Assembly (NCBI RefSeq): GCF_009455635.1
Contig: NZ_QPER01000001.1
Span: forward strand, 3,410,001-3,474,000
Source: Paraburkholderia agricolaris
GTDB taxonomy: Bacteria > Pseudomonadota > Gammaproteobacteria > Burkholderiales > Burkholderiaceae
Direction: 5' to 3'
DNA: 64,000 nt
A program made the position numbers and the translations under genes. Within the stretch, counting starts at the first letter, position 1. The number at the start of each line of letters is the position of its first letter. The notes under the pieces are model-generated. The model searched no databases. It saw nothing but the letters and a program-made list of their open reading frames with translations, and was not told the DNA's origin. Of this stretch, positions 1-64,000 are shown one piece after another.

Positions 1-474
1 TGCCGCTTCGTTCGAAGGCGCCGCGTCACGACGCAGGGCGATCGCACCATACAGCGACAGCGACATCAGTTCCAGACCGAGATACAGCGTCAGGAAGTTG
101 TTGCCGGAGATCATCACGAGCTGGCCGAGCAACGAGAACATGCCCAACAGGAAGAATTCGCCGCGGAACAGCCCGCGATCTTCGAGGTACCGGCGCGAAT
201 AGACGATCGACACGGCATAACCGAGCGTGACCACTGCCTTCATCACACTGGCGAACGAATCCACCACATACATGTGACCAAAGAAGTAGTGCACCTGCGG
301 ATCGAACGCGTTCACCGCGAACCAGATGCCGGCAATCAGCGTCGAGAAGAACGCGATGAAATACGTGGTGCGGCGACCGGCCTGGCCGACGAACGTGTCG
401 TTGAGCCACGCAACGACAACGGCGAGCATCACCAGTGCGTCGGGTAACAGGGCAGTCATAGGGGCGTTTTGCAT
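1..474 (-). CDS. nuoN: NADH-quinone oxidoreductase subunit N, N-terminal part (cut by window edge)
   Basis: This is a membrane subunit of respiratory complex I and belongs to the antiporter-like proton-pumping family with NuoL and NuoM. The frame is open from an ATG at 474 to base 1, giving 158 codons, so the C-terminal two thirds lie outside the window. The protein starts MQNAPMTALLPDALVM, and several hydrophobic helices are visible, followed by the conserved region ending in YLGLELMSLSLYGAIALRRD. It is the last gene of the nuoA-N operon and begins 25 bp after the nuoM stop. A second ATG at codon 6 is possible. Identity is clear from position and sequence. Confidence 0.95.
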   Translation of the reverse strand, partial: MQNAPMTALLPDALVMLAVVVAWLNDTFVGQAGRRTTYFIAFFSTLIAGIWFAVNAFDPQVHYFFGHMYVVDSFASVMKAVVTLGYAVSIVYSRRYLEDRGLFRGEFFLLGMFSLLGQLVMISGNNFLTLYLGLELMSLSLYGAIALRRDAAPSNEAA

Positions 475-499
475 GATCTTTAAATTCCTCCGCTCTGCA

Positions 500-1990
500 T
501 TACTGTGGCAACGGCAGCTTGGACTGCGCGACGTGGGAGAGGAGGTTTTCCACGGATACGTGCATCACATCGGTAAAGGGCTTCGGATACAGGCCCATGA
601 ACAGCGTCAGTGCGGCGAGCACTGCCAGCATGAAAAACTCGCGGCGGTTGATGTCTACGAGGCCCTTCACGTGATCGTTGGCGATCGCGCCGAAGTACAC
701 GCGCTTGTACATCCACAGCGTGTAGGCCGCGCCGAGAATCAGCGTGACAGCCGCACCGCCCGCGATCCAGAAGTTGTACTGGACGGCAGCCAGAATCACC
801 ATGAACTCACCGACGAAACCGGACGTACCCGGCAAGCCGCAATTCGCCATGGAGAACAGCATCACGAATGCCGCGAACTTCGGCATCACGTTGACGACGC
901 CGCCGTAATCGGCGATCTGGCGCGAGTGCATACGGTCGTACAGCACGCCGATGCTCAGGAACATCGCGCCCGACACGAAGCCGTGCGAGATCATCTGCAC
1001 GATCGCGCCTTCCACGCCGAGCTGATTGAAGATGAAGAAACCCAGCGTCACGAAACCCATGTGCGCGATCGACGAATACGCGACCAGCTTCTTCATGTCG
1101 GCCTGCACCATCGCGACCAGACCGATGTAAATCACAGCGATCAGCGACAGCGTGATGACGACCGGCGCGAGGAAGTGACTTGCGTCCGGCGTAATCGGCA
1201 GCGAGAAGCGCAGGAAACCGTAGGCGCCCAGCTTCAGCATGATCGCGGCCAGCACGACCGAGCCGCCGGTCGGCGCTTCCACGTGGGCGTCAGGCAACCA
1301 CGTGTGAACCGGCCACATCGGCACCTTCACGGCGAAGGCCATGAAGAACGCTATAAACAACAATATCTGCGGGGTCATGCCGATTTGCGCGTTCTGCCAT
1401 GTAGCCAGATCGAACGTGCCGGTCTGGACGTACAGGTACAGCAGCGCAACCAGCATCAACAGCGAACCCATCAGCGTGTACAGGAAGAACTTGAACGCCG
1501 CGTACACGCGGTTCGCCCCGCCCCACACGCCGATGATGATGTACATCGGAATCAGCGTCGCTTCGAAGAAGACATAGAACAGCATGCCGTCTGCCGAACT
1601 GAACACGCCGACCATGATGCCGGACAGAATCAGGAACGCAGCGAGATACTGCGCGACGTTCTTCGTGATGACTTCCCACGCGGCGATCACGACGATCACC
1701 GTAATCAATGCGGTCAACACAACGAACCACATCGAGATGCCGTCGACACCCAGGTGGTACGTGATGTTGAAGCGCTCGATCCAGTTCGCCTTTTCGACGA
1801 ACTGCAGATCGGCGGTGCTCGAATCAAAACCGGTAATCAGCGGGATCGTCACGAGGAAACTGACGACCGAGCCGATCAGCGCAATCCAGCGCGCCGGAGC
1901 CGGATTCCGGTCGGAGCCAATGGCCAGAACCAGCAGACCTACGAGGATCGGTAACCAGATCGCGATACTGAGAATCGGATAAGCGTGCAT
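500..1990 (-). CDS. nuoM: NADH-quinone oxidoreductase subunit M
   Basis: This proton-pumping membrane subunit of complex I has 496 residues, normal for the family. It starts MHAYPILSIAIWLPILVGLL and is hydrophobic throughout, with about 14 predicted membrane helices. The Proton_antipo_M core includes the conserved glutamate in YVFFEATLIPMYIII and the lysine-bearing segments near KVPMWPVHTWLPDAHVEAP and MKKLVAYSSIAHMGF. It lies 14 bp downstream of nuoL and 25 bp upstream of nuoN, so it is co-transcribed with them. Confidence 0.98.
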   Translation of the reverse strand: MHAYPILSIAIWLPILVGLLVLAIGSDRNPAPARWIALIGSVVSFLVTIPLITGFDSSTADLQFVEKANWIERFNITYHLGVDGISMWFVVLTALITVIVVIAAWEVITKNVAQYLAAFLILSGIMVGVFSSADGMLFYVFFEATLIPMYIIIGVWGGANRVYAAFKFFLYTLMGSLLMLVALLYLYVQTGTFDLATWQNAQIGMTPQILLFIAFFMAFAVKVPMWPVHTWLPDAHVEAPTGGSVVLAAIMLKLGAYGFLRFSLPITPDASHFLAPVVITLSLIAVIYIGLVAMVQADMKKLVAYSSIAHMGFVTLGFFIFNQLGVEGAIVQMISHGFVSGAMFLSIGVLYDRMHSRQIADYGGVVNVMPKFAAFVMLFSMANCGLPGTSGFVGEFMVILAAVQYNFWIAGGAAVTLILGAAYTLWMYKRVYFGAIANDHVKGLVDINRREFFMLAVLAALTLFMGLYPKPFTDVMHVSVENLLSHVAQSKLPLPQ

Positions 1991-2004
1991 TAGTGTCCCT
2001 CGCC

Positions 2005-4077
<2,073 letters not shown>

Positions 4078-4094
4078 AACCGCTTTACCTGAAA

Positions 4095-4400
4095 TTAACC
4101 TTTGAGCTGATCGAGATCCTCGACATTGATCGTGTCGAGGCTACGGAACAGGGTCACCAGAATCGCCAGGCCGATCGCTGCTTCCGCTGCTGCAACCGTC
4201 AGCACGAAGAAGACGAAGATCTGGCCATGGATGTCGCCGAGGTAGTGCGAAAACGCGACGAAATTGGTGTTCACCGCCAGCAGCATCAGCTCGATCGCCA
4301 TCAGGATGATGATGACGTTGCGACGGTTCAGGAAAATGCCCACCACGCTGATCGCAAACAGGATCGCGCCGAGGACAAGGTAATGAGCAAGGGTCAACAT
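4095..4400 (-). CDS. nuoK: NADH-quinone oxidoreductase subunit K
   Basis: This 101-residue membrane subunit of complex I has three transmembrane helices. It starts [21 protein letters not shown]. The conserved glutamates of the proton path are visible in the second helix ([11 protein letters not shown]) and in the third ([17 protein letters not shown]). It starts 20 bp after the nuoJ stop and ends 17 bp before nuoL. Confidence 0.98.
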
Positions 4401-4420
4401 GATTTCTATCTCCTGTCCGC

Positions 4421-5110
4421 TCAGCTGTTTTTAGCGGGTGCCGAGTCGGCCGCCGCTGCTGCCGCTGCGGCGGCTTCTTCCGCCGCGACTGTTGCCGCGG
4501 TCTTTTCAGATGCCATCTTCACGATGCGCACGCGGTCCTGAGCACGCACCTTGACCTGCTCGCTGACGTTCTGGCGCTTGCTGTCTTTCTTGTGACTCGT
4601 GGTCAGCGCGATCGCCGCGATGATCGCCACCAGCAGCACGAGGCCGGCGACTTCGAACGCGAAGATGTAGTCGGTGTAGATGACCTTGCCGATCAGGCGA
4701 GTGTTCGACCAGTCGCCCATGCCATTCGCGGCAGCCGTGGTGTCGCGCAGCGCCGTAGCGGTCGCGCCGTAACCGTGCCACAGAATCAGCGCGGTCTCGA
4801 TCACGATGATCGCGCCCACCAGCGTAGCCATTGGCACGAAGCGTTTGAAGTCTTTTCGCAGCACGTCGATGTTGATGTCCAGCATCATCACGACGAACAG
4901 GAACAGCACCATCACCGCGCCGACATACACCAGCACCAGCAGGATCGCGAGGAACTCGGCCTGCAGCAGCATCCAGATCGCGGCTGCATTGAAGAACGCC
5001 AGCACCAGAAACAGTGCGGACGAAACCGGGTTGCGCGAGGTGATCACCTTCAGCCCTGAAACCACCAGGAGCAGCGCGAAGATGTAGAACAGTACGGTCG
5101 TGAATTCCAT
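4421..5110 (-). CDS. nuoJ: NADH-quinone oxidoreductase subunit J
   Basis: This membrane subunit of complex I has 229 residues. The first ~170 residues hold five hydrophobic helices with the family segment [20 protein letters not shown]. The C-terminal tail (about 175-229) is hydrophilic and then alanine-rich ([19 protein letters not shown]), a low-complexity extension absent from the E. coli protein. A 181-bp gap separates it from nuoI, the largest spacer inside this operon, and the ribosome-binding site before the ATG at 5110 is weak. Confidence 0.96.
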
Positions 5111-5291
5111 GATTACCGGTTCATCGTTAGGCCATCGTCAGGCATTGTTCTTTGGCACGTGGCGGGTAAAAGCGGCCGAACCGCCAGAACTGCCGCACAG
5201 GTGCGCCGTGCCGCGGCGGTCAAACCGCGGCGCTCGGCCCGACAACAGGCCGTGTTACTGCTGCATTTACTGCTTCAACAGAAGAAGCGCT
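5111..5291 (-). other. Unusually long nuoI-nuoJ spacer with a GC-rich hairpin
   Basis: There is no credible coding sequence in this 181-bp stretch inside the nuo operon, where other junctions are 0 to about 110 bp. It holds a perfect CCGCGG repeat at 5211-5216 and 5225-5230, which with flanking G/C forms a 7-bp stem with an 8-nt loop. There is no U-tract after the stem, so it is not an intrinsic terminator. It could be an RNA processing or stability element, or simply a GC-rich spacer. Confidence 0.4.
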
Positions 5292-5780
5292 TCAACGATA
5301 CGGTGCATCGGCTGCCTTGTTCGCAGCGATCTCTGCTTCGTAACGATCGCCAACGGCCAGCAGCATGTCCTTCGTGAAATACAGGTCGCCACGTTTTTCG
5401 CCGTGATATTCGAGAATGTGCGTCTCGACAATCGAATCGACCGGGCAGCTCTCTTCGCAGAAGCCGCAGAAGATGCACTTGGTCAGGTCGATGTCATAAC
5501 GCGTCGTGCGGCGCGTGTTGTCCGCACGGGTTTCCGATTCGATCGTAATGGCGAGTGCCGGGCACACTGCTTCGCAGAGTTTGCAGGCGATGCAGCGTTC
5601 TTCGCCGTTTTCATAGCGGCGCAGCGCATGCAGGCCGCGGAAACGCGGTGAAATCGGCGTCTTCTCTTCCGGGAACTGCACCGTGATCTTGCGCTGGAAC
5701 GTGTAACGTCCGGTCAGCGCGAGGCCTTTGAGCAGTTCCGTCAGGAAGAAGGTCTTGAAAAAGTTTTGGATTGCGGTCAT
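5292..5780 (-). CDS. nuoI: NADH-quinone oxidoreductase subunit I (8Fe ferredoxin-type)
   Basis: This peripheral-arm subunit of complex I carries electrons through two [4Fe-4S] clusters towards NuoB. It has 162 residues. Two complete ferredoxin motifs are visible, with cysteines at 63, 66, 69 and 73 ([12 protein letters not shown]) and at 102, 105, 108 and 112 ([12 protein letters not shown]). An amphipathic N-terminal helix ([14 protein letters not shown]) fits contact with the membrane arm. It starts 15 bp after nuoH. Confidence 0.98.
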
Positions 5781-5795
5781 GGGTTCATCCGCCCT

Positions 5796-6860
5796 TTATT
5801 TCCAGATATTCAACGGCGACATGATCCAGAAGCCGACCACGATGAGCCACACCACGCAAACCGGAATGAAAACCTTCCAGCCCAGACGCATGATCTGGTC
5901 ATAGCGGTAGCGCGGGAACGTGGCACGCGCCCAGATGAATACCGACAACAGGAAGAAAACCTTGGCGACGAGCCAAACGATGCCCGGGATAAACGACAGG
6001 AAGCCGAACGGTGCGCTCCAGCCGCCGAGGAACAGCGTTGCAGCCAATGCCGAGATCACGATCATGTTGATGTACTCGGCGAGGAAGAACAGCGCGAACG
6101 CCATCCCCGAGTAATCGATCATGTGGCCCGCGACGATTTCCGACTCACCTTCCACCACGTCGAACGGGTGACGGTTCGTTTCGGCGATGCCCGAGATGAA
6201 GTACACGACGAACATCGGCAAGAGCGGCAGCCAGTTCCACGACAGGAAGTTCAAGCCGTAGCCGGCGAAAATGCCGCGTTCCTGCGAACCGACGATGTCC
6301 GACAGATTCAGACTGCCCGACGTCATCAGCACGACGACGAGGGCGAAGCCCATTGAAATTTCGTACGAGACCATTTGAGCGGCCGCGCGCATGGCACCGA
6401 GGAACGCGTACTTCGAGTTCGACGCCCAGCCCGCCAGGATCACGCCGTACACGCCGATGGACGAGATCGCCATTGCGTAAAGCAGACCGGCATTGATGTC
6501 GCCGAGAACCGCACCGGCCTGGAACGGAATCACCGCCCAGACCGCGAAGGCCGGCACCACCACCATGATCGGCGCGATCATGTAAATCCAGCGGCTCGCC
6601 TGGGCCGGCTGAATCACTTCTTTCAGCAACAGCTTCAGCACGTCGGCGATCGGCTGCAGCAAGCCTGCAGGGCCGACGCGGTTCGGGCCGAGACGCACGT
6701 GCATCCAGCCGATCAGCTTACGCTCCCAGAGAATCAGGTAAGCCACGCACAGCAGGATCACGACGGCCACCACCAGGATGCGCACGAGTGCCCACACCGT
6801 GGGCCATGCCACACCGAGAAGCTGGGTGCCGCCCGAGTTGATCGTATCGAACAAGCTCAT
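5796..6860 (-). CDS. nuoH: NADH-quinone oxidoreductase subunit H
   Basis: This membrane subunit of complex I joins the peripheral arm to the membrane arm and helps form the quinone chamber (354 residues). Conserved segments include [20 protein letters not shown] near residues 45-65, [24 protein letters not shown], and the acidic loop [20 protein letters not shown]. About eight or nine hydrophobic helices are apparent. The ATG directly follows the nuoG stop codon with no spacer, implying translational coupling. Confidence 0.98.
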
Positions 6861-9194
6861 TTACGCCTTCTCCACCACCAGTTCACCGAACAGGCTGCCC
6901 AGCGCTGCACCGGCAGGCGTAGCCGCCGATACGCGGACGACCGTCTCCGCAAGATTTGCATCGCGCACGGCCGGCAACTGCACCGATTGCTCGCCCTGGC
7001 GCACGCGCACTGCGTCGCCTTCCTTCAAACCCAGTTTGTCGAACAGCGCAGCCGGCAGGCCGACCGAGTTCGCCGCGCGCGCCGCTGCCGTCAGATGCAG
7101 CGACTCGGCGCGACGCACAATCGCGTCGGCGTGGTAAATCGGCACGTTGGCGATACGCTCGAACTTGCCTTCCGCTGCCTTCGCTGCCTTGCCGCGCGCA
7201 ACCGTGACGTCCGTCTTGTTCGACAGACGCGACTTGATCTCGCCGTCACCGAGGGCTGCCGTGCGCACTTCTTCCGAGGTATCGAATTCGAAGCCCGGCA
7301 CACCCAGCAGGCTGCCCAACACACGCAAAACTTTCCACGCCGGACGCGTATCGCCAAGCGGACGCACGACGCCGTTGAAAGTCTGCACGGTACCTTCGGC
7401 GTTGACGAACGTACCGGCCGTTTCCGTGAACGGCGCGATCGGCAGCAGCACGTCAGCGTACTCGGCGCCAATCTGGAACGGCGACATCACGACGACCATT
7501 TCAGCCTGCTTCAGCGCGGCCAAAGCCTGCACCGGATTGGCCGTGTCGAACTCGGGTTCGACGTTCAGCAGCACATAACCCTTGCGCGGTTGCTCGAACA
7601 CTTCGCGAGCGTTCAAACCACCCTCACCCGGCAATGCATTCACGAGGTGCGCGCCGACCGTGTTAGCGGCTTCCGTGAGGAAACCCAGCGTAGCGCCGGT
7701 CGCGTCTGCGATCCATTGCGCTGCGGCGTGAATCGCGGCGAAGTCCGGATGACGAACCGCGGCGTTGCCGAGCAGTACCACGCGATGTTCGCCGGTAGCG
7801 AGCGACTTCGCGACCTGCTTGCCGGCGTCCGTGGCTTGTGTGCCAGCGAAGGCTTCCGGCAGTGCCACGCCATTTGCTTCCGATACCGCGCCGGCGATGC
7901 CAGCCAGTGCATCGAGCCATGCCGACGGTGCGGCAACCACGCGTTGCGCCTGCGGAATCAGCGCGTCGTCATTGGTGGCTTGCACGAGCGTGAGCTTGGT
8001 CCCGCTCTTGGCAGCCTGACGCAGACGCGCGGCGAACAGCGGATGATCGCGGCGCAGGTCCGAGCCGATCACGAGCGCTGAATCCAGGTTCGACAGATCA
8101 GCGATCGCCGTGCCGAGCCACGGTGCACCGTTGACGGGTGCGGAGAAATCCGACTGACGCAGACGGAAGTCGACGTTAGGCGTGCCGACCGCTTGCGCCA
8201 GCTGCTTCAACAGGAACAGTTCTTCGACCGTGCTGTGGGCGCTGCCGAGCGCGGCCAGCGCGCTCGCGCCGTGATCGCCCTTGATGCCCTTCAGACCCTT
8301 GACGACGTATTCAAGCGCGGTTTGCCAATCGGTCTCGACCCACTTGCCGCCTTGCTTGAGCATAGGCTGCGTGAGACGTTCCGGGCTGTTCAGGGCTTCG
8401 TACGAGAAGCGGTCTTTGTCCGAAATCCAGCATTCGTTGATGGATTCGTTTTCGAACGGCAGAACACGCATCACGCGGTTGTTCTTGACTTGCACCACGA
8501 GGTTGGCACCGACGGAATCGTGCGGGCTCACCGACTTGCGGCGCGACAGTTCCCACGTGCGGGCGCTGTAGCGGAACGGCTTGCTGGTCAGCGCGCCAAC
8601 CGGGCACAGATCGATCATATTGCCCGACAGTTCGGAGTCGACCGTCTTGCCGACGAACGACGTGATTTCCGAATGCTCGCCGCGGCCCAGCATGCCGAGT
8701 TCCATCACGCCGGCGACTTCCTGGCCGAAGCGGACGCAACGCGTGCAGTGAATGCAACGAGACATTTCTTCCATCGAGATCAGCGGACCGACGTTCTTGT
8801 GGAACACCACGCGCTTTTCTTCGCTGTAACGCGACGACGACTTGCCGTAGCCCACGGCCAGATCCTGCAACTGACACTCGCCGCCCTGATCGCAGATCGG
8901 GCAATCCAGCGGGTGGTTGATCAGCAGGAATTCCATCACGGCTTGCTGGCCCTTCACCGCCTTCTCGGACTTGGTGCGCACGATCATGCCGGCGGACACC
9001 GGCGTGGCGCATGCGGGCACGGCCTTCGGCATCTTTTCGACATCGACCAGACACATCCGGCAGTTGGCCGCAATCGACAGCTTCTTGTGATAGCAGAAGT
9101 GAGGAATGTACGTGTCGACCTTATGCGCAGCCTGGATCACCATGCTGCCTTCAGGCACCTCTACTTTCTTGCCGTCTATTTCAAGTTCAACCAT
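6861..9194 (-). CDS. nuoG: NADH-quinone oxidoreductase subunit G
   Basis: This is the large iron-sulfur subunit of complex I (777 residues from the ATG at 9194; a TTG three codons upstream is also open). The order is an N-terminal 2Fe-2S domain with cysteines 34, 45, 48 and 62, the His/Cys-liganded cluster region (CPICDQGGECQLQD), a 4Fe-4S site (CIHCTRCVRFGQ ... LCPVGAL), and then a molybdopterin-oxidoreductase-like domain that has no cofactor role in this family. The C-terminal ~100 residues resemble a molybdopterin dinucleotide-binding fold. Confidence 0.97.
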   Translation of the reverse strand: MVELEIDGKKVEVPEGSMVIQAAHKVDTYIPHFCYHKKLSIAANCRMCLVDVEKMPKAVPACATPVSAGMIVRTKSEKAVKGQQAVMEFLLINHPLDCPICDQGGECQLQDLAVGYGKSSSRYSEEKRVVFHKNVGPLISMEEMSRCIHCTRCVRFGQEVAGVMELGMLGRGEHSEITSFVGKTVDSELSGNMIDLCPVGALTSKPFRYSARTWELSRRKSVSPHDSVGANLVVQVKNNRVMRVLPFENESINECWISDKDRFSYEALNSPERLTQPMLKQGGKWVETDWQTALEYVVKGLKGIKGDHGASALAALGSAHSTVEELFLLKQLAQAVGTPNVDFRLRQSDFSAPVNGAPWLGTAIADLSNLDSALVIGSDLRRDHPLFAARLRQAAKSGTKLTLVQATNDDALIPQAQRVVAAPSAWLDALAGIAGAVSEANGVALPEAFAGTQATDAGKQVAKSLATGEHRVVLLGNAAVRHPDFAAIHAAAQWIADATGATLGFLTEAANTVGAHLVNALPGEGGLNAREVFEQPRKGYVLLNVEPEFDTANPVQALAALKQAEMVVVMSPFQIGAEYADVLLPIAPFTETAGTFVNAEGTVQTFNGVVRPLGDTRPAWKVLRVLGSLLGVPGFEFDTSEEVRTAALGDGEIKSRLSNKTDVTVARGKAAKAAEGKFERIANVPIYHADAIVRRAESLHLTAAARAANSVGLPAALFDKLGLKEGDAVRVRQGEQSVQLPAVRDANLAETVVRVSAATPAGAALGSLFGELVVEKA

Positions 9195-9304
9195 GATGGT
9201 CAATCTTCCTTAACCTGTTACCGCTCAATCGTTCGCCCTGTTCATCGCCCGTTCCGGACGATGAATCCCGCGGTTGACGTGTTCTGGTGCGCTATTCGGC
9301 GTAC

Positions 9305-10633
9305 TCAGGCAGCCACTGTTTCTGACGCCGCTGCCGCACCGGCGTGACCGCCGACGAGGCAATGCTTATGGGCGACGTGGTATTCGAATTCGTCCCAGTA
9401 GTGCTTGAGCATGCCGCGAACCGGCATGGCCGCTGCATCGCCGAGCGCGCAAATCGTGCGGCCCATGATGTTTTCAGCAACCGAGTTCAGCAGATCCAGA
9501 TCTTCCGGACGGCCTTGCCCATGTTCGATACGATGCACGACGCGATACAGCCAGCCGGTACCTTCGCGGCACGGCGTGCACTGACCGCACGACTCTTCGT
9601 AATAGAAATACGACAGACGCAGCAGCGAACGCACCATGCAACGCGTCTCGTCCATCACGATGACCGCACCGGAACCGAGCATCGAGCCAGCCTTGGCGAT
9701 CGAGTCGTAGTCCATGTCGGTCTGCATCATGATGTCGCCCGGGATCACCGGTGCCGACGAGCCGCCAGGAATCACGGCCTTGATCTTCTTGCCGCCGCGC
9801 ATGCCGCCGGCGAGTTCCATCAGCGTCGCGAACGGCGTGCCGAGCGGAACTTCGTAGTTGCCCGGACGCTCGACGTCGCCGGCGACCGAGAAAATCTTCG
9901 TACCGCCGTTGTTCGGCTTGCCGATCTCGAGGTAATTCTGCGGACCAATCGCGAGCAGGAACGGCACCGCCGCAAACGTCTCGGTGTTGTTGATCGTGGT
10001 GGGCTTGCCATAGACGCCGAAGCTCGCCGGGAACGGCGGCTTGAAGCGCGGCTGGCCTTTCTTGCCTTCGAGCGATTCGAGCAACGCGGTTTCTTCGCCG
10101 CAAATGTAGGCGCCGTAACCATGGTGCGCATGCAGTTCGAACGAGAAGCCCGAACCCATGATGTTGTCGCCGAGGAATCCGGCACGGCGGGCTTCATCCA
10201 GAGCCTGTTCGAAGCGCTTGTAGACTTCCCAGATTTCGCCGTGGATGTAGTTGTAGCCGACCGTAATGCCCATCGCGTACGCGCCGATGGCCATGCCTTC
10301 GATCAGCGAATGCGGATTGAAGCGAAGGATATCGCGATCCTTGAACGTGCCCGGCTCGCCTTCGTCCGAATTGCAGACGAGATATTTCTGACCCGGGAAC
10401 TGACGCGGCATGAAGCTCCACTTCAGGCCGGTCGGGAAACCCGCACCGCCACGGCCGCGCAAACCCGACGCCTTGACGTCGGCAATTACCTGCTCGGGCG
10501 GAATTTTTTCTTCCAGAATGCGGCGCAGCTGGGCGTAACCGCCGCGCGCCACATAGTCTTCGAGATGCCAGTTGTCACCGTTCAGGCCGGCGAGAATCAG
10601 CGGTTTGATGTGACGATCGTGTAAAGACGTCAT
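9305..10633 (-). CDS. nuoF: NADH-quinone oxidoreductase subunit F (NADH/FMN-binding)
   Basis: This subunit oxidises NADH, passing electrons to FMN and the N3 [4Fe-4S] cluster. From the ATG at 10633 it has 442 residues. The glycine-rich nucleotide-binding segment [11 protein letters not shown] is at residues 59-69, [18 protein letters not shown] is conserved, and the cluster motif [10 protein letters not shown] is near the C-terminus with a fourth cysteine in [11 protein letters not shown]. The start overlaps the nuoE stop as ATGA, which supports this start over longer upstream frames. Confidence 0.97.
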
Positions 10634-11115
10634 TTCGAAAGTTCCTCGAGCAGCTGGTCGATCTTCGCGCGGCTCATGAAGCTGCACATGCGATGGTTGT
10701 TCACCAGCATCACCGGCGCGTCGCCGCACGAACCCATGCACTCACCTTCTTTCAGGGTGAATTTGCCGTCGGGCGTGGTTTCGCCGAAGTCGATGCCGAG
10801 CTTCTGCTTCAGATATTCCGCGGCACTGTCTGAGCCGCCATCCGGGCCGAGCTGGCACGGCAGGTTCGTGCAGAGCGTGATCTTGTACTTGCCGACCGGC
10901 GAGGTCTCGTACATCGTGTAGAAGGTAGCCACCTCCTGCACGGCGACCGCCGGCATGCCGAGATAGTCCGCGACGAACTGCATGAGTTCGGGCGACAGCC
11001 AGCCATGCTCTTCCTGAGCAGTAGCCAGCGCCGACATCACGGCGGACTGTTTCTGATCGGCGGGATACTTCGCGATCGCACGATCGATTTCTTTCAGGCC
11101 TTCAGCTGAGATCAT
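10630..11115 (-). CDS. nuoE: NADH-quinone oxidoreductase subunit E
   Basis: This thioredoxin-fold subunit carries the N1a [2Fe-2S] cluster (161 residues from the ATG at 11115, giving [18 protein letters not shown]). Cluster cysteines are at 82 and 87 (CTNLPC) and 126 and 130 (CMGSC). A TTG seven codons upstream is open but lacks support from the family. Its stop overlaps the start of nuoF by four bases. Confidence 0.97.
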
Positions 11116-11246
11116 TTTCAGACACGACTCTTTCAATTCCTACCGAACGAAAACCCGTCGCGCGTTGCATGTTGCGACAGACCCGGCGTTCCTTTGCTTG
11201 ACGCGCGCTTCGGTGCAACCTGAAGACGCGCGCGGATGAATACGTC

Positions 11247-12500
11247 CTAGCGATCCACTTCGCCGAACACGATGTCCTGCGTACCGATGATCGTCACAGC
11301 GTCGGCGATCATGTGACCGCGCGCCATTTCATCGAGTGTGGACAGGTGTGCATAGCCCGGCGCGCGAATCTTCAGGCGATACGGCTTGTTCGCGCCGTCC
11401 GAGATCAGGTAGATACCGAACTCGCCCTTCGGATGTTCGACGGCGGCGTATGCCTCGCCTTCCGGCACATGGAAGCCTTCCGTGAAGAGCTTGAAGTGGT
11501 GAATCAGATCTTCCATGTTCGACTTCATGCCGACACGCGACGGCGGCGCAACCTTGTGATTGTCGACCATCACCGGGCCGGGATTCTTACGCAACCACTC
11601 AATGCACTGTTTCACAATCCGCGTGGATTGGCGCATTTCTTCGACGCGAACCAGATATCGGTCATAGCAGTCGCCATTCACGCCGACCGGAATGTCGAAA
11701 TCAAGCTTGTCGTAGACTTCGTACGGCTGCTTCTTGCGCAGATCCCACTCGATACCCGAGCCGCGCAACATCGCGCCGGTCATACCGAGGTTCAGCGCGC
11801 GCTCTGGCGTGACCACGCCAATCCCAACCAGACGTTGCTTCCAGATCCGGTTGTCGGTCAGCAGCGTTTCGTATTCGTCGACACACTTCGGGAAACGCGT
11901 AAAGAAATCGTCGATGAAGTCGAGCAGCGAACCCTGGCGGTTCTCGTTCATCCTCGACAATGCCTTGGCATTGCGAATCTTCGAAGCCTTATATTGCGGC
12001 ATGGCGTCAGGCAGATCGCGATACACGCCACCCGGACGGTAGTAAGCAGCGTGCATCCGTGCACCGGACACCGCTTCGTACACGTCCATCAGGTCTTCGC
12101 GTTCGCGGAACGCGTACAGAAACACCGCCATTGCGCCGACGTCCAGCGCGTGTGCGCCGATCCACATCAGGTGGTTCAACACCCGCGTGACTTCGTCGAA
12201 CATGACGCGGATGTACTGCGCACGCACCGGCACTTCAATGCCGAGCAGCTTTTCGATTGCCATCACGTAGCCGTGTTCGTTGACCATCATCGACACGTAG
12301 TCGAGACGATCCATATACGGCACGGACTGGATGAAGGTTTTGGTTTCCGCGAGCTTTTCTGTCGCGCGATGCAACAGGCCGATATGCGGATCGGCGCGCT
12401 GAATGACTTCGCCGTCGAGTTCGAGCACGAGGCGCAGCACACCGTGCGCGGCCGGATGCTGAGGGCCGAAGTTGAGCGTGTAGTTCTTGATCTCTGCCAT
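11247..12500 (-). CDS. nuoD: NADH-quinone oxidoreductase subunit D
   Basis: This 49-kDa-type subunit forms the quinone-binding cavity with NuoB and is related to NiFe hydrogenase large subunits (417 residues). Conserved segments are [21 protein letters not shown] at the N-terminus, [12 protein letters not shown], and a C-terminal stretch ending [12 protein letters not shown]. Nickel-binding cysteines of hydrogenases are absent, as expected. It lies 9 bp after nuoC and is separated from nuoE by about 130 bp. Confidence 0.98.
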
Positions 12501-12509
12501 GGCGTTCTC

Positions 12510-13112
12510 TTAGTGTTTCAGACCGCCATAGCGATCCTCGCGGATCACGCGCGGCGTGATTTCCCGCGGCTCGATCGTCACAGGCTGATAGACGACGCGC
12601 TTCTCTTCCGGGTCGTAACGCATTTCGACATAACCGGAGACGGGGAAATCTTTACGGAACGGGTGACCAATGAAACCGTAGTCAGTCAGGATGCGGCGCA
12701 AGTCCGGGTGGCCTTCGAAGACGATGCCGTACAGGTCGAATGCTTCGCGCTCGTACCAGTTGGCCGAACTCCAGATATCGACGACTGACGCGACGATCGG
12801 CACTTCGTCGTCCGGCGCGAACACACGCAGACGCAGACGCCAGTTGTTCTGCACCGACAACAAATGCAGAACGGCCGCGAAACGCGGGCCGTCGTAGGCG
12901 CCATCGCCATAGGTCTGATAGTCGACGCCGCACAGATCCATCAGCTGCTCGAAACCGAGCGAGCGGTCGTCGCGCAGACGCGTTGCCACATTGATGTAGT
13001 CGCTCGCCTTCACGACGATCGTCAACTCACCGATTGCCTCGGTGGTGCTCAACAGGAGGCCGCCAAAGGCCGCCTCGAGGTTCGCTTTCAGGGTCTCGAG
13101 TTTGCTTGCCAT
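12510..13112 (-). CDS. nuoC: NADH-quinone oxidoreductase subunit C
   Basis: This 30-kDa-type peripheral subunit has 200 residues and is not fused to NuoD, unlike in E. coli. The family signature [33 protein letters not shown] appears here (as [16 protein letters not shown]) at about residues 115-145, followed by HPFRKDFP. It starts 21 bp after nuoB and ends 9 bp before nuoD. Confidence 0.98.
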
Positions 13113-13133
13113 ATTGTGGGGGAGGCGTTGGCC

Positions 13134-13613
13134 TTATTGACGGGCGATGGTGTTGGTGCGACGGATCTTGGCCTGCAGCTGGATCACGCCATACACCAGC
13201 GCTTCCGCCGTAGGCGGGCAACCCGGCACATAGACGTCGACCGGCACGATCCGGTCACAGCCGCGCACCACCGAATAGGAATAATGGTAGTAGCCGCCGC
13301 CGTTCGCGCACGAGCCCATCGAAATCACCCAGCGCGGCTCGGCCATCTGGTCGTAGACCTTGCGCAAAGCCGGCGCCATCTTGTTGCACAGCGTGCCGGC
13401 GACGATCATCACGTCCGACTGACGCGGACTCGGACGAAACACCACGCCGAAACGGTCAAGGTCATAACGGGCAGCGCCCGCATGCATCATCTCGACCGCG
13501 CAGCACGCGAGACCGAACGTCATCGGCCACAACGAGCCGGTGCGCGTCCAGTTGATCAGTTTGTCTGCCGTAGTGGTGACAAACCCTTCCTTCAAGACCC
13601 CTTCGATACTCAT
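13134..13613 (-). CDS. nuoB: NADH-quinone oxidoreductase subunit B
   Basis: This subunit carries the terminal N2 [4Fe-4S] cluster that reduces quinone (159 residues from the ATG at 13613). The tandem cysteines C37-C38 lie in [11 protein letters not shown], and the other ligands are in [16 protein letters not shown] and [14 protein letters not shown] longer open frame begins upstream at 13652, but the family start is [11 protein letters not shown]. Confidence 0.98.
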
Positions 13614-13676
13614 TTGCTTTCCACTCCAGACGGGGCGGCAAGCCATGGCCACCCACGCAAACCGGCGATTAATCCA

Positions 13677-14036
13677 TCATTCCCAGTCGAGGCCGCCCTT
13701 CTTCCAGATATAGGCAAAGCCCAGCAGGAATTCGAGCAGGAAAATCATCATCGCCATGAAGCCAGTCCAGCCGATGTCGCGCAGGGCCACACCCCACGGA
13801 AACAGGAACGCGGTTTCAAGGTCGAAAATGATGAAGAGAATGGCGACGAGGTAGTAACGCACATCGAACTTCATGCGCGCATCTTCGAATGCTTCGAAGC
13901 CGCACTCGTATGGTGCGTTTTTCTCGGTATCGGGCTTGTTGGGACCGAGGATCTTGCCGATGCTGACCAGTGCTACGCCTAAACCGGTGCCCACAATGAG
14001 GAACAACAAGACGGGGAAATAGGCTGCGAGGTTCAA
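13677..14036 (-). CDS. nuoA: NADH-quinone oxidoreductase subunit A
   Basis: This small membrane subunit of complex I (119 residues, three helices) is the first gene of the operon. The start codon is TTG at 14036, preceded by GAGGA five bases upstream, which fits the family start [13 protein letters not shown]. Conserved features are [23 protein letters not shown] and a C-terminal tail ending KKGGLDWE. The unusual start codon on the leading gene may lower the initiation rate. Confidence 0.97.
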
Positions 14037-14067
14037 GACTATCCTCTATCGGTTGGTTCTGAATGCC

Positions 14068-14090
14068 GCCAAGAGCATAGCACTCTTGGC
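14068..14090 (-). promoter_or_regulatory. Perfect inverted repeat in the nuoA leader
   Basis: GCCAAGAG and CTCTTGGC form a perfect 8-bp inverted repeat with a 7-bp centre (catagca on the plus strand), 32 bp upstream of the nuoA start. It has no U-tract. It could be a protein operator or a 5'-UTR hairpin controlling the complex I operon. Confidence 0.45.
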
Positions 14091-14145
14091 GCGAAATCAC
14101 TTCGGCAACGCACATGCCGCCCAACGTAAGCCGCGCGTCAGAAGT

Positions 14146-14181
14146 GAAAATGCCAGCCGAAGCGAAGCAAGCGGCTGGCAT
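14146..14181 (-). terminator. Terminator of tRNA-Leu
   Basis: On the minus strand ATGCCAGCCG pairs with CGGCTGGCAT across a 12-nt loop and is followed by TTTTCACTTCT. It sits 13 bp past the tRNA 3' end and separates the tRNA from the nuo operon. Confidence 0.75.
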
Positions 14182-14193
14182 TTAGATAACATT

Positions 14194-14278
14194 TGGTGCC
14201 GACGGCGAGACTCGAACTCGCACAGCTTTCGCCACTACCCCCTCAAGATAGCGTGTCTACCAATTTCACCACGTCGGC
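14194..14278 (-). tRNA. tRNA-Leu, anticodon GAG
   Basis: This is an 85-nt class II tRNA with an encoded CCA end. The acceptor stem GCCGACG pairs with CGTCGGC. The D-arm holds GGTGAAATTGGTAGACAC, the anticodon loop TTGAGGG gives GAG on a 5-bp stem, and the variable arm is long. The T-arm contains GTTCGAGTC. It lies between secG and nuoA, the usual place in Burkholderia relatives. Confidence 0.96.
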
Positions 14279-14391
14279 ACTAATTGCAATCCGGGAAAAC
14301 AACTTATAAAACCCGCGAATCGCTTCAAGACTTAGATTGTAACTGGTCTAAACAGTTTGTTCAACGCACAAAAGCACTTTGAACGAAAAAT

Positions 14392-14769
14392 TTATTTCGG
14401 CACATCGGTCGCCGGGACGGACGCAGCCGACGCCGGCAATACGGCCGAACCACCCGCCGGTGCAGACGCTGCAGACGCCGCAACCGGTGCGGTCACAGCC
14501 GTACCCAGCAAGCCTGCCGACGGTTTCGCGCGATACGCGCCGAGGTAGGTAAGCGTCAATGTCGTTACAAAAAACACGGCTGCGAGCACGGCCGTAGTAC
14601 GCGACAAAAAGTTTGCCGAACCGGTCGCGCCGAACAGACTGCCCGATGCGCCGCTACCGAAAGCAGCGCCCATATCGGCGCCTTTGCCGTGTTGCAGCAA
14701 GACAAGGCCAATGACCCCAAGTGCCGACAACAGCTGAACGACGATAATCAATGTTTTCAAATACAGCAT
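14392..14769 (-). CDS. secG: Protein-export membrane protein SecG
   Basis: This auxiliary subunit of the SecYEG translocon has 125 residues from the ATG at 14769, preceded by AGGTGA. Two hydrophobic helices (residues ~3-25 and ~55-75) flank the conserved cytoplasmic loop GLVLLQHGKGADMGAAFGSGASGSLFG. The C-terminal ~35 residues are an Ala/Pro/Val-rich tail that differs from E. coli SecG. A GTG three codons upstream is also open. It follows tpiA by 82 bp. Confidence 0.96.
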   Translation of the reverse strand: MLYLKTLIIVVQLLSALGVIGLVLLQHGKGADMGAAFGSGASGSLFGATGSANFLSRTTAVLAAVFFVTTLTLTYLGAYRAKPSAGLLGTAVTAPVAASAASAPAGGSAVLPASAASVPATDVPK

Positions 14770-14851
14770 CACACTCACCTGAGTCTTTATTTAACCGCGC
14801 CACACAAATTGTGCCGCGCGGGATTGGGTCATCCTCGCCAAGGCGCCCTGC

Positions 14852-15631
14852 CTAACCGGCGACGCTCGTCGCGGCCGCCGCCTTGCAGATCGCCAGGAAA
14901 TCCTGGTCTTTCAACGACGCGCCGCCAATCAGGCCACCGTCGATATCCGGCTCGCGGAACAATTCTTCCGCGTTCTCCGGCTTCACACTGCCGCCATACA
15001 ACACCGGTACGTCTGCCACCGCCGCGCCCTTGGCCGCCAGGCGAGAGCGCAAAAAAGCATGCACTGCCTGCGCCTGCCCGGACGTAGCGCTCTTGCCAGT
15101 ACCGATTGCCCAAACCGGCTCATACGCGACGACGATGCGCGCCGCATCGTCCGCCGACAAATTCGCCAACACCGCATCCAGTTGCGCGCCGACCACCTGT
15201 TCCGTCGAACCGGCTTCACGCTCTTCGAGCGTTTCGCCGACACAGACGATCGGGGTCAAACCCGCCTCCAGTGCGCGCTGCGTCTTCACCGCAACCAGGT
15301 CCGAGCTTTCACGATGGTAAGCACGGCGCTCCGAGTGACCCACAATCGCAAGCGTGGCGCCAAAATCCACCACCATCTGCGCCGCCACTTCGCCGGTATA
15401 GGCCCCATGCGTGAATGCGGAGACATCCTGCACGCCCCACACGACCTTGCTGCCTTCCAGCAACGACTGGGTCTGCGTGAGATAAGGGCACGGCACACAG
15501 ACACCGACGCGCACATCGGCCGGCAATTCGCCCGCACCTTGCGCCACGGCCTGCAACAGCGTTGCGTTCCCGGCGAGGCGCCCGTGCATCTTCCAGTTAC
15601 CGACTACCAGCTTGGCTCGTTGTTTCGACAT
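14852..15631 (-). CDS. tpiA: Triosephosphate isomerase
   Basis: This cytoplasmic enzyme interconverts dihydroxyacetone phosphate and glyceraldehyde 3-phosphate (259 residues). Catalytic residues are visible: Asn12 and Lys14 in GNWKMHG, His99 in IVGHSERR, and Glu171 in [11 protein letters not shown]. The phosphate-binding loop is YGGSVKPEN. It is the first gene of a probable tpiA-secG transcript, with a strong sigma-70 promoter about 90 bp upstream. Confidence 0.98.
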
Positions 15632-15720
15632 CGTCTCGTCGTCTCATCTTGTATTGGCGGCGGACTTGGTTTGCGCCTATGCCCGCCTTTCGGATTCATG
15701 CGGCGTGCGCAAAACGCGCA

Positions 15721-15749
15721 ATTTTACTGCGTGGGGTGGATCGGGTCAA
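15721..15749 (-). promoter_or_regulatory. Sigma-70 promoter of tpiA
   Basis: On the minus strand TTGACC (15749-15744) and TAAAAT (15726-15721) are separated by exactly 17 bp. The predicted start site is about 85 nt upstream of the tpiA ATG. Confidence 0.7.
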
Positions 15750-15759
15750 ACCGACCGTG

Positions 15760-16776
15760 TCAAGCGTCCTGACCCCAAGTCAGCACGATCTTGCCGACGT
15801 GCGTGCTGCTTTCCATCAGCGCATGCGCTTCAGCGGCTCGCGCGGCCGGAAATACACGGTGCACCACCGGCTTGATGCGGCCATCTTCGAGATGCGGCCA
15901 CACGCGCTCTTTCAACTGCGCGGCGATCTTCGCCTTGAATTCGATCGGCCGCGGACGCAACGTCGACCCCGTCACCGTCAAACGGCGGCGCAGCACTTCG
16001 TTCAGATTCAGCTCCGCTTTCGCACCGCCCAGCAAAGCGATCAGCACGATGCGGCCGCCGTCGGCCAGCGCGGTCAGCTCGCGGGGCACGTAGCTGCCCG
16101 CCACCATATCGAGGATCACATCGACGCCGCGATCGTTCGTCAGCGACTTGATGACCTCGACGAAATCCTCAGTCTTGTAGTTGATCGCCCGCTCAGCGCC
16201 GAGCGCCTCGCACGCGCGACATTTTTCATCCGATCCGGCCGTGGCGAACACGCGAAAACCCAGTGCGTGCGCGATCTGGATCGCCGTCACACCAATGCCG
16301 CTCGAGCCGCCTTGCACCAGCAGCGTCTCGTTCGGCGCGCCCTCGCCCTTGCCGAGTTGCGCACGGTCGAACACATTGCTCCACACCGTGAAGAATGTTT
16401 CCGGCAGCGAAGCCGCTTCGACATCCGACAAGCCCGCGGGCACCGGCAAGCACTGCAACAGCGGCGCGGTCGCGTATTCCGCGTAGCCGCCGCCTGCAAG
16501 CAAGGCGCACACGCGGTCACCCACTTTCAGACCGAACGGATTGCTCTTCTCGTCGATGGTACCGCCGACGATCTCGCCCGCCACTTCCAGCCCCGGCAGG
16601 TCCGAAGCGCCCGGCGGCGGTGCATAGCCGCCTTTGCGCTGGAACACGTCCGGGCGATTGATGCCCGATGCCGCCACCTTGATCAGCACCTCGCCCGCTT
16701 TCGGCTGCGGCGTGGGCCGCTCCGCCAGCTTGAGCACTTCCGGCGCACCAAATTCGGTGATTTCGATCGCTTTCAT
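15760..16776 (-). CDS. NAD(P)H-quinone oxidoreductase, zinc-independent MDR family
   Basis: This medium-chain reductase of the quinone oxidoreductase (PIG3/Qor-like) class has 338 residues from the ATG at 16776 (MKAIEITEFGAPEVL). The GroES-like N-terminal half holds GINRPDVFQRKGGYAPPPGA and GLEVAGEIVGG. The Rossmann half has the NADPH-binding motif QGGSSGIGVTAIQIAHALG. Zinc ligands of alcohol dehydrogenases are absent. The likely role is two-electron reduction of quinones. The substrate cannot be read from sequence. The frame stays open upstream to 16935 without family support. Confidence 0.85.
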   Translation of the reverse strand: MKAIEITEFGAPEVLKLAERPTPQPKAGEVLIKVAASGINRPDVFQRKGGYAPPPGASDLPGLEVAGEIVGGTIDEKSNPFGLKVGDRVCALLAGGGYAEYATAPLLQCLPVPAGLSDVEAASLPETFFTVWSNVFDRAQLGKGEGAPNETLLVQGGSSGIGVTAIQIAHALGFRVFATAGSDEKCRACEALGAERAINYKTEDFVEVIKSLTNDRGVDVILDMVAGSYVPRELTALADGGRIVLIALLGGAKAELNLNEVLRRRLTVTGSTLRPRPIEFKAKIAAQLKERVWPHLEDGRIKPVVHRVFPAARAAEAHALMESSTHVGKIVLTWGQDA

Positions 16777-16936
16777 CTGCGTCAACTCCAAGATTGGATT
16801 GCGTTGCCTACCGTCGGAAATCGTCTGAATCGAGACAAAATGCCTCATCCAGACAGAGTACCCGTTTGCGTCGGTTCGCACCTGTCTGCGCCAGCTTGTA
16901 CCTGCCGGCAACGCAATCCACCCTGCACCCCTCATG

Positions 16937-16971
16937 AAAAACGGCCGGCACGCATTCGCGCTGCCGGCCGT
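16937..16971 (-). terminator. Terminator of pnp
   Basis: On the minus strand a 10-bp GC-rich stem (ACGGCCGGCA with TGCCGGCCGT) is followed by a T5 run. It lies 16 bp past the pnp stop and separates it from the oxidoreductase gene. Confidence 0.85.
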
Positions 16972-16986
16972 CGCCCTGCTACCGCA

Positions 16987-19134
16987 TTACTGCGGCGAGG
17001 ACTCGCCTTGCGGCGCGCCGTTCGGAGCGTCGTTCAGCAACGCCTTGGCCGACAAACGCACGCGGCCCTTTTCGTCCGTCTGGATAACCTTGACCTTCAC
17101 CTGCTGGCCATCCTTCAGGTAGTCGTTGATGTCCTTGATACGCTCGTTGGCAATTTCGGAGATGTGCAGCAGACCGTCCTTGCCCGGCAGGATGTTCACA
17201 ATCGCGCCGAAATCGAGCAGCTTGAGCACGGTACCTTCGTACACCTGGCCCACTTCGACTTCCAGCGTGATGTTCTCGATACGCTTCTTCGCTTCGGCCA
17301 TCCCTTCGCTGCTCGTACTGGCGATGGTGACAACGCCGTCGTCCGAAATATCGATCGTCGTGCCGGTTTCTTCGGTCAGCGCGCGAATCACCGAACCACC
17401 CTTGCCGATCACGTCGCGGATCTTTTCCGGGTTGATCTTGATGGTGATCATGCGCGGTGCGTAGTCCGACAGCACCGTGTTGGCGCCCGACACAGCCGCG
17501 GTCATCTTGCCGAGGATGTGCATACGGCCTTCCTTCGCTTGCGCGAGAGCGACCTGCATGATTTCCTTGGTGATGCCCTGGATCTTGATGTCCATCTGCA
17601 GCGCGGTCACGCCTTGCTCGGTACCCGCCACCTTGAAGTCCATGTCGCCGAGGTGATCTTCGTCGCCGAGGATGTCGGTCAGGACGGCAAACTTGTTGCC
17701 TTCCAGGATCAGGCCCATCGCGATGCCGGCGACGTGCGCCTTCATCGGCACGCCGGCGTCCATCAGTGCGAGGCAGCCGCCGCACACCGAAGCCATCGAC
17801 GACGAACCGTTCGATTCGGTGATTTCCGAGACGACGCGGATCGAGTAACCGAATTCGTCGGCGCTCGGCAGGCACGCAGCCAGCGCGCGCTTGGCCAGAC
17901 GGCCGTGACCGATTTCACGGCGCTTCGGCGAACCGACGCGGCCCGTTTCGCCGGTCGCGAACGGAGGCATGTTGTAGTGGAGCATGAAGCGTTCGCGGTA
18001 CTCGCCTTCGAGCGCGTCGATGTTCTGCTCGTCGCCCTTCGTGCCCAGCGTTGCGACCACCATGGCTTGCGTTTCGCCACGCGTGAACAAGGCTGAGCCG
18101 TGCGTACGCGGCAGCACGCCGGTCCGGATTTCGATCGGGCGCACGGTGCGCGTGTCGCGGCCGTCGATACGCGGCTCGCCGTTCAGGATTTGCGAACGGA
18201 CGATCTTCGCTTCAATGTCGAACAGCACATTGCCGACGCTAGCCTTGTCCGCCGCAACCGTGCCGGCTGCCGCAGCTTCTTCTTCCAGCTTGGCCGACGT
18301 TGCCGCGTAGACTTCCTTCAGCTTGGTCGAGCGAGCCTGTTTGTCGCGAATCTGATACGCGCCGAGCAGATCGGCTTGCGCCAGTTCCGTCACGCGGGCG
18401 ATCAGCGGCTCGTTCTTCGCCGCCGGCTGCCAATCCCATTCCGGCTTGCCGCCTTCGGCGACCAGTTCGTGGATCGCGTTGATCGCGATCTGCATTTGAT
18501 CGTGGCCGAACACCACTGCGCCGAGCATCACTTCTTCGGTCAGTTGCTGCGCTTCCGATTCCACCATCAGCACCGCGCGTTCCGTACCGGCGACGATCAG
18601 GTCGAGCGCCGATTCCTTCATTTGCGGACGCGTCGGGTTCAACACGTATTCGTTGTTGATATAGGCCACGCGTGCTGCGCCGACCGGGCCGTTGAACGGC
18701 AGGCCGGACACGGCGAGCGCCGCCGACGCGCCGATCAGCGCGGGGATGTCAGCGGGGATTTCGGGGTTCAACGACAGGACGTGGATCACGACCTGAACTT
18801 CGTTGTAGAAGCCTTCCGGGAACAGCGGGCGCAGCGGACGGTCGATCAGGCGCGAGATCAGCGTCTCGCCTTCCGACGGGCGGCCTTCGCGGCGGAAGAA
18901 ACCGCCGGGGATCTTGCCTGCAGCGTAGGTCTTTTCGAGGTAATCGACGGTCAGCGGGAAGAAGTCCTGGCCCGGCTTGGCAGTCTTGGCGCCGACCACG
19001 GTAGCCAGCACGACGGTGTCTTCGACGTCGACGATCACCGCACCGCTCGCCTGGCGAGCGATTTCGCCCGTTTCGAGGCGAACGTTGTGTTGTCCCCACT
19101 TAAATTCTTTGACGATCTTGTTGAACATAGTCAT
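16987..19134 (-). CDS. pnp: Polyribonucleotide nucleotidyltransferase (PNPase)
   Basis: This 3'-to-5' phosphorolytic exoribonuclease is part of the RNA degradosome (715 residues). The order is a first RNase PH domain (1-~210), a helical domain, a catalytic second RNase PH domain (~310-550, including the [10 protein letters not shown] and [18 protein letters not shown] segments), a KH domain around [20 protein letters not shown] and a C-terminal S1 domain ([23 protein letters not shown]). The ATG at 19134 has GAGG seven bases upstream; a second ATG is two codons in. It follows rpsO, the conserved order. Confidence 0.98.
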
Positions 19135-19394
19135 TTCTTTTCCTCATCGTTATGCCGCGCGGACCAGAAGCGGCGCGGCAACGCCAGGACCGGCGCCACA
19201 TGGGAAGAGTAGTGTTATGCCATTCCAGAGAACCACGCTCTACGTGATGTACGCGCGCGAACCGCTGGAATGACACAAAGCTCCGCCCTGAAGCCCGGCC
19301 GTATTTCTACTTTTTACTGCTATTTCCCTGCTGGCCGCCACATGAATCGTCACGCTAGCGCGACCGGCAGGCGGTGCGCATCACATGAAGCGCA
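19135..19394. other. rpsO-pnp intergenic region
   Basis: No gene is seen in the gap between pnp and rpsO. Apart from the rpsO terminator at its rpsO-proximal end, it contains the pnp ribosome-binding site and presumably a pnp promoter or RNase III processing site. I could not identify a convincing promoter or the double hairpin known from E. coli. Confidence 0.5.
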
Positions 19395-19440
19395 CCGTGC
19401 AAAAACAAAATGCCTGTATCAGTGGAACTGACACAGGCAT
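19395..19440 (-). terminator. Terminator of rpsO
   Basis: On the minus strand ATGCCTGTGTCAG pairs with CTGATACAGGCAT (one mismatch) around a 5-nt loop, followed by TTTTGTTTTTG. It lies 20 bp past the rpsO stop. A strong stem with a U-rich tail suggests pnp is transcribed partly by read-through and partly from its own promoter. Confidence 0.88.
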
Positions 19441-19460
19441 CTTGCTGAACGACTGGCCGA

Positions 19461-19733
19461 TTACTTACGCAGACCCAGCTTCTCGATCAGTGCACGGTAA
19501 CGATCCGCATCCTTACCCTTCAGGTAGTCGAGCAGCTTACGACGGCGGCTCACCATGCGCAGCAGACCGCGGCGGCTGTGGTGATCCTTCGTGTGAGCCT
19601 TGAAGTGAACGGTCAGTTCGTTGATGCGGGTCGTGAGCAGCGCGACCTGAACTTCGGGGGAGCCCGTGTCGTTAGCTGCGCGTGCGAATTGCGCAACGAC
19701 GTCGGACTTCTTGCTTGTTTCAACTGCGGACAT
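19461..19733 (-). CDS. rpsO: 30S ribosomal protein S15
   Basis: This primary 16S rRNA-binding protein has 90 residues from the ATG at 19733. Conserved features are [32 protein letters not shown] and the basic stretch [12 protein letters not shown]. The upstream leader is about 120 nt, enough for the autogenous control known in the family, though I did not identify a specific pseudoknot. Confidence 0.98.
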
Positions 19734-19854
19734 GTCGATTTCCTTGAGAACTAGACAGGCGGTCACGGAAGAAAGGCCGTGCCGTGGGTTACCCGTGTGT
19801 GCAATCCATGCAATTCATAGAATCTTTGCAAGCATGCCTCACAACGGGACCCGT

Positions 19855-19883
19855 ATTGTAGCACAGCCCAATCCGGCCGCGAA
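19855..19883 (-). promoter_or_regulatory. Probable promoter of rpsO
   Basis: On the minus strand an extended -10 TGCTACAAT (TACAAT at 19860-19855) lies 17 bp downstream of TTCGCG. The -35 is weak and the extended -10 is good. It is 122 bp upstream of the S15 start. Confidence 0.5.
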
Positions 19884-19935
19884 CCCTGCTGTACCGGGCG
19901 GGATCGGGACCTGCCCACGCCGGCCGGGGGGCGCC

Positions 19936-21258
19936 TTACGGCCGTTTCATCTTGCAGACGGTCGCCGGCACCGTGCGCTCGGGCGGCAAAGCCAGCACCG
20001 TGCGGAAACCGTAGCCTGAGCCTTCGTTGTCGAACTTGACGCCCGGCGTACCAGCTTTGTCCATCTCCATCACGTAAAGGGGCTGGATCAGCTGATGGTC
20101 GTCGGGCCGCATCCACGAAGCATGAAAGCCGTTGTCGAACTTGATCCCTTCCAAGGCGCGGGCGACGGCGGTTGGGTCGGCACTCCCGGCGCGATTCATT
20201 GCCGCGGCGAGCGTTTCGATCATCAATACCATGCGCAGCACCGGGTAGTCGTCCCGGGCAGCCGGAAAACGCGCGCGAAATGCCGCATACCATGCGTCTG
20301 AGGCCGCTCCGCCGGCATTCGGGTGCCAGTCGGCCACCGCGATCACATGCTTGACGCCGGCATCGCCCAGCGCGGCCGGCGCGCCAAGGCTATTGCCATA
20401 GAACGTGTAGAACCGGGTGTCCAGGCCCTGCTCCCGCGCCGCTTTGACGAGCAGCGTCAGATCGTTGCCCCAGTTGCCGGTGATCACCGCGTCGGCGCCG
20501 CTCGCGCGGATCTTCGCGATGTACGGCGCGAAGTCCTTCACGCGGCCAATCGGATGGAACTCGTCACCGACCACGGCGATGTCCGGGCGCTTCGCGGCAA
20601 GCGTCGAACGCGCCAGACTGCTGACATCGTGGCCGAAACTGTAGTCCTGGTTCAGCAGATAGACTTTCTTCACCGCCTTATCGCGCTGGATCACGTCGGC
20701 CAGCGCATCCATGCGCATGCCCGCGTGCGCGTCGAAGCGGAAGTGCCAGAAACTGCAATTGGCGTTGGTCAGTGCAGGATCGTCGGCGGAATAGTTGAGG
20801 AACAGTTCGCGGTTGTCCGGCTCGCGGCTGTTCTGCTTGTCGATCGCGCCGATCAGCGCGGCCGCCACGGCTGAACTGTTGCCCTGCATGATGTAACCGA
20901 TGTGCCGGTCCGCGGCGGCGCGCAGTTGCACCAGCGCCTCTTCCGTGCTGCCTTTGCTGTCGAGCACGACCAGTTCGAGCGGATGTGCGCCGTCGGCGAG
21001 CTTCACACCACCTTGCGCATTCACCTGTTCGACGCCGAAGCGCAGATTGCGCTCCACCGCCGCGCCTGCATTCGCGAACGGGCCGGACATGCCTTCGATC
21101 AGCGCCAGCTGGATCGGCCTACCCGTGGGCTTATTGACCGGCTTACCTGCCGGACCCGACGCCGCCTCCCCTGCGGCGTGAGCCGCCACGGCCATCGAAA
21201 TCGCCGCCAGCGCGACGACTGCCGCTGCTGCCGCCCGTTGCCACTTCGCCATCGTCAT
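19936..21258 (-). CDS. ABC transporter substrate-binding protein, branched-chain amino acid (LivJ/LivK) type
   Basis: This is a periplasmic solute-binding protein of the Peripla_BP_6 class, 440 residues from the ATG at 21258. A Sec signal peptide is visible (basic MTMAKWQR, then an Ala/Val core ending AHA). The family start IQLALIEGMSGPFANAGAAVERNLRFGVEQVNAQGG follows at about residues 53-88 (seen here as separate conserved blocks). No permease or ATPase genes are adjacent, so its transporter partners lie elsewhere. The ligand is not predictable. It may bind amino acids, urea or aromatic acids. Confidence 0.85.
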   Translation of the reverse strand: MTMAKWQRAAAAAVVALAAISMAVAAHAAGEAASGPAGKPVNKPTGRPIQLALIEGMSGPFANAGAAVERNLRFGVEQVNAQGGVKLADGAHPLELVVLDSKGSTEEALVQLRAAADRHIGYIMQGNSSAVAAALIGAIDKQNSREPDNRELFLNYSADDPALTNANCSFWHFRFDAHAGMRMDALADVIQRDKAVKKVYLLNQDYSFGHDVSSLARSTLAAKRPDIAVVGDEFHPIGRVKDFAPYIAKIRASGADAVITGNWGNDLTLLVKAAREQGLDTRFYTFYGNSLGAPAALGDAGVKHVIAVADWHPNAGGAASDAWYAAFRARFPAARDDYPVLRMVLMIETLAAAMNRAGSADPTAVARALEGIKFDNGFHASWMRPDDHQLIQPLYVMEMDKAGTPGVKFDNEGSGYGFRTVLALPPERTVPATVCKMKRP

Positions 21259-21443
21259 TGCCCCGCTTGATTCGTCGAAGCGCGGATCATAGGGCGTTCC
21301 AGACGGAATAAGCAAGCCGGCGAATTCGTTATTGTGTATCCAGCGACACCTCGCACGAAGCACAGATCTTTTGCCGTCGCCCGTGTCAAAATAATGCGTC
21401 TCGATGATAAAAAACCGCTACTCAAATGCCATCGGAGGAATTC

Positions 21444-22013
21444 ATGTTCAACCGCCACCCATCCACGGCGGCCTCGATCGAAGCGCAGACCGCAGCACCT
21501 CTGCGCCGCGCCGCGCTCGTCTGCCTGAGCGCGCTCACGCTCACGCTCACGGTTGCGCTCGCCGGCTGCGCGCAGCCCTGGCAGCAATACACCCAGGGCG
21601 CGGACGCATCGACCATCGTCGCCCGCCTCGGCGCACCGCGTGAAAGCTACGACCTGCCCAACGGCGGCAAGCGGCTGATGTGGCCGACCCAGCCGATGGG
21701 CGAAACCACCACCGCTGCCGATATCGACGCATCCGGCAAGATTGTCTCGGTACGCCAGGTGCTTCAGCCTAACGAGTTCTACCGCGCGGAAATCGGCAAG
21801 TGGACGAAGAGCGACGTGCTGGTGAACTTCGGCCGTCCGGTCGAAACCTCGTACTTCCCGCTGATGAAGCGTGAGGTCTGGACGTATCGCTATCTGGAAG
21901 ACAACGTCTGGTACATGATGTACAGCTTCTATTTCGACGATCAGGGCATTGTGCGTCTCACGCAGAAAACACCTGACCCGCTGCACGATCCGGATCGCCG
22001 CAACCTGTTCTGA
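21444..22013 (+). CDS. Outer-membrane lipoprotein of unknown role (BamE/SmpA-like layout)
   Basis: This is a 189-residue lipoprotein. GGAGG lies six bases before the ATG at 21444, which decides the start over the ATG at 21426. The signal peptide has a hydrophobic core ending in the lipobox LAGC at about residue 35, so the cysteine is lipidated. The mature part has two similar halves, each with an arrangement like VARLGAPRESYDLPNGGKRLMW and VNFGRPVETSYF, reminiscent of the SmpA/OmlA fold. It is divergent from the substrate-binding protein and has its own terminator. Confidence 0.8.
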   Translation: MFNRHPSTAASIEAQTAAPLRRAALVCLSALTLTLTVALAGCAQPWQQYTQGADASTIVARLGAPRESYDLPNGGKRLMWPTQPMGETTTAADIDASGKIVSVRQVLQPNEFYRAEIGKWTKSDVLVNFGRPVETSYFPLMKREVWTYRYLEDNVWYMMYSFYFDDQGIVRLTQKTPDPLHDPDRRNLF

Positions 22014-22047
22014 GCGTCCGCTCGAACCCATTGCGTATGAATCTGCG

Positions 22048-22075
22048 AAGCCGCCTCCTCAGGCGGCTTTTTTTA
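22048..22075 (+). terminator. Terminator of the lipoprotein gene
   Basis: AAGCCGCC and GGCGGCTT form an 8-bp stem around TCCTCA-type loop bases, followed by a T7 run, 35 bp past the stop codon. Confidence 0.9.
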
Positions 22076-22239
22076 TTTATGTCGCATGACGGCGAATTTT
22101 ATTTCGTGCACGGCGGATTTATTTTTTGATAGAAAGGCTTTCGTAATAATTGATTCCGCGCCGACTGCGCTTCCCGTGATCCGCAGACAGCCGTGGATCC
22201 GGCTATGAATCGATGCCCCTACCTACGGAGCCGCTCTCG

Positions 22240-22878
22240 ATGAACCGTCCGAAACGTCTGCTAGTCGCCAATGTCGCATGGGCGCACGAAACCGCTGCGC
22301 GCAACCCCGAATTTTTCCGTGATCTGGTGCGAGGCCAGAATCCGCACGTGCTGTGGGTCGGCTGCTCGGACAGCCGTGTGCCCGCGGAAACCATCACGCA
22401 TTGCGAGCCAGGCGATCTGTTCGTTCACCGCAACATCGCCAACCTCTTCCATCCCGACGACGACAACTCCGCGAGCGTCCTTGAATATGCCGTGCGGGTA
22501 CTTAAGGTGGGGCACGTAATCGTCTGCGGTCACTATGGCTGCGGCGGCGTGCGCGCCGCCCTGCTACCGCCGGAACCCACGCTGCCACACGTCAATCGCC
22601 GGATCGCGCCGTTATGCGCGTTAGCAAAAGCACATAGCGACGAGTTCAGGAGTCATGCGAGCGAGCAGGCGCGTGTTAATCGCCTCGCGGAACTCAACGT
22701 GCTCGAACAGGTGCGCCAGTTGCGCGCAAGTCCGATCGTACGGGACGCCGCCCCCGCACCGCTCGTTCACGGCTGGATCTTCGCGCTCGAGGATGGCCGC
22801 ATCAAGGTACTCACGTCCGGCTACGAAGCCGACGACGCAATGACCTGCGCGACAGCCGCCCATAGCGCCGCGGCCTGA
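22240..22878 (+). CDS. can: Beta-class carbonic anhydrase
   Basis: This cytoplasmic zinc enzyme interconverts CO2 and bicarbonate (212 residues from the ATG at 22240, chosen because GGAG lies upstream; an ATG at 22213 is also in frame). Zinc and catalytic residues are visible: Cys42, Asp44 and Arg46 in GCSDSRVPAE, His98 and Cys101 in CGHYGCGG. It stands 78 bp upstream of a SulP anion transporter on the same strand, suggesting joint handling of bicarbonate. Confidence 0.95.
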   Translation: MNRPKRLLVANVAWAHETAARNPEFFRDLVRGQNPHVLWVGCSDSRVPAETITHCEPGDLFVHRNIANLFHPDDDNSASVLEYAVRVLKVGHVIVCGHYGCGGVRAALLPPEPTLPHVNRRIAPLCALAKAHSDEFRSHASEQARVNRLAELNVLEQVRQLRASPIVRDAAPAPLVHGWIFALEDGRIKVLTSGYEADDAMTCATAAHSAAA

Positions 22879-22956
22879 TGCGCGGCTTTTATCGCGAACG
22901 GCCCTCGATTTGAGCCTCGCCGCCTACGCAACGCCAAACACTACTGCACCGACTCC

Positions 22957-24537
22957 ATGAACCTTCGAGCTTTCTTTTCCACGTTTCAGCGCGATCTACT
23001 GGCCGGCACCGTTGTTTTTCTGGTGGCGTTGCCGCTGTGTCTGGGTATCGCGAACGCATCGGGCGTCGAGCCATTTGCCGGGCTTGTGTCGGGCATCGTC
23101 GGCGGTCTGGTGGTGGCCGTGCTGAGCGGTTCGCGCCTGAGCGTCAGTGGGCCGGCGGCGGGCCTCGTCGTGATCGTCGTCGACGGAATCGCGCAACTTG
23201 GCAGCTTCCCGGCATTCCTGCTCGCAGTGCTGCTGTCTGGCGCGATTCAGTTCGGCTTCGGGATGTTGAAGGCCGGCAGATTCGCGGCCTATGTGCCGTC
23301 GCCGGTCATCAAAGGCATGCTTGCGGCGATCGGCGTGCTGCTGATCGTCAAACAATTCCCGCTTGCGCTCGGGCTGTTCAGTTCGAATGCGCCGGCCGGG
23401 TCGCAAGCTGCCGCGCAGATGGCCGGCACCGTAACGACCCCGTTCGGCTCGATATCGCCTGCGGCCTGCGTAATCACGTTGCTGTCGCTAGCGATTCTGG
23501 TGGGCTGGGAAACCCGCGCGCTGCGCCGCTTCAGACTCGTGCGCCTCGTCCCCGCGCCGCTCGCCGTGGTTCTGCTGGGGATCGGCGCCACGCTGCTACT
23601 CGGCCTGCTCGCCCCGTCGTTTGCGCCACCTGCCGAGCATCGCGTCGCGCTGCCGTCGATCGAATCCTTTGGCGCGTTGCGGCTCGCCCTCGAATGGGCC
23701 GACTTCGGGCCGCACTTCGCACAACTCGTCAATCCCGATGTCTGGCGCGTCGCCATCACGCTGGCGATTGTCGCAAGTCTCGAAACGCTGTTGAGCCTCG
23801 AAGCCGTCGAGCAGATCGACCCTGCCCGACGCGCCGCACCGCCGGATCGCGAATTGAAGGCGCAGGGCGTGGGCAATCTGATCGCCGGCGCGATCGGTGG
23901 CTTGCCGATCACCTCGGTTATTGTGCGCAGTTCCGCGAACGTGCACGCGGGCGCCCAGAGCCGGCTCTCCGCAATCATTCATGGCGTGTTGCTGCTGGTC
24001 AGCGTCTTCCTGCTCACCAGCATCATCAACCTGATTCCGCTTGCCTGCCTCGCGGCCATTCTTATCTTTACCGGCGTCAAGCTCGCCAAGCCATCGTTGT
24101 TCGTCGGCATCGCGAGGCAAGGTTTTGCGCCGTTTGCACCGTTCATCGTCACGCTGGTCGGCGTGCTCGCCACCGATCTGCTGATCGGCATCGTGCTCGG
24201 CGTTCTGTGCAGCGTGTTGCTCGCGCTGTATGAGAATCTGCGCAGCCCGATCGTGCTCGCACAGCATGGCGATCACTATCTGCTGTCGTTTCGCAAGGAC
24301 GTGTCGTTTCTCGGCAAGGTGCCGCTCAAGCACTATCTGCAACAGATTCCCGACGGCGCGACCCTGATCGTCGACGCAACGCGCGCCGACTTCGTCGATC
24401 ACGATGTGCGTGAACTGCTGGACACGTTTGTCGCCGATGCGCCGCGCCGCGAGATCGCGGTTGAAGTGCGGCATCAAGCACAGGCACAGGCACGCGCGGC
24501 GCGTGGTTGGTCGATGCGGCGTGCAGCGACAGAGTAG
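22957..24537 (+). CDS. SulP-family inorganic anion transporter (bicarbonate or sulfate)
   Basis: This inner-membrane transporter has 526 residues and 10-14 hydrophobic segments. It begins with an FQRDLLAGTVVFLVALPLCLGIA helix typical of SulP proteins (conserved in blocks) and has VEQIDPARRAAPPDRELKAQG-type cytoplasmic residues and the conserved GLPITSVIVRSSANVHAG segment. The ~90-residue C-terminal tail looks like a shortened, divergent STAS domain (VSFLGKVPLKHYLQQIPDG, then LIVDATRADFVDHDV). Adjacent carbonic anhydrase makes bicarbonate the best guess for substrate, but sulfate or dicarboxylate cannot be excluded. Confidence 0.85.
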   Translation: MNLRAFFSTFQRDLLAGTVVFLVALPLCLGIANASGVEPFAGLVSGIVGGLVVAVLSGSRLSVSGPAAGLVVIVVDGIAQLGSFPAFLLAVLLSGAIQFGFGMLKAGRFAAYVPSPVIKGMLAAIGVLLIVKQFPLALGLFSSNAPAGSQAAAQMAGTVTTPFGSISPAACVITLLSLAILVGWETRALRRFRLVRLVPAPLAVVLLGIGATLLLGLLAPSFAPPAEHRVALPSIESFGALRLALEWADFGPHFAQLVNPDVWRVAITLAIVASLETLLSLEAVEQIDPARRAAPPDRELKAQGVGNLIAGAIGGLPITSVIVRSSANVHAGAQSRLSAIIHGVLLLVSVFLLTSIINLIPLACLAAILIFTGVKLAKPSLFVGIARQGFAPFAPFIVTLVGVLATDLLIGIVLGVLCSVLLALYENLRSPIVLAQHGDHYLLSFRKDVSFLGKVPLKHYLQQIPDGATLIVDATRADFVDHDVRELLDTFVADAPRREIAVEVRHQAQAQARAARGWSMRRAATE

Positions 24538-24570
24538 TCTGAGTCGAGGTAATGCGATTGCAAGCGCCGC

Positions 24571-24610
24571 AAAAAAAGAAACCCCGTGCCGTTCAGGGCA
24601 CGGGGTTTCT
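24571..24610 (-). terminator. Terminator of leuA (works as a bidirectional hairpin)
   Basis: A near-perfect stem GAAACCCCGTGCC / GGCACGGGGTTTC (the right arm is GGGCACGGGGTTTC on the plus strand) has a short loop. On the minus strand it is followed by a T7 run, and on the plus strand by a T-rich stretch, so it can end both leuA and the SulP gene. Confidence 0.88.
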
Positions 24611-24670
24611 TATCGTCTTCTTGTCAATCTGGTTCAGCAAAGCGCGCAGCCAAGGGCACGCCTGCAGCCA

Positions 24671-26218
24671 TCACTCCGAGCGTTGCGGATTCAATTTATC
24701 GACGTTCGAATACAGCTTGTTGAGCGCCGAGATGTAAGCCTTCGCGGAAGCCGCAACGATATCCGGATCGGTGCCCACGCCGTTGACGATCCGCCCGCTC
24801 TTCGACAAGCGCACGGTCACTTCGCCCTGCGCCTGCGTACCGGTCGTGATCGCATTCACCGAATACAGCAGCAGTTCCGACCCGCTGCCCACTTCCGTTT
24901 CAATCGCATTGAGCGTGGCATCCACCGGACCGTTGCCGCGCGCTTCGCCGGTCACTTCCTTGCCTTCGACCGAGAACACGATCTTCGCGTGCGGTTGCTC
25001 GCCGGTTTCCGAATGCTGCGACAGCGACAGGAACTTGTAGTGCTCTTTCTCCTGCGCCTCAGCCGACTCCTCGGTGACGATCGCAATGATGTCTTCGTCG
25101 AAGATTTCCGACTTGCGGTCAGCCAATTCCTTGAAGCGTGCGAACGCGGTGTTCAACTCGCCTTCGCTATCGAGCGCGATACCCAGTTCCTGCAAACGTT
25201 GCTTGAACGCATTGCGGCCCGACAACTTGCCCAGCACGATCTTATTCGCGCTCCAGCCCACATCTTCGGCACGCATGATTTCGTACGTGTCGCGCGCTTT
25301 CAGCACGCCGTCCTGGTGAATGCCGGATGCGTGCGCAAATGCGTTCGCGCCAACCACCGCCTTGTTCGGCTGCACGACGAAACCGGTGATCTGCGACACC
25401 AGCTTCGATGCCGGCACGATCTGCGTCGTGTCGAGACCGACATCGAGGCCGAAGTAATCCTTGCGGGTCTTGACCGCCATCACGATTTCTTCGAGCGACG
25501 TATTGCCCGCGCGCTCGCCAAGCCCGTTGATCGTGCACTCGACCTGACGCGCGCCGCCAATCTGCACGCCGGCCAGCGAGTTCGCCACGGCCATGCCAAG
25601 GTCGTTATGGCAATGCACCGAGAACACGGCCTTATGCGAGTTCGGAATCCGCTCACGCAGCGTCTTCACGAGCTGGCCATACAACTCCGGCACGCCATAG
25701 CCGACCGTGTCCGCGATGTTGATGGTGGTGGCGCCCTCGGCGATCACCGCTTCCAGCACCCGGCACAGGAAATCCATGTCCGAGCGGCTGCCGTCTTCCG
25801 GCGAAAACTCGACGTCGTCTGTGAATTTGCGGGCGAAACGCACCGCCAGCTTCGCCTGTTCGAACACCTGATCCGGTGTCATGCGCAGCTTCTTTTCCAT
25901 ATGCAGCGGCGACGTTGCGATGAACGTGTGGATGCGGAAATGATCGGCCGGTTTGAGTGCGTCGGCAGCGCGTTGAATGTCTTTGTCGTTGGCACGGGCC
26001 AGCGAGCAGATCGTGCTGTCCTTGATCAGGCCCGCGATCGTCTGGATCGAATCGAAGTCGCCGTTCGAGCTGGCCGCGAAGCCCGCTTCGATCACGTCCA
26101 CTTTCATCCGTTCGAGTTGCTTGGCGATACGGATTTTTTCTTCTTTCGTCATCGACGCGCCGGGCGATTGCTCGCCGTCGCGCAACGTGGTGTCGAATAT
26201 GATCAGTTTGTCGGACAT
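24671..26218 (-). CDS. leuA: 2-isopropylmalate synthase
   Basis: This enzyme condenses acetyl-CoA and 2-oxoisovalerate, the first committed step of leucine synthesis (515 residues). The catalytic TIM barrel carries [12 protein letters not shown] near the N-terminus, the metal-binding HCHNDLG, and the NGLGERAGN signature. The C-terminal ~130 residues form the LeuA regulatory domain for leucine feedback. The start ATG at 26218 has AGGAG upstream. The frame remains open upstream to the promoter, giving a possible but unsupported N-terminal extension. Confidence 0.97.
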
Positions 26219-26441
26219 GTCGGGTCTCCTGGGGAGTCGTTCAATTGCGGGGATCGGATTCTGGAATTTTGGGATTCGCGCCACCGTTGGCGACGCTATA
26301 AACCACAGACGAGGCAGACGGAGGGCAAAAAGCTCGGCGATCAGCGCGGTAGACGCGCCGCACTGGCGCGCCTGGCTGCGCACCGGCTTGTTGAGGCTCG
26401 CGTCGCGGCTCAAATGGGAACGCGAACGCATCTCTCGAACG

Positions 26442-26470
26442 ACTATAGCGGCATTCCCCTCATCGTGCAA
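26442..26470 (-). promoter_or_regulatory. Sigma-70 promoter of leuA with a ~215-nt leader
   Basis: On the minus strand TTGCAC (26470-26465) and TATAGT (26447-26442) are 17 bp apart. The region from here to the leuA ATG is a long untranslated or partly translated leader without a separate gene; it includes a leucine-rich stretch in the leuA frame. No anti-termination hairpin with a U-tract was seen. Confidence 0.65.
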
Positions 26471-26518
26471 TTGGCGTCAGACCTGCCTGCCGCGCGCCGT
26501 GGGACGGGCTCCAAAACG

Positions 26519-26549
26519 AAAAACGGCAGCCTCGCAAGGCTGCCGTTTT
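26519..26549 (-). terminator. Terminator of pssA
   Basis: AAAACGGCAGCC and GGCTGCCGTTTT form a 12-bp stem with a 6-nt loop; the minus-strand side continues into T-rich sequence. It lies 33 bp past the pssA stop and separates it from leuA. Confidence 0.85.
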
Positions 26550-26581
26550 CTTGTGTCGCTTTCATGCACCGGTTGGGCGCT

Positions 26582-27451
26582 TTACCTGTCCCGTGCCACG
26601 GACCGAGCCGGGTTCGCTCTGCCCCGCAGCGCCTGATAACCCCAGAACACATAGCCCGACAGACCGTACAGCACGAACAGGCCAAACAGCATCAGCGGCG
26701 GATCGGACGACACCAGCACGAACGCCACGACCACTAGCAAAATCACGCCGAACGGCACGCGGTGCCGCACGTCGAGCGCCTTGCCACTGTAGAAAGGCGC
26801 GTTCGAGACCATCGTCACACCGGCGTAAATGGTCAGTACGAAGGCAACCCACGGCAGCCACACCAGCTTGAGCGGCACGCGGTTGTCGGTGGCGAGCCAC
26901 ACGAAGCCGGCGATCAGCGCCGCGGCTGCGGGGCTCGGCATACCCTGGAAGAAACGCTTGTCGACCACGCCGATGTTCGTATTGAAGCGCGCCAGACGCA
27001 GCGCCGCCCCCGAGCAGTAAACGAACGCGGCAAGCCAGCCCCAGCGGCCGAGATCCTTCAGAATCCACTCGTACATCACGAGCGCCGGCGCCACGCCGAA
27101 CGACACCATGTCAGAGAGGCTGTCGAACTGCTCGCCGAACGCACTCTGCGTATGGGTCATACGGGCGACGCGGCCGTCCATGCCGTCCAGCACCATTGCC
27201 ACGAAGATCGCGATCGCCGCGATTTCGAAGCGCACGTTCATCGCCTGCACCACAGCGAAGAAGCCGCAGAAGAGCGCAGCGGTGGTGAACGCGTTCGGCA
27301 ACAGATAAATGCCGCGCTTTCTCAGGAACTGCTGACGTTGCGCGCGCCGGCTATCGACTGCCGGCGACTCCGCCACGATCGGCTTGTTACGGCGGAACGG
27401 ACGCGGCAGCGGTCCACTGTTACGGGGTCGACGCGGTTTGAATGCGGCCAT
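26582..27451 (-). CDS. pssA: CDP-diacylglycerol-serine O-phosphatidyltransferase
   Basis: This membrane enzyme makes phosphatidylserine from CDP-diacylglycerol and serine (289 residues). The CDP-alcohol phosphatidyltransferase signature is intact (DGMDGRVAR, then G and two Asp residues in FGEQFDSLSD). Several hydrophobic helices follow, and there is a basic N-terminal ~45-residue tail. It lies 24 bp after psd, whose product uses its product. Confidence 0.96.
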   Translation of the reverse strand: MAAFKPRRPRNSGPLPRPFRRNKPIVAESPAVDSRRAQRQQFLRKRGIYLLPNAFTTAALFCGFFAVVQAMNVRFEIAAIAIFVAMVLDGMDGRVARMTHTQSAFGEQFDSLSDMVSFGVAPALVMYEWILKDLGRWGWLAAFVYCSGAALRLARFNTNIGVVDKRFFQGMPSPAAAALIAGFVWLATDNRVPLKLVWLPWVAFVLTIYAGVTMVSNAPFYSGKALDVRHRVPFGVILLVVVAFVLVSSDPPLMLFGLFVLYGLSGYVFWGYQALRGRANPARSVARDR

Positions 27452-27475
27452 TCGGAAAACCTCCTTGGTGCCGCT

Positions 27476-28114
27476 TTATAGTTCAGCGAGGATCGTGGAC
27501 GACGCGGAAACCTTCTCACCGATCGACACACGCGGACGGCTGCCAACCGGCAGATACACGTCGACGCGCGAGCCAAACCGGATAAATCCATAGCGTTGAC
27601 CACGTGTGAGCGGCTCTCCGGCCCGCACGTAGCAAAGAATCCGCCGTGCAATCAGGCCGGCGATCTGCACCGAGGTCACCGTCTGGCCACCGGCCATCTG
27701 GATCACCACCGCATTGCGCTCGTTTTCGGTCGAAGCCTTATCCACGGCGGCATTCAGGTACGCGCCCGGGAAATATTCGACCTTGGAGATCGCGCCGTCT
27801 ACCGGCGAGCGTTGAGAATGGACGTTGAATACGTTCATGAACACGCTGATTTTCAGCGCTTCACGGTTGGCATACGGGTCATGCGCTGTTTCGACCGCGA
27901 CGATACGGCCGTCTGCCGGGCACAGCACAGCGTTGGCCTGAGTCGGAATCGGGCGCGCCGGATCGCGGAAGAACTGCACCACGAAGGCCAGAAGCAGCCA
28001 GAACAGCCATGCCAAGCCGAACCCCGCGAAGAATTGAACCAGTAATGCTACGACGGCTGCGATGGCGATGAACGGCCAGCCTTCTCGCGCGATGATCGGA
28101 TGAGGGTAATTCAT
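27476..28114 (-). CDS. psd: Phosphatidylserine decarboxylase, short form
   Basis: This pyruvoyl enzyme converts phosphatidylserine to phosphatidylethanolamine (212 residues from the ATG at 28114). It has an N-terminal membrane anchor ([20 protein letters not shown]), [14 protein letters not shown], and the autocatalytic cleavage site FGS ([11 protein letters not shown]) near residue 180, which yields the pyruvoyl small subunit. The short length matches the PSD-A class. It forms an operon with pssA. Confidence 0.96.
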
Positions 28115-28150
28115 GGATGGCTTCAGTATTTTTGTAAAACCGTAGGATAG

Positions 28151-28187
28151 CAAAAGCCGCCCAGGGTTCAGCACCCTTGGACGGCTT
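28151..28187 (-). terminator. Terminator between ilvC and psd
   Basis: On the minus strand AAAAGCCGTCC pairs with GGGCGGCTTTT, with an inner CAAGGGT / ACCCTGG pairing around a short loop, giving a long stem flanked by T-rich sequence 60-100 bp after the ilvC stop. Confidence 0.75.
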
Positions 28188-28248
28188 TTTGCATTACCGG
28201 CTGCCGCGACGATGCGCCGCGCCGGTCAGATTCGGCAGAACTGGCTTC

Positions 28249-29400
<1,152 letters not shown>

Positions 29401-29412
29401 TCAGCGCGCGCG

Positions 29413-29904
29413 TCAAACCTTCAGAATGCGCTCGCCGCGGCCGATACCCGAACTGCCCGTACGGACGGTTTCGAGAATCGCGGTCGCGTCGATCCCTTCG
29501 ATGAAGGCATCGAGCTTATCGCTCGCGCCCGTCAATTCGATCGTGTAGGTCTTTTCTGTGACGTCAATGATCCGGCCGCGGAAAATATCCGACATCCGTT
29601 TCATCTCCTCACGTTCCTTGCCGACCGCCCTCACCTTGATCAACATCAGCTCGCGCTCGATGTGGGCGCCCTCGGTAAGGTCGACCACTTTCACCACCTC
29701 GATCAGGCGGTTCAGATGCTTCGTGATCTGTTCGATCACGTCGTCCGAGCCAATGGAAACGATGGTCATGCGCGACAGCGAACGGTCTTCGGTCGGAGCC
29801 ACCGTCAAGGTTTCAATGTTGTAGCCGCGTGCCGAGAAGAGACCGACCACGCGTGACAACGCGCCCGGTTCGTTTTCCAGCAGGACTGAAATGATGTGTC
29901 TCAT
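29413..29904 (-). CDS. ilvH: Acetolactate synthase small (regulatory) subunit
   Basis: This regulatory subunit makes acetohydroxyacid synthase active and valine-sensitive (163 residues). An ACT domain occupies residues ~3-75 (ISVLLENEPGALSRVVGLFSARGYNIETL) and the ALS_ss_C domain follows. A 124-bp gap with a structured element separates it from ilvB. Confidence 0.98.
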   Translation of the reverse strand: MRHIISVLLENEPGALSRVVGLFSARGYNIETLTVAPTEDRSLSRMTIVSIGSDDVIEQITKHLNRLIEVVKVVDLTEGAHIERELMLIKVRAVGKEREEMKRMSDIFRGRIIDVTEKTYTIELTGASDKLDAFIEGIDATAILETVRTGSSGIGRGERILKV

Positions 29905-29981
29905 GTTTCGCTTCTTCCAGATGTTTTGTCGATGTATGCGAGCCGGTTCGCGCCGCTTCGTCCGCTTTCGCCCTTTGTGGA

Positions 29982-30024
29982 GGCGCGCTTGACGAAGCCA
30001 ACGCTGCGTTTAACTCAACGCGCC
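29982..30024 (-). promoter_or_regulatory. Structured RNA element in the ilvB-ilvH gap (possible ilvH-type motif)
   Basis: On the minus strand GGCGCGTTGA pairs with TCAA-G-CGCGCC, a 10-bp stem with one bulged G. It encloses a second hairpin AACG-CAG-CGTT and a short 3' loop. The element starts five bases after the ilvB stop and ends 78 nt before ilvH. It lacks a U-tract, so it is not a plain terminator. A cis-regulatory motif called ilvH has been described in betaproteobacteria; whether this is the same motif needs a covariance search. Confidence 0.5.
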
Positions 30025-30028
30025 GTCG

Positions 30029-31792
30029 TTATAGATCTTCCGATCCCATGAGCATCTCGGTGATGCCCTTGCCGGCCTGAACCATCGGCCAGACGTTTTC
30101 GGTCGGATCGGTCTGGAAATCGAGAAACACCGTGCGATCTTTCAGGCGCAGCGCTTCCTTCAACGCCGGTTCCACATCGGCCGTGCGTTCGATACGCATG
30201 CCGACATGGCCGTACGCTTCGGCGAGCTTCACGAAATCCGGCAGCGCATCCATGTACGAATGCGAATAGCGCTTGCTGTATTCGATCTGCTGCCACTGGC
30301 GCACCATGCCCAGATAGCGGTTGTTCAGCGAAATGATCTTCACCGGAGTCTCGTACTGCTTGCAGGTCGAGAGTTCCTGGATACACATCTGGATCGAGCC
30401 TTCGCCCGTGATACAGAGCACGTCGTCGTCCGGGTGCGCCATCTTCACGCCCATCGCCGCCGGCAGGCCGAAGCCCATCGTGCCGAGGCCACCGGAGTTG
30501 ATCCAGCGGCGCGGCTTGTTGAAGCGATAGAACTGCGCCGCCCACATCTGGTGCTGACCGACGTCGGAACACACGAAGGCATTGCCGTCGGTCAGTTCCC
30601 ACGCCTTTTCCACCACGTACTGCGGCTTGATGATGTCGCTCTTGCGGTCGAACTTCAGGCAGTCTTTGGCGCGCCAGGCTTCGATGTCCTTCCACCAGTC
30701 GGCGAGCGCCGCGGTGTCCGGGCCATGCTCGGCCGTCTGCAACTGCTCGATCAACTCCTTCAACACTTCCTTCACGTCGCCGACGATCGGAATGTCGACC
30801 TTGACGCGCTTGGAGATGGAAGAAGGATCGATGTCGATATGGATGATCTTGCGCGGGCGCGACGCGAAGTGCGCCGGGTCGCCGATCACACGGTCGTCGA
30901 AGCGCGCGCCGATCGCGATCAGCACGTCACAGTGCTGCATCGCCATGTTGGCTTCGTACGTACCGTGCATGCCAAGCATGCCGAGGAATTTCTTGTCGCT
31001 CGCGCGGTAGCCGCCCAGACCCATCAGCGTATTGGTGACGGGATAGCCGAGCAGATCGGCGAACTGGTTCAGCTCACGCGACGCATCCGCGAGGATGATG
31101 CCGCCGCCGGTATAGATATAAGGACGTTTGGCCGACAGCAACAAGGCCACGGCCTTGCGAATCTGGCCGGAGTGACCTTTCGTGACCGGGTTATACGAGC
31201 GCAGCGAAACGCTCTTGAGCGGTTCGTACTGGCACGGCATCTTCGAGACGTCTTTCGGAATGTCGATCAGCACCGGGCCTGGACGGCCGGTACGGGCGAT
31301 GTAGAAAGCCTTCTTGACGGTAGCGGCGAGGTCGCGCACGTCCTTCACGAGGAAGTTGTGCTTCACGCAAGGACGCGTGATGCCGACCGTATCGCACTCC
31401 TGGAACGCATCCTGACCGATCGCAGCAGTCGGCACCTGGCCGCTGATGATCACCATCGGGATCGAATCCATGTAGGCCGTCGCGATGCCGGTCACCGCAT
31501 TGGTGACGCCGGGGCCGGAGGTCACGAGGCACACACCCACTTTCCCGGTGGAACGCGCATAGGCGTCAGCGGCGTGGACTGCGGCTTGTTCGTGGCGCAC
31601 GAGGACGTGCTGGAATTTGTCCTGCTTGTACAGCTCGTCGTAAATGTAGAGTACCGAGCCGCCGGGATAGCCCCAGATAAACTCGACGTCTTCGTCGGCC
31701 AGTGCCTTCATGAGCACGGTGGCGCCGATAGAGTCAGCTTCGGGATGGGGGGTCGTATCCGACGTGGAGAATTCCGCGCTGGGCATATTCAT
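30029..31792 (-). CDS. ilvB: Acetolactate synthase large (catalytic) subunit
   Basis: This thiamine-diphosphate enzyme catalyses the first common step of branched-chain amino acid synthesis (587 residues). The catalytic glutamate is in VLVRHEQAAVHAADAYAR, the FAD-binding middle domain follows, and the ThDP/Mg motif is GEGSIQMCIQELSTC ... NNRYLG. The ATG at 31792 is preceded by AGGTG; the N-terminal ~22 residues are a hydrophilic extension. It is first in the ilvBHC cluster. Confidence 0.97.
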   Translation of the reverse strand: MNMPSAEFSTSDTTPHPEADSIGATVLMKALADEDVEFIWGYPGGSVLYIYDELYKQDKFQHVLVRHEQAAVHAADAYARSTGKVGVCLVTSGPGVTNAVTGIATAYMDSIPMVIISGQVPTAAIGQDAFQECDTVGITRPCVKHNFLVKDVRDLAATVKKAFYIARTGRPGPVLIDIPKDVSKMPCQYEPLKSVSLRSYNPVTKGHSGQIRKAVALLLSAKRPYIYTGGGIILADASRELNQFADLLGYPVTNTLMGLGGYRASDKKFLGMLGMHGTYEANMAMQHCDVLIAIGARFDDRVIGDPAHFASRPRKIIHIDIDPSSISKRVKVDIPIVGDVKEVLKELIEQLQTAEHGPDTAALADWWKDIEAWRAKDCLKFDRKSDIIKPQYVVEKAWELTDGNAFVCSDVGQHQMWAAQFYRFNKPRRWINSGGLGTMGFGLPAAMGVKMAHPDDDVLCITGEGSIQMCIQELSTCKQYETPVKIISLNNRYLGMVRQWQQIEYSKRYSHSYMDALPDFVKLAEAYGHVGMRIERTADVEPALKEALRLKDRTVFLDFQTDPTENVWPMVQAGKGITEMLMGSEDL

Positions 31793-32154
31793 TTATTCAC
31801 CTTTCGAATTTTCGGCAAAAAATTGATCGGGTGCTCTCTGCCGGGCTTGTGGCTCGGGTTCAAGCGGCGCGTCCAGTTGACAGGTGAGCTTCTTGGGCCA
31901 CACCTCAATTGAGACAAGTCACTTATGTTGCGAACCAGCGACGATATCTGCAGATGTCCGCGCGGTCAAGCAAATATTGCCCTGGCGCCCTGCCCCCAAT
32001 CTCACTAACGAATAAAAACGACCGAAATCCTGTTATAGAGATGCAAGGTAGGGCGGGTTTCGCCCCAGCGGAGCGAAAGTTTGTTAGCATCCGCGAGTTT
32101 TACGACATTTTTCGACCGATTACGCGCACGCACGCTGCGCCGACCCCAAAACGG
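31793..32154. other. Divergent intergenic region between ilvB and the sigma-factor gene
   Basis: No gene is seen. It holds the probable ilvB promoter (listed separately), a ~140-nt ilvB leader containing a possible AGGTG/CACCT stem, and the upstream region of the sigma-factor gene, for which I see no convincing promoter pair. Confidence 0.5.
31941..31969 (-). promoter_or_regulatory. Sigma-70 promoter of ilvB
   Basis: On the minus strand TTGACC (31969-31964) and TATCGT (31946-31941) are spaced by 17 bp. This predicts a leader of about 140 nt before the ilvB ATG. Confidence 0.6.
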
Positions 32155-32718
32155 ATGGCATCAGACAAGGAACTCGCCGATTTTCTGGCGGGCGTCGAAA
32201 GGCGGGCATTCAAGCAGACGGTCTACGCCGTGCGGGACGACGACGCCTCGCTCGATATCGTGCAGGACGCGATGATCAAGCTCGCCGAAAAATACGGTGA
32301 CCGTCCACCCGCCGAACTTCCGCTGCTGTTTCAGCGTATTCTCCAGAATGCGATGCACGACTATTTCCGTCGTGCCAAAGTGCGCAATACTTGGGTTAGT
32401 CTATTTTCTTCGCTCGGCAACGCCGACGACGACGAATTCGACCCGCTCGAAACATTCGAGGCGCAACAAGGCTCGGCGGGCGCCGAGAGCAACGAACAGA
32501 AACTCGAACGCGAACAGGTCTTACAGTTAATCGACGACGAGATCCAAAAATTACCGGCACGTCAACGGGAGGCGTTTCTCATGCGTTATTGGGAAGATAT
32601 GGATGTCGCCGAGACTGCCGCCGCGATGGGCTGCTCCGAGGGTAGCGTGAAAACGCACTGCTCGCGGGCCACGCACACGCTGGCGCAAGCGCTCAAGGCT
32701 AAAGGAATCACGCTATGA
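32155..32718 (+). CDS. RNA polymerase sigma factor, ECF-like
   Basis: This 187-residue sigma-70-family protein begins at the ATG at 32155 (MASDKELADFLAGVERRAF). Region 2 is at about residues 12-75 (DDASLDIVQDAMIKLAEKYGD, then RILQNAMHDYFRR) and region 4 is at about 130-180 (LPARQREAFLMRYWEDMDVAETAAAMGCSEGSVKTH, read in parts). An acidic linker lies between them. Its stop overlaps the next ATG (ATGA), tying it to the DUF3619 protein in the position usual for a cognate regulator. Target genes are unknown. Confidence 0.88.
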   Translation: MASDKELADFLAGVERRAFKQTVYAVRDDDASLDIVQDAMIKLAEKYGDRPPAELPLLFQRILQNAMHDYFRRAKVRNTWVSLFSSLGNADDDEFDPLETFEAQQGSAGAESNEQKLEREQVLQLIDDEIQKLPARQREAFLMRYWEDMDVAETAAAMGCSEGSVKTHCSRATHTLAQALKAKGITL

Positions 32719-33143
32719 GCTCCCTGGAAACCAAAGAACTCGAGTTCGCCCGCCAGGTGCGGCGCGCGCTCGACGAAAACGCCGCCAGCATTCCGGCCGC
32801 CACCGTCGACCGGCTCGCCGTGGCGCGCCGCGCCGCACTTGCCCGTAAGAAGCCCGAAACCGTGAGCGCGCCGGTCTTCGTGCCCGCCTTCGCCGGTGCC
32901 GGCATGCCCGCCGGCATGCCGCAAGTCGAGATGCCGCAGCGCCGCCGTTCACCGCTGCGCCGTTTTGCGCTCGCGTGGCCGCTCGTCGCGCTGGTCGTCA
33001 GTCTCGTGGCTATTGCCTACTGGGAAGACCAGCAACGCACGGCCGAACTCGCCGATATCGATGCCGCCATGCTAAGCGACGACCTGCCGCTCAATGCCTA
33101 TCTCGATCACGGTTTCAACGCGTACCTATCACGCGCCCACTGA
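32715..33143 (+). CDS. DUF3619-family protein, single membrane segment
   Basis: This 142-residue protein has an N-terminal ~75 residues that are hydrophilic and helical (LEFARQVRRALDENAASIP), then one membrane helix at about residues 80-101 (LAWPLVALVVSLVAIAYW) and a short C-terminal tail ending LDHGFNAYLSRAH. The ATG overlaps the sigma-factor stop by four bases. Layout and position resemble an anti-sigma factor, but no anti-sigma motif (for example the HXXXCXXC zinc motif) is present. The function is inferred only from context. Confidence 0.75.
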   Translation: MSSLETKELEFARQVRRALDENAASIPAATVDRLAVARRAALARKKPETVSAPVFVPAFAGAGMPAGMPQVEMPQRRRSPLRRFALAWPLVALVVSLVAIAYWEDQQRTAELADIDAAMLSDDLPLNAYLDHGFNAYLSRAH

Positions 33144-33159
33144 GCGGGAGATTCTTCGG

Positions 33160-33921
33160 GTGAGTTACAAGCGCGGCTTGGCCGTTGTTTTCGGATGTGC
33201 GATCGCGGCCCTGGTGTCGTTCGCCGCGACGTATCCGCGCTTTTATCCGAGCCCGTCGTCGCCCACCAGCGCGCCTGCCGCAAACGGCAACGCGACCGCC
33301 AAGGCGCCCGCACCCACCCTCGCCGTCGAACTGCCTGGCCTGCCCGGCAGCAAGAGCCCAATGGCATGGTCCCGTCTGAGTGCGGCCGACCACGTCGCGC
33401 TCGCACCGTTCGCCGGCCAATGGGATTCCTTCAGCGAAGAACGCAAGCGAAAATGGATCAAGATCGCTTCGCGTTACCCGAAGTTGTCGCCTGATGCACA
33501 AAAACGCCTGCATGACCGAATGACCGAATGGGTGCGTATGACCCCCGATCAGCGGCGCGTTGCACGCGAAAACTACCAGGTGTCGAAAGAATTGCCGCGC
33601 GAAACCCGTCAGAACGCCTGGAAGGCTTATCAGCAATTGCCGGAAGAGCAGAAGGAGCGGCTCGCGGCGAGCGAGCGCAAGCGGCGGCCGAGCGTAGTGA
33701 GCGCGCCGCCGTCCGGCAAGACCGAGATCAAGGGCCTGGATCGCCTCGTCAATGCCCGCGAGCACGAGGCGAGCGGCGCCGCAGCGGCGAGTGCCGCGGC
33801 TGCCGCCGCGCTGCCGAGCCCGGCCACCACGCCGGCGATTCCGGCTGCGGGCAGCTTCGTGCCCGCCATCCCGGTGCCGGTTTCGCCGTCCGAGGCGCCG
33901 TCGATCTTCAACGGCTCCTGA
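33160..33921 (+). CDS. DUF3106-family protein
   Basis: This 253-residue protein starts with GTG at 33160, with GGGAG upstream. A hydrophobic N-terminal segment (LAVVFGCAIAALVSFAATY) acts as a signal or anchor. The central part (about 70-170) is rich in Trp, Arg and Lys with repeated motifs such as WDSFSEERKRKWIKIASRYPKLSPDAQKRLHDRM (residues ~90-125, given in parts) typical of DUF3106. The C-terminal ~60 residues are Ala/Pro-rich. It is probably exported and co-transcribed with the sigma factor. Its function is not known. Confidence 0.75.
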   Translation: MSYKRGLAVVFGCAIAALVSFAATYPRFYPSPSSPTSAPAANGNATAKAPAPTLAVELPGLPGSKSPMAWSRLSAADHVALAPFAGQWDSFSEERKRKWIKIASRYPKLSPDAQKRLHDRMTEWVRMTPDQRRVARENYQVSKELPRETRQNAWKAYQQLPEEQKERLAASERKRRPSVVSAPPSGKTEIKGLDRLVNAREHEASGAAAASAAAAAALPSPATTPAIPAAGSFVPAIPVPVSPSEAPSIFNGS

Positions 33922-33934
33922 GCGGAGCCCGACC

Positions 33935-34456
33935 GTGTCCCAGCCGCTCGCCACCTCGACACTGCCCGCCGCTTCGTCCGGCAACCCGCCCACGGTTCGC
34001 CGGCGCCTGGCCACGCTGCTCTACGAAGCCGTGATCCTGTTCGGCGTCGTGTTCATTGCGGGTTATCTGTTCAGTACCTTGACGCAACAGCGCAACGGTC
34101 TCACCCATCACAATCTGCTCGCTGCCTGGATCGGCCTCGTAGTCGGCCTGTATTTCGTCTGGTTCTGGACCCACAGCGGCCAGACGCTGCCGATGAAAAC
34201 GTGGCACTTGCGCGTTGTCGGCGCTAACGGCGCGCCGCTATCCACCGGCCGCGCGATCGCTCGTTACGTGCTGGCGTGGCTGTGGTTTTTGCCGCCCCTC
34301 GCACTGCACCCGTTGCTGGGCCTCACCGTGCCGCAGACCCTGCTGATCGCCGCGCTCTGGTTCGTACTGTGGGCCGCCACCGGCCGCTTAGATCCGCAGC
34401 GTCAATTCCTGCACGACCGCCTCGCCGGCACCCGCGTCATTAGCGTCGCAAACTGA
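33935..34456 (+). CDS. RDD-family membrane protein
   Basis: This 173-residue protein starts at GTG 33935 with GGAG nearby. It holds three or four hydrophobic helices in the RDD layout, with an arginine near helix 1 (RRRLATLLYEAVIL), the conserved HSGQTLPMKTWHLRVV loop and the C-terminal QFLHDRLAGTRVI. The family is of poorly known function; some members are linked to ion transport. It closes the sigma-factor operon. Confidence 0.8.
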   Translation: MSQPLATSTLPAASSGNPPTVRRRLATLLYEAVILFGVVFIAGYLFSTLTQQRNGLTHHNLLAAWIGLVVGLYFVWFWTHSGQTLPMKTWHLRVVGANGAPLSTGRAIARYVLAWLWFLPPLALHPLLGLTVPQTLLIAALWFVLWAATGRLDPQRQFLHDRLAGTRVISVAN

Positions 34457-34582
34457 CCACGCTGCCGCACCCGCGGTACGCGTTTGCTTTACCGGACTTG
34501 CCGGCCGGCATCGCCCTCCTCCGAGCACCGCCGCTCCGCCGCCGTCTCCTTCTCCCGACACAGTAATAAGAACTTCTCGTGA

Positions 34583-34600
34583 CTGTCACGGCGCGGTCAC
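34583..34600 (+). promoter_or_regulatory. PHO-box-like direct repeat (CTGTCAC-N4-CGGTCAC)
   Basis: Two 7-bp half sites with an 11-bp period match the PhoB consensus CTGTCAT-N4-CTGTCAT: the first fits fully if the last base may be C or T, and the second has one further mismatch (G for T at position 2). It ends 44 bp upstream of the phosphoesterase start, a normal distance for a PhoB-activated promoter. The -10 region (near 34611-34618) is weak, as expected for an activated promoter. Confidence 0.6.
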
Positions 34601-34644
34601 GCGCGACTGGCGCAATACGGGCACCGCAACTCGACGCGTGAGCC

Positions 34645-35586
34645 ATGGACCCCAAAACGTCCGCGACTTCCCTGTTCCGCCAGACCGGCCCGAGCGTCGA
34701 CCCTGTCGCGTTCCGCCCGGAACCCAACCCCAGTCACGGACGACCGCTGCCTGTGCCATCGCTGCCCCTCGACGCGCAAGCCGGCCATCAAGACGACGAA
34801 CACGGCGAGCCGCATCGCTATCGCACCATCTGGCTGTCCGACATCCATCTCGGCTCGAGCGGTTGCCAGGCGCCGTATCTGCTGGACTTCCTGCGGCACA
34901 ACGAGTCGGAATACCTGTACCTGGTGGGCGACATCATCGACGGCTGGCAGTTGAAAAAAGGCTGGTACTGGCCGCAGGCGCACAACGACGTCGTACAGAA
35001 AATCCTGCGCAAAGCGCGCAAAGGCACCCAGGTCATCTACGTGCCAGGCAATCACGACGAAGCCGCGCGTCAGTTCTGCGACCTCGCGTTCGGCGACATC
35101 CACGTGCGCGGCGAAGCATTCCACACGACGCTCGCCGGCAAACGCCTCTGGATCGTGCACGGCGATCTGTTCGACGGCGTGATCCAGCACGCCAAATGGC
35201 TCGCCTATCTCGGCGACACGCTCTACACGATGATCCTGATCCTGAACCGCTGGTTCAACCGGATCCGCAGCCGGCTCGGCTTCCCGTACTGGTCGCTGTC
35301 GCAATACCTGAAACATCAGGTGAAGAACGCGGTGAATTTCATCTCGTCATTCGAGCGCGTGATGACCGACGAAGCACGCCGCCGCGGTTGCGACGGGGTG
35401 GTGTGCGGACATATTCACAAAGCCGAAATCCGCGAAATCGACGGTGTGCTGTATTGCAACGACGGCGATTGGGTCGAGAGCCTGTCGGCACTCGTCGAGA
35501 CGTACGAAGGCGAACTCAAGGTGATCTACTGGACTGTGATGCGCGCCCCGGAAGTCGGCGTGCAAAAAGCCCGGGCGACCGCGTAG
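34645..35586 (+). CDS. Metallophosphoesterase, COG2908 (LpxH/PlcP-like)
   Basis: This 313-residue calcineurin-type phosphoesterase has all the dinuclear metal motifs: Asp66 and His68 (SDIHLG), Asp96 (GDIIDGW), Asn136 and His137 (GNHDE), His172 (HGD) and His256/His258 (GHIHKAE). The first ~55 residues are a proline-rich extension. Automated names for this group are often UDP-2,3-diacylglucosamine diphosphatase. The neighbouring GT4 glycosyltransferase, the dgkA gene and the PHO-box-like repeat fit the phospholipase PlcP better. Activity is inferred. Confidence 0.8.
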   Translation: MDPKTSATSLFRQTGPSVDPVAFRPEPNPSHGRPLPVPSLPLDAQAGHQDDEHGEPHRYRTIWLSDIHLGSSGCQAPYLLDFLRHNESEYLYLVGDIIDGWQLKKGWYWPQAHNDVVQKILRKARKGTQVIYVPGNHDEAARQFCDLAFGDIHVRGEAFHTTLAGKRLWIVHGDLFDGVIQHAKWLAYLGDTLYTMILILNRWFNRIRSRLGFPYWSLSQYLKHQVKNAVNFISSFERVMTDEARRRGCDGVVCGHIHKAEIREIDGVLYCNDGDWVESLSALVETYEGELKVIYWTVMRAPEVGVQKARATA

Positions 35587-35616
35587 TCCCTCTCCACTTC
35601 TATTGGGCCGAAACCG

Positions 35617-36648
35617 ATGAAGATCATGATCGTCACCGATGCATGGGAACCGCAGGTCAATGGCGTCGTGCGTACGCTGAAAAACACCACGCGCGAGCTC
35701 ACCGCACTCGGCCACCGCGTCGACTTGCTGACACCGCTCGAATTCAAGACGATTCCGTGCCCGACCTATCCTGAGATTCGCCTGTCCCTGCTGCCGCGCC
35801 GCAAGCTCCATCAGCGCATTGACGAATTCGCGCCCGACGCGCTGCACATCGCCACCGAAGGCCCGCTCGGCATGGCCGCACGCGCCTACGCGATCAAACA
35901 CAAGCTGCCGTTCACGACGGCCTATCACACGCGCTTTCCCGAATATGTGCAGGCGCGTTTCGGCATTCCGCTCGGGGTGACCTACAAGTTTCTGCACTGG
36001 TTCCACAAGGCGTCGCTGGCCGTGATGGCGCCCACGCCGGTAGTCAAGGCCGATCTCGAAAAATTTGGCTTCACCAACGTGGTGCTATGGACCCGCGGCG
36101 TCGACCTCGACATTTTTCACCAGATGGACTCGAAGGTGCTCAACACCGCGCGGCCGATCTTTCTGTATGTGGGACGGGTAGCGGTCGAGAAGAACGTCGA
36201 GGCGTTTCTCAAGCTCGATCTGCCCGGTTCGAAGTGGGTCGCGGGTGAAGGCCCCGCACTCGCCGAGCTGAAATCGCGCTATCCGCAGGCGAACTACCTG
36301 GGCGTCCTGACGCAAGCCGAGTTGGCCAAGGTCTACGCCGCCGCCGACGTCTTCGTGTTCCCGAGCCGCACCGATACCTTCGGGCTCGTGCTGCTTGAAG
36401 CGCTGGCTTGCGGCACGCCGGTCGCGGCCTATCCGGTGACCGGCCCGATCGATGTGCTCGGTGACGGCGGCGCGGGCGCCATGCACGAAGACTTGCGCGA
36501 AGCCTGCCTCGAAGCATTGAAGATCGAGCGCAGCCATGCGCGTGCGTGGGCCGAACGTTTCTCGTGGGCCGCGGCGTCAGAGCAGTTCGCGGCTCATCTG
36601 AAGCCGCTGCCGCGCACGTCATATAGCGAGGAAAGCGCCGCCGCATGA
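35617..36648 (+). CDS. GT4-family glycosyltransferase (possible diacylglycerol glycosyltransferase)
   Basis: This 343-residue GT-B retaining glycosyltransferase starts MKIMIVTDAWEPQVNGVVRTL. The N-terminal acceptor domain includes HIATEGPLGMAARAYA and FTTAYHTRFPEYVQ; the C-terminal nucleotide-sugar domain includes LYVGRVAVEKNVEAFL and the E-X7-E-like motif FPSRTDTFGLVLLEALACGTPV. It lacks membrane helices and is probably peripheral. It starts 30 bp after the phosphoesterase and overlaps dgkA by four bases. Family members transfer mannose or hexuronic acid to lipids; here diacylglycerol is a plausible acceptor. Confidence 0.8.
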   Translation: MKIMIVTDAWEPQVNGVVRTLKNTTRELTALGHRVDLLTPLEFKTIPCPTYPEIRLSLLPRRKLHQRIDEFAPDALHIATEGPLGMAARAYAIKHKLPFTTAYHTRFPEYVQARFGIPLGVTYKFLHWFHKASLAVMAPTPVVKADLEKFGFTNVVLWTRGVDLDIFHQMDSKVLNTARPIFLYVGRVAVEKNVEAFLKLDLPGSKWVAGEGPALAELKSRYPQANYLGVLTQAELAKVYAAADVFVFPSRTDTFGLVLLEALACGTPVAAYPVTGPIDVLGDGGAGAMHEDLREACLEALKIERSHARAWAERFSWAAASEQFAAHLKPLPRTSYSEESAAA

Positions 36649-37310
36649 AGCGGCGCGCCGAGCCGCTTATGCCAACCCGACACTCCAACGCAGCACGCAC
36701 GTCGAACGGCGCGTTGCGCGCTGTCAAAAACGATACCGGCGCCGCCAGCGTCGAGCCGTTCGAAGACGTGAGCGAGCACGCCGCGCCGAATCATGCCCAA
36801 CACGCGAACGGTTTTCGCGGCATGAACGGCGCGGGTCCCGAGGGCTCAGAGCAGCTCGATAACGAGCCTCACCACGAGCCGCTCAGTCCCGACGATCCGT
36901 TCGCCCCGCTCCCCTTCAATCCGTACAAGGGCAATCGCGGCCTGACCCGCGCGTGGCACGCGATGAAAAATTCGCTGGCCGGGTTCCGCGTGGCGATCCG
37001 CGAGGAAAGCGCGTTTCGCCAGGAGCTCACGCTCGCTGCGATCCTGATTCCGTGCGGCGTGCTGGTGCCGGTCGATCCGGTTTCGCGCGTGTTGCTGCTC
37101 GGCTCGGTGCTCCTGGTGCTGATCGTCGAGTTGCTGAATTCGAGCGTCGAGGCTGCCATCGACCGGATTTCACTCGAGCGCCACGAGTTATCGCGCCGCG
37201 CCAAGGATCTCGGCAGCGCGGCGGTGATGGTCGCGCTCGGCATGTGTCTGATGACATGGGGGCTGATCGTCGGGCCGCTGATCGTGCACTGGATCAAAGC
37301 GTGGCTATGA
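36645..37310 (+). CDS. dgkA: Diacylglycerol kinase with N-terminal extension
   Basis: This small membrane kinase phosphorylates diacylglycerol to phosphatidic acid (221 residues). The catalytic membrane core lies at residues ~100-221: three hydrophobic helices with the DgkA signatures AIREESAFRQELTLAAI and ELLNSSVEAAIDRISLERHELSRRAKDLGSAAVM (given as family blocks). The first ~95 residues are a hydrophilic, disordered-looking extension not found in the ~122-residue E. coli enzyme. Internal ATGs at codons 9 and 60 are alternatives. The ATG overlaps the glycosyltransferase stop. Confidence 0.9.
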   Translation: MKRRAEPLMPTRHSNAARTSNGALRAVKNDTGAASVEPFEDVSEHAAPNHAQHANGFRGMNGAGPEGSEQLDNEPHHEPLSPDDPFAPLPFNPYKGNRGLTRAWHAMKNSLAGFRVAIREESAFRQELTLAAILIPCGVLVPVDPVSRVLLLGSVLLVLIVELLNSSVEAAIDRISLERHELSRRAKDLGSAAVMVALGMCLMTWGLIVGPLIVHWIKAWL

Positions 37311-37364
37311 GGGTGACGGCAGCCCCATCCGCCGCCCCAAAGAATGAAAACCCTGAGTATCCGC

Positions 37365-37391
37365 TTGGTATTAGAACGGTCGGTTTATAAT
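37365..37391 (+). promoter_or_regulatory. Promoter of the TetR gene with an overlapping inverted repeat
   Basis: A perfect -10 TATAAT is at 37386-37391. TTGGTA and the offset GCTTGG are candidate -35 sequences. GTCGG and CCGAC (about 37379-37400) form an inverted repeat with 12 bp between the arms that covers the -10, so TetR binding here would repress its own promoter. It lies 120 bp upstream of the TetR start. Confidence 0.5.
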
Positions 37392-37510
37392 CGTCCGACA
37401 GCCCCACGGAAAATCGCTGGGGCGCTCAATATACCAACCGCGTCCGGGTGGATCACGCTAGAGCGGCAAGCCGCCACGCGCCCAGCCCGGCGTAACCAGG
37501 GCCGGACGAC

Positions 37511-38236
37511 ATGGAAGCCAAACCTCCCCGCCGCACCCGCGAACGGATCCTCGAACTGTCGTTGAAACTGTTCAACGAAATCGGCGAGCCGAACGTCACG
37601 ACCACGACGATCGCCGAGGAAATGGAAATCAGTCCAGGCAACCTGTACTACCACTTCCGCAACAAAGACGACATCATCAACAGCATCTTCAGCCAGTTCG
37701 AGCAGGAGATCGAAAAGCGTCTGCGCTTTCCCGACGACCACCGCGCCACGATCGACGAGATGTGGTCGTATCTGCAGTACATGGTCGATTTCACCTGGCG
37801 CTATCGTTTCCTGTATCGTGATCTGAACGATCTGCTGGCGCGCAACCGTACGCTCGAAACGCATTTCAAGCAGATCATCAGCCACAAGGTGCGCTTCGCG
37901 AGCCAGTTCTGCGAGCAACTCGTGGCGGACGGCGAAATGGTCGCCACGCCCGAAGAACTGCAGGTGATCGCCACCAATATCGGCGTGATCGCCACGTACT
38001 GGCTGTCGTATCAGTTCGTGATGAACCCGCGCAAGTACAACGAGCAGGAAACCATTCGCGCCGAACTGCATCAGGTGAGTGTGCAGATCGTGTCGCTGAT
38101 GGCGCCTTATCTGCGTGGCCGCTCGCGGCAGATTTTCGACGATCTCGTGTCAGGCAAGCTGCCCAAGCGCGAGTTCTACGACTACCTGCCGCCGAAAGAA
38201 GGCGCCGCGCCCCGTAACGAACCGAAGGACGTTTGA
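37511..38236 (+). CDS. TetR-family transcriptional regulator
   Basis: This 241-residue regulator has an N-terminal helix-turn-helix (RTRERILELSLKLFNEIGE, then TTTIAEEMEISPGNLYYHFRNKDDI at residues ~30-55). The C-terminal ligand-binding domain is all-helical. An inverted repeat overlapping the gene's own -10 fits autorepression. The LOG-family gene follows within 3 bp, so the two are probably one operon. The inducing ligand cannot be read from sequence. Confidence 0.88.
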   Translation: MEAKPPRRTRERILELSLKLFNEIGEPNVTTTTIAEEMEISPGNLYYHFRNKDDIINSIFSQFEQEIEKRLRFPDDHRATIDEMWSYLQYMVDFTWRYRFLYRDLNDLLARNRTLETHFKQIISHKVRFASQFCEQLVADGEMVATPEELQVIATNIGVIATYWLSYQFVMNPRKYNEQETIRAELHQVSVQIVSLMAPYLRGRSRQIFDDLVSGKLPKREFYDYLPPKEGAAPRNEPKDV

Positions 38237-38238
38237 GT

Positions 38239-38823
38239 ATGAAGTCGGTGTGTGTGTATTGCGGCTCCTCCGACGGAGCCAGACCGTTGTACGCCGAAGC
38301 CGCGCGCGCCTTTGGCCGCGCGCTGGTGCAGGCCGATCTCGCGCTGGTCTATGGCGGCGGCAAGGTCGGCCTGATGGGCGTGATCGCCGATACGGTGATG
38401 GCCGAAGGCGGTCGTGCAATCGGCGTGATTCCCGAGTTGCTGGTCAACAAGGAAGTCGGCCATAACGGTTTGACGGAATTGCATGTCGTACCCGATATGC
38501 ATCATCGCAAGAAGATGATGGCCGACCTGTCCGACGCGTTCGTCGCGATGCCGGGCGGTGCGGGCACGCTCGAAGAACTGTTCGAGGTCTATACGTGGGC
38601 GCAACTCGGCTACCACCAGAAGCCGGTGGCACTGCTGAATATCGACGGCTTCTACGATCCGCTGATCGCGCTGCTCAAACACACGGTAGACGAAGGCTTC
38701 ATGCGGCAGACCTATTTCGACATCCTGCAAAGGGACGCCGACCCGGTCGCGCTGATCGACAAGCTGCAACGCTATCAGCCACCTGCCAGCGACAAATGGG
38801 CGATTAAACGCGACGCTGTCTGA
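38239..38823 (+). CDS. LOG-family nucleotide phosphoribohydrolase
   Basis: This 194-residue Lonely Guy homologue would release free base from cytokinin or purine riboside 5'-monophosphate. The Rossmann-like motif GGGKVGLMGVIADTV, the catalytic PGGAGTLEELFEVYTWAQLG and conserved CVYCGSS are present. The ATG at 38239 is preferred to the TTG at 38233, which overlaps the TetR stop. In bacteria the true substrate is often AMP-like; cytokinin production is possible but unproven. Confidence 0.9.
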   Translation: MKSVCVYCGSSDGARPLYAEAARAFGRALVQADLALVYGGGKVGLMGVIADTVMAEGGRAIGVIPELLVNKEVGHNGLTELHVVPDMHHRKKMMADLSDAFVAMPGGAGTLEELFEVYTWAQLGYHQKPVALLNIDGFYDPLIALLKHTVDEGFMRQTYFDILQRDADPVALIDKLQRYQPPASDKWAIKRDAV

Positions 38824-38919
38824 GCGCCGCGCAGCACGCCTGTTCGACGCCCTCTTTCACCCCGCTGAACAAAACCGGCCGCACACTCCCGCGGCCCCCA
38901 CCCGAGCGATGAGGTTGCG

Positions 38920-39666
38920 ATGACGAAAGCCGTTCTGATCACCGGTGGCAGCCGCGGCATTGGCCGCGCAACCGCGCGTTTGCTGGGCGCGCAGGGCTGG
39001 TCGGTGGGCGTGAACTATGCGCAAAACCTCGCGGCGGCGCGGGAAACCGTTGCCGATGTGGAACGCGCCGGTGGTCAGGCGCTCGCGATTGCCGGCGACG
39101 TCGCCAGCGAAACCGATGTGATCGCGATGTTCGACGCGCTCGAGCAGAAGTTCGGCCGGCTCGATGCACTCGTCAATAATGCCGGCATCGTCGCGCCGTC
39201 AAGCCAGCTTGCGGACATGGAGCTGGCGCGCCTGAAGCGTATGTTCGACGTCAACGTGCTCGGCGCCTACCTATGCGCACGCGAAGCCGCGCGCCGCATG
39301 TCGACCGCCCGTGGCGGCGCCGGGGGCGTGATCGTGAACATCTCGTCGGCGGCTGCACGTTTAGGCTCACCGAACGAATACATCGACTATGCCGGCTCGA
39401 AAGGCGCAGTCGACACCCTGACAATTGGTCTCGCCAAAGAACTCGGCCCGCAGGGTGTGCGCGTGAACGCGGTGCGCCCCGGCCTGATCGATACCGACAT
39501 CCACGCCAGCGGCGGCAAACCCGAGCGCGCCGCCCAGCTCGGCGCGACCACGCCGCTCGGCCGCCCCGGCAGCGCCAACGAGGTTGCCGAGTCGATCGTC
39601 TGGTTGTTGAGCGACGCCGCCTCGTACGTGACGGGCGCACTGCTCGACGTCACCGGCGGCCGCTGA
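38920..39666 (+). CDS. Short-chain dehydrogenase/reductase (SDR)
   Basis: This 248-residue classical SDR has the cofactor motif TGGSRGIG at residues 8-15, NNAG at about 87-90, the catalytic serine in VNISSAA, and the Tyr-X3-Lys pair in YAGSKGAVD. The C-terminal ALLDVTGGR is typical. It is closest in appearance to glucose 1-dehydrogenase or FabG-like reductases. The substrate is unknown. Confidence 0.9.
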   Translation: MTKAVLITGGSRGIGRATARLLGAQGWSVGVNYAQNLAAARETVADVERAGGQALAIAGDVASETDVIAMFDALEQKFGRLDALVNNAGIVAPSSQLADMELARLKRMFDVNVLGAYLCAREAARRMSTARGGAGGVIVNISSAAARLGSPNEYIDYAGSKGAVDTLTIGLAKELGPQGVRVNAVRPGLIDTDIHASGGKPERAAQLGATTPLGRPGSANEVAESIVWLLSDAASYVTGALLDVTGGR

Positions 39667-39708
39667 GCGGCCCCGCAGCCGCCCCTGAGCTGCCCCTCTT
39701 CCGTTTGC

Positions 39709-39737
39709 GCGGCCAGCGGGTTTCCGCGGCCGCTTTT
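39709..39737 (+). terminator. Probable terminator after the SDR gene
   Basis: GCGGCC and GGCCGC pair around a 13-nt loop and are followed by TTTTCCC, 43 bp past the SDR stop. Confidence 0.5.
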
Positions 39738-39939
39738 CCCTTCCCGCCCCCTATTCCCCTCGATTTGGCGAGGAATCGGCGCGATCTGTTCGATTGACCG
39801 CCATATTCTTCGCTTTTTCTGTAATCGTTCGTAACAAAGTGGGTCTACAATCGCAGCATTCGCATGCAACCGCATGCGGCGTGCAGCTAGACCACAAGCC
39901 CGCGGCCAATGTCGCCGCATAGGGCAATCAGAGATTCTC

Positions 39940-41943
39940 ATGTACGAAAACCCATCCGCGCCCTGGCGCACGGGGAACGTCGCGGTTGCGACACCTGCAC
40001 CGGCCGGCCCTGCCGACGGTGCGCCGGGCACGCACTCCGGCTCGGCACGCCTTGACGAATCCGGCGCGGTCTTGCCAGACGGCCACACGGTGGCGGCCGA
40101 AGCAGTAACGCCCGCAAGGCCCGCCGCACCCGTCGGCCCCTCAGCGCCCGCCGCGCCGGGGCCGGTTCCCGCTTCGCGTGGCGCCCGGCACTTGCGTGCA
40201 CTGACCGCTGCCCGTCCGCTCATGTGGCTGGTGGCGCTGGCCGTCCTGTGCGCGTGGCTTCTGCCGGGCACCCTGGGCCACGAGCCGTGGAAACAGGACG
40301 AAACCTATACGTTCGGCATCATCCAGCACATGCTCGATACCGGCGACCTGGTCGTGCCGACCAACGCCGGCCAGCCCTTTGTCGAAAAGCCACCGATCTA
40401 CGACTGGGTCGCCGCCGGCTTCGCCTGGATGTTCGGCCGCTATCTGCCGCTGCATGACGCTGCCCGTCTCGCGAGCGCGCTCTTCGCAGGCCTGAGCATC
40501 TACTACACGGCGCGCGTCGCCCGCCGCGCGGTAAGCGCGTCCAGCTGGTTCGATATCCGCGTGATCGGTACGCTGGCGTTATTCGCGAGCACGCTCGTCG
40601 TCATCAAGCACGTGCATGACATGATGACCGACGTCGCGCTGATGGCCGGCGCCGCGCTCGGTTTCTGCGGATTGTTCGAACTGGTGCTGGTCCATCTGCG
40701 CGACGAAGCGCGCCTGCTTCCGGTCGACGTGCACCACCGGCGTCACGCGATTCTGAGCGGCGCGGCGATGTTCGGCGCCGGCGTCGGCGTGTCGTTGCTG
40801 GCCAAGGGCCTGTTCGTGCCGCTCGTCTTCGGCGCGACCACCGTCGCCGTGCTGGTGCTGTATCCCGCCTGCCGCACACGCAGCTTCGCCGCGTCGCTCG
40901 GCGTCGCCGCGCTGGTCTGCGCGCCCTTCGCGCTGATCTGGCCAATCTGCTTCTATCTGCGCTCCGAGACGCTCTTCAAGGTCTGGCTGTGGGACAACAA
41001 CATCGGCCGCTTCCTCGGCTTTTCGGTGGCGGAACTCGGCTCTGAAAACGAAAGCCGCTGGTTTGTGTTGCGCACCGTGCTGAGCGTCGGTTTCCCGGTG
41101 GTGCCGCTTGCGGTGGCCGCGCTCGCGAGCGGCGGATGGCGCCGCTGGCGTGATCCACGCGTGGCGCTGCCGGTGATTTTCTCGGGCGTCGGTTTCGCCG
41201 TGCTGCAAACGTCGGCAACGGTTCGCGAACTGTACATTCTGCCGTTCATCGCCCCGCTCGCCCTGGTGGCGATGCAAGCCATCGACAAGCTGCCGCGGCG
41301 TCTGCACGCAAGCTGGGACATAGCGAGCCGCGTGCTGTTCGGCAGTACGGCCGCGCTCGCGTGGATCATCTGGTCGATCATGAGCGGTCCGGCCGATACA
41401 CATGCGTCGCTGCACTGGCTCGGCCGCTGGTTGCCACTCGACTGGGCGCTGCCCGTCAAACCCACATTGATCGCGGCCGCGCTGCTGATGACGCTCGGCT
41501 GGCTTTGGCTGCTGCCGGTCTTCAGACACACCGGCAAATGGCGCGGCGCGCTGAGCTGGTGCGCGGGTGCGATTCTGGCGTGGGGACTGGTGAGCACACT
41601 GCTGCTGCCGTGGCTCGACTATGCGAAGAGTTACCGCGCTGTATTCGAAAATCTCGGTGCCGCCATGAATATCGAATGGAACGATGGCGACTGCATGGCC
41701 AGTACCGGACTCGGCGAATCCGAAGCGCCGATGCTGTACTACTACACCGGTATCGAGCATCAACCGGTCGCGAACACCGCGGCAACCGAATGCACGTGGC
41801 TGATCGACCAGGGCCGTCGCGACAATGCGCGCGCGCCAGCCGGCGATTGGCGGCTGTTCTGGTCGGGCGCGCGGCCGGGCGATACCGGCGAGTTGTTGCG
41901 GGTATTTGTGCGGACCCCGGCGACGCCCTGGAACGGCGAATAG
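39940..41943 (+). CDS. ArnT/PMT-type glycosyltransferase (family 39), multi-spanning membrane protein
   Basis: This 667-residue membrane glycosyltransferase has an N-terminal ~80 residues that are an Ala/Pro-rich cytoplasmic extension. About 12 hydrophobic helices follow. The first periplasmic loop has the catalytic-type acidic motif GHEPWKQDETYTFGIIQHM and FVEKPPIYDWVAA, typical of polyprenyl-phosphate-dependent transferases such as ArnT. A soluble C-terminal domain begins near residue 570. The likely role is transfer of a sugar to lipid A, glycan or protein outside the cell; donor and acceptor are unknown. Confidence 0.82.
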   Translation: MYENPSAPWRTGNVAVATPAPAGPADGAPGTHSGSARLDESGAVLPDGHTVAAEAVTPARPAAPVGPSAPAAPGPVPASRGARHLRALTAARPLMWLVALAVLCAWLLPGTLGHEPWKQDETYTFGIIQHMLDTGDLVVPTNAGQPFVEKPPIYDWVAAGFAWMFGRYLPLHDAARLASALFAGLSIYYTARVARRAVSASSWFDIRVIGTLALFASTLVVIKHVHDMMTDVALMAGAALGFCGLFELVLVHLRDEARLLPVDVHHRRHAILSGAAMFGAGVGVSLLAKGLFVPLVFGATTVAVLVLYPACRTRSFAASLGVAALVCAPFALIWPICFYLRSETLFKVWLWDNNIGRFLGFSVAELGSENESRWFVLRTVLSVGFPVVPLAVAALASGGWRRWRDPRVALPVIFSGVGFAVLQTSATVRELYILPFIAPLALVAMQAIDKLPRRLHASWDIASRVLFGSTAALAWIIWSIMSGPADTHASLHWLGRWLPLDWALPVKPTLIAAALLMTLGWLWLLPVFRHTGKWRGALSWCAGAILAWGLVSTLLLPWLDYAKSYRAVFENLGAAMNIEWNDGDCMASTGLGESEAPMLYYYTGIEHQPVANTAATECTWLIDQGRRDNARAPAGDWRLFWSGARPGDTGELLRVFVRTPATPWNGE

Positions 41944-41945
41944 CA

Positions 41946-41970
41946 CATGGCGGCAAAGAGCGCCGCCATG
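41946..41970. terminator. Hairpin between convergent genes
   Basis: CATGGCGGC and GCCGCCATG form a perfect 9-bp stem with a 7-nt loop in the 52-bp convergent gap. There is no U-tract on either side, so termination would be weak; it may protect 3' ends. Confidence 0.4.
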
Positions 41971-41995
41971 CCTTGTGTCCGCGGTTTCGCAACGC

Positions 41996-42601
41996 CTAGA
42001 ACGACGAGCCGGGTCCTTTCAGGAAAGCCGTTTCTTCATCCGTCGACTGCCGCCCGAGTACCGCGTTGCGATGGGGAAAGCGTCCGAAACGCTCGATGAT
42101 TCTGGCGTGCCCGACTGCCGATGAGTAGTAGGACGCACCATCCGGCTCGGCCTTCAGTTGTTTGAACAGGCGCACCGATTCATGCTGACTGGCGAGCGTT
42201 TCGTCGTGTTCGAACGGCAAATACGCGAATGCACGATGATGCGCGGTGGGCAACCGGAGATCGGCGCCGCTTGCGACCATCTGCTGCGCAACGCGCAGCG
42301 CCTGATGATCTGCTGCGAAAGCACGCGGCGTATTGCGATAGCAATTGCGGGAAAACTGATCCAGCACGATGACCAGCGCCAACGCGCCAGACGGTGTTGC
42401 CGTCCAGCTATCGAGGGCTCCTTCGCGCGCGGCATCGATTAGCGTCCCGAAGCGTTCCAGCAGCATCGCGTCGAAAGCCTGATCGCGGGCAAACCAGAGC
42501 TTGCGCGCCTGGCCGAAGGTGGGCGTATCCGGCGCGCCAAACCAGCAGTCGAGAACCGCGCGCGCCTCTGCCGCTTCCAGCCCCGCGGCCCGCTCAACCA
42601 T
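41996..42601 (-). CDS. DUF924-family protein
   Basis: This 201-residue cytoplasmic, helical protein has family features including VLDCWFGAPDTP, the conserved DQFSRNCYRNTPRAFAADHQAL (in parts) and a C-terminal FGRFPHRNAVLGRQSTDEETAFL. Members adopt a TPR-like fold and their function is unknown. The ATG lies inside the end of the truncated-haemoglobin gene (8-bp overlap), so the pair is translationally coupled. Confidence 0.88.
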   Translation of the reverse strand: MVERAAGLEAAEARAVLDCWFGAPDTPTFGQARKLWFARDQAFDAMLLERFGTLIDAAREGALDSWTATPSGALALVIVLDQFSRNCYRNTPRAFAADHQALRVAQQMVASGADLRLPTAHHRAFAYLPFEHDETLASQHESVRLFKQLKAEPDGASYYSSAVGHARIIERFGRFPHRNAVLGRQSTDEETAFLKGPGSSF

Positions 42602-43007
42602 TGCGATTGCGCATCCAGTCCGCTGTCTCGAAGAACGACGCCAGCAGGCGCTCCCGCAACGGTTCGGAGAGCCCGACGTCTTCCATTGCCCACGCCATGC
42701 AGCGAAGCCATTGATCCCGCTCGCTGGACGCGATCGGAAACGGCATGTGCCTCGCCCTCAACCTGGGATGGCCGAAGCGGCTGATGTAATGATCGGGTCC
42801 ACCCATCCAGCCGCACAGGAACCAGAAAAACTTGTCGCGCGAACCATCGAGCGACTCGGGATGCAAGGCCCGAATCCCGGCGAATTCCGTTTCGAGATCC
42901 ATCAGGTCATAAAACCGGTCGACCAGTTCGCGCACACGCGCTTCACCGCCCACCAGTTCGAAGGCCGTCGGCTGTGCGGCGGACACTTCGTCGTTAAGAT
43001 CGCTCAT
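42594..43007 (-). CDS. Group II truncated haemoglobin
   Basis: This 137-residue haem protein starts at the ATG at 43007 (MSDLNDEV). The proximal histidine is probably His87 in GHPRLRARHMPF. The region FFWFLCGWMGGPDHYI matches group II globins, which handle O2, NO or H2S-type ligands. The TTG two codons upstream is less likely. It overlaps the DUF924 gene by 8 bp. Confidence 0.9.
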   Translation of the reverse strand: MSDLNDEVSAAQPTAFELVGGEARVRELVDRFYDLMDLETEFAGIRALHPESLDGSRDKFFWFLCGWMGGPDHYISRFGHPRLRARHMPFPIASSERDQWLRCMAWAMEDVGLSEPLRERLLASFFETADWMRNRNG

Positions 43008-43036
43008 ACCCAATCACAAAAAACAGAAGAGAAAAA

Positions 43037-45598
43037 TCACGCATCCCGCAGCGATTGCAACGCGGGCCGCATCAGCACATGCCGCAAGCTGATCCAGCCG
43101 CCCACACCCGCACAGGCAATCCCGGCCGCGATACCCGCGGGCAACAGCCATGGATTGAAGCTCAGATAGAACTCGAACACGCGCGTCGCCAGCAACCAGC
43201 CGATCACTTGCGCGCCGATCGCCGCCATCAACCCCGCCAGCGCCCCTACTGCCACAAACTCGGCGACCTGCACCGCCCGCACCTGGCGATGCGAGGCGCC
43301 CAGCGCGCGCAGCAGCGCGGATTCTCGCATACGCTCGTCGCGCGTGCCGGCCAGCGCCGCGTAGAGCACCAGCACGCCAGCCGCGAGCGTGAACGCGAAC
43401 AGGAACTGCACCGCGCCGATCACCTGCTGCAAGACGCGCTGCACCTGGGCCAGAATCGGACCCATGTCGATGGCCGTGAGGTTCGGATAAGCGGCGATCA
43501 GCCCGTCGATAGTCGACTGTTTTTCCGGCGGCAAATGGAAGCTGGTAATGAACGTCGCCGGGAAATCCTGCAAGGCGGCCGGCGGCATCAACACGAAAAA
43601 ATTGACCTTGAACGAACCCCAGTCGAGCTTGCGCACACTCGTCACCGGCGCGTCGATCTGCAAACCCGTCACGTCGAAGCGCAGCGTATCGCCAGGCTTC
43701 ACGTTGATCAGCTTCGCCAAGCCCTGCTCGATCGAGATCTGCGGCGTCTTCGTATCGCCATACCAGGTGCCGGCGGAAAGACGGTTGTCGTCAGGCAGCT
43801 CGGTCGTGTACGACAGATTGAATTCGCGGTCGACGAGACGTTTGGCATCCTCGCCCTTGAACGAATCCGGATTGACGGGCTTGCCGTTGATCGCAATCAG
43901 CCGGCCGCGCACCATCGGCGCGAGTACCGTGCCGGGCACGCCGTGCGTGTTCAGATATTGCGTGACAGCGTCGCGCTGGTCGGGCTGGATGTCGATGATG
44001 AATTCGTTGGGCGCATCCGGCGGCGTGGATTTGCGCCAGCCGGCCACGAGATCGTTACGCGTCATCGCGATCAGCAACAGACACATCAGACCGATGCCGA
44101 GTGCGGTGATCTGCAACGCGCTCGCGCCGCTGCGCCGCTCCAGCGAAGCCAGCGCGTAACGCCAGCCGATTCCCGCATTCACGCGCTCGCTGCGCACGAC
44201 GCGCGACGCGCTCCACAACGCCAGCCGCGCGATACATGCGAACACCAGCAGTCCGCCCGCGAAACCACCCGCGACAATGCCGCCGAGCTTCAACTCGCCC
44301 GCGGCAAGGATCAGGAGCGCGGCGAACAACACAATGCCGAGCGCGTACGCGGCCCACGCGGTACGCCCCGCTTCACCCCATTCGCGGCGCAGCACGCGCA
44401 CCGGCGGCACGCGCGTCAGCGGCAACAGCGGCGGCAACGCAAAGCCGAGCAGCAGCACGAGACCGGCTGCGATACCTTCGAGCGCCGGCCAGACCGTGGG
44501 GTACGGCAAGGTGACATCGATCAGACTGCCGAGCCACGTCAGCAACGCCATATGCCCCAGGTAACCGAGCGCCACGCCGAGCGCGCCGCCGATCAAACCC
44601 AGCCCGATGAATTCAAGCGTAAACAGCGTGCGCAGCGTGGCTTGGCTGACACCGAGACAGCGCATCGCAGCGCAACCATCCAGATGCCGGCGCATATACC
44701 GATGCGCGGCCATCGCGATCGCCACCGCCGCGAGCAACGCGGTGAGCAGCGAGACGAGCGTGAGGAAGTGACTCGCGCGGTCGAGCGTCTGACGCACCTG
44801 AGGCTGGCCGTCCTGCAACGACTCGAGCGCGACGCCGCGCATTTTGCCGCCGTCCACCTTGTCATGCGCGAATTGCGTGAAGCGCGCTACCGATGCATCC
44901 GGACCCGCCACCAGCAGCCGGTAGGTCACACGGCTGCCGTAGGTGATGAGGCCAGTTGACGGGACATCGTCGGCACGCAGCATCAGACGAGGCGAAAAAT
45001 TGACGAACGAGAAACCACGGTCGAGTTCGCGGGTAATCACCGCGCCGATCGTGAAGTTGCGCGACCCGACCTTCACTGCGTCGCCGACATGCAGCTTCAA
45101 CGCGTCGAGCAACGCCTGATCGACCCATACCGTACCGGGCGCCGGAATCGAACGGGTAGGATGGCCCGCTGCGCCCGGCGCCGACGCGATCCGCAATTCG
45201 CCGCGCAACGGATAACCCGGCGACACCGCCTTGACGGCGGCCAGCCGCGAGACCGGCTGTGCGCCGGTCGAATTGACCATACTGGGGAAGATCGCCGTGC
45301 TGGCGGTGCTCAAACCAAGCGCACCCGCTTGCTTCGCGAACTGCGGATCAACTGGATGATCGGCACGGACGATGAAATCGGCGCCGATCATGCGCCGCGC
45401 ATCGCGCTCGAGCCCTTGATGCAAGCGGTCAGCCAGAAAGCCGACACTCGACAACGCCGCGACGGCCAGCACCAGCGCCAGCAGCAGCATCGTCAGTTCG
45501 CCCGCGCGCCAGTCGCGCGCCGTCATGCGGATGGCCTGGCGCAGCACATCCGCGCCGCCCAGCCGGCGCGTTGGCCGTGAGGCCGTTCGCGCCGTCAC
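43037..45598 (-). CDS. ABC transporter permease with two FtsX domains
   Basis: This large inner-membrane permease has 853 residues from the GTG at 45598. Another possible start is the ATG at 45526, and the frame is open to 45694. An N-terminal helix (MLLLALVLAVAALSSVGF) precedes a periplasmic region of about 200 residues. A first FtsX domain, a cluster of central helices, a second large periplasmic region and a C-terminal FtsX domain with four helices follow. The YbbP-like layout suggests lipoprotein or lipid handling. The partner ATPase is not adjacent. Confidence 0.82.
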   Translation of the reverse strand: MTARTASRPTRRLGGADVLRQAIRMTARDWRAGELTMLLLALVLAVAALSSVGFLADRLHQGLERDARRMIGADFIVRADHPVDPQFAKQAGALGLSTASTAIFPSMVNSTGAQPVSRLAAVKAVSPGYPLRGELRIASAPGAAGHPTRSIPAPGTVWVDQALLDALKLHVGDAVKVGSRNFTIGAVITRELDRGFSFVNFSPRLMLRADDVPSTGLITYGSRVTYRLLVAGPDASVARFTQFAHDKVDGGKMRGVALESLQDGQPQVRQTLDRASHFLTLVSLLTALLAAVAIAMAAHRYMRRHLDGCAAMRCLGVSQATLRTLFTLEFIGLGLIGGALGVALGYLGHMALLTWLGSLIDVTLPYPTVWPALEGIAAGLVLLLGFALPPLLPLTRVPPVRVLRREWGEAGRTAWAAYALGIVLFAALLILAAGELKLGGIVAGGFAGGLLVFACIARLALWSASRVVRSERVNAGIGWRYALASLERRSGASALQITALGIGLMCLLLIAMTRNDLVAGWRKSTPPDAPNEFIIDIQPDQRDAVTQYLNTHGVPGTVLAPMVRGRLIAINGKPVNPDSFKGEDAKRLVDREFNLSYTTELPDDNRLSAGTWYGDTKTPQISIEQGLAKLINVKPGDTLRFDVTGLQIDAPVTSVRKLDWGSFKVNFFVLMPPAALQDFPATFITSFHLPPEKQSTIDGLIAAYPNLTAIDMGPILAQVQRVLQQVIGAVQFLFAFTLAAGVLVLYAALAGTRDERMRESALLRALGASHRQVRAVQVAEFVAVGALAGLMAAIGAQVIGWLLATRVFEFYLSFNPWLLPAGIAAGIACAGVGGWISLRHVLMRPALQSLRDA

Positions 45599-45615
45599 AC
45601 TCCTTACCGTATCGC

Positions 45616-46227
45616 TCAATCGTGCCGACTCCTGGCAAACCGCGACACCATGTGCGTCGCCATTCCGCGAAAACCGCCCTGCACCCCACGCCACAGCCGC
45701 GGCAACGCCCAGCCCGCCAGCATCAGAAAGCCCACCATCAAGACCAGGAACAGAAGCGGCACGAACAGCGCGAGCAACATGCCGCCGAACACGAGTCCGT
45801 CTTCAGCAGTCGAGGTCACGACATTCGACACCGGTTCCGGCGACAGATTGATCAGCGCGCGCGTGCCCGCTTTAGCCAGATGCGCGGTACCTGCCAGCGT
45901 GCCGCCCGCCAATGCCGCGACCGTCAGCAGCGCGGGATCGGCATGGCCGAGCGCGCCGGCTGCCAATACCGCGCCAGCGGGAATCCGGATAAAGGTATGG
46001 ACCGCGTCCCATAAGGAATCGAACGCAGGGATCTTGTCGGCGAGAAATTCAGTGACCGTCAGCACCCCGGCGACGCCAATGACCCACGGCGACGACAGCG
46101 CGGACAGCGTATCGGGAAGATGGATGAAGCCAAGACGTGCGAACACGCCGGCCAGCAGGACTGTCAGATAGAGGCGCAGACCGCTGCCCCATGAGAGGCC
46201 CGCAGCGAGCGAAAGTGATTCAAGCAT
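45616..46227 (-). CDS. DUF4126-family membrane protein
   Basis: This 203-residue inner-membrane protein starts at the ATG at 46227 with GGAGG six bases upstream (MLESLSLAAGLSWGSGLRLYL). Five or six hydrophobic helices are apparent, with a conserved ADKIPAFDSLWDAVHTFIRIPAG segment (in parts). Its function is unknown. It ends 18 bp before the permease start region, so they may be co-transcribed. Confidence 0.85.
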   Translation of the reverse strand: MLESLSLAAGLSWGSGLRLYLTVLLAGVFARLGFIHLPDTLSALSSPWVIGVAGVLTVTEFLADKIPAFDSLWDAVHTFIRIPAGAVLAAGALGHADPALLTVAALAGGTLAGTAHLAKAGTRALINLSPEPVSNVVTSTAEDGLVFGGMLLALFVPLLFLVLMVGFLMLAGWALPRLWRGVQGGFRGMATHMVSRFARSRHD

Positions 46228-46366
46228 GGCCGCCTCCAGGCGCGCTGTGCGTGCCGGGCGCTTCGACGGGCAAAGCAAAGGGAGCCGCCGCACCGAAGTC
46301 GTCAGACCCGCGCCAAGCCGGCCGCGCCAAATGGGCCGCGGACAATTTCAGGTTGGATTCAATCTC

Positions 46367-46395
46367 ATTATAGCCACGTTAATTCGCAGAACGCA
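46367..46395 (-). promoter_or_regulatory. Probable promoter of the DUF4126 gene
   Basis: On the minus strand a perfect -10 TATAAT occupies 46372-46367; the -35 (TGCGTT, 17 bp upstream) is poor. It lies 140 bp upstream of the DUF4126 start. Confidence 0.4.
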
Positions 46396-46507
46396 GAGTG
46401 GCGAACAAATGCTGGCCTCTAATGGCGGGGGATTGGCGTCCGATCCAGGCGCGCGCGGACACCGCGGGCACGATAATCCGCTTGAACATCAAGGTCTCAA
46501 TGAGAGA

Positions 46508-46828
46508 TCAATGCCCCGACGACAGCTTCAACCCGATCAAGCCGATCACGATCAGCGCCGCGCTCGCCACCCGCGCGACCGTCAAAGCCTCGCCCATCAT
46601 GACGATCCCGAAGATGAACGCGCCGACCGCGCCGATGCCTGTCCACACGGCGTAGGCCGTGCCGAGCGGCAATTGGCGCATTGCCATGGCAAGCAGAACG
46701 AAACTGCCGAGCGCGGTCACGACCGTAAATACGGACGGCCACAGCCGGGTAAAGCCTTCGGAGGTTTTAAGACCGGCCGCCCAGGCAACTTCGAGCAAAC
46801 CGGCAATCAGCAGAAGAATCCAGGACAT
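46508..46828 (-). CDS. sugE: SMR-family transporter, guanidinium exporter (Gdx/SugE) type
   Basis: This 106-residue four-helix inner-membrane transporter works as a dual-topology dimer, using the membrane glutamate Glu13 in [16 protein letters not shown] to exchange guanidinium for protons. Residues WAAGLK and the [17 protein letters not shown] block match the SugE/Gdx branch rather than the multidrug EmrE branch. A two-hairpin guanidine-II-type riboswitch precedes it. GGAG lies seven bases before the ATG at 46828. Confidence 0.9.
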
Positions 46829-46847
46829 GAGACAGCTCCATGGTCAG

Positions 46848-46892
46848 ATGGGGCCGTCCCCGTTTGAAGCAGATGCGCAAGGTCGTCCTTAC
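46848..46892 (-). promoter_or_regulatory. Guanidine-II (mini-ykkC) type riboswitch
   Basis: On the minus strand, two short hairpins follow each other: AAGG-ACGA-CCTT (46890-46879) and GGGG-ACGG-CCCC (46861-46850), separated by 17 nt. Each loop fits the ACGR rule that defines mini-ykkC RNAs, which bind guanidine through a loop-loop contact. The transcript starts just before the first hairpin and the ribosome-binding site of the SMR gene follows the second by about 15 nt, so ligand binding would control translation. Confidence 0.85.
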
Positions 46893-46900
46893 GAATCGTA

Positions 46901-46910
46901 ATTATACCAA
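46901..46910 (-). promoter_or_regulatory. Extended -10 promoter of the SMR gene
   Basis: On the minus strand TTGGTATAAT holds a perfect TATAAT (46906-46901) with the TG extension. No good -35 is present. The start site would be about 46894, immediately before the riboswitch. Confidence 0.6.
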
Positions 46911-46917
46911 AATCGCG

Positions 46918-47616
46918 TTAAACGGCGCCGACCAGCCGATATCCCACCCCCGTCTCAGTGACGATATGCTCCGGTTGCGCCGGATCGCGCTCCAATTTCC
47001 CGCGCAGATGCGCCATGTAGATGCGCAGATAGTGATGGCTCTCCACATGGGACGGCCCCCACACGTCGCGCAGCAATTGCCGGTGCGTCAGCACCCGGCC
47101 CGCATGGCGCACCAACGTCGCGAGCAGCCGATATTCGATCGGTGTGAGATGGACGGCAGCGCCCTCGCGCGTCACCTGGCGCAAGGCCAGGTCGACTGTC
47201 ACCGCACCGAAGCGCACCAGCGGCGATTCATTCGCGCCACCCTGATTGCGGCGCCGCATATGCGCACGGATTCGCGCCAGCAGTTCGGACACGCCGAATG
47301 GCTTGGTGAGGTAATCGTCCGCGCCGGCGTCGAGCGCGGCGACTTTCTCGGTTTCCTGCGTGCGCGCCGACAGCACGATGACCGGCAGTTCACTCCAGCC
47401 CCGCAGCTCGCGAATCACGTCGAGACCGTCGGTGTCGGGCAGCCCGAGATCGACGATGACGAGATCGGGTTTGCGCGTCGCGGCTTCGACGAGACCTTGT
47501 TTGCCGGTTTCGGCGTCGTGCACGACGATGCCCTCGCCTTCCAGCGCGGTTCGCACGAAGCGGCGAATCTGCTTTTCGTCTTCGATCAGGACGACGGTGA
47601 TGCTCGGGTCACTCAT
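46918..47616 (-). CDS. kdpE: Response regulator KdpE
   Basis: This OmpR-family response regulator activates the kdp operon (232 residues from the ATG at 47616). Receiver domain: acidic pair Glu12-Asp13, phospho-acceptor Asp56 in DLVIVDLGLPDTDG, and KPF near 105. The C-terminal winged helix has LTPIEYRLLATLVRHAGRVLTHRQLL (in parts) and YRLVGAV at the end. Its start overlaps the kdpD stop by 8 bp. Confidence 0.96.
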   Translation of the reverse strand: MSDPSITVVLIEDEKQIRRFVRTALEGEGIVVHDAETGKQGLVEAATRKPDLVIVDLGLPDTDGLDVIRELRGWSELPVIVLSARTQETEKVAALDAGADDYLTKPFGVSELLARIRAHMRRRNQGGANESPLVRFGAVTVDLALRQVTREGAAVHLTPIEYRLLATLVRHAGRVLTHRQLLRDVWGPSHVESHHYLRIYMAHLRGKLERDPAQPEHIVTETGVGYRLVGAV

Positions 47617-50443
47617 GGCTAGGCTTGGAAAGCAGGTTAGAAGTTGGATCGCGGTCGGGCAAAGCATCGGCGCCTTCGTCTTCCAGCGCATCGGGTGCTT
47701 CGGGCGGTGTTTCCACCGGCAAGGTAAACCAGAAGCGCGCGCCTTCGACACGGCCGTCCGCGGACATCCGATTGAGCGCGCCGATTGTACCGCCGTGCGC
47801 TTCGACGATCGCGCGGCAGATCGCGAGGCCAAGGCCGATGCCCGGCTTGGCCGACTCCTTCTCGCCGCGCGTGAATTTCTCGAACACACGCGCTTCCATG
47901 CCGGCCGGCAGACCCGGCCCGTTATCGTCGACCGCGACGCGTACGAACGATTTGCCGTCCGCGTCGAGACGTTGCGCGCCGATCGTCAACGGCGTATCCG
48001 GCGGGGTGTACTTGGCCGCGTTCTCGAACAGGTTCGAGAAGAGCCGCTCCATCAGCACCGCATCGAGATGCAGCAGCGGTAAATCGGCAGGCAGCTTGAC
48101 TTGCACCGGATGATTCGCCAGCACGCGTTTGCACGCCCGCAGCGCGGCACCCACCGTTTCCTCGAGAAGGGTCCACTGCTGGTTCAGTTGCAGGCTGCCT
48201 GCCTGCAAACGCGCCATGTCGAGCAGATTGGTGACGATGCCGGTCATGCGCAGCGCCTCTTCGTGAATCGCTTCGACGAGATCGTCGCCGGGTTGCGCAC
48301 CGGGATGCGCCTCGCGCGATTGCGCCAGCATCGACGAGAAGCCGACGATCGTCGTCAGCGGTGTGCGCAGGTCGTGCGAGATCGCCGACAGCAGCGAATT
48401 GCGCAAGCGCTCCGACTCCATATTGACGAGCGCGTCGCGCGCGATGTCGACGTAGTGCACCCGCTCCAGCGCCAGCGCGATCTGCGCGGCAAATGCGTCG
48501 AGCATGCGTTGCTGCTCAGGCACGTCCAGTTCGCGCTCGTCGCGCATCACGACCGCGAGCACACCGCGCGTGCGCATCGGCGCCTTCAGCGGCAGGTACA
48601 GCGCGGCGGCGGCCGGCAACGTATCGGTACCGTGTCCAGCCGGCTTCTGCTGATCGTAGACCCATTGACCGACGTCGCTATCGAGCATCTCGCCTTCGAG
48701 CGTGACCGCCGCATCGGGGTCCTCGATTTTCTGCTTCACCTGATCGGCGCTGTCCGGCAACAGGATCGCGACTCGCGCGCCGAACACTTCGCTGACATGC
48801 CGGCTGCCGATGCCGACGATCTGCTCGGTGGTAAGCGCGGCAGCCAGCTCACGCGCCATTGCATACATCGCGCCGGTGCGTTGTTCGCGACGCCGCGCGA
48901 CGCTCGCCTCGCGGCGCAAGCTCGACGTGAGATGGCTAATGACGAGTGAGGTCAGCAACATGCCGATGAAGGTCAGCAGGTACTGCGTGTCGGACACCGA
49001 CAGCGACATGCGCGGCGGCACGAAGAAGAAATCGAACGCCGCCACGCTCATGAACGACAGCACGACGCCCGGCCCACGCCCCAGCTTCACGGCCGTGAAA
49101 ATCACGCCAAGCAGGTACAGCATGACGAGGTTGGTCAGATCGATATGGTCGATCAGCTGACTCGACAATAGCGTAATGACCGCGCAAATCGTCAGTGCGA
49201 TGCCATAGGCGCGCGGCGGCGAACGGCGTTCGCGCGCCGTGCTCAGCGCCTCGCGCCACGCATTCGCCGTGGTATTGAGCAAGCGGCGCTGCTCGCCGCC
49301 GTCACGTTCCGACGACGCGCGAATCAGCGTGAGATCGAGGTCGCCCGCGCGTTCCGCGATGCGCTCGCCGAGCGGCCGGCGCACCCAGCGCTGAAAACCG
49401 CTGCGCGCCGATGCGCCGGCCACCAGCTTGGAGACGTTGCGAGCCTGCGCGTAGCCGATCAGCGCGGCGACCGCATCGGTGCCCGCCAGCGTCGCGGTTT
49501 CGGCGCCGAGTTCGGCGGCGAGCTTCAAGGCGTTCAGTGTGCGTTCGCGGCGCGCATCGGGCAGGCGCTGCAGCGCGGGTGTTTCGACGTAGACCGCGAT
49601 CCAGTCGGCCTTCAGGCTGGCGGCGAGGCGTGCCGCCGCGCGCACCAGCATCGGCGCTTCCGGCCCCGGACCGACACACACCAGCAAGCGCTCGCGCGCC
49701 TGCCAGATTCGCTCGATGGAACGGTCGGCACGATACTCACGCATCTGCGCATCGACACGGTCCGCGGTGCGGCGCAACGCCAGTTCGCGCAGCGCGATCA
49801 GATTGCCCTTGCGAAAGAAGTTGCGCACCGCGCGCTCGGCCTGCTGCGGCAAATACACCTTGCCGTCGCGCATCCGGTCGAGCAATTCTTCAGCGGGCAG
49901 GTCGACCAGGGTGACTTCGTCGGCGCGATCGAACACGCGGTCGGGCACCGTCTCCCAGACCCGGATACCGGTGATCTGGCCGACCACATCGTTCAGGCTT
50001 TCGAGGTGCTGGACGTTGACCGTGGTGTAGACGTCGATGCCCGCGTCGAGCAGTTCATAGACGTCCTGCCAGCGCTTCAGATGCCGCGCGCCCTGCACGT
50101 TCGAATGCGCGAGCTCGTCGACGAGAATCAGTTGCGGCTTGCGCGCGAGCGCGGCGTCGAGATCGAACTCGCCGAGCTTGCGGCCGCGATACTCGATCAC
50201 CGCGAGCGGCAGCACGTCGAGACCTTCGAGCAACGCAGCGGTTTCGCCGCGGCCATGCGTTTCGGCAATGCCGACCACCACGTCCGTGCCTTCATCGGCA
50301 CGGCGGCGCGCGGCCTGCAACATCGCATAGGTTTTGCCGACGCCCGCCGACGCGCCGAAGAAAATCTTCAGCCGGCCCCGTTGACGCTTTTCTTCGTCGC
50401 GTTGCAGCTTGTCGAGCAGTTCATCAGGATCGGGGCGGTTCAT
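47609..50443 (-). CDS. kdpD: Potassium sensor histidine kinase KdpD
   Basis: This membrane-bound sensor kinase and phosphatase has 944 residues. N-terminal KdpD domain with Walker A GASAGVGKT (residues 30-38) and ILVDELAHSN; a Usp-like domain at ~250-380; four membrane helices at ~405-500 (TICAVITLLSSQLID); a GAF-like region; the phospho-acceptor histidine near residue 689 in SHDLRTPLTTIVGF; and an HATPase domain (ENAAKYTP, DNGPGLP, GIGLGLAI). The ATG at 50443 is preferred over the TTG at 50449. About 150 bp separate it from kdpC. Confidence 0.97.
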   Translation of the reverse strand: MNRPDPDELLDKLQRDEEKRQRGRLKIFFGASAGVGKTYAMLQAARRRADEGTDVVVGIAETHGRGETAALLEGLDVLPLAVIEYRGRKLGEFDLDAALARKPQLILVDELAHSNVQGARHLKRWQDVYELLDAGIDVYTTVNVQHLESLNDVVGQITGIRVWETVPDRVFDRADEVTLVDLPAEELLDRMRDGKVYLPQQAERAVRNFFRKGNLIALRELALRRTADRVDAQMREYRADRSIERIWQARERLLVCVGPGPEAPMLVRAAARLAASLKADWIAVYVETPALQRLPDARRERTLNALKLAAELGAETATLAGTDAVAALIGYAQARNVSKLVAGASARSGFQRWVRRPLGERIAERAGDLDLTLIRASSERDGGEQRRLLNTTANAWREALSTARERRSPPRAYGIALTICAVITLLSSQLIDHIDLTNLVMLYLLGVIFTAVKLGRGPGVVLSFMSVAAFDFFFVPPRMSLSVSDTQYLLTFIGMLLTSLVISHLTSSLRREASVARRREQRTGAMYAMARELAAALTTEQIVGIGSRHVSEVFGARVAILLPDSADQVKQKIEDPDAAVTLEGEMLDSDVGQWVYDQQKPAGHGTDTLPAAAALYLPLKAPMRTRGVLAVVMRDERELDVPEQQRMLDAFAAQIALALERVHYVDIARDALVNMESERLRNSLLSAISHDLRTPLTTIVGFSSMLAQSREAHPGAQPGDDLVEAIHEEALRMTGIVTNLLDMARLQAGSLQLNQQWTLLEETVGAALRACKRVLANHPVQVKLPADLPLLHLDAVLMERLFSNLFENAAKYTPPDTPLTIGAQRLDADGKSFVRVAVDDNGPGLPAGMEARVFEKFTRGEKESAKPGIGLGLAICRAIVEAHGGTIGALNRMSADGRVEGARFWFTLPVETPPEAPDALEDEGADALPDRDPTSNLLSKPSHE

Positions 50444-50593
50444 GCTCAATGGTTTTCATGATAATGCGAGCGATAGTGCATGCATGGTGGCACGGCAGCA
50501 GCGCCACCGCAAATGGCAATCGCAAATGGCGAAGGCGGCACCGCATGGTCGCCGCCTCCTCGAACCACAGCCATCAATAACGCTGATCCGCGC

Positions 50594-51172
50594 TCAACCC
50601 TGCTTCATCTCGTCCAGCGCCAGATTCAGTTGCAGTACGTTCACGCGCGGTTCACCAAGAACGCCGAACTGGCGGCCAGTCGTATAACGATCGACCAGCG
50701 CCTGCACGTCGTTGGTGGCGAGCTTGCGCGCTTTGGCGACGCGTTCGATCTGGTACGCGGCCGCCGCCGGGCTGATCTCAGGATCGAGACCGCTGCCCGA
50801 GGACGTCACCAGATCGACCGGCACCGGCTTCGACATATCCGTGCCGGCCGCCTTCAACGCGTCGATGCGGCCTTTGATTTCGTCGGTCAGCGCCGGGTTG
50901 GTCGGGCCGAGGTTCGAACCGCCCGAATTGGTCGCGTTATACGGCATCAGGCTGGTGGCCGACAGACGGCCCCAGAAGTACTGCGGCGCATCGAACTGCT
51001 GGCCGATCAGCTTCGAGCCGACCACCTTGCCGTCCTTCTCGAGCAGGCTGCCGTTGGCCTGGTTGTTGAAGGCCGCCTGACCGACCGCGGTCATTACAGC
51101 GGGGTAAGCGAGTCCGGTGACGGCGGTCAGTACCGCGAAGATCACGATCAGCGGACGGAACAGATTTTTCAT
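50594..51172 (-). CDS. kdpC: Potassium-transporting ATPase subunit KdpC
   Basis: This accessory subunit has 192 residues and a single N-terminal membrane helix ([18 protein letters not shown]) with a periplasmic domain. Conserved segments are [14 protein letters not shown], and the C-terminal [12 protein letters not shown]. It follows kdpB by about 30 bp. Confidence 0.97.
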
Positions 51173-51202
51173 GACAGATAACTCCTCTTAAGCTGCCGCT
51201 TC

Positions 51203-53287
51203 TCAAACCCAGCCGAATGCGGCCAGCACCATATCGATCAGCTTGATGCCGATGAACGGCACGATGATCCCGCCCAGACCGTAGACCAGCAGATTGCGGC
51301 GCAACAGAATCGCCGCACCCAGCGCCCGGTATTTCACGCCCTTGAGCGCCAGCGGAATCAGCAGCACGATGATCAGCGCATTGAAAATCACCGCCGACAT
51401 GATCGCCGAGGCCGGCGTGGCCAGATGCATCACGTTCAGCGCATTCAGCGCCGGATACGTGGTGGCGAACGCCGCCGGGATGATCGCGAAGTACTTGGCG
51501 ACGTCGTTGGCGATCGAGAACGTGGTGAGCGAGCCGCGCGTCATCAGCATCTGCTTGCCGATCTCGACGATCTCGATCAGCTTGGTCGGATTCGAATCGA
51601 GGTCGACCATGTTGCCGGCTTCTTTCGCGGCCTGCGTACCGGTGTTCATCGCCACCGCCACGTCCGCCTGCGCAAGCGCCGGGGCGTCGTTGGTGCCGTC
51701 GCCGGTCATCGCCACCAGACGGCCTTCGGCCTGGTGCGAACGGATCGTGGCGAGCTTCGCTTCCGGCGTGGCTTCGGCGAGGAAATCGTCGACGCCTGCT
51801 TCGGCTGCAATCGCCGCGGCCGTGAGACGGTTGTCGCCCGTCACCATGATGGTCTTGATACCCATCTTGCGCAGTTCGGCGAAGCGTTCCTTGATACCGC
51901 CCTTCACTACGTCCTTCAGTTCGATCACGCCAAGCACACGTGCGCCCTGCTCGCCTTTCTCGGCGACCACCAGCGGCGTGCTGCCGCGGCGCGCGACTTC
52001 GGCCACTGCCGTGCTGACTTCGTTCGGGAAACGGCCGCCATTCGCTTCCACATAGTTCTTCACTGCGTCGGCCGCGCCCTTACGGATTTCACGGCCCGGC
52101 AGATCCACACCGCTCATCCGCGTTTGCGCGGTGAAGGCGAGGAATTCCGCCTTCAGCGAGGCCATATCGCGTTGCCGGATATTGAAGCGTTGCTTCGCCA
52201 GCACGACGATGCTGCGGCCTTCCGGCGTTTCGTCGGCGAGCGACGAAAGCTGGGCGGCATCCGCCAGCGCTTCTTCGGTCAAACCCGGCGCCGGCACGAA
52301 TTGCGATGCCTGACGGTTACCGAGCGTGATCGTCCCGGTCTTGTCGAGCAGCAGCACGTCGACGTCACCGGCTGCTTCCACAGCACGGCCCGAGGTGGCA
52401 ATCACGTTCGCCTGCATCATGCGGCTCATGCCGGCCACACCGATCGCCGACAACAGTCCGCCGATGGTGGTCGGAATCAGACACACCAGCAACGCGACCA
52501 GCGCCGTGATCGTGACCACGTGACCCGCCTTGGCCGCTTCGACCGAGAACATCGAGAACGGCAGCAGCGTGGCGGTGGCCAGCAACATCACGATGGTCAG
52601 CGCGACCAGCAGGATTGTCAGCGCGATTTCGTTCGGCGTTTTCTGACGCTTGGCGCCTTCGACCATCGCGATCATGCGGTCGAGGAAGGCTTCGCCCGGA
52701 TTCGCCGTGACCCGCACGACAATCCAGTCCGACAGCACGCGCGTGCCGCCCGTCACCGACGAAAAATCGCCGCCCGACTCGCGGATCACCGGTGCGGATT
52801 CGCCCGTGATCGCCGATTCGTCGACCGACGCAACACCGTCGATCACTTCACCGTCAGCCGGAATCACGTCGCCGGTTTCGACCAGCACAACGTCGCCTTT
52901 ACGCAGATCGGACGCCGTCAGAATACGGATCGGCGACTTCGGATGCGGCTCGTTGAGCTTCTTGGCCATCACGTCTTTCTTCGCGCTGCGCAGCGACGCG
53001 GCCTGGGCCTTGGAACGGCCTTCGGCGAGCGCCTCCGCGAAGTTCGCGAACAGCACGGTGAACCACAGCCACAAGGTGACCGCGAGAATGAAGCCCGCGG
53101 GCGCCTCGGCCTGACCGCCGAGCGCGGCGATCCACAGAATGGTCGTCAGAATACTGCCGACGTACACGCAGAACATCACCGGGTTGCGGAACTGCGTGCG
53201 CGGTGTGAGCTTCTTGAAGGAGTCCACGATCGCCGGGCGCACCAGCGCCGGGTCGAACATGGACCTGGTTGCATTATGTTCAGTCAT
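51203..53287 (-). CDS. kdpB: Potassium-transporting P-type ATPase subunit KdpB
   Basis: This is the catalytic ATPase subunit of the high-affinity K+ pump (694 residues). The P-type ATPase motifs are complete: TGES, the phosphorylated Asp315 in [10 protein letters not shown], and the hinge [19 protein letters not shown]. Seven or so membrane helices are visible. It starts 68 bp after kdpA and precedes kdpC. Confidence 0.98.
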
Positions 53288-53355
53288 TGAATCCTCGAAT
53301 TTCCCGTTTGCGCCTATTCACTCGTTGGTCACTGGTGTCATGTCAACGGGCCGCC

Positions 53356-55161
53356 TCAGTGAGCGCCCATCATCATCAGATGTTCGACACCAGGTCCGAG
53401 TGCAAGCGCGGGCACATAAGTCAGCGCGCCCACCAGCAGCACCGTGCCGAGTAGCAACACGACGAACAGCGGGCCGTGCGTCGGCAGCGTGCCGCCGGTC
53501 ACACCGATACGCTTCTTCGAAGCCAGCGAACCGGCAATCGCCAGCACCGGGATGATCGTGCCGAAGCGGCCGAACCACATCGCGATAGCCGTGAGCCAGT
53601 TGTAGAACGGCGTGCTCACCGTCAGGCCGGCAAAAGCGCTGCCGTTGTTGTTCGCGGCCGAACTGAACGCATAGAGAATTTCGGAGAAACCGTGCGCGCC
53701 AGGGTTGGAAATACCAGCCTTGCCCGCATCGGTCAGCACCGCGATCGACGTGCCCACCAGCACCAGCAGCGGCGTGAGCAGCACCACGATCGACACCATC
53801 TTCATCTCGTACGCTTCGATCTTCTTGCCGACATATTCAGGCGTGCGGCCGATCATCAGGCCCGCGACGAACACGGCCAGCAGGGCGAACACGAGCATGC
53901 CGTACATACCGGAACCCACGCCGCCGAAGATCACTTCGCCGAGTTGCATCAGCAGCATCGGATAGAGACCGCCGATCGGCGTCAGCGAGTCGTGCGTATT
54001 CGCTACCGCACCGCACGAAGCCGCCGTGGTCGCTACCGTGAAGATGCCCGACTGCGCGATACCGAAGCGCGTTTCCTTGCCTTCCGCGTTACCGCCCGAC
54101 TGCAACGCATTCGCCGATTGATCGATATTCAACGCGGCGAACGCCGGATTGCCGCTTTGCTCGGCACTGATTTCGCCAACCACGCATGCAGTAAATGCAA
54201 TCGTCATCGCGGCGAGGACGGCGACGCCCTGTTTGCGGTCCGCGATCATGCGTCCGAACACCAGCGCCAATGCCGCCGGAATGATCAGGATCGAGAAGAT
54301 CTGCAGGAAGTTCGAGAACGGCGTCGGGTTTTCATACGGATGCGCCGAGTTGCCGTTAAAGAAGCCGCCGCCGTTGGTGCCGAGCATCTTGATCGACTCC
54401 TGCGAAGCGACCGGACCCATCGCGATGGTTTGCGCTTTCACCGGCGTGTCGACCGTGACCGGGTTGCCCTTCGCGTCCTTCACCGGGTTGCCTTGTGCAT
54501 CGAGCTTCGGTGCGGCGTAGGTGGTGGTTTGCAGCGTCGGCACGTCCTGATAGGCCTTGAAGTTCTGCACCACGCCCTGGCTCATCAGAAGCGCCGCGAC
54601 GATTGCCGCCATCGGCAGCAATACGTAGAGCGTCACGCGTGTGATGTCGACCCAGAAGTTGCCGATGGTTTGCGTCGTGTGACGCGCGAAGCCGCGAATC
54701 AGCGCGATCACCACCACGATGCCGGTTGCTGCCGACAGGAAGTTCTGCACGGTCAGGCCGAGCATCTGCGTCAGATAGCTGACGGTTTGCTCAGGCGTGT
54801 AGTCTTGCCAGTTCGTATTCGACACGAAGCTGACCGCCGTATTGAAGGCGCCGTCCACCGTCATCGGACCGAACTGCTGCGGATTGCCCGGCAGCCAGCC
54901 TTGCACGCGCAGCAGCACATAAAGGAACAGCACGCCGAGCACGTTGAACGCGATCGTGGCGATCGCGTAGTGCTTCCAGCTCATTTCCGCCGACGGATCG
55001 ACGCCCGCGATGCGATACAGCAAACGTTCGAGCGGGCCGCCAATGCGGACCACGCGCGAACTGCCGTCCATCACATTGCTCAGGTAGCGGGACATCGGCA
55101 CCGCGGCTGCCAGCAGCACGACGATGAAAAGGCCCGCTTGCAGGACATTGTTCGAGTTCAT
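53356..55161 (-). CDS. kdpA: Potassium-transporting ATPase subunit KdpA
   Basis: This K+-binding, channel-like subunit of the SKT superfamily has 601 residues and about ten membrane helices. Selectivity-filter-like segments include TNWQDY, GTNGGGFFNGNSAHP and TTAASCGAVANTHDSL. Its ATG overlaps the kdpF stop by four bases. Confidence 0.98.
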   Translation of the reverse strand: MNSNNVLQAGLFIVVLLAAAVPMSRYLSNVMDGSSRVVRIGGPLERLLYRIAGVDPSAEMSWKHYAIATIAFNVLGVLFLYVLLRVQGWLPGNPQQFGPMTVDGAFNTAVSFVSNTNWQDYTPEQTVSYLTQMLGLTVQNFLSAATGIVVVIALIRGFARHTTQTIGNFWVDITRVTLYVLLPMAAIVAALLMSQGVVQNFKAYQDVPTLQTTTYAAPKLDAQGNPVKDAKGNPVTVDTPVKAQTIAMGPVASQESIKMLGTNGGGFFNGNSAHPYENPTPFSNFLQIFSILIIPAALALVFGRMIADRKQGVAVLAAMTIAFTACVVGEISAEQSGNPAFAALNIDQSANALQSGGNAEGKETRFGIAQSGIFTVATTAASCGAVANTHDSLTPIGGLYPMLLMQLGEVIFGGVGSGMYGMLVFALLAVFVAGLMIGRTPEYVGKKIEAYEMKMVSIVVLLTPLLVLVGTSIAVLTDAGKAGISNPGAHGFSEILYAFSSAANNNGSAFAGLTVSTPFYNWLTAIAMWFGRFGTIIPVLAIAGSLASKKRIGVTGGTLPTHGPLFVVLLLGTVLLVGALTYVPALALGPGVEHLMMMGAH

Positions 55162-55250
55162 TCAATGTCCTCCGCGCGCAACAGCGCATAGACCAGGTAC
55201 GCAAACAACAACGCGGTAGCCGCGCCCGACAACCAGAGAATCCAGTTCAT
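55158..55250 (-). CDS. kdpF: Potassium-transporting ATPase subunit KdpF
   Basis: This 30-residue single-helix peptide (MNWILWLSGAATALLFAYLV and then YALLRAEDIE) stabilises the KdpABC complex. Its stop overlaps the kdpA start (ATGA) and its own start overlaps the stop of the small upstream ORF. Confidence 0.92.
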   Translation of the reverse strand: MNWILWLSGAATALLFAYLVYALLRAEDIE

Positions 55251-55360
55251 GAGCGGGCTCCCTGGCCGCGCCGGAACTGCATCAACTTCTCGCAGCCGGC
55301 AATCAATGCAAAGGTCAGCGCGGAAAACAGCACCAGCCCCCCGACATACAGCACATCCAT
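55247..55360 (-). CDS. Small membrane ORF preceding kdpF (37 residues)
   Basis: This short ORF is usually overlooked. It starts at the ATG at 55360 with GGAG seven bases upstream and reads MDVLYVGGLVLFSALTFALI, then AGCEKLMQFRRGQGARS: one membrane helix and a basic tail. Its TGA overlaps the kdpF ATG by four bases, so it is the first gene of the kdp operon. It is probably a genuine accessory peptide of the pump or a coupling leader. Confidence 0.7.
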   Translation of the reverse strand: MDVLYVGGLVLFSALTFALIAGCEKLMQFRRGQGARS

Positions 55361-55397
55361 TTTTGTTCTCCATACACGGACTTTGGATAGGTGGAAC

Positions 55398-55428
55398 GTT
55401 ATGCCGATACGCGTAAAGGCTTGGTCAA
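55398..55428 (-). promoter_or_regulatory. Tentative kdp operon promoter
   Basis: On the minus strand TTGACC (55428-55423) is followed after 19 bp by CATAAC (55403-55398). The spacing is long, typical of an activator-dependent promoter. The KdpE-like repeat lies 15 bp upstream of this -35. Confidence 0.35.
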
Positions 55429-55442
55429 AGGTAGGAGACCAG

Positions 55443-55461
55443 GTGTAAAAATCGTGTAAAC
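55443..55461 (-). promoter_or_regulatory. KdpE-like direct repeat operator
   Basis: On the minus strand TTTACA-N5-TTTACA (sequence GTTTACACGATTTTTACAC) gives two identical half sites with an 11-bp period, the arrangement OmpR-family regulators bind. It resembles the T-rich KdpE site of the E. coli kdp promoter. It is 83 bp upstream of the first kdp ORF. Confidence 0.55.
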
Positions 55462-55620
55462 GACCGCGGCGGCAGCGGTGCGCCGCGCTTGTGCCGTGCT
55501 TGAATCAATTAACCCGGCGCGCCGGCCGCCGCATTGGAAAGAAAGGATATAAATGGCCGCGCATTTAATTCTGGCCAAAATCCGAAACCATCGCTCATAA
55601 TGGCGCGCCGATAACCACCT

Positions 55621-55682
55621 GAATGGCCGTCGTTATTCACCGCGCCGGAATGCGTATTGGATTAAACGAAAACCGGCCATTC
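55621..55682 (+). repeat. Spaced inverted repeat upstream of the unknown gene
   Basis: GAATGGCCG (55621-55629) and CGGCCATTC (55674-55682) are perfect inverted 9-mers 44 bp apart, ending 23 bp before the ATG of the 398-residue protein. The DNA around them is more AT-rich than its surroundings. They might be operators or a long-range RNA hairpin in the leader. Confidence 0.35.
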
Positions 55683-55705
55683 ACCCAGCCAATAGCGCGC
55701 CCGAT

Positions 55706-56902
55706 ATGCCAATTGCTTCAGAAACCGAAAGCGGAACTGCACCCGAGCTCGTGAACGACGACCGCATCACGCTGCTGGCGGTGCTGTCGACTGCTCACTA
55801 CATAGACGACGATCGCTGCGACGCGGCGCGCGAGCGGCTGCTGGCGCATCCGGAAATCCAGTTTGAGCCGTGCACGTCGAGACAGTTGCTCAATTGGCTG
55901 ATCGCCGAAAAATATATCGACCGGGACGACGAGGAAAATGCCACGCTGAAAATTCTGCAGTGGTCGGAAGACAAAACCGTTGCACTGGATCAGCGCATTG
56001 CGATGCTGATTTATCTGAACGACGTCGATTCGAGAATTAGCGCACGCCTCGCTGCGTTGCTCGAACTGCGCAAAAAGAAAGCGAAAAATGCTTTCCTGAT
56101 GCAAGTCGGCGGCGTGCTGGCGGTATTGATCGGCTTCGGCATATACAAGCTGATACCCGATTCAACGCCGCAGTGCAGCGCGTCGTCAGCGACCTCGGCG
56201 CTCGATTCGCTGCTGCTCGAAAGTGCGGCGAAAGGCCTGGGTGGCCAGCAGATGGTGGAGGAGCACGAGTTCCCGCGCACCCGCAACTATCGGGAAATCG
56301 GCTATGACAGCAAGGACCATTCGCGCGGCTGCATCGCCGATCTCAGTCTCGACAAGGATCTGGTTCCCGGCAAAGAAAAGATGCAGATCGGCTATGTGGT
56401 CCTGCGGACCCCGGAAGACAAGAACCGGTTCGCCATCCAGGCTTTCCCGCCCGAGTACGTCATGGCGCGCTACAACGCGGCAACGCTGAACAACACGCTC
56501 GGCACGCCGGTCGGTCGGGACAACATGGAAACGGCAGTAAAGGCCGCGCTGGTGCAGCTCGACGCGCAGACCCACGCGCCTTCGATGCCCTCCACCAACG
56601 ACGATCAACCGGAGGGTCTCGCGAACAGCGTGCTGAGCGTCATTCCAAGCGCGAACTGCCGTGCACTGGCCGACGGGCGCCAATCATGCCCAGTGACGGT
56701 CGACTACCGGGACAATCTGCTGTCGGCGATCGGCGCGGTGCCGATCATCCAGTTGCACAGCGAGTTCGTGTTCGTGAAGAACGGCACCGGCTGGACGGTG
56801 TCCGACGACTTCCCCAAAACATTCTTGAGCGCGATCGTCACCGGACGGATGTCCGCGCTGAGCGCCAAGCCGCCCGGAGCCGCCAGCGAAGCGTCGAATT
56901 AA
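55706..56902 (+). CDS. Membrane protein of unknown function
   Basis: I do not recognise this 398-residue protein. Residues 1-~128 are hydrophilic and helical, likely cytoplasmic (LLAVLSTAHYIDDDRCDAARERLLAHP; SRQLLNWLIAEKYIDRDDEEN). One membrane helix lies at ~131-150 (LMQVGGVLAVLIGFGIYKLI). The remaining ~245 residues would be periplasmic, with about four cysteines that could form disulfides (QCSAS, RGCIADL, NCRALADGRQSCPV). It is divergent from kdp and convergent with the next gene. No catalytic motif is visible. Confidence 0.7.
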   Translation: MPIASETESGTAPELVNDDRITLLAVLSTAHYIDDDRCDAARERLLAHPEIQFEPCTSRQLLNWLIAEKYIDRDDEENATLKILQWSEDKTVALDQRIAMLIYLNDVDSRISARLAALLELRKKKAKNAFLMQVGGVLAVLIGFGIYKLIPDSTPQCSASSATSALDSLLLESAAKGLGGQQMVEEHEFPRTRNYREIGYDSKDHSRGCIADLSLDKDLVPGKEKMQIGYVVLRTPEDKNRFAIQAFPPEYVMARYNAATLNNTLGTPVGRDNMETAVKAALVQLDAQTHAPSMPSTNDDQPEGLANSVLSVIPSANCRALADGRQSCPVTVDYRDNLLSAIGAVPIIQLHSEFVFVKNGTGWTVSDDFPKTFLSAIVTGRMSALSAKPPGAASEASN

Positions 56903-56979
56903 CCGGCCGGCGCAAGCCCGCGCTACGGCGCGGGCCGAGCCTGATAACCCGCGATAGCCGCGGGCGGCCCGGCCAGGCG

Positions 56980-57954
56980 TTACGGCAGCAGAATCGTCGA
57001 GCCGGTCGTGCGGCGGCCTTCGAGATCGGCATGCGCGCGCCCCACCTCCGCCAACGGATAACGTTGATTGATGCTGGTCTTCACCTTGCCCGACACCAGC
57101 ATGCCGAATAGTTCAGCCGACATCGCTTCGTAATCGGCACGCTTCGCGATGTAGGTAAACAGCGTGGGGCGCGTAAAGAACAGCGAGCCGCGTCCGGCGA
57201 ATTCGGACGAGTCGATCGGCGGCAACGGGCCCGACGCATTGCCGAAGCTCACGAACATGCCAAGCGGTGCGAGGCAATCGAGTGAAGCCGTAAACGTATC
57301 TTTACCGATCGAGTCGTACACCACCGGCACGCCCGCGCCATTGGTGATCTCGCGCACCCGCTTTGTGAAGTTTTCACGCGTATAGACGATCGCATGGTCG
57401 CAGCCGTGCGCCTTGGCAATTTCCGCCTTTTCGTCGGAGCCGACCGTGCCGATCACTGTCGCGCCTAATGCCTTCGCCCATTGGCAGGCCAGCAAACCGA
57501 CGCCGCCGGCCGCCGCCTGAATCAGGATCGTGTCGCCGGCTTTCACCGGATAGGTACGGCGCAGCAGATATTGTGCGGTCAGACCTTGCAGCATCACGGA
57601 GGCCGCCTGCTCATCGCTCACCGCGTCGGGCACCTTGACCACTTGCGCCGCCGACAGCACGCGCTCCTGCGCATAGGCGCCCGGCGGACGCGCAACATAG
57701 GCCACCCGGTCGCCGGCCTTCAGCCCCGTCACGCCGCTACCGACCGCCGTCACCTCGCCGGCCGCCTCCATGCCCAGACCGCCCGGCAGCGGCAACGGAT
57801 AAAGACCCGTGCGGAAATACACGTCGATATAGTTCAAACCGACCGCGTTCTGCTTGACGCGGATCTCGCCCGCGCCCGGCTCGCCTACTTCGACGTCGAC
57901 CCATTTCATTACTTCGGGGCCGCCAGTTTTGTCGAATCGGATTGCTTTGACCAT
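56980..57954 (-). CDS. Quinone oxidoreductase, zinc-independent MDR family
   Basis: This is a medium-chain NADPH-dependent quinone reductase of the QorA type (324 residues from the ATG at 57954, which has AAGGAG five bases upstream; another ATG is one codon earlier). GLNYIDVYFRTGLYPLPLP and GMEAAGEVTAVG are family segments, and QAAAGGVGLLACQWAKALGA is the NADPH motif. It is distinct from the other oxidoreductase at 15760-16776. It probably protects against quinone redox cycling. Confidence 0.88.
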   Translation of the reverse strand: MVKAIRFDKTGGPEVMKWVDVEVGEPGAGEIRVKQNAVGLNYIDVYFRTGLYPLPLPGGLGMEAAGEVTAVGSGVTGLKAGDRVAYVARPPGAYAQERVLSAAQVVKVPDAVSDEQAASVMLQGLTAQYLLRRTYPVKAGDTILIQAAAGGVGLLACQWAKALGATVIGTVGSDEKAEIAKAHGCDHAIVYTRENFTKRVREITNGAGVPVVYDSIGKDTFTASLDCLAPLGMFVSFGNASGPLPPIDSSEFAGRGSLFFTRPTLFTYIAKRADYEAMSAELFGMLVSGKVKTSINQRYPLAEVGRAHADLEGRRTTGSTILLP

Positions 57955-58007
57955 CATGTCTCCTTGATGTGTGATCCAGTGTGATCGTGAAGCGCCGCGG
58001 TGTCGAT

Positions 58008-58397
58008 TCAGACCTGCTGCGTGAGGCGCAAGGTCAGCACGTCGAGAATCATGCGCGCGGTCGAAATGTTGGTGGCGCACGGAATATTGTGAACGTCGCA
58101 GGCACGCACCAGCGCGTTGATATCCGGTTCGTGCGGCTGCGGCGTCATTGGGTCACGCAGGAAGATCACCATGTCCACTCGCCCTTCCGCGAGTTGCGCA
58201 CCGATCTGCAGGTCGCCGCCATGCGGGCCGGACAACATGCGCTCGACCGTGAGGCCATGCGCGTCGCTAATGCGCGTGCCGGTCGTACCGGTCGCGATGA
58301 TGTCGCAGCGCCTCAGCGTATCGACGTATTCGCCGGCCAGTTTGACGATGTCGTCTTTCTTGTGATCGTGCGCGATCAGCGCAATACGGGTGGTCAT
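58008..58397 (-). CDS. mgsA: Methylglyoxal synthase
   Basis: This enzyme converts dihydroxyacetone phosphate to methylglyoxal, relieving phosphate-limited glycolysis (129 residues). [12 protein letters not shown] is the N-terminal substrate region, TGTTG the phosphate-binding loop, and [24 protein letters not shown] carries the catalytic aspartates (in parts). The C-terminal segment [15 protein letters not shown] is typical. Confidence 0.96.
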
Positions 58398-58474
58398 GAC
58401 GTAAGACTCCTGAAACCGTTGTGATTGTCGTTGTTGTAGTGATGAGCGATGCTGGTGCTTCGAAAGAGCCCCGT

Positions 58475-59257
58475 TCAGAACGTACCGGGGTAAGCACCGC
58501 CATCGACCAGCCAGTTCTGGCCGGTGATATAGCCGGCATGCACGCTGCACAGAAACGCGCAGGCACGGCCGAATTCGTCGCGATTGCCGAAACGGCCGGC
58601 GGGAATCGTCTTCATGCGCTGCTTGCGCGCTTCGTCGACGGAAATGTTTTGCGCCTTGGCCTGCGCCGCGAAGGTGGTGGCGATGCGGTCGGTGTCGAAC
58701 AGCCCCGGCAGCAGGTTGTTGATCGTCACGCCCGTGGCGGCCACCTTGCTGCGCGCCAGTCCCGCCACGAAGCCGGTCAGCCCCGAGCGCGCGCCGTTGG
58801 ACAGGCCCAGCACGTCGATCGGCGCCTTGACCGCCGAGCTCGTGATATTGACGATGCGCCCGTAACCGCGCTCGCTCATCCCGTCGATAGTCGCGCGAAT
58901 CAACTCGATCGGCGTGAGCATGTTGCTCTCCAGCGCGCGAATCCAGTCCTCGTGCGTGAAATTGCGAAAATCGCCCGGCGGCGGCCCACCTGCGTTGTTG
59001 ACCAGAATGTCCGGCTGCGGACAGGCGGCGAGCGCCGCGGCACGTCCTTCGGGCGTGGTGATGTCGCACGCCACGGTCTTCACTTCAACACCGCTCTGCT
59101 TGCGAATCTCCGCGGCGGTCGCCTCCAGTGTCTCCTGCGTGCGCGCGACGATCGTCAGATTGACGCCTTCAGCTGCCAGCGCTTCCGCGCAGCCGCGCCC
59201 CAGTCCTTTGCTGGCCGCGCAAACCAGCGCGGTGCGTCCTGCGATTCCCATGTCCAT
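58475..59257 (-). CDS. SDR-like protein with degenerate active site
   Basis: This 260-residue protein starts at the ATG at 59257, with AAGGA seven bases upstream. The fold is SDR ([49 protein letters not shown]), but the Tyr-X3-Lys catalytic pair is replaced in the segment [12 protein letters not shown], and the cofactor motif is ASKGLG instead of TGXXXGXG. It matches the subgroup called BKR_like_SDR_like. It may bind NADP without the normal chemistry. Confidence 0.82.
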
Positions 59258-59492
59258 GTGCGTATCCTTGTGACGTAATCGTGGCGCGGAACACTCCCGC
59301 GGTTGCCCAATGGCGGCAAAGTTTCCCCCGATTCTAGAAGAATCGGTGCCGGACTGTGCCGGGCCCCTGCAATCTCCGGTATCTTCCGGCGCCACTCTTT
59401 CGGTAAACTTGCGCCGTGGCGCGTCCGTCAGCCGGTTTCCGGCCGGGCGGCACGCCAAACCGATCCCTCTAGCCGCCGCTTGCGCCCCCGCC

Positions 59493-60143
59493 ATGACCCA
59501 GGACAGCCGTTTTCCCAATCTTTTCATCCTCGATCACCCGCTGATCCAGCACAAGCTGTCGCATATGCGCGACCGGGACACCTCAACCCGCACGTTCCGC
59601 GAACTGCTGCGCGAAATCACGCTGCTGATGGGTTACGAAATCACCCGTAACCTGCCGATGACCACGCGCCGCATCACCACACCGCTGGTCGACATCGACG
59701 CGCCCGTGATCGCCGGCAAGAAACTGGCGATCGTGCCGGTGCTGCGTGCCGGCATCGGCATGTCGGACGGCCTGCTGGAACTGGTGCCGTCGGCGCGGGT
59801 GGGCCATATCGGCGTGTATCGCGCCGAGGACCACCGTCCGGTGGAGTATCTGGTGCGCCTGCCGGATCTGGAGGACCGCGTGTTCATTCTGTGCGATCCG
59901 ATGGTCGCGACCGGCTATTCGGCCGTGCACGCCGTGGACGTGCTCAAGCGCCGCAACGTGGCCGGCGAGAACATCATGTTCCTCGCGCTGGTGGCCGCGC
60001 CGGAAGGCGTGCAGGTGTTCCAGGACGCCCATCCCGACGTCAAGCTGTACGTCGCGTCGCTCGATTCGCACCTGAACGAGCACGCCTACATCGTGCCGGG
60101 CCTCGGCGACGCCGGCGACCGCCTGTTCGGCACGAAAAACTGA
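59493..60143 (+). CDS. upp: Uracil phosphoribosyltransferase
   Basis: This salvage enzyme makes UMP from uracil and PRPP (216 residues from the ATG at 59493). The PRPP loop is in [21 protein letters not shown], and the uracil-binding C-terminal [16 protein letters not shown] is intact. Longer in-frame upstream codons lack support. Confidence 0.97.
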
Positions 60144-60594
60144 CAGCGGACTGAGAAAATCGAGCAGCGGCGCGTACAAAACGCGGCCGCCGCCCGGTTG
60201 ATGAACCGTTTCCACGCTGTTTCACGCTACGCGCCCCTCTGCCGCGCCCTCACGGCGTGATAAAATTCGAATCCGCTCAAAGAGCGGCTCGACTTGCACT
60301 GCCACCCGGTGCATCGCGCCTTTACGCGGGACCTGCCGGAACCGGCGCGCTTGAGGCGCCGCTGAGCCCCCCGCTGACCGCACTGCCCCGTCACCAACCG
60401 CGCTGCCGGCTTTCGGCTCCGCTTGCCAGGCCTGGCGGGGCGCGATCAAGCTGATGAAGGCCTGACACCGGGCGGTCCGGCGCCGAGCGGTTTAACATCG
60501 AGGCGCAAGGTCGCATTCACACGCGTAAGCGCCCGACATCGCAACGACAATTGCACTATGCGTGCGCCCACTGGCGCGCGCGACGGAGAAAGGT
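60144..60594. other. upp to yebC intergenic region
   Basis: No gene is supported here. A possible weak extended promoter element GATAAAAT is at 60259-60266 on the plus strand, and a GC-rich stretch of short inverted repeats follows. Small open frames on both strands have low-complexity, Arg/Pro-rich products typical of noncoding GC-rich DNA. Confidence 0.4.
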
Positions 60595-61323
60595 ATGGCG
60601 GGTCATTCGAAATGGGCCAACATCAAGCATAAGAAAGCAGCGGCCGACGCCAAGCGCGGCAAGGTCTGGACGCGGCTCATCAAGGAAATTCAGGTGGCGG
60701 CCCGCATGGGCGGCGGCGACATCGACTCGAACCCGCGTCTGCGGCTCGCCGTCGAAAAGGCGTACGACGCCAACATGCCGAAAGATAACGTCAACCGTGC
60801 GATCCAGCGCGGTGTGGGCGGTGTCGACGGCGCAAACTACGAAGAAATCCGTTACGAAGGCTACGGCATCGGCGGCGCGGCGGTAATCGTGGACACCATG
60901 ACCGACAACCGCACCCGTACGGTGGCGGACGTGCGTCACGCGTTCTCGAAGAACGGCGGCAACATGGGCACGGACGGCTCGGTGTCGTTCATGTTCGATC
61001 ACGTCGGCCAGTTCCTGTTCGGACCCGACACGCCGGAAGACAAGCTGATGGAAGCCGCGCTCGAAGCCGGCGCCGACGACGTGCTCACGAACGAAGACGG
61101 CAGTATCGAGGTGCTGTGCCCGCCGAACGATTTCCCGAAGGTGAAGTCCGCGCTTGAGGCGGCGGGCTTCAAGGCCGAAGTGGCCGAGGTCACGATGAAA
61201 CCTCAGACGGAAGTCGAATTCACGGGCGACGACGCGGTGAAAATGCAGAAGCTGCTCGACGCGCTGGAAAATCTGGACGACGTGCAGGAAGTCTATACAA
61301 ACGCCGCGATCGCCGACGAGTGA
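60595..61323 (+). CDS. yebC: YebC/PmpR-family transcriptional regulator
   Basis: This 242-residue protein starts [22 protein letters not shown], the family hallmark; GGAGAAAGGT precedes the ATG at 60595. The conserved [22 protein letters not shown] block is seen in parts, and the three-domain layout is intact. Family members act as DNA-binding regulators or, in recent work, translation factors for proline-rich stretches. Which applies here is unknown. Confidence 0.93.
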
Positions 61324-61576
61324 GCGCGCCCCGGCGGCGTCCGGCGGCGTGGTTCGGCATCGAGCCACGCCCGCGCCGCCCGTTGGCCCTCGCGTTGCTG
61401 CTGAACGGGCATGTTGGCCGGGCGTTGGGTTTGAGCCCTTTGGCACCGCCTCCACCCGGGTTCGCCATGTGCCCTGCGCCGTTGTCCGGCTGCGGGCCCA
61501 TCGCAAACCTTGCTGTTATTCCACGGCTAAGCGTCATGCTTCAGCCGTTTATGGTTTTTAAGTCTCGGGGATTCAC

Positions 61577-62875
61577 ATGAAGTTACTCGTCGTCGGTTCC
61601 GGCGGTCGCGAACATGCGCTCGCATGGAAGCTCGCGCAATCGCCACGGGTTCAGCTCGTCTACGTAGCTCCCGGCAACGGCGGCACCGCCCAGGACGAGC
61701 GTCTGCGCAACATCGACATCACCGATCCGGCTGAACTCGCTGATTTCGTCGAGAAAGAACAGATCGCCTTCACGCTGGTCGGGCCGGAAGGGCCGCTCGC
61801 CGCGGGTATCGTCAATCTGTTCCGCTCGCGCGGCCTGAAGATTTTCGGACCGAGCAAGGAAGCCGCGCAGCTCGAAAGCTCGAAGGATTTCGCCAAGGCG
61901 TTCATGAAGCGCCATGCGATCCCGACCGCCGAATACGAAACCTTCGCCGACGTCGCCGCCGCGCACGCGTATCTGGACGCCAAGGGCGCGCCGATCGTGA
62001 TCAAGGCCGACGGCCTCGCCGCCGGCAAGGGCGTGGTGGTTGCGCAAACGCTGGAAGAAGCGCACGCCGCGGTCGACATGATGCTGTCGGACAACAAGCT
62101 GGGCGATGCCGGCGCGCGTGTCGTGATCGAGGAATTCCTCGCCGGCGAGGAAGCCAGCTTCATCGTGATGGTGGACGGCAAGCATGTGCTGGCACTCGCC
62201 TCGAGCCAGGACCACAAGCGTCTGCTCGACGAAGATCAGGGTCCGAACACCGGTGGCATGGGCGCTTATTCGCCCGCGCCGATCGTCACGCCGCAACTGC
62301 ATGCCCGCGTGATGCGCGAAATCATCCAGCCGACCGTGCGTGGCATGGAGAAAGAAGGTATTCGCTTCACCGGTTTTCTGTACGCCGGCCTGATGATCGA
62401 CGCGCAGGGCAATCCGAAAACGCTCGAGTTCAACTGCCGGATGGGCGACCCGGAAACGCAGCCGATCATGGCGCGGCTGAAAGGCGACTTCTCGAAGGTG
62501 GTCGAACAGGCTATCGCCGGCACGCTCGATACGATCGAACTCGAATGGGACCGCCGTACCGCGCTGGGCGTGGTGCTCGCCGCACACAACTATCCGGACA
62601 CGCCGCGCAAGGGTGACCGGATCAGCGATATCCCGGCCGAAACCGCGGATTCGGTCACGTTCCACGCCGGCACCACCCTCACGGACGGCAAGCTGACCAC
62701 CTCCGGCGGCCGCGTGTTGTGCGTGGTCGGTCTGGCGGATTCGGTGCGCAGCGCGCAATCGGTCGCGTACGAGACGATTAACCAGATCTCGTTCGACGGC
62801 ATGCAGTATCGCCGCGACATCGGCTACCGCGCATTGAACCGCAAGCACGACGTCAAGACCGACGGCAAGCACTAA
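61577..62875 (+). CDS. purD: Phosphoribosylamine-glycine ligase
   Basis: This ATP-grasp enzyme carries out the second step of de novo purine synthesis (432 residues). VVGSGGREHALAWKL opens the N-terminal domain, the ATP-grasp domain includes KADGLAAGKGVVVA and IVMVDGKHVLALASSQDHKR (in parts), and FNCRMGDPETQ is a metal-binding segment. It precedes hemF, the usual order in Burkholderia. Confidence 0.98.
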   Translation: MKLLVVGSGGREHALAWKLAQSPRVQLVYVAPGNGGTAQDERLRNIDITDPAELADFVEKEQIAFTLVGPEGPLAAGIVNLFRSRGLKIFGPSKEAAQLESSKDFAKAFMKRHAIPTAEYETFADVAAAHAYLDAKGAPIVIKADGLAAGKGVVVAQTLEEAHAAVDMMLSDNKLGDAGARVVIEEFLAGEEASFIVMVDGKHVLALASSQDHKRLLDEDQGPNTGGMGAYSPAPIVTPQLHARVMREIIQPTVRGMEKEGIRFTGFLYAGLMIDAQGNPKTLEFNCRMGDPETQPIMARLKGDFSKVVEQAIAGTLDTIELEWDRRTALGVVLAAHNYPDTPRKGDRISDIPAETADSVTFHAGTTLTDGKLTTSGGRVLCVVGLADSVRSAQSVAYETINQISFDGMQYRRDIGYRALNRKHDVKTDGKH

Positions 62876-63116
62876 GCCACAGCCCCACTTGCCCGCGTGC
62901 CGCGCCAACGGCGCTACACTGCGGGTTTTCGCGATCGTTGCGGCGCCCACCGTACCCTGTGGGCGCGCGCCGCTTGACCGGCGTGTCACCCGGCGCGAAT
63001 GACCGGAATGACCGTAGCGCCGCGCCTTCGCAGGAAAGTCCTGACGCAGGCCCGGCCCTCGCCCTTCAAGAAGAACCCGCGGCGCGACCAGCGTGCCGCC
63101 CTCAGCACCTGCATTC

Positions 63117-64000
63117 ATGACCGATTCGAGCTACGACGCACAGGCCGTGCGCAGCTGGCTGCAAGGCCTGCAAACGCACATCGCGGACACGCTCGGCGCG
63201 TTCGACGGCCAGCCGTTCGCGACCGACGCATGGCAGCGCGCCCCCGGCGAAAAGCTGCGCGGCGGCGGCTGCACGCGGATTCTGGAAGGCGGCAACTTCT
63301 TCGAGCGGGCCGGCATCGGCTTTTCGGACGTCGCGGGAAACGCGTTGCCGGGTTCGGCGAGCGCTGCGCGCCCGCAACTGGCCGGTCGTGGTTTCGAAGC
63401 CATGGGCGTCTCGCTCGTGCTGCACCCGCACAATCCGCACTGCCCGACCGTGCATATGAACGTGCGTCTGCTGATCGCGACCAAAGCCGGCGAAGAGCCG
63501 GTGTTCTGGTTCGGCGGCGGCATGGATCTGACGCCGTACTACGGCTATGAGGAAGACGCGCAGCATTTCCATCGTGTCTGCCGCGACGCGCTGCAGCCTT
63601 ACGGCGCGGACCTCTACCCGAGCTTCAAGCGCTGGTGCGACGAGTATTTTTTCCTCAAGCACCGCAACGAACCACGCGGCATCGGCGGGATTTTCTTCGA
63701 CGATTTCTCGGCGCCAGGCTTCGATCAGTCGTTCGCGATGCTGAAAAGCGTCGGCGAGGGATTCCTCAAAGCGTATATGCCGATCATCGAAAAGCGCCGC
63801 AACATTCCGTACGGCGAAGCCGAGCGGGACTTCCAGGCATACCGGCGCGGCCGTTACGTCGAGTTCAATCTGGTCTTCGACCGTGGCACACTGTTTGGGC
63901 TGCAGAGCGGCGGACGCACCGAATCGATTCTGATGTCGATGCCGCCTGTGGTGAACTGGCGCTACAACTGGCAGCCCGAACCGGGCACGCCGGAGGCGCG
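63117..64000 (+). CDS. hemF: Oxygen-dependent coproporphyrinogen III oxidase, N-terminal part (cut by window edge)
   Basis: This haem pathway enzyme oxidatively decarboxylates coproporphyrinogen III to protoporphyrinogen IX. 294 codons are visible from the ATG at 63117 to the window end. Conserved segments include [24 protein letters not shown] (in parts), [32 protein letters not shown] and [15 protein letters not shown]. The last part lies beyond the window. Confidence 0.97.

Follow-up and report, generated by a model that had tools for sequence, protein, structure and literature searches.

PlcP-Agt lipid remodelling is already an established bacterial pathway. In Pseudomonas aeruginosa, the pair is encoded by PA3219-PA3218 (plcP-agt1), with the gene for the GT4 glycosyltransferase directly after plcP (PMC8528852). 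PlcP was shown to rise at low phosphate, and the MGDG formed under these conditions was lost in the absence of agt1 or plcP in a study that included plcP, agt1 and agt2 mutants (PMC8528852). The purified Agt1 protein was reported there to accept UDP-glucose only and to yield MGDG (PMC8528852). In marine bacteria (type 2; PMC4796936) and in type II methanotrophs (PMC9239053), agt is likewise found downstream of plcP. Pho boxes have been described for the marine plcP-agt clusters, and the section of that study on genomic context names no diacylglycerol kinase (PMC4796936). In Paraburkholderia xenovorans LB400, ornithine lipids were stated to replace PE at low phosphate, with the data not shown there, and this low-phosphate account mentions no glycolipid (PMC7814305).

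The locus described here lies in a window of 64,000 nucleotides (the whole stretch of DNA that was analysed) from the 8.72-Mb, two-contig genome of Paraburkholderia agricolaris. As in P. aeruginosa, the marine bacteria and the methanotrophs, a GT4 gene follows a plcP-type gene, and as in the marine clusters a PHO box is present (Table 1). The variant here is a built-in diacylglycerol kinase, which is common to the close relatives examined. The locus is interpreted as a PhoB-controlled PlcP-Agt lipid-remodelling operon, a reading to which a probability of about 0.8 is assigned on sequence grounds. No published account of plcP-agt-dgkA in betaproteobacteria or Burkholderia relatives was found in the literature covered, which stops short of B. 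cenocepacia phosphorus-stress proteomics and of Zavaleta-Pastor 2010. When the sequence was re-read, the coordinates originally noted for the locus were borne out, as were the 44 nt from the PHO box to the plcP ATG (34645) and the 30 nt between plcP and agt.

Table 1. Features of the plcP-agt-dgkA locus, in window positions.
Feature	Position	Strand	Basis
PHO box CTGTCAC-GGCG-CGGTCAC, predicted PhoB site	34583..34600	+	Sequence, window/genome scans, upstream alignment
Conserved promoter block, -82 to -1 from plcP start codon	34563..34644	+	Alignment of 54 upstream regions
-10-like element CGCAAT, 10 nt 3' of PHO box	34611..34616	+	Alignment, 54 loci
plcP: metallophosphoesterase, predicted PlcP-type intracellular phospholipase C, 313 aa	34645..35586	+	PF12850/PF00149, identity, tree
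agt: GT4, Agt1-like, predicted UDP-glucose:diacylglycerol glucosyltransferase, 343 aa	35617..36648	+	PF13439/PF00534, identity, tree, motif
dgkA: DgkA-type diacylglycerol kinase, N-terminal extension of ~90 aa; start 36645 or 36669	36645..37310	+	PF01219

Family assignment of PlcP and Agt

The phosphoesterase matches PF12850 and PF00149 and is 53% identical to its homologue in P. aeruginosa PA7 and 52% identical to the one in Sinorhizobium meliloti. Among the matches listed, the nearest homologue with a named organism is that of Paraburkholderia rhynchosiae (94% identical). PA7 has only one phosphoesterase match at E <=0.001, and a GT4 gene comes directly after it (50-51% identity); because of this arrangement and the sole PlcP match, we infer that the PA7 pair corresponds to PA3219-PA3218. 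The S. meliloti match adjoins genes for an acyl-homoserine-lactone synthase and a LuxR-type regulator, and we take it to be plcP SMc00171 with sinR and sinI as its neighbours. Unlike the window, this locus has no Agt or DgkA match within 10.8 kb around plcP. The claim that all metal ligands are present stood up, with the motif residues D66, H68, D96, N136, H137, H172, H256 and H258 being invariant across 28 aligned sequences.

Could the phosphoesterase instead be an LpxH-like lipid A enzyme with unrelated neighbours? LpxH shares the metallophosphoesterase fold, and when solved structures were compared, LpxH proteins of this superfamily came out best by sequence profile as well as by fold. The structure model of the window protein (mean pLDDT 74, with residues 7-53 below 50) gives the superfamily only in a fold search. 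Many of the 120 homologues listed carry the source names LpxH or UDP-2,3-diacylglucosamine diphosphatase, and the pathway is therefore easy to miss. However, the window protein scores 31.7 bits against the LpxH model TIGR01854 (NCBIfam) and fails its cut-off of 190.35. A phylogeny against LpxH and PlcP and a search for a separate lpxH had been put forward in the original prediction as its own tests, and both were run. A separate LpxH, above the cut-off at 228.3 bits, is encoded elsewhere in the host genome and is 23% identical to the window protein over 119 residues; a separate LpxH above the cut-off was also found in 13/13 other genomes searched.

In the maximum-likelihood tree (71 rows), 61 PlcP-type sequences, including the window protein and the PA7 and S. 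meliloti anchors, are split from 10 LpxH sequences with support of 100/100. The LpxH rows all come from other genomes because the motif filter missed that of the window genome, one of 4/14 LpxH loci missed in this way. Duplicate Pseudomonas rows (L187-L190), a partial sequence (L015) and one with an internal stop (L183) were left out. S. meliloti PlcP falls within the branch of window orthologues (97/91), on a long branch. The PlcP tree and the GT4 tree described below both carry long-branch warnings, and each includes only 7 of the 53 other genus/family loci. Taken together with gene order (retained in 53/54 loci, see below), the profile score, the separate lpxH, the low identity and the tree led to rejection of the LpxH role, which is considered very improbable. 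Judged by its sequence, the phosphoesterase is a member of the clade of PlcP phospholipases C and not of LpxH, which forms a separate clade and is encoded by a separate gene.

The glycosyltransferase matches PF13439 and PF00534 and is 50% identical to PA7 Agt1 and 31% identical to PA7 Agt2. In a 57-row GT4 tree, from which four duplicate Pseudomonas rows and L020 (match in two pieces) were left out, the window protein and Pseudomonas Agt1 share a branch with support of 99/99, and Agt2 forms a branch apart (100/99). The motif SRTDTxGLVxLEALACG is common to the window protein and PA7 Agt1, where PA7 Agt2 has SETFGNVVLEA. Among the proteins compared, the window GT4 is by sequence nearest to the characterised diacylglycerol glucosyltransferase Agt1, and the branch, the identity and the shared motif favour its predicted role as a diacylglycerol glycosyltransferase. 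When PA7 Agt2 was used as a query against the host genome, the best match was the window GT4 itself (121.8 bits) and no clear Agt2 counterpart was seen, whereas PA7 has an Agt2 homologue. Because the next match reached only 39.9 bits, MGDG is the predicted product, with no GADG.

The PHO box and its conservation

The PHO box originally noticed before the phosphoesterase gene was upheld and is more than chance. In a genome scan, it was the sole zero-mismatch match to CTGTCAYNNNNCNGTCAY in 8.72 Mb, and across the 54 genus/family loci (window counted) the best upstream site matches exactly in 44 and carries a single mismatch in the other 10. The half-site CTGTCA is invariant across these loci; the spacer is variable and the second half-site is most often CAGTCAC. 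Conservation rises abruptly at -82, so that the box lies in a sharp promoter footprint: in the alignment of the 54 upstream regions the commonest base per column accounts for ~26-76% upstream of -82, and between -82 and -57 mostly for 89-100%. Past the box, TGGCGCAAT starts after 7 bases and its CGCAAT part after 10, and the AAT of the -10-like element is invariant, with the GGC that precedes nearly so. The spacing rule for PhoB promoters, from box to -10 element, was applied to CGCAAT. A possible sigma-54 element at TGGCGCAAT...GC, weighed by eye, was rejected because the second GC lacks strong conservation (89% and 63%). The promoter looks to be under selection, and since the CTGTCA half-site is invariant, phosphate control itself appears selected.

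The box was also scored within 300 bp upstream of plcP, at a threshold of >=12/14, in real and control stretches. In the genus and family, 51/51 loci passed against 0/51 controls (0.17 expected from shuffles), counts that are not independent because the loci are close kin. At order level, the figures were 10/29 against 0/29, and in the distant PlcP group 7/19 against 0/19; 2/53 genus/family loci and 1/20 distant loci had been dropped for upstream sequence that was too short. The remaining 19/29 order-level loci score under 12/14, several of them no better than shuffles, and in the wider family the box is weak in some loci (e.g., L254 and L255 at 10/14). As in the window, the PA7 locus has a PHO box upstream of plcP (12/14); the S. 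meliloti locus scores 11/14 and PA7 agt2 10/14.

PhoB is encoded in the host genome (349 bits). At its locus, 12/14 repeats precede a pstS-like gene and an 11/14 box precedes a gene placed like ppk, both genes being recognised by eye. The pstS-like boxes fall outside the pattern that was used for the genome-wide scan. With one mismatch or fewer, this pattern gave 50 sites, of which 14 are one repeated sequence, against 13 in a reversed control. Thirty of the 50 sites were retrieved as loci, and after 12 repeat copies were dropped, 18 were inspected by eye; apart from the window locus they lie mostly within or ahead of ORFs with no recognisable Pho identity, and known Pho genes were not picked out by the one-mismatch pattern. 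As a regulon finder the pattern was uninformative. Within the window, a loose box pattern gave 4 sites at <=2 mismatches against 4.9 expected, which is no enrichment.

Distribution, gene order and the diacylglycerol kinase

A plcP match (E <=0.001) was found in 57/58 genomes of the genus, in 124/150 of the family and in 106/200 of the order, the family and order counts including weak or fragmentary matches. It is also present in most of the 1.7-2.2 Mb genomes of one genus in the family (g2). Such retention suggests steady usefulness and would suit an operon that makes a constitutive glycolipid for all conditions, with the PHO box merely boosting expression. This idea is set against the invariant CTGTCA half-site and against the behaviour of P. 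aeruginosa, in which PlcP rises and MGDG is made at low phosphate (PMC8528852), and it is regarded as rather improbable.

Gene order was compared in 54 loci, namely the window and 53 others drawn from the best matches of the genus and family searches (<=30 each); because of this origin, the set leans to close kin. The order plcP-agt-dgkA is kept in 53/54 loci (window counted), and in the last one the contig ends too early. In one of the 53 other loci (L095), the GT4 match is in two pieces, possibly a frameshift. Given an order kept in 53/54 loci, chance neighbours are unlikely, and this explanation was rejected. In 18 further loci from other genera of the family, agt was found in 16 and dgkA in 12; two family loci (L250 and L257) keep plcP with neither gene nearby. 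Among the best 29 order-level loci, agt is present in 25, and dgkA lies downstream in 8 and divergently upstream in 1; longer flanks, taken for 15 of the 21 loci without a downstream dgkA, added none. Both the box and the dgkA linkage are patchier outside close relatives.

The product of dgkA scores 108.2 bits against PF01219 (cut-off 22.3). It is the sole PF01219 match in the host genome, and "only kinase" here refers to that family and not to the unrelated YegS/DagK type. Residues 97-209 align to solved DgkA structures and keep their motifs afrqe, ivellns and hels-rakdlgsaav, and the DgkA tail consists of conserved islands and variable linkers. The ATGA overlap of the agt and dgkA ORFs was correctly noted in the window, but the start it implies is less certain. 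Across the 27 loci listed, this position is most often GTG (19 loci), with ATG and CTG in 4 loci each, and the frame that it opens fails to reach DgkA in at least 6/27. In 20/27 loci, codon 9 is an in-frame ATG (36669 in the window, 20 nt past the GT4 stop). An overlap may still occur since GTG can also start translation; a firmly conserved ATGA coupling is not supported by the sequences.

How far does the link with dgkA extend? In PA7, unlike the window, the only PF01219 match lies elsewhere (C1:1562515, with plcP at C1:1942218), so dgkA is unlinked. A PF01219 match was found somewhere in 24/28 genomes searched. DgkA was searched for in six distant-clade genomes; its gene is near plcP in two of them, and the linkage is tight only in G067. 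This genome, from another family, has both a dgkA and an additional GT4 gene in its plcP-agt row, while a separate dgkA copy is found on another contig. The second dgkA copy of G111 is located ~1.5 kb past agt, next to another GT4 gene and with intervening ORFs on the opposite strand. In the other four (G150, G020, G088 and G043), no dgkA is close to plcP; two of these genomes contain two unlinked copies. The link therefore recurs outside the family and is not the rule.

DgkA recycles the diacylglycerol left by osmoregulated glucan synthesis. It is possible, though less probable than a role in the pathway, that PlcP and Agt remodel lipids under PhoB while dgkA rides along, perhaps with its own promoter, and serves this glucan-derived diacylglycerol. 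The status of dgkA as the sole PF01219 gene here and its unlinked position in many other families are in keeping with a passenger. The linkage in 53/54 close relatives speaks against it, as does the tight row in G067, which persists despite the second, unlinked copy. A plain sigma-70 promoter scan of 34400-37600 gave no match, a result that counts only slightly against a separate dgkA promoter because the genome is GC-rich. Data from Pseudomonas putida can be cited on both sides: PlcP and DagK are called PHO-dependent, and the proteins listed as missing from the phoBR mutant include PlcP and OlsAB but not DagK (PMC5082522). The DgkA partner singled out in the original prediction is thus linked in close relatives as proposed, and its novelty is weakened by the P. 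putida DagK that has been called PHO-dependent (PMC5082522).

Proposed lipid-remodelling pathway

The phosphate-saving logic first proposed for PlcP and Agt fits the PlcP clade, the Agt1 branch, the conserved PHO-box promoter and the kept gene order, and would run as follows. When phosphate is exhausted, phosphorylated PhoB would bind the conserved repeats and recruit RNA polymerase, as the footprint suggests. PlcP, judging from its clade, would remove the phosphate-bearing head groups from phospholipids and leave diacylglycerol. Agt, which groups with Agt1, would then add glucose to give monoglucosyl-diacylglycerol, a phosphate-free membrane lipid. DgkA may return surplus diacylglycerol to phosphatidic acid, such that no pool builds up and some phospholipid is still made. 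This recycling is the least certain step and is only slightly favoured; its simplest role would be that of a safety valve. Weighing against the proposal are the ornithine lipids reported for P. xenovorans LB400 at low phosphate (PMC7814305) and the ATP phosphate that DgkA consumes, which is odd in a phosphate-saving pathway.

If the pathway operates, most of the Paraburkholderia relatives sampled should make an induced glucolipid that contains no phosphate. The low-phosphate lipid work on this group, as recounted in PMC7814305, describes ornithine lipids only. With the sole PF01219 kinase inside it, the operon is also a compact genetic system in which diacylglycerol control could be studied during the dismantling of phospholipids. 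A more ambitious reading, considered unlikely, is a closed diacylglycerol cycle under one PhoB promoter, in which the long DgkA tail ties the kinase to its partners and so sets the glycolipid-to-phospholipid ratio; that the tail serves for docking is conjecture. If the closed cycle were true, monoglucosyl-diacylglycerol would be an overlooked core lipid of phosphate-starved Burkholderia relatives.

The DgkA N-terminal tail

In comparison with the sequences of relatives, a tail of approximately 90 amino acids was found to precede the DgkA core. In relatives with an open frame, this tail consists of conserved islands (e.g., EPFDDV and PLxPDDPxAPLPFNPYKGNRG) separated by variable linkers, and it therefore looks like a real coded extension.

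Features at the plcP locus in the window
Feature	Position	Strand	Placement
RDD-family membrane protein and one unassigned ORF	33094-34456	+ (same as plcP)	directly upstream of the plcP block
DgkA N-terminal tail	36645-36910	+	before the DgkA core

Neighborhood of plcP in related genomes

Of the 54 loci compared, the window included, 50 show an RDD gene beside plcP. In two family genomes (loci L257 and L250), plcP is present and neither agt nor dgkA was found within the stretch fetched; the genome of L257 (G332) was searched throughout and gave no PF01219 match. The plcP at locus L080 belongs to the distant clade and is divergent from an adjoining GT4 gene whose product is 72% identical to the GT4 of the window. 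This pairing is a mosaic arrangement.

A Sinorhizobium meliloti record and a repeated sequence

The S. meliloti record of locus L197 (CP090106.1, 3.7 Mb) is titled plasmid pSymB. Since it carries genes resembling sinI, sinR and plcP, it may be a chromosome under the wrong label. In the P. agricolaris genome, CTGGCACAGCTCGGTCAT occurs in 14 copies spread over both contigs and is perhaps a portion of a mobile repeat.
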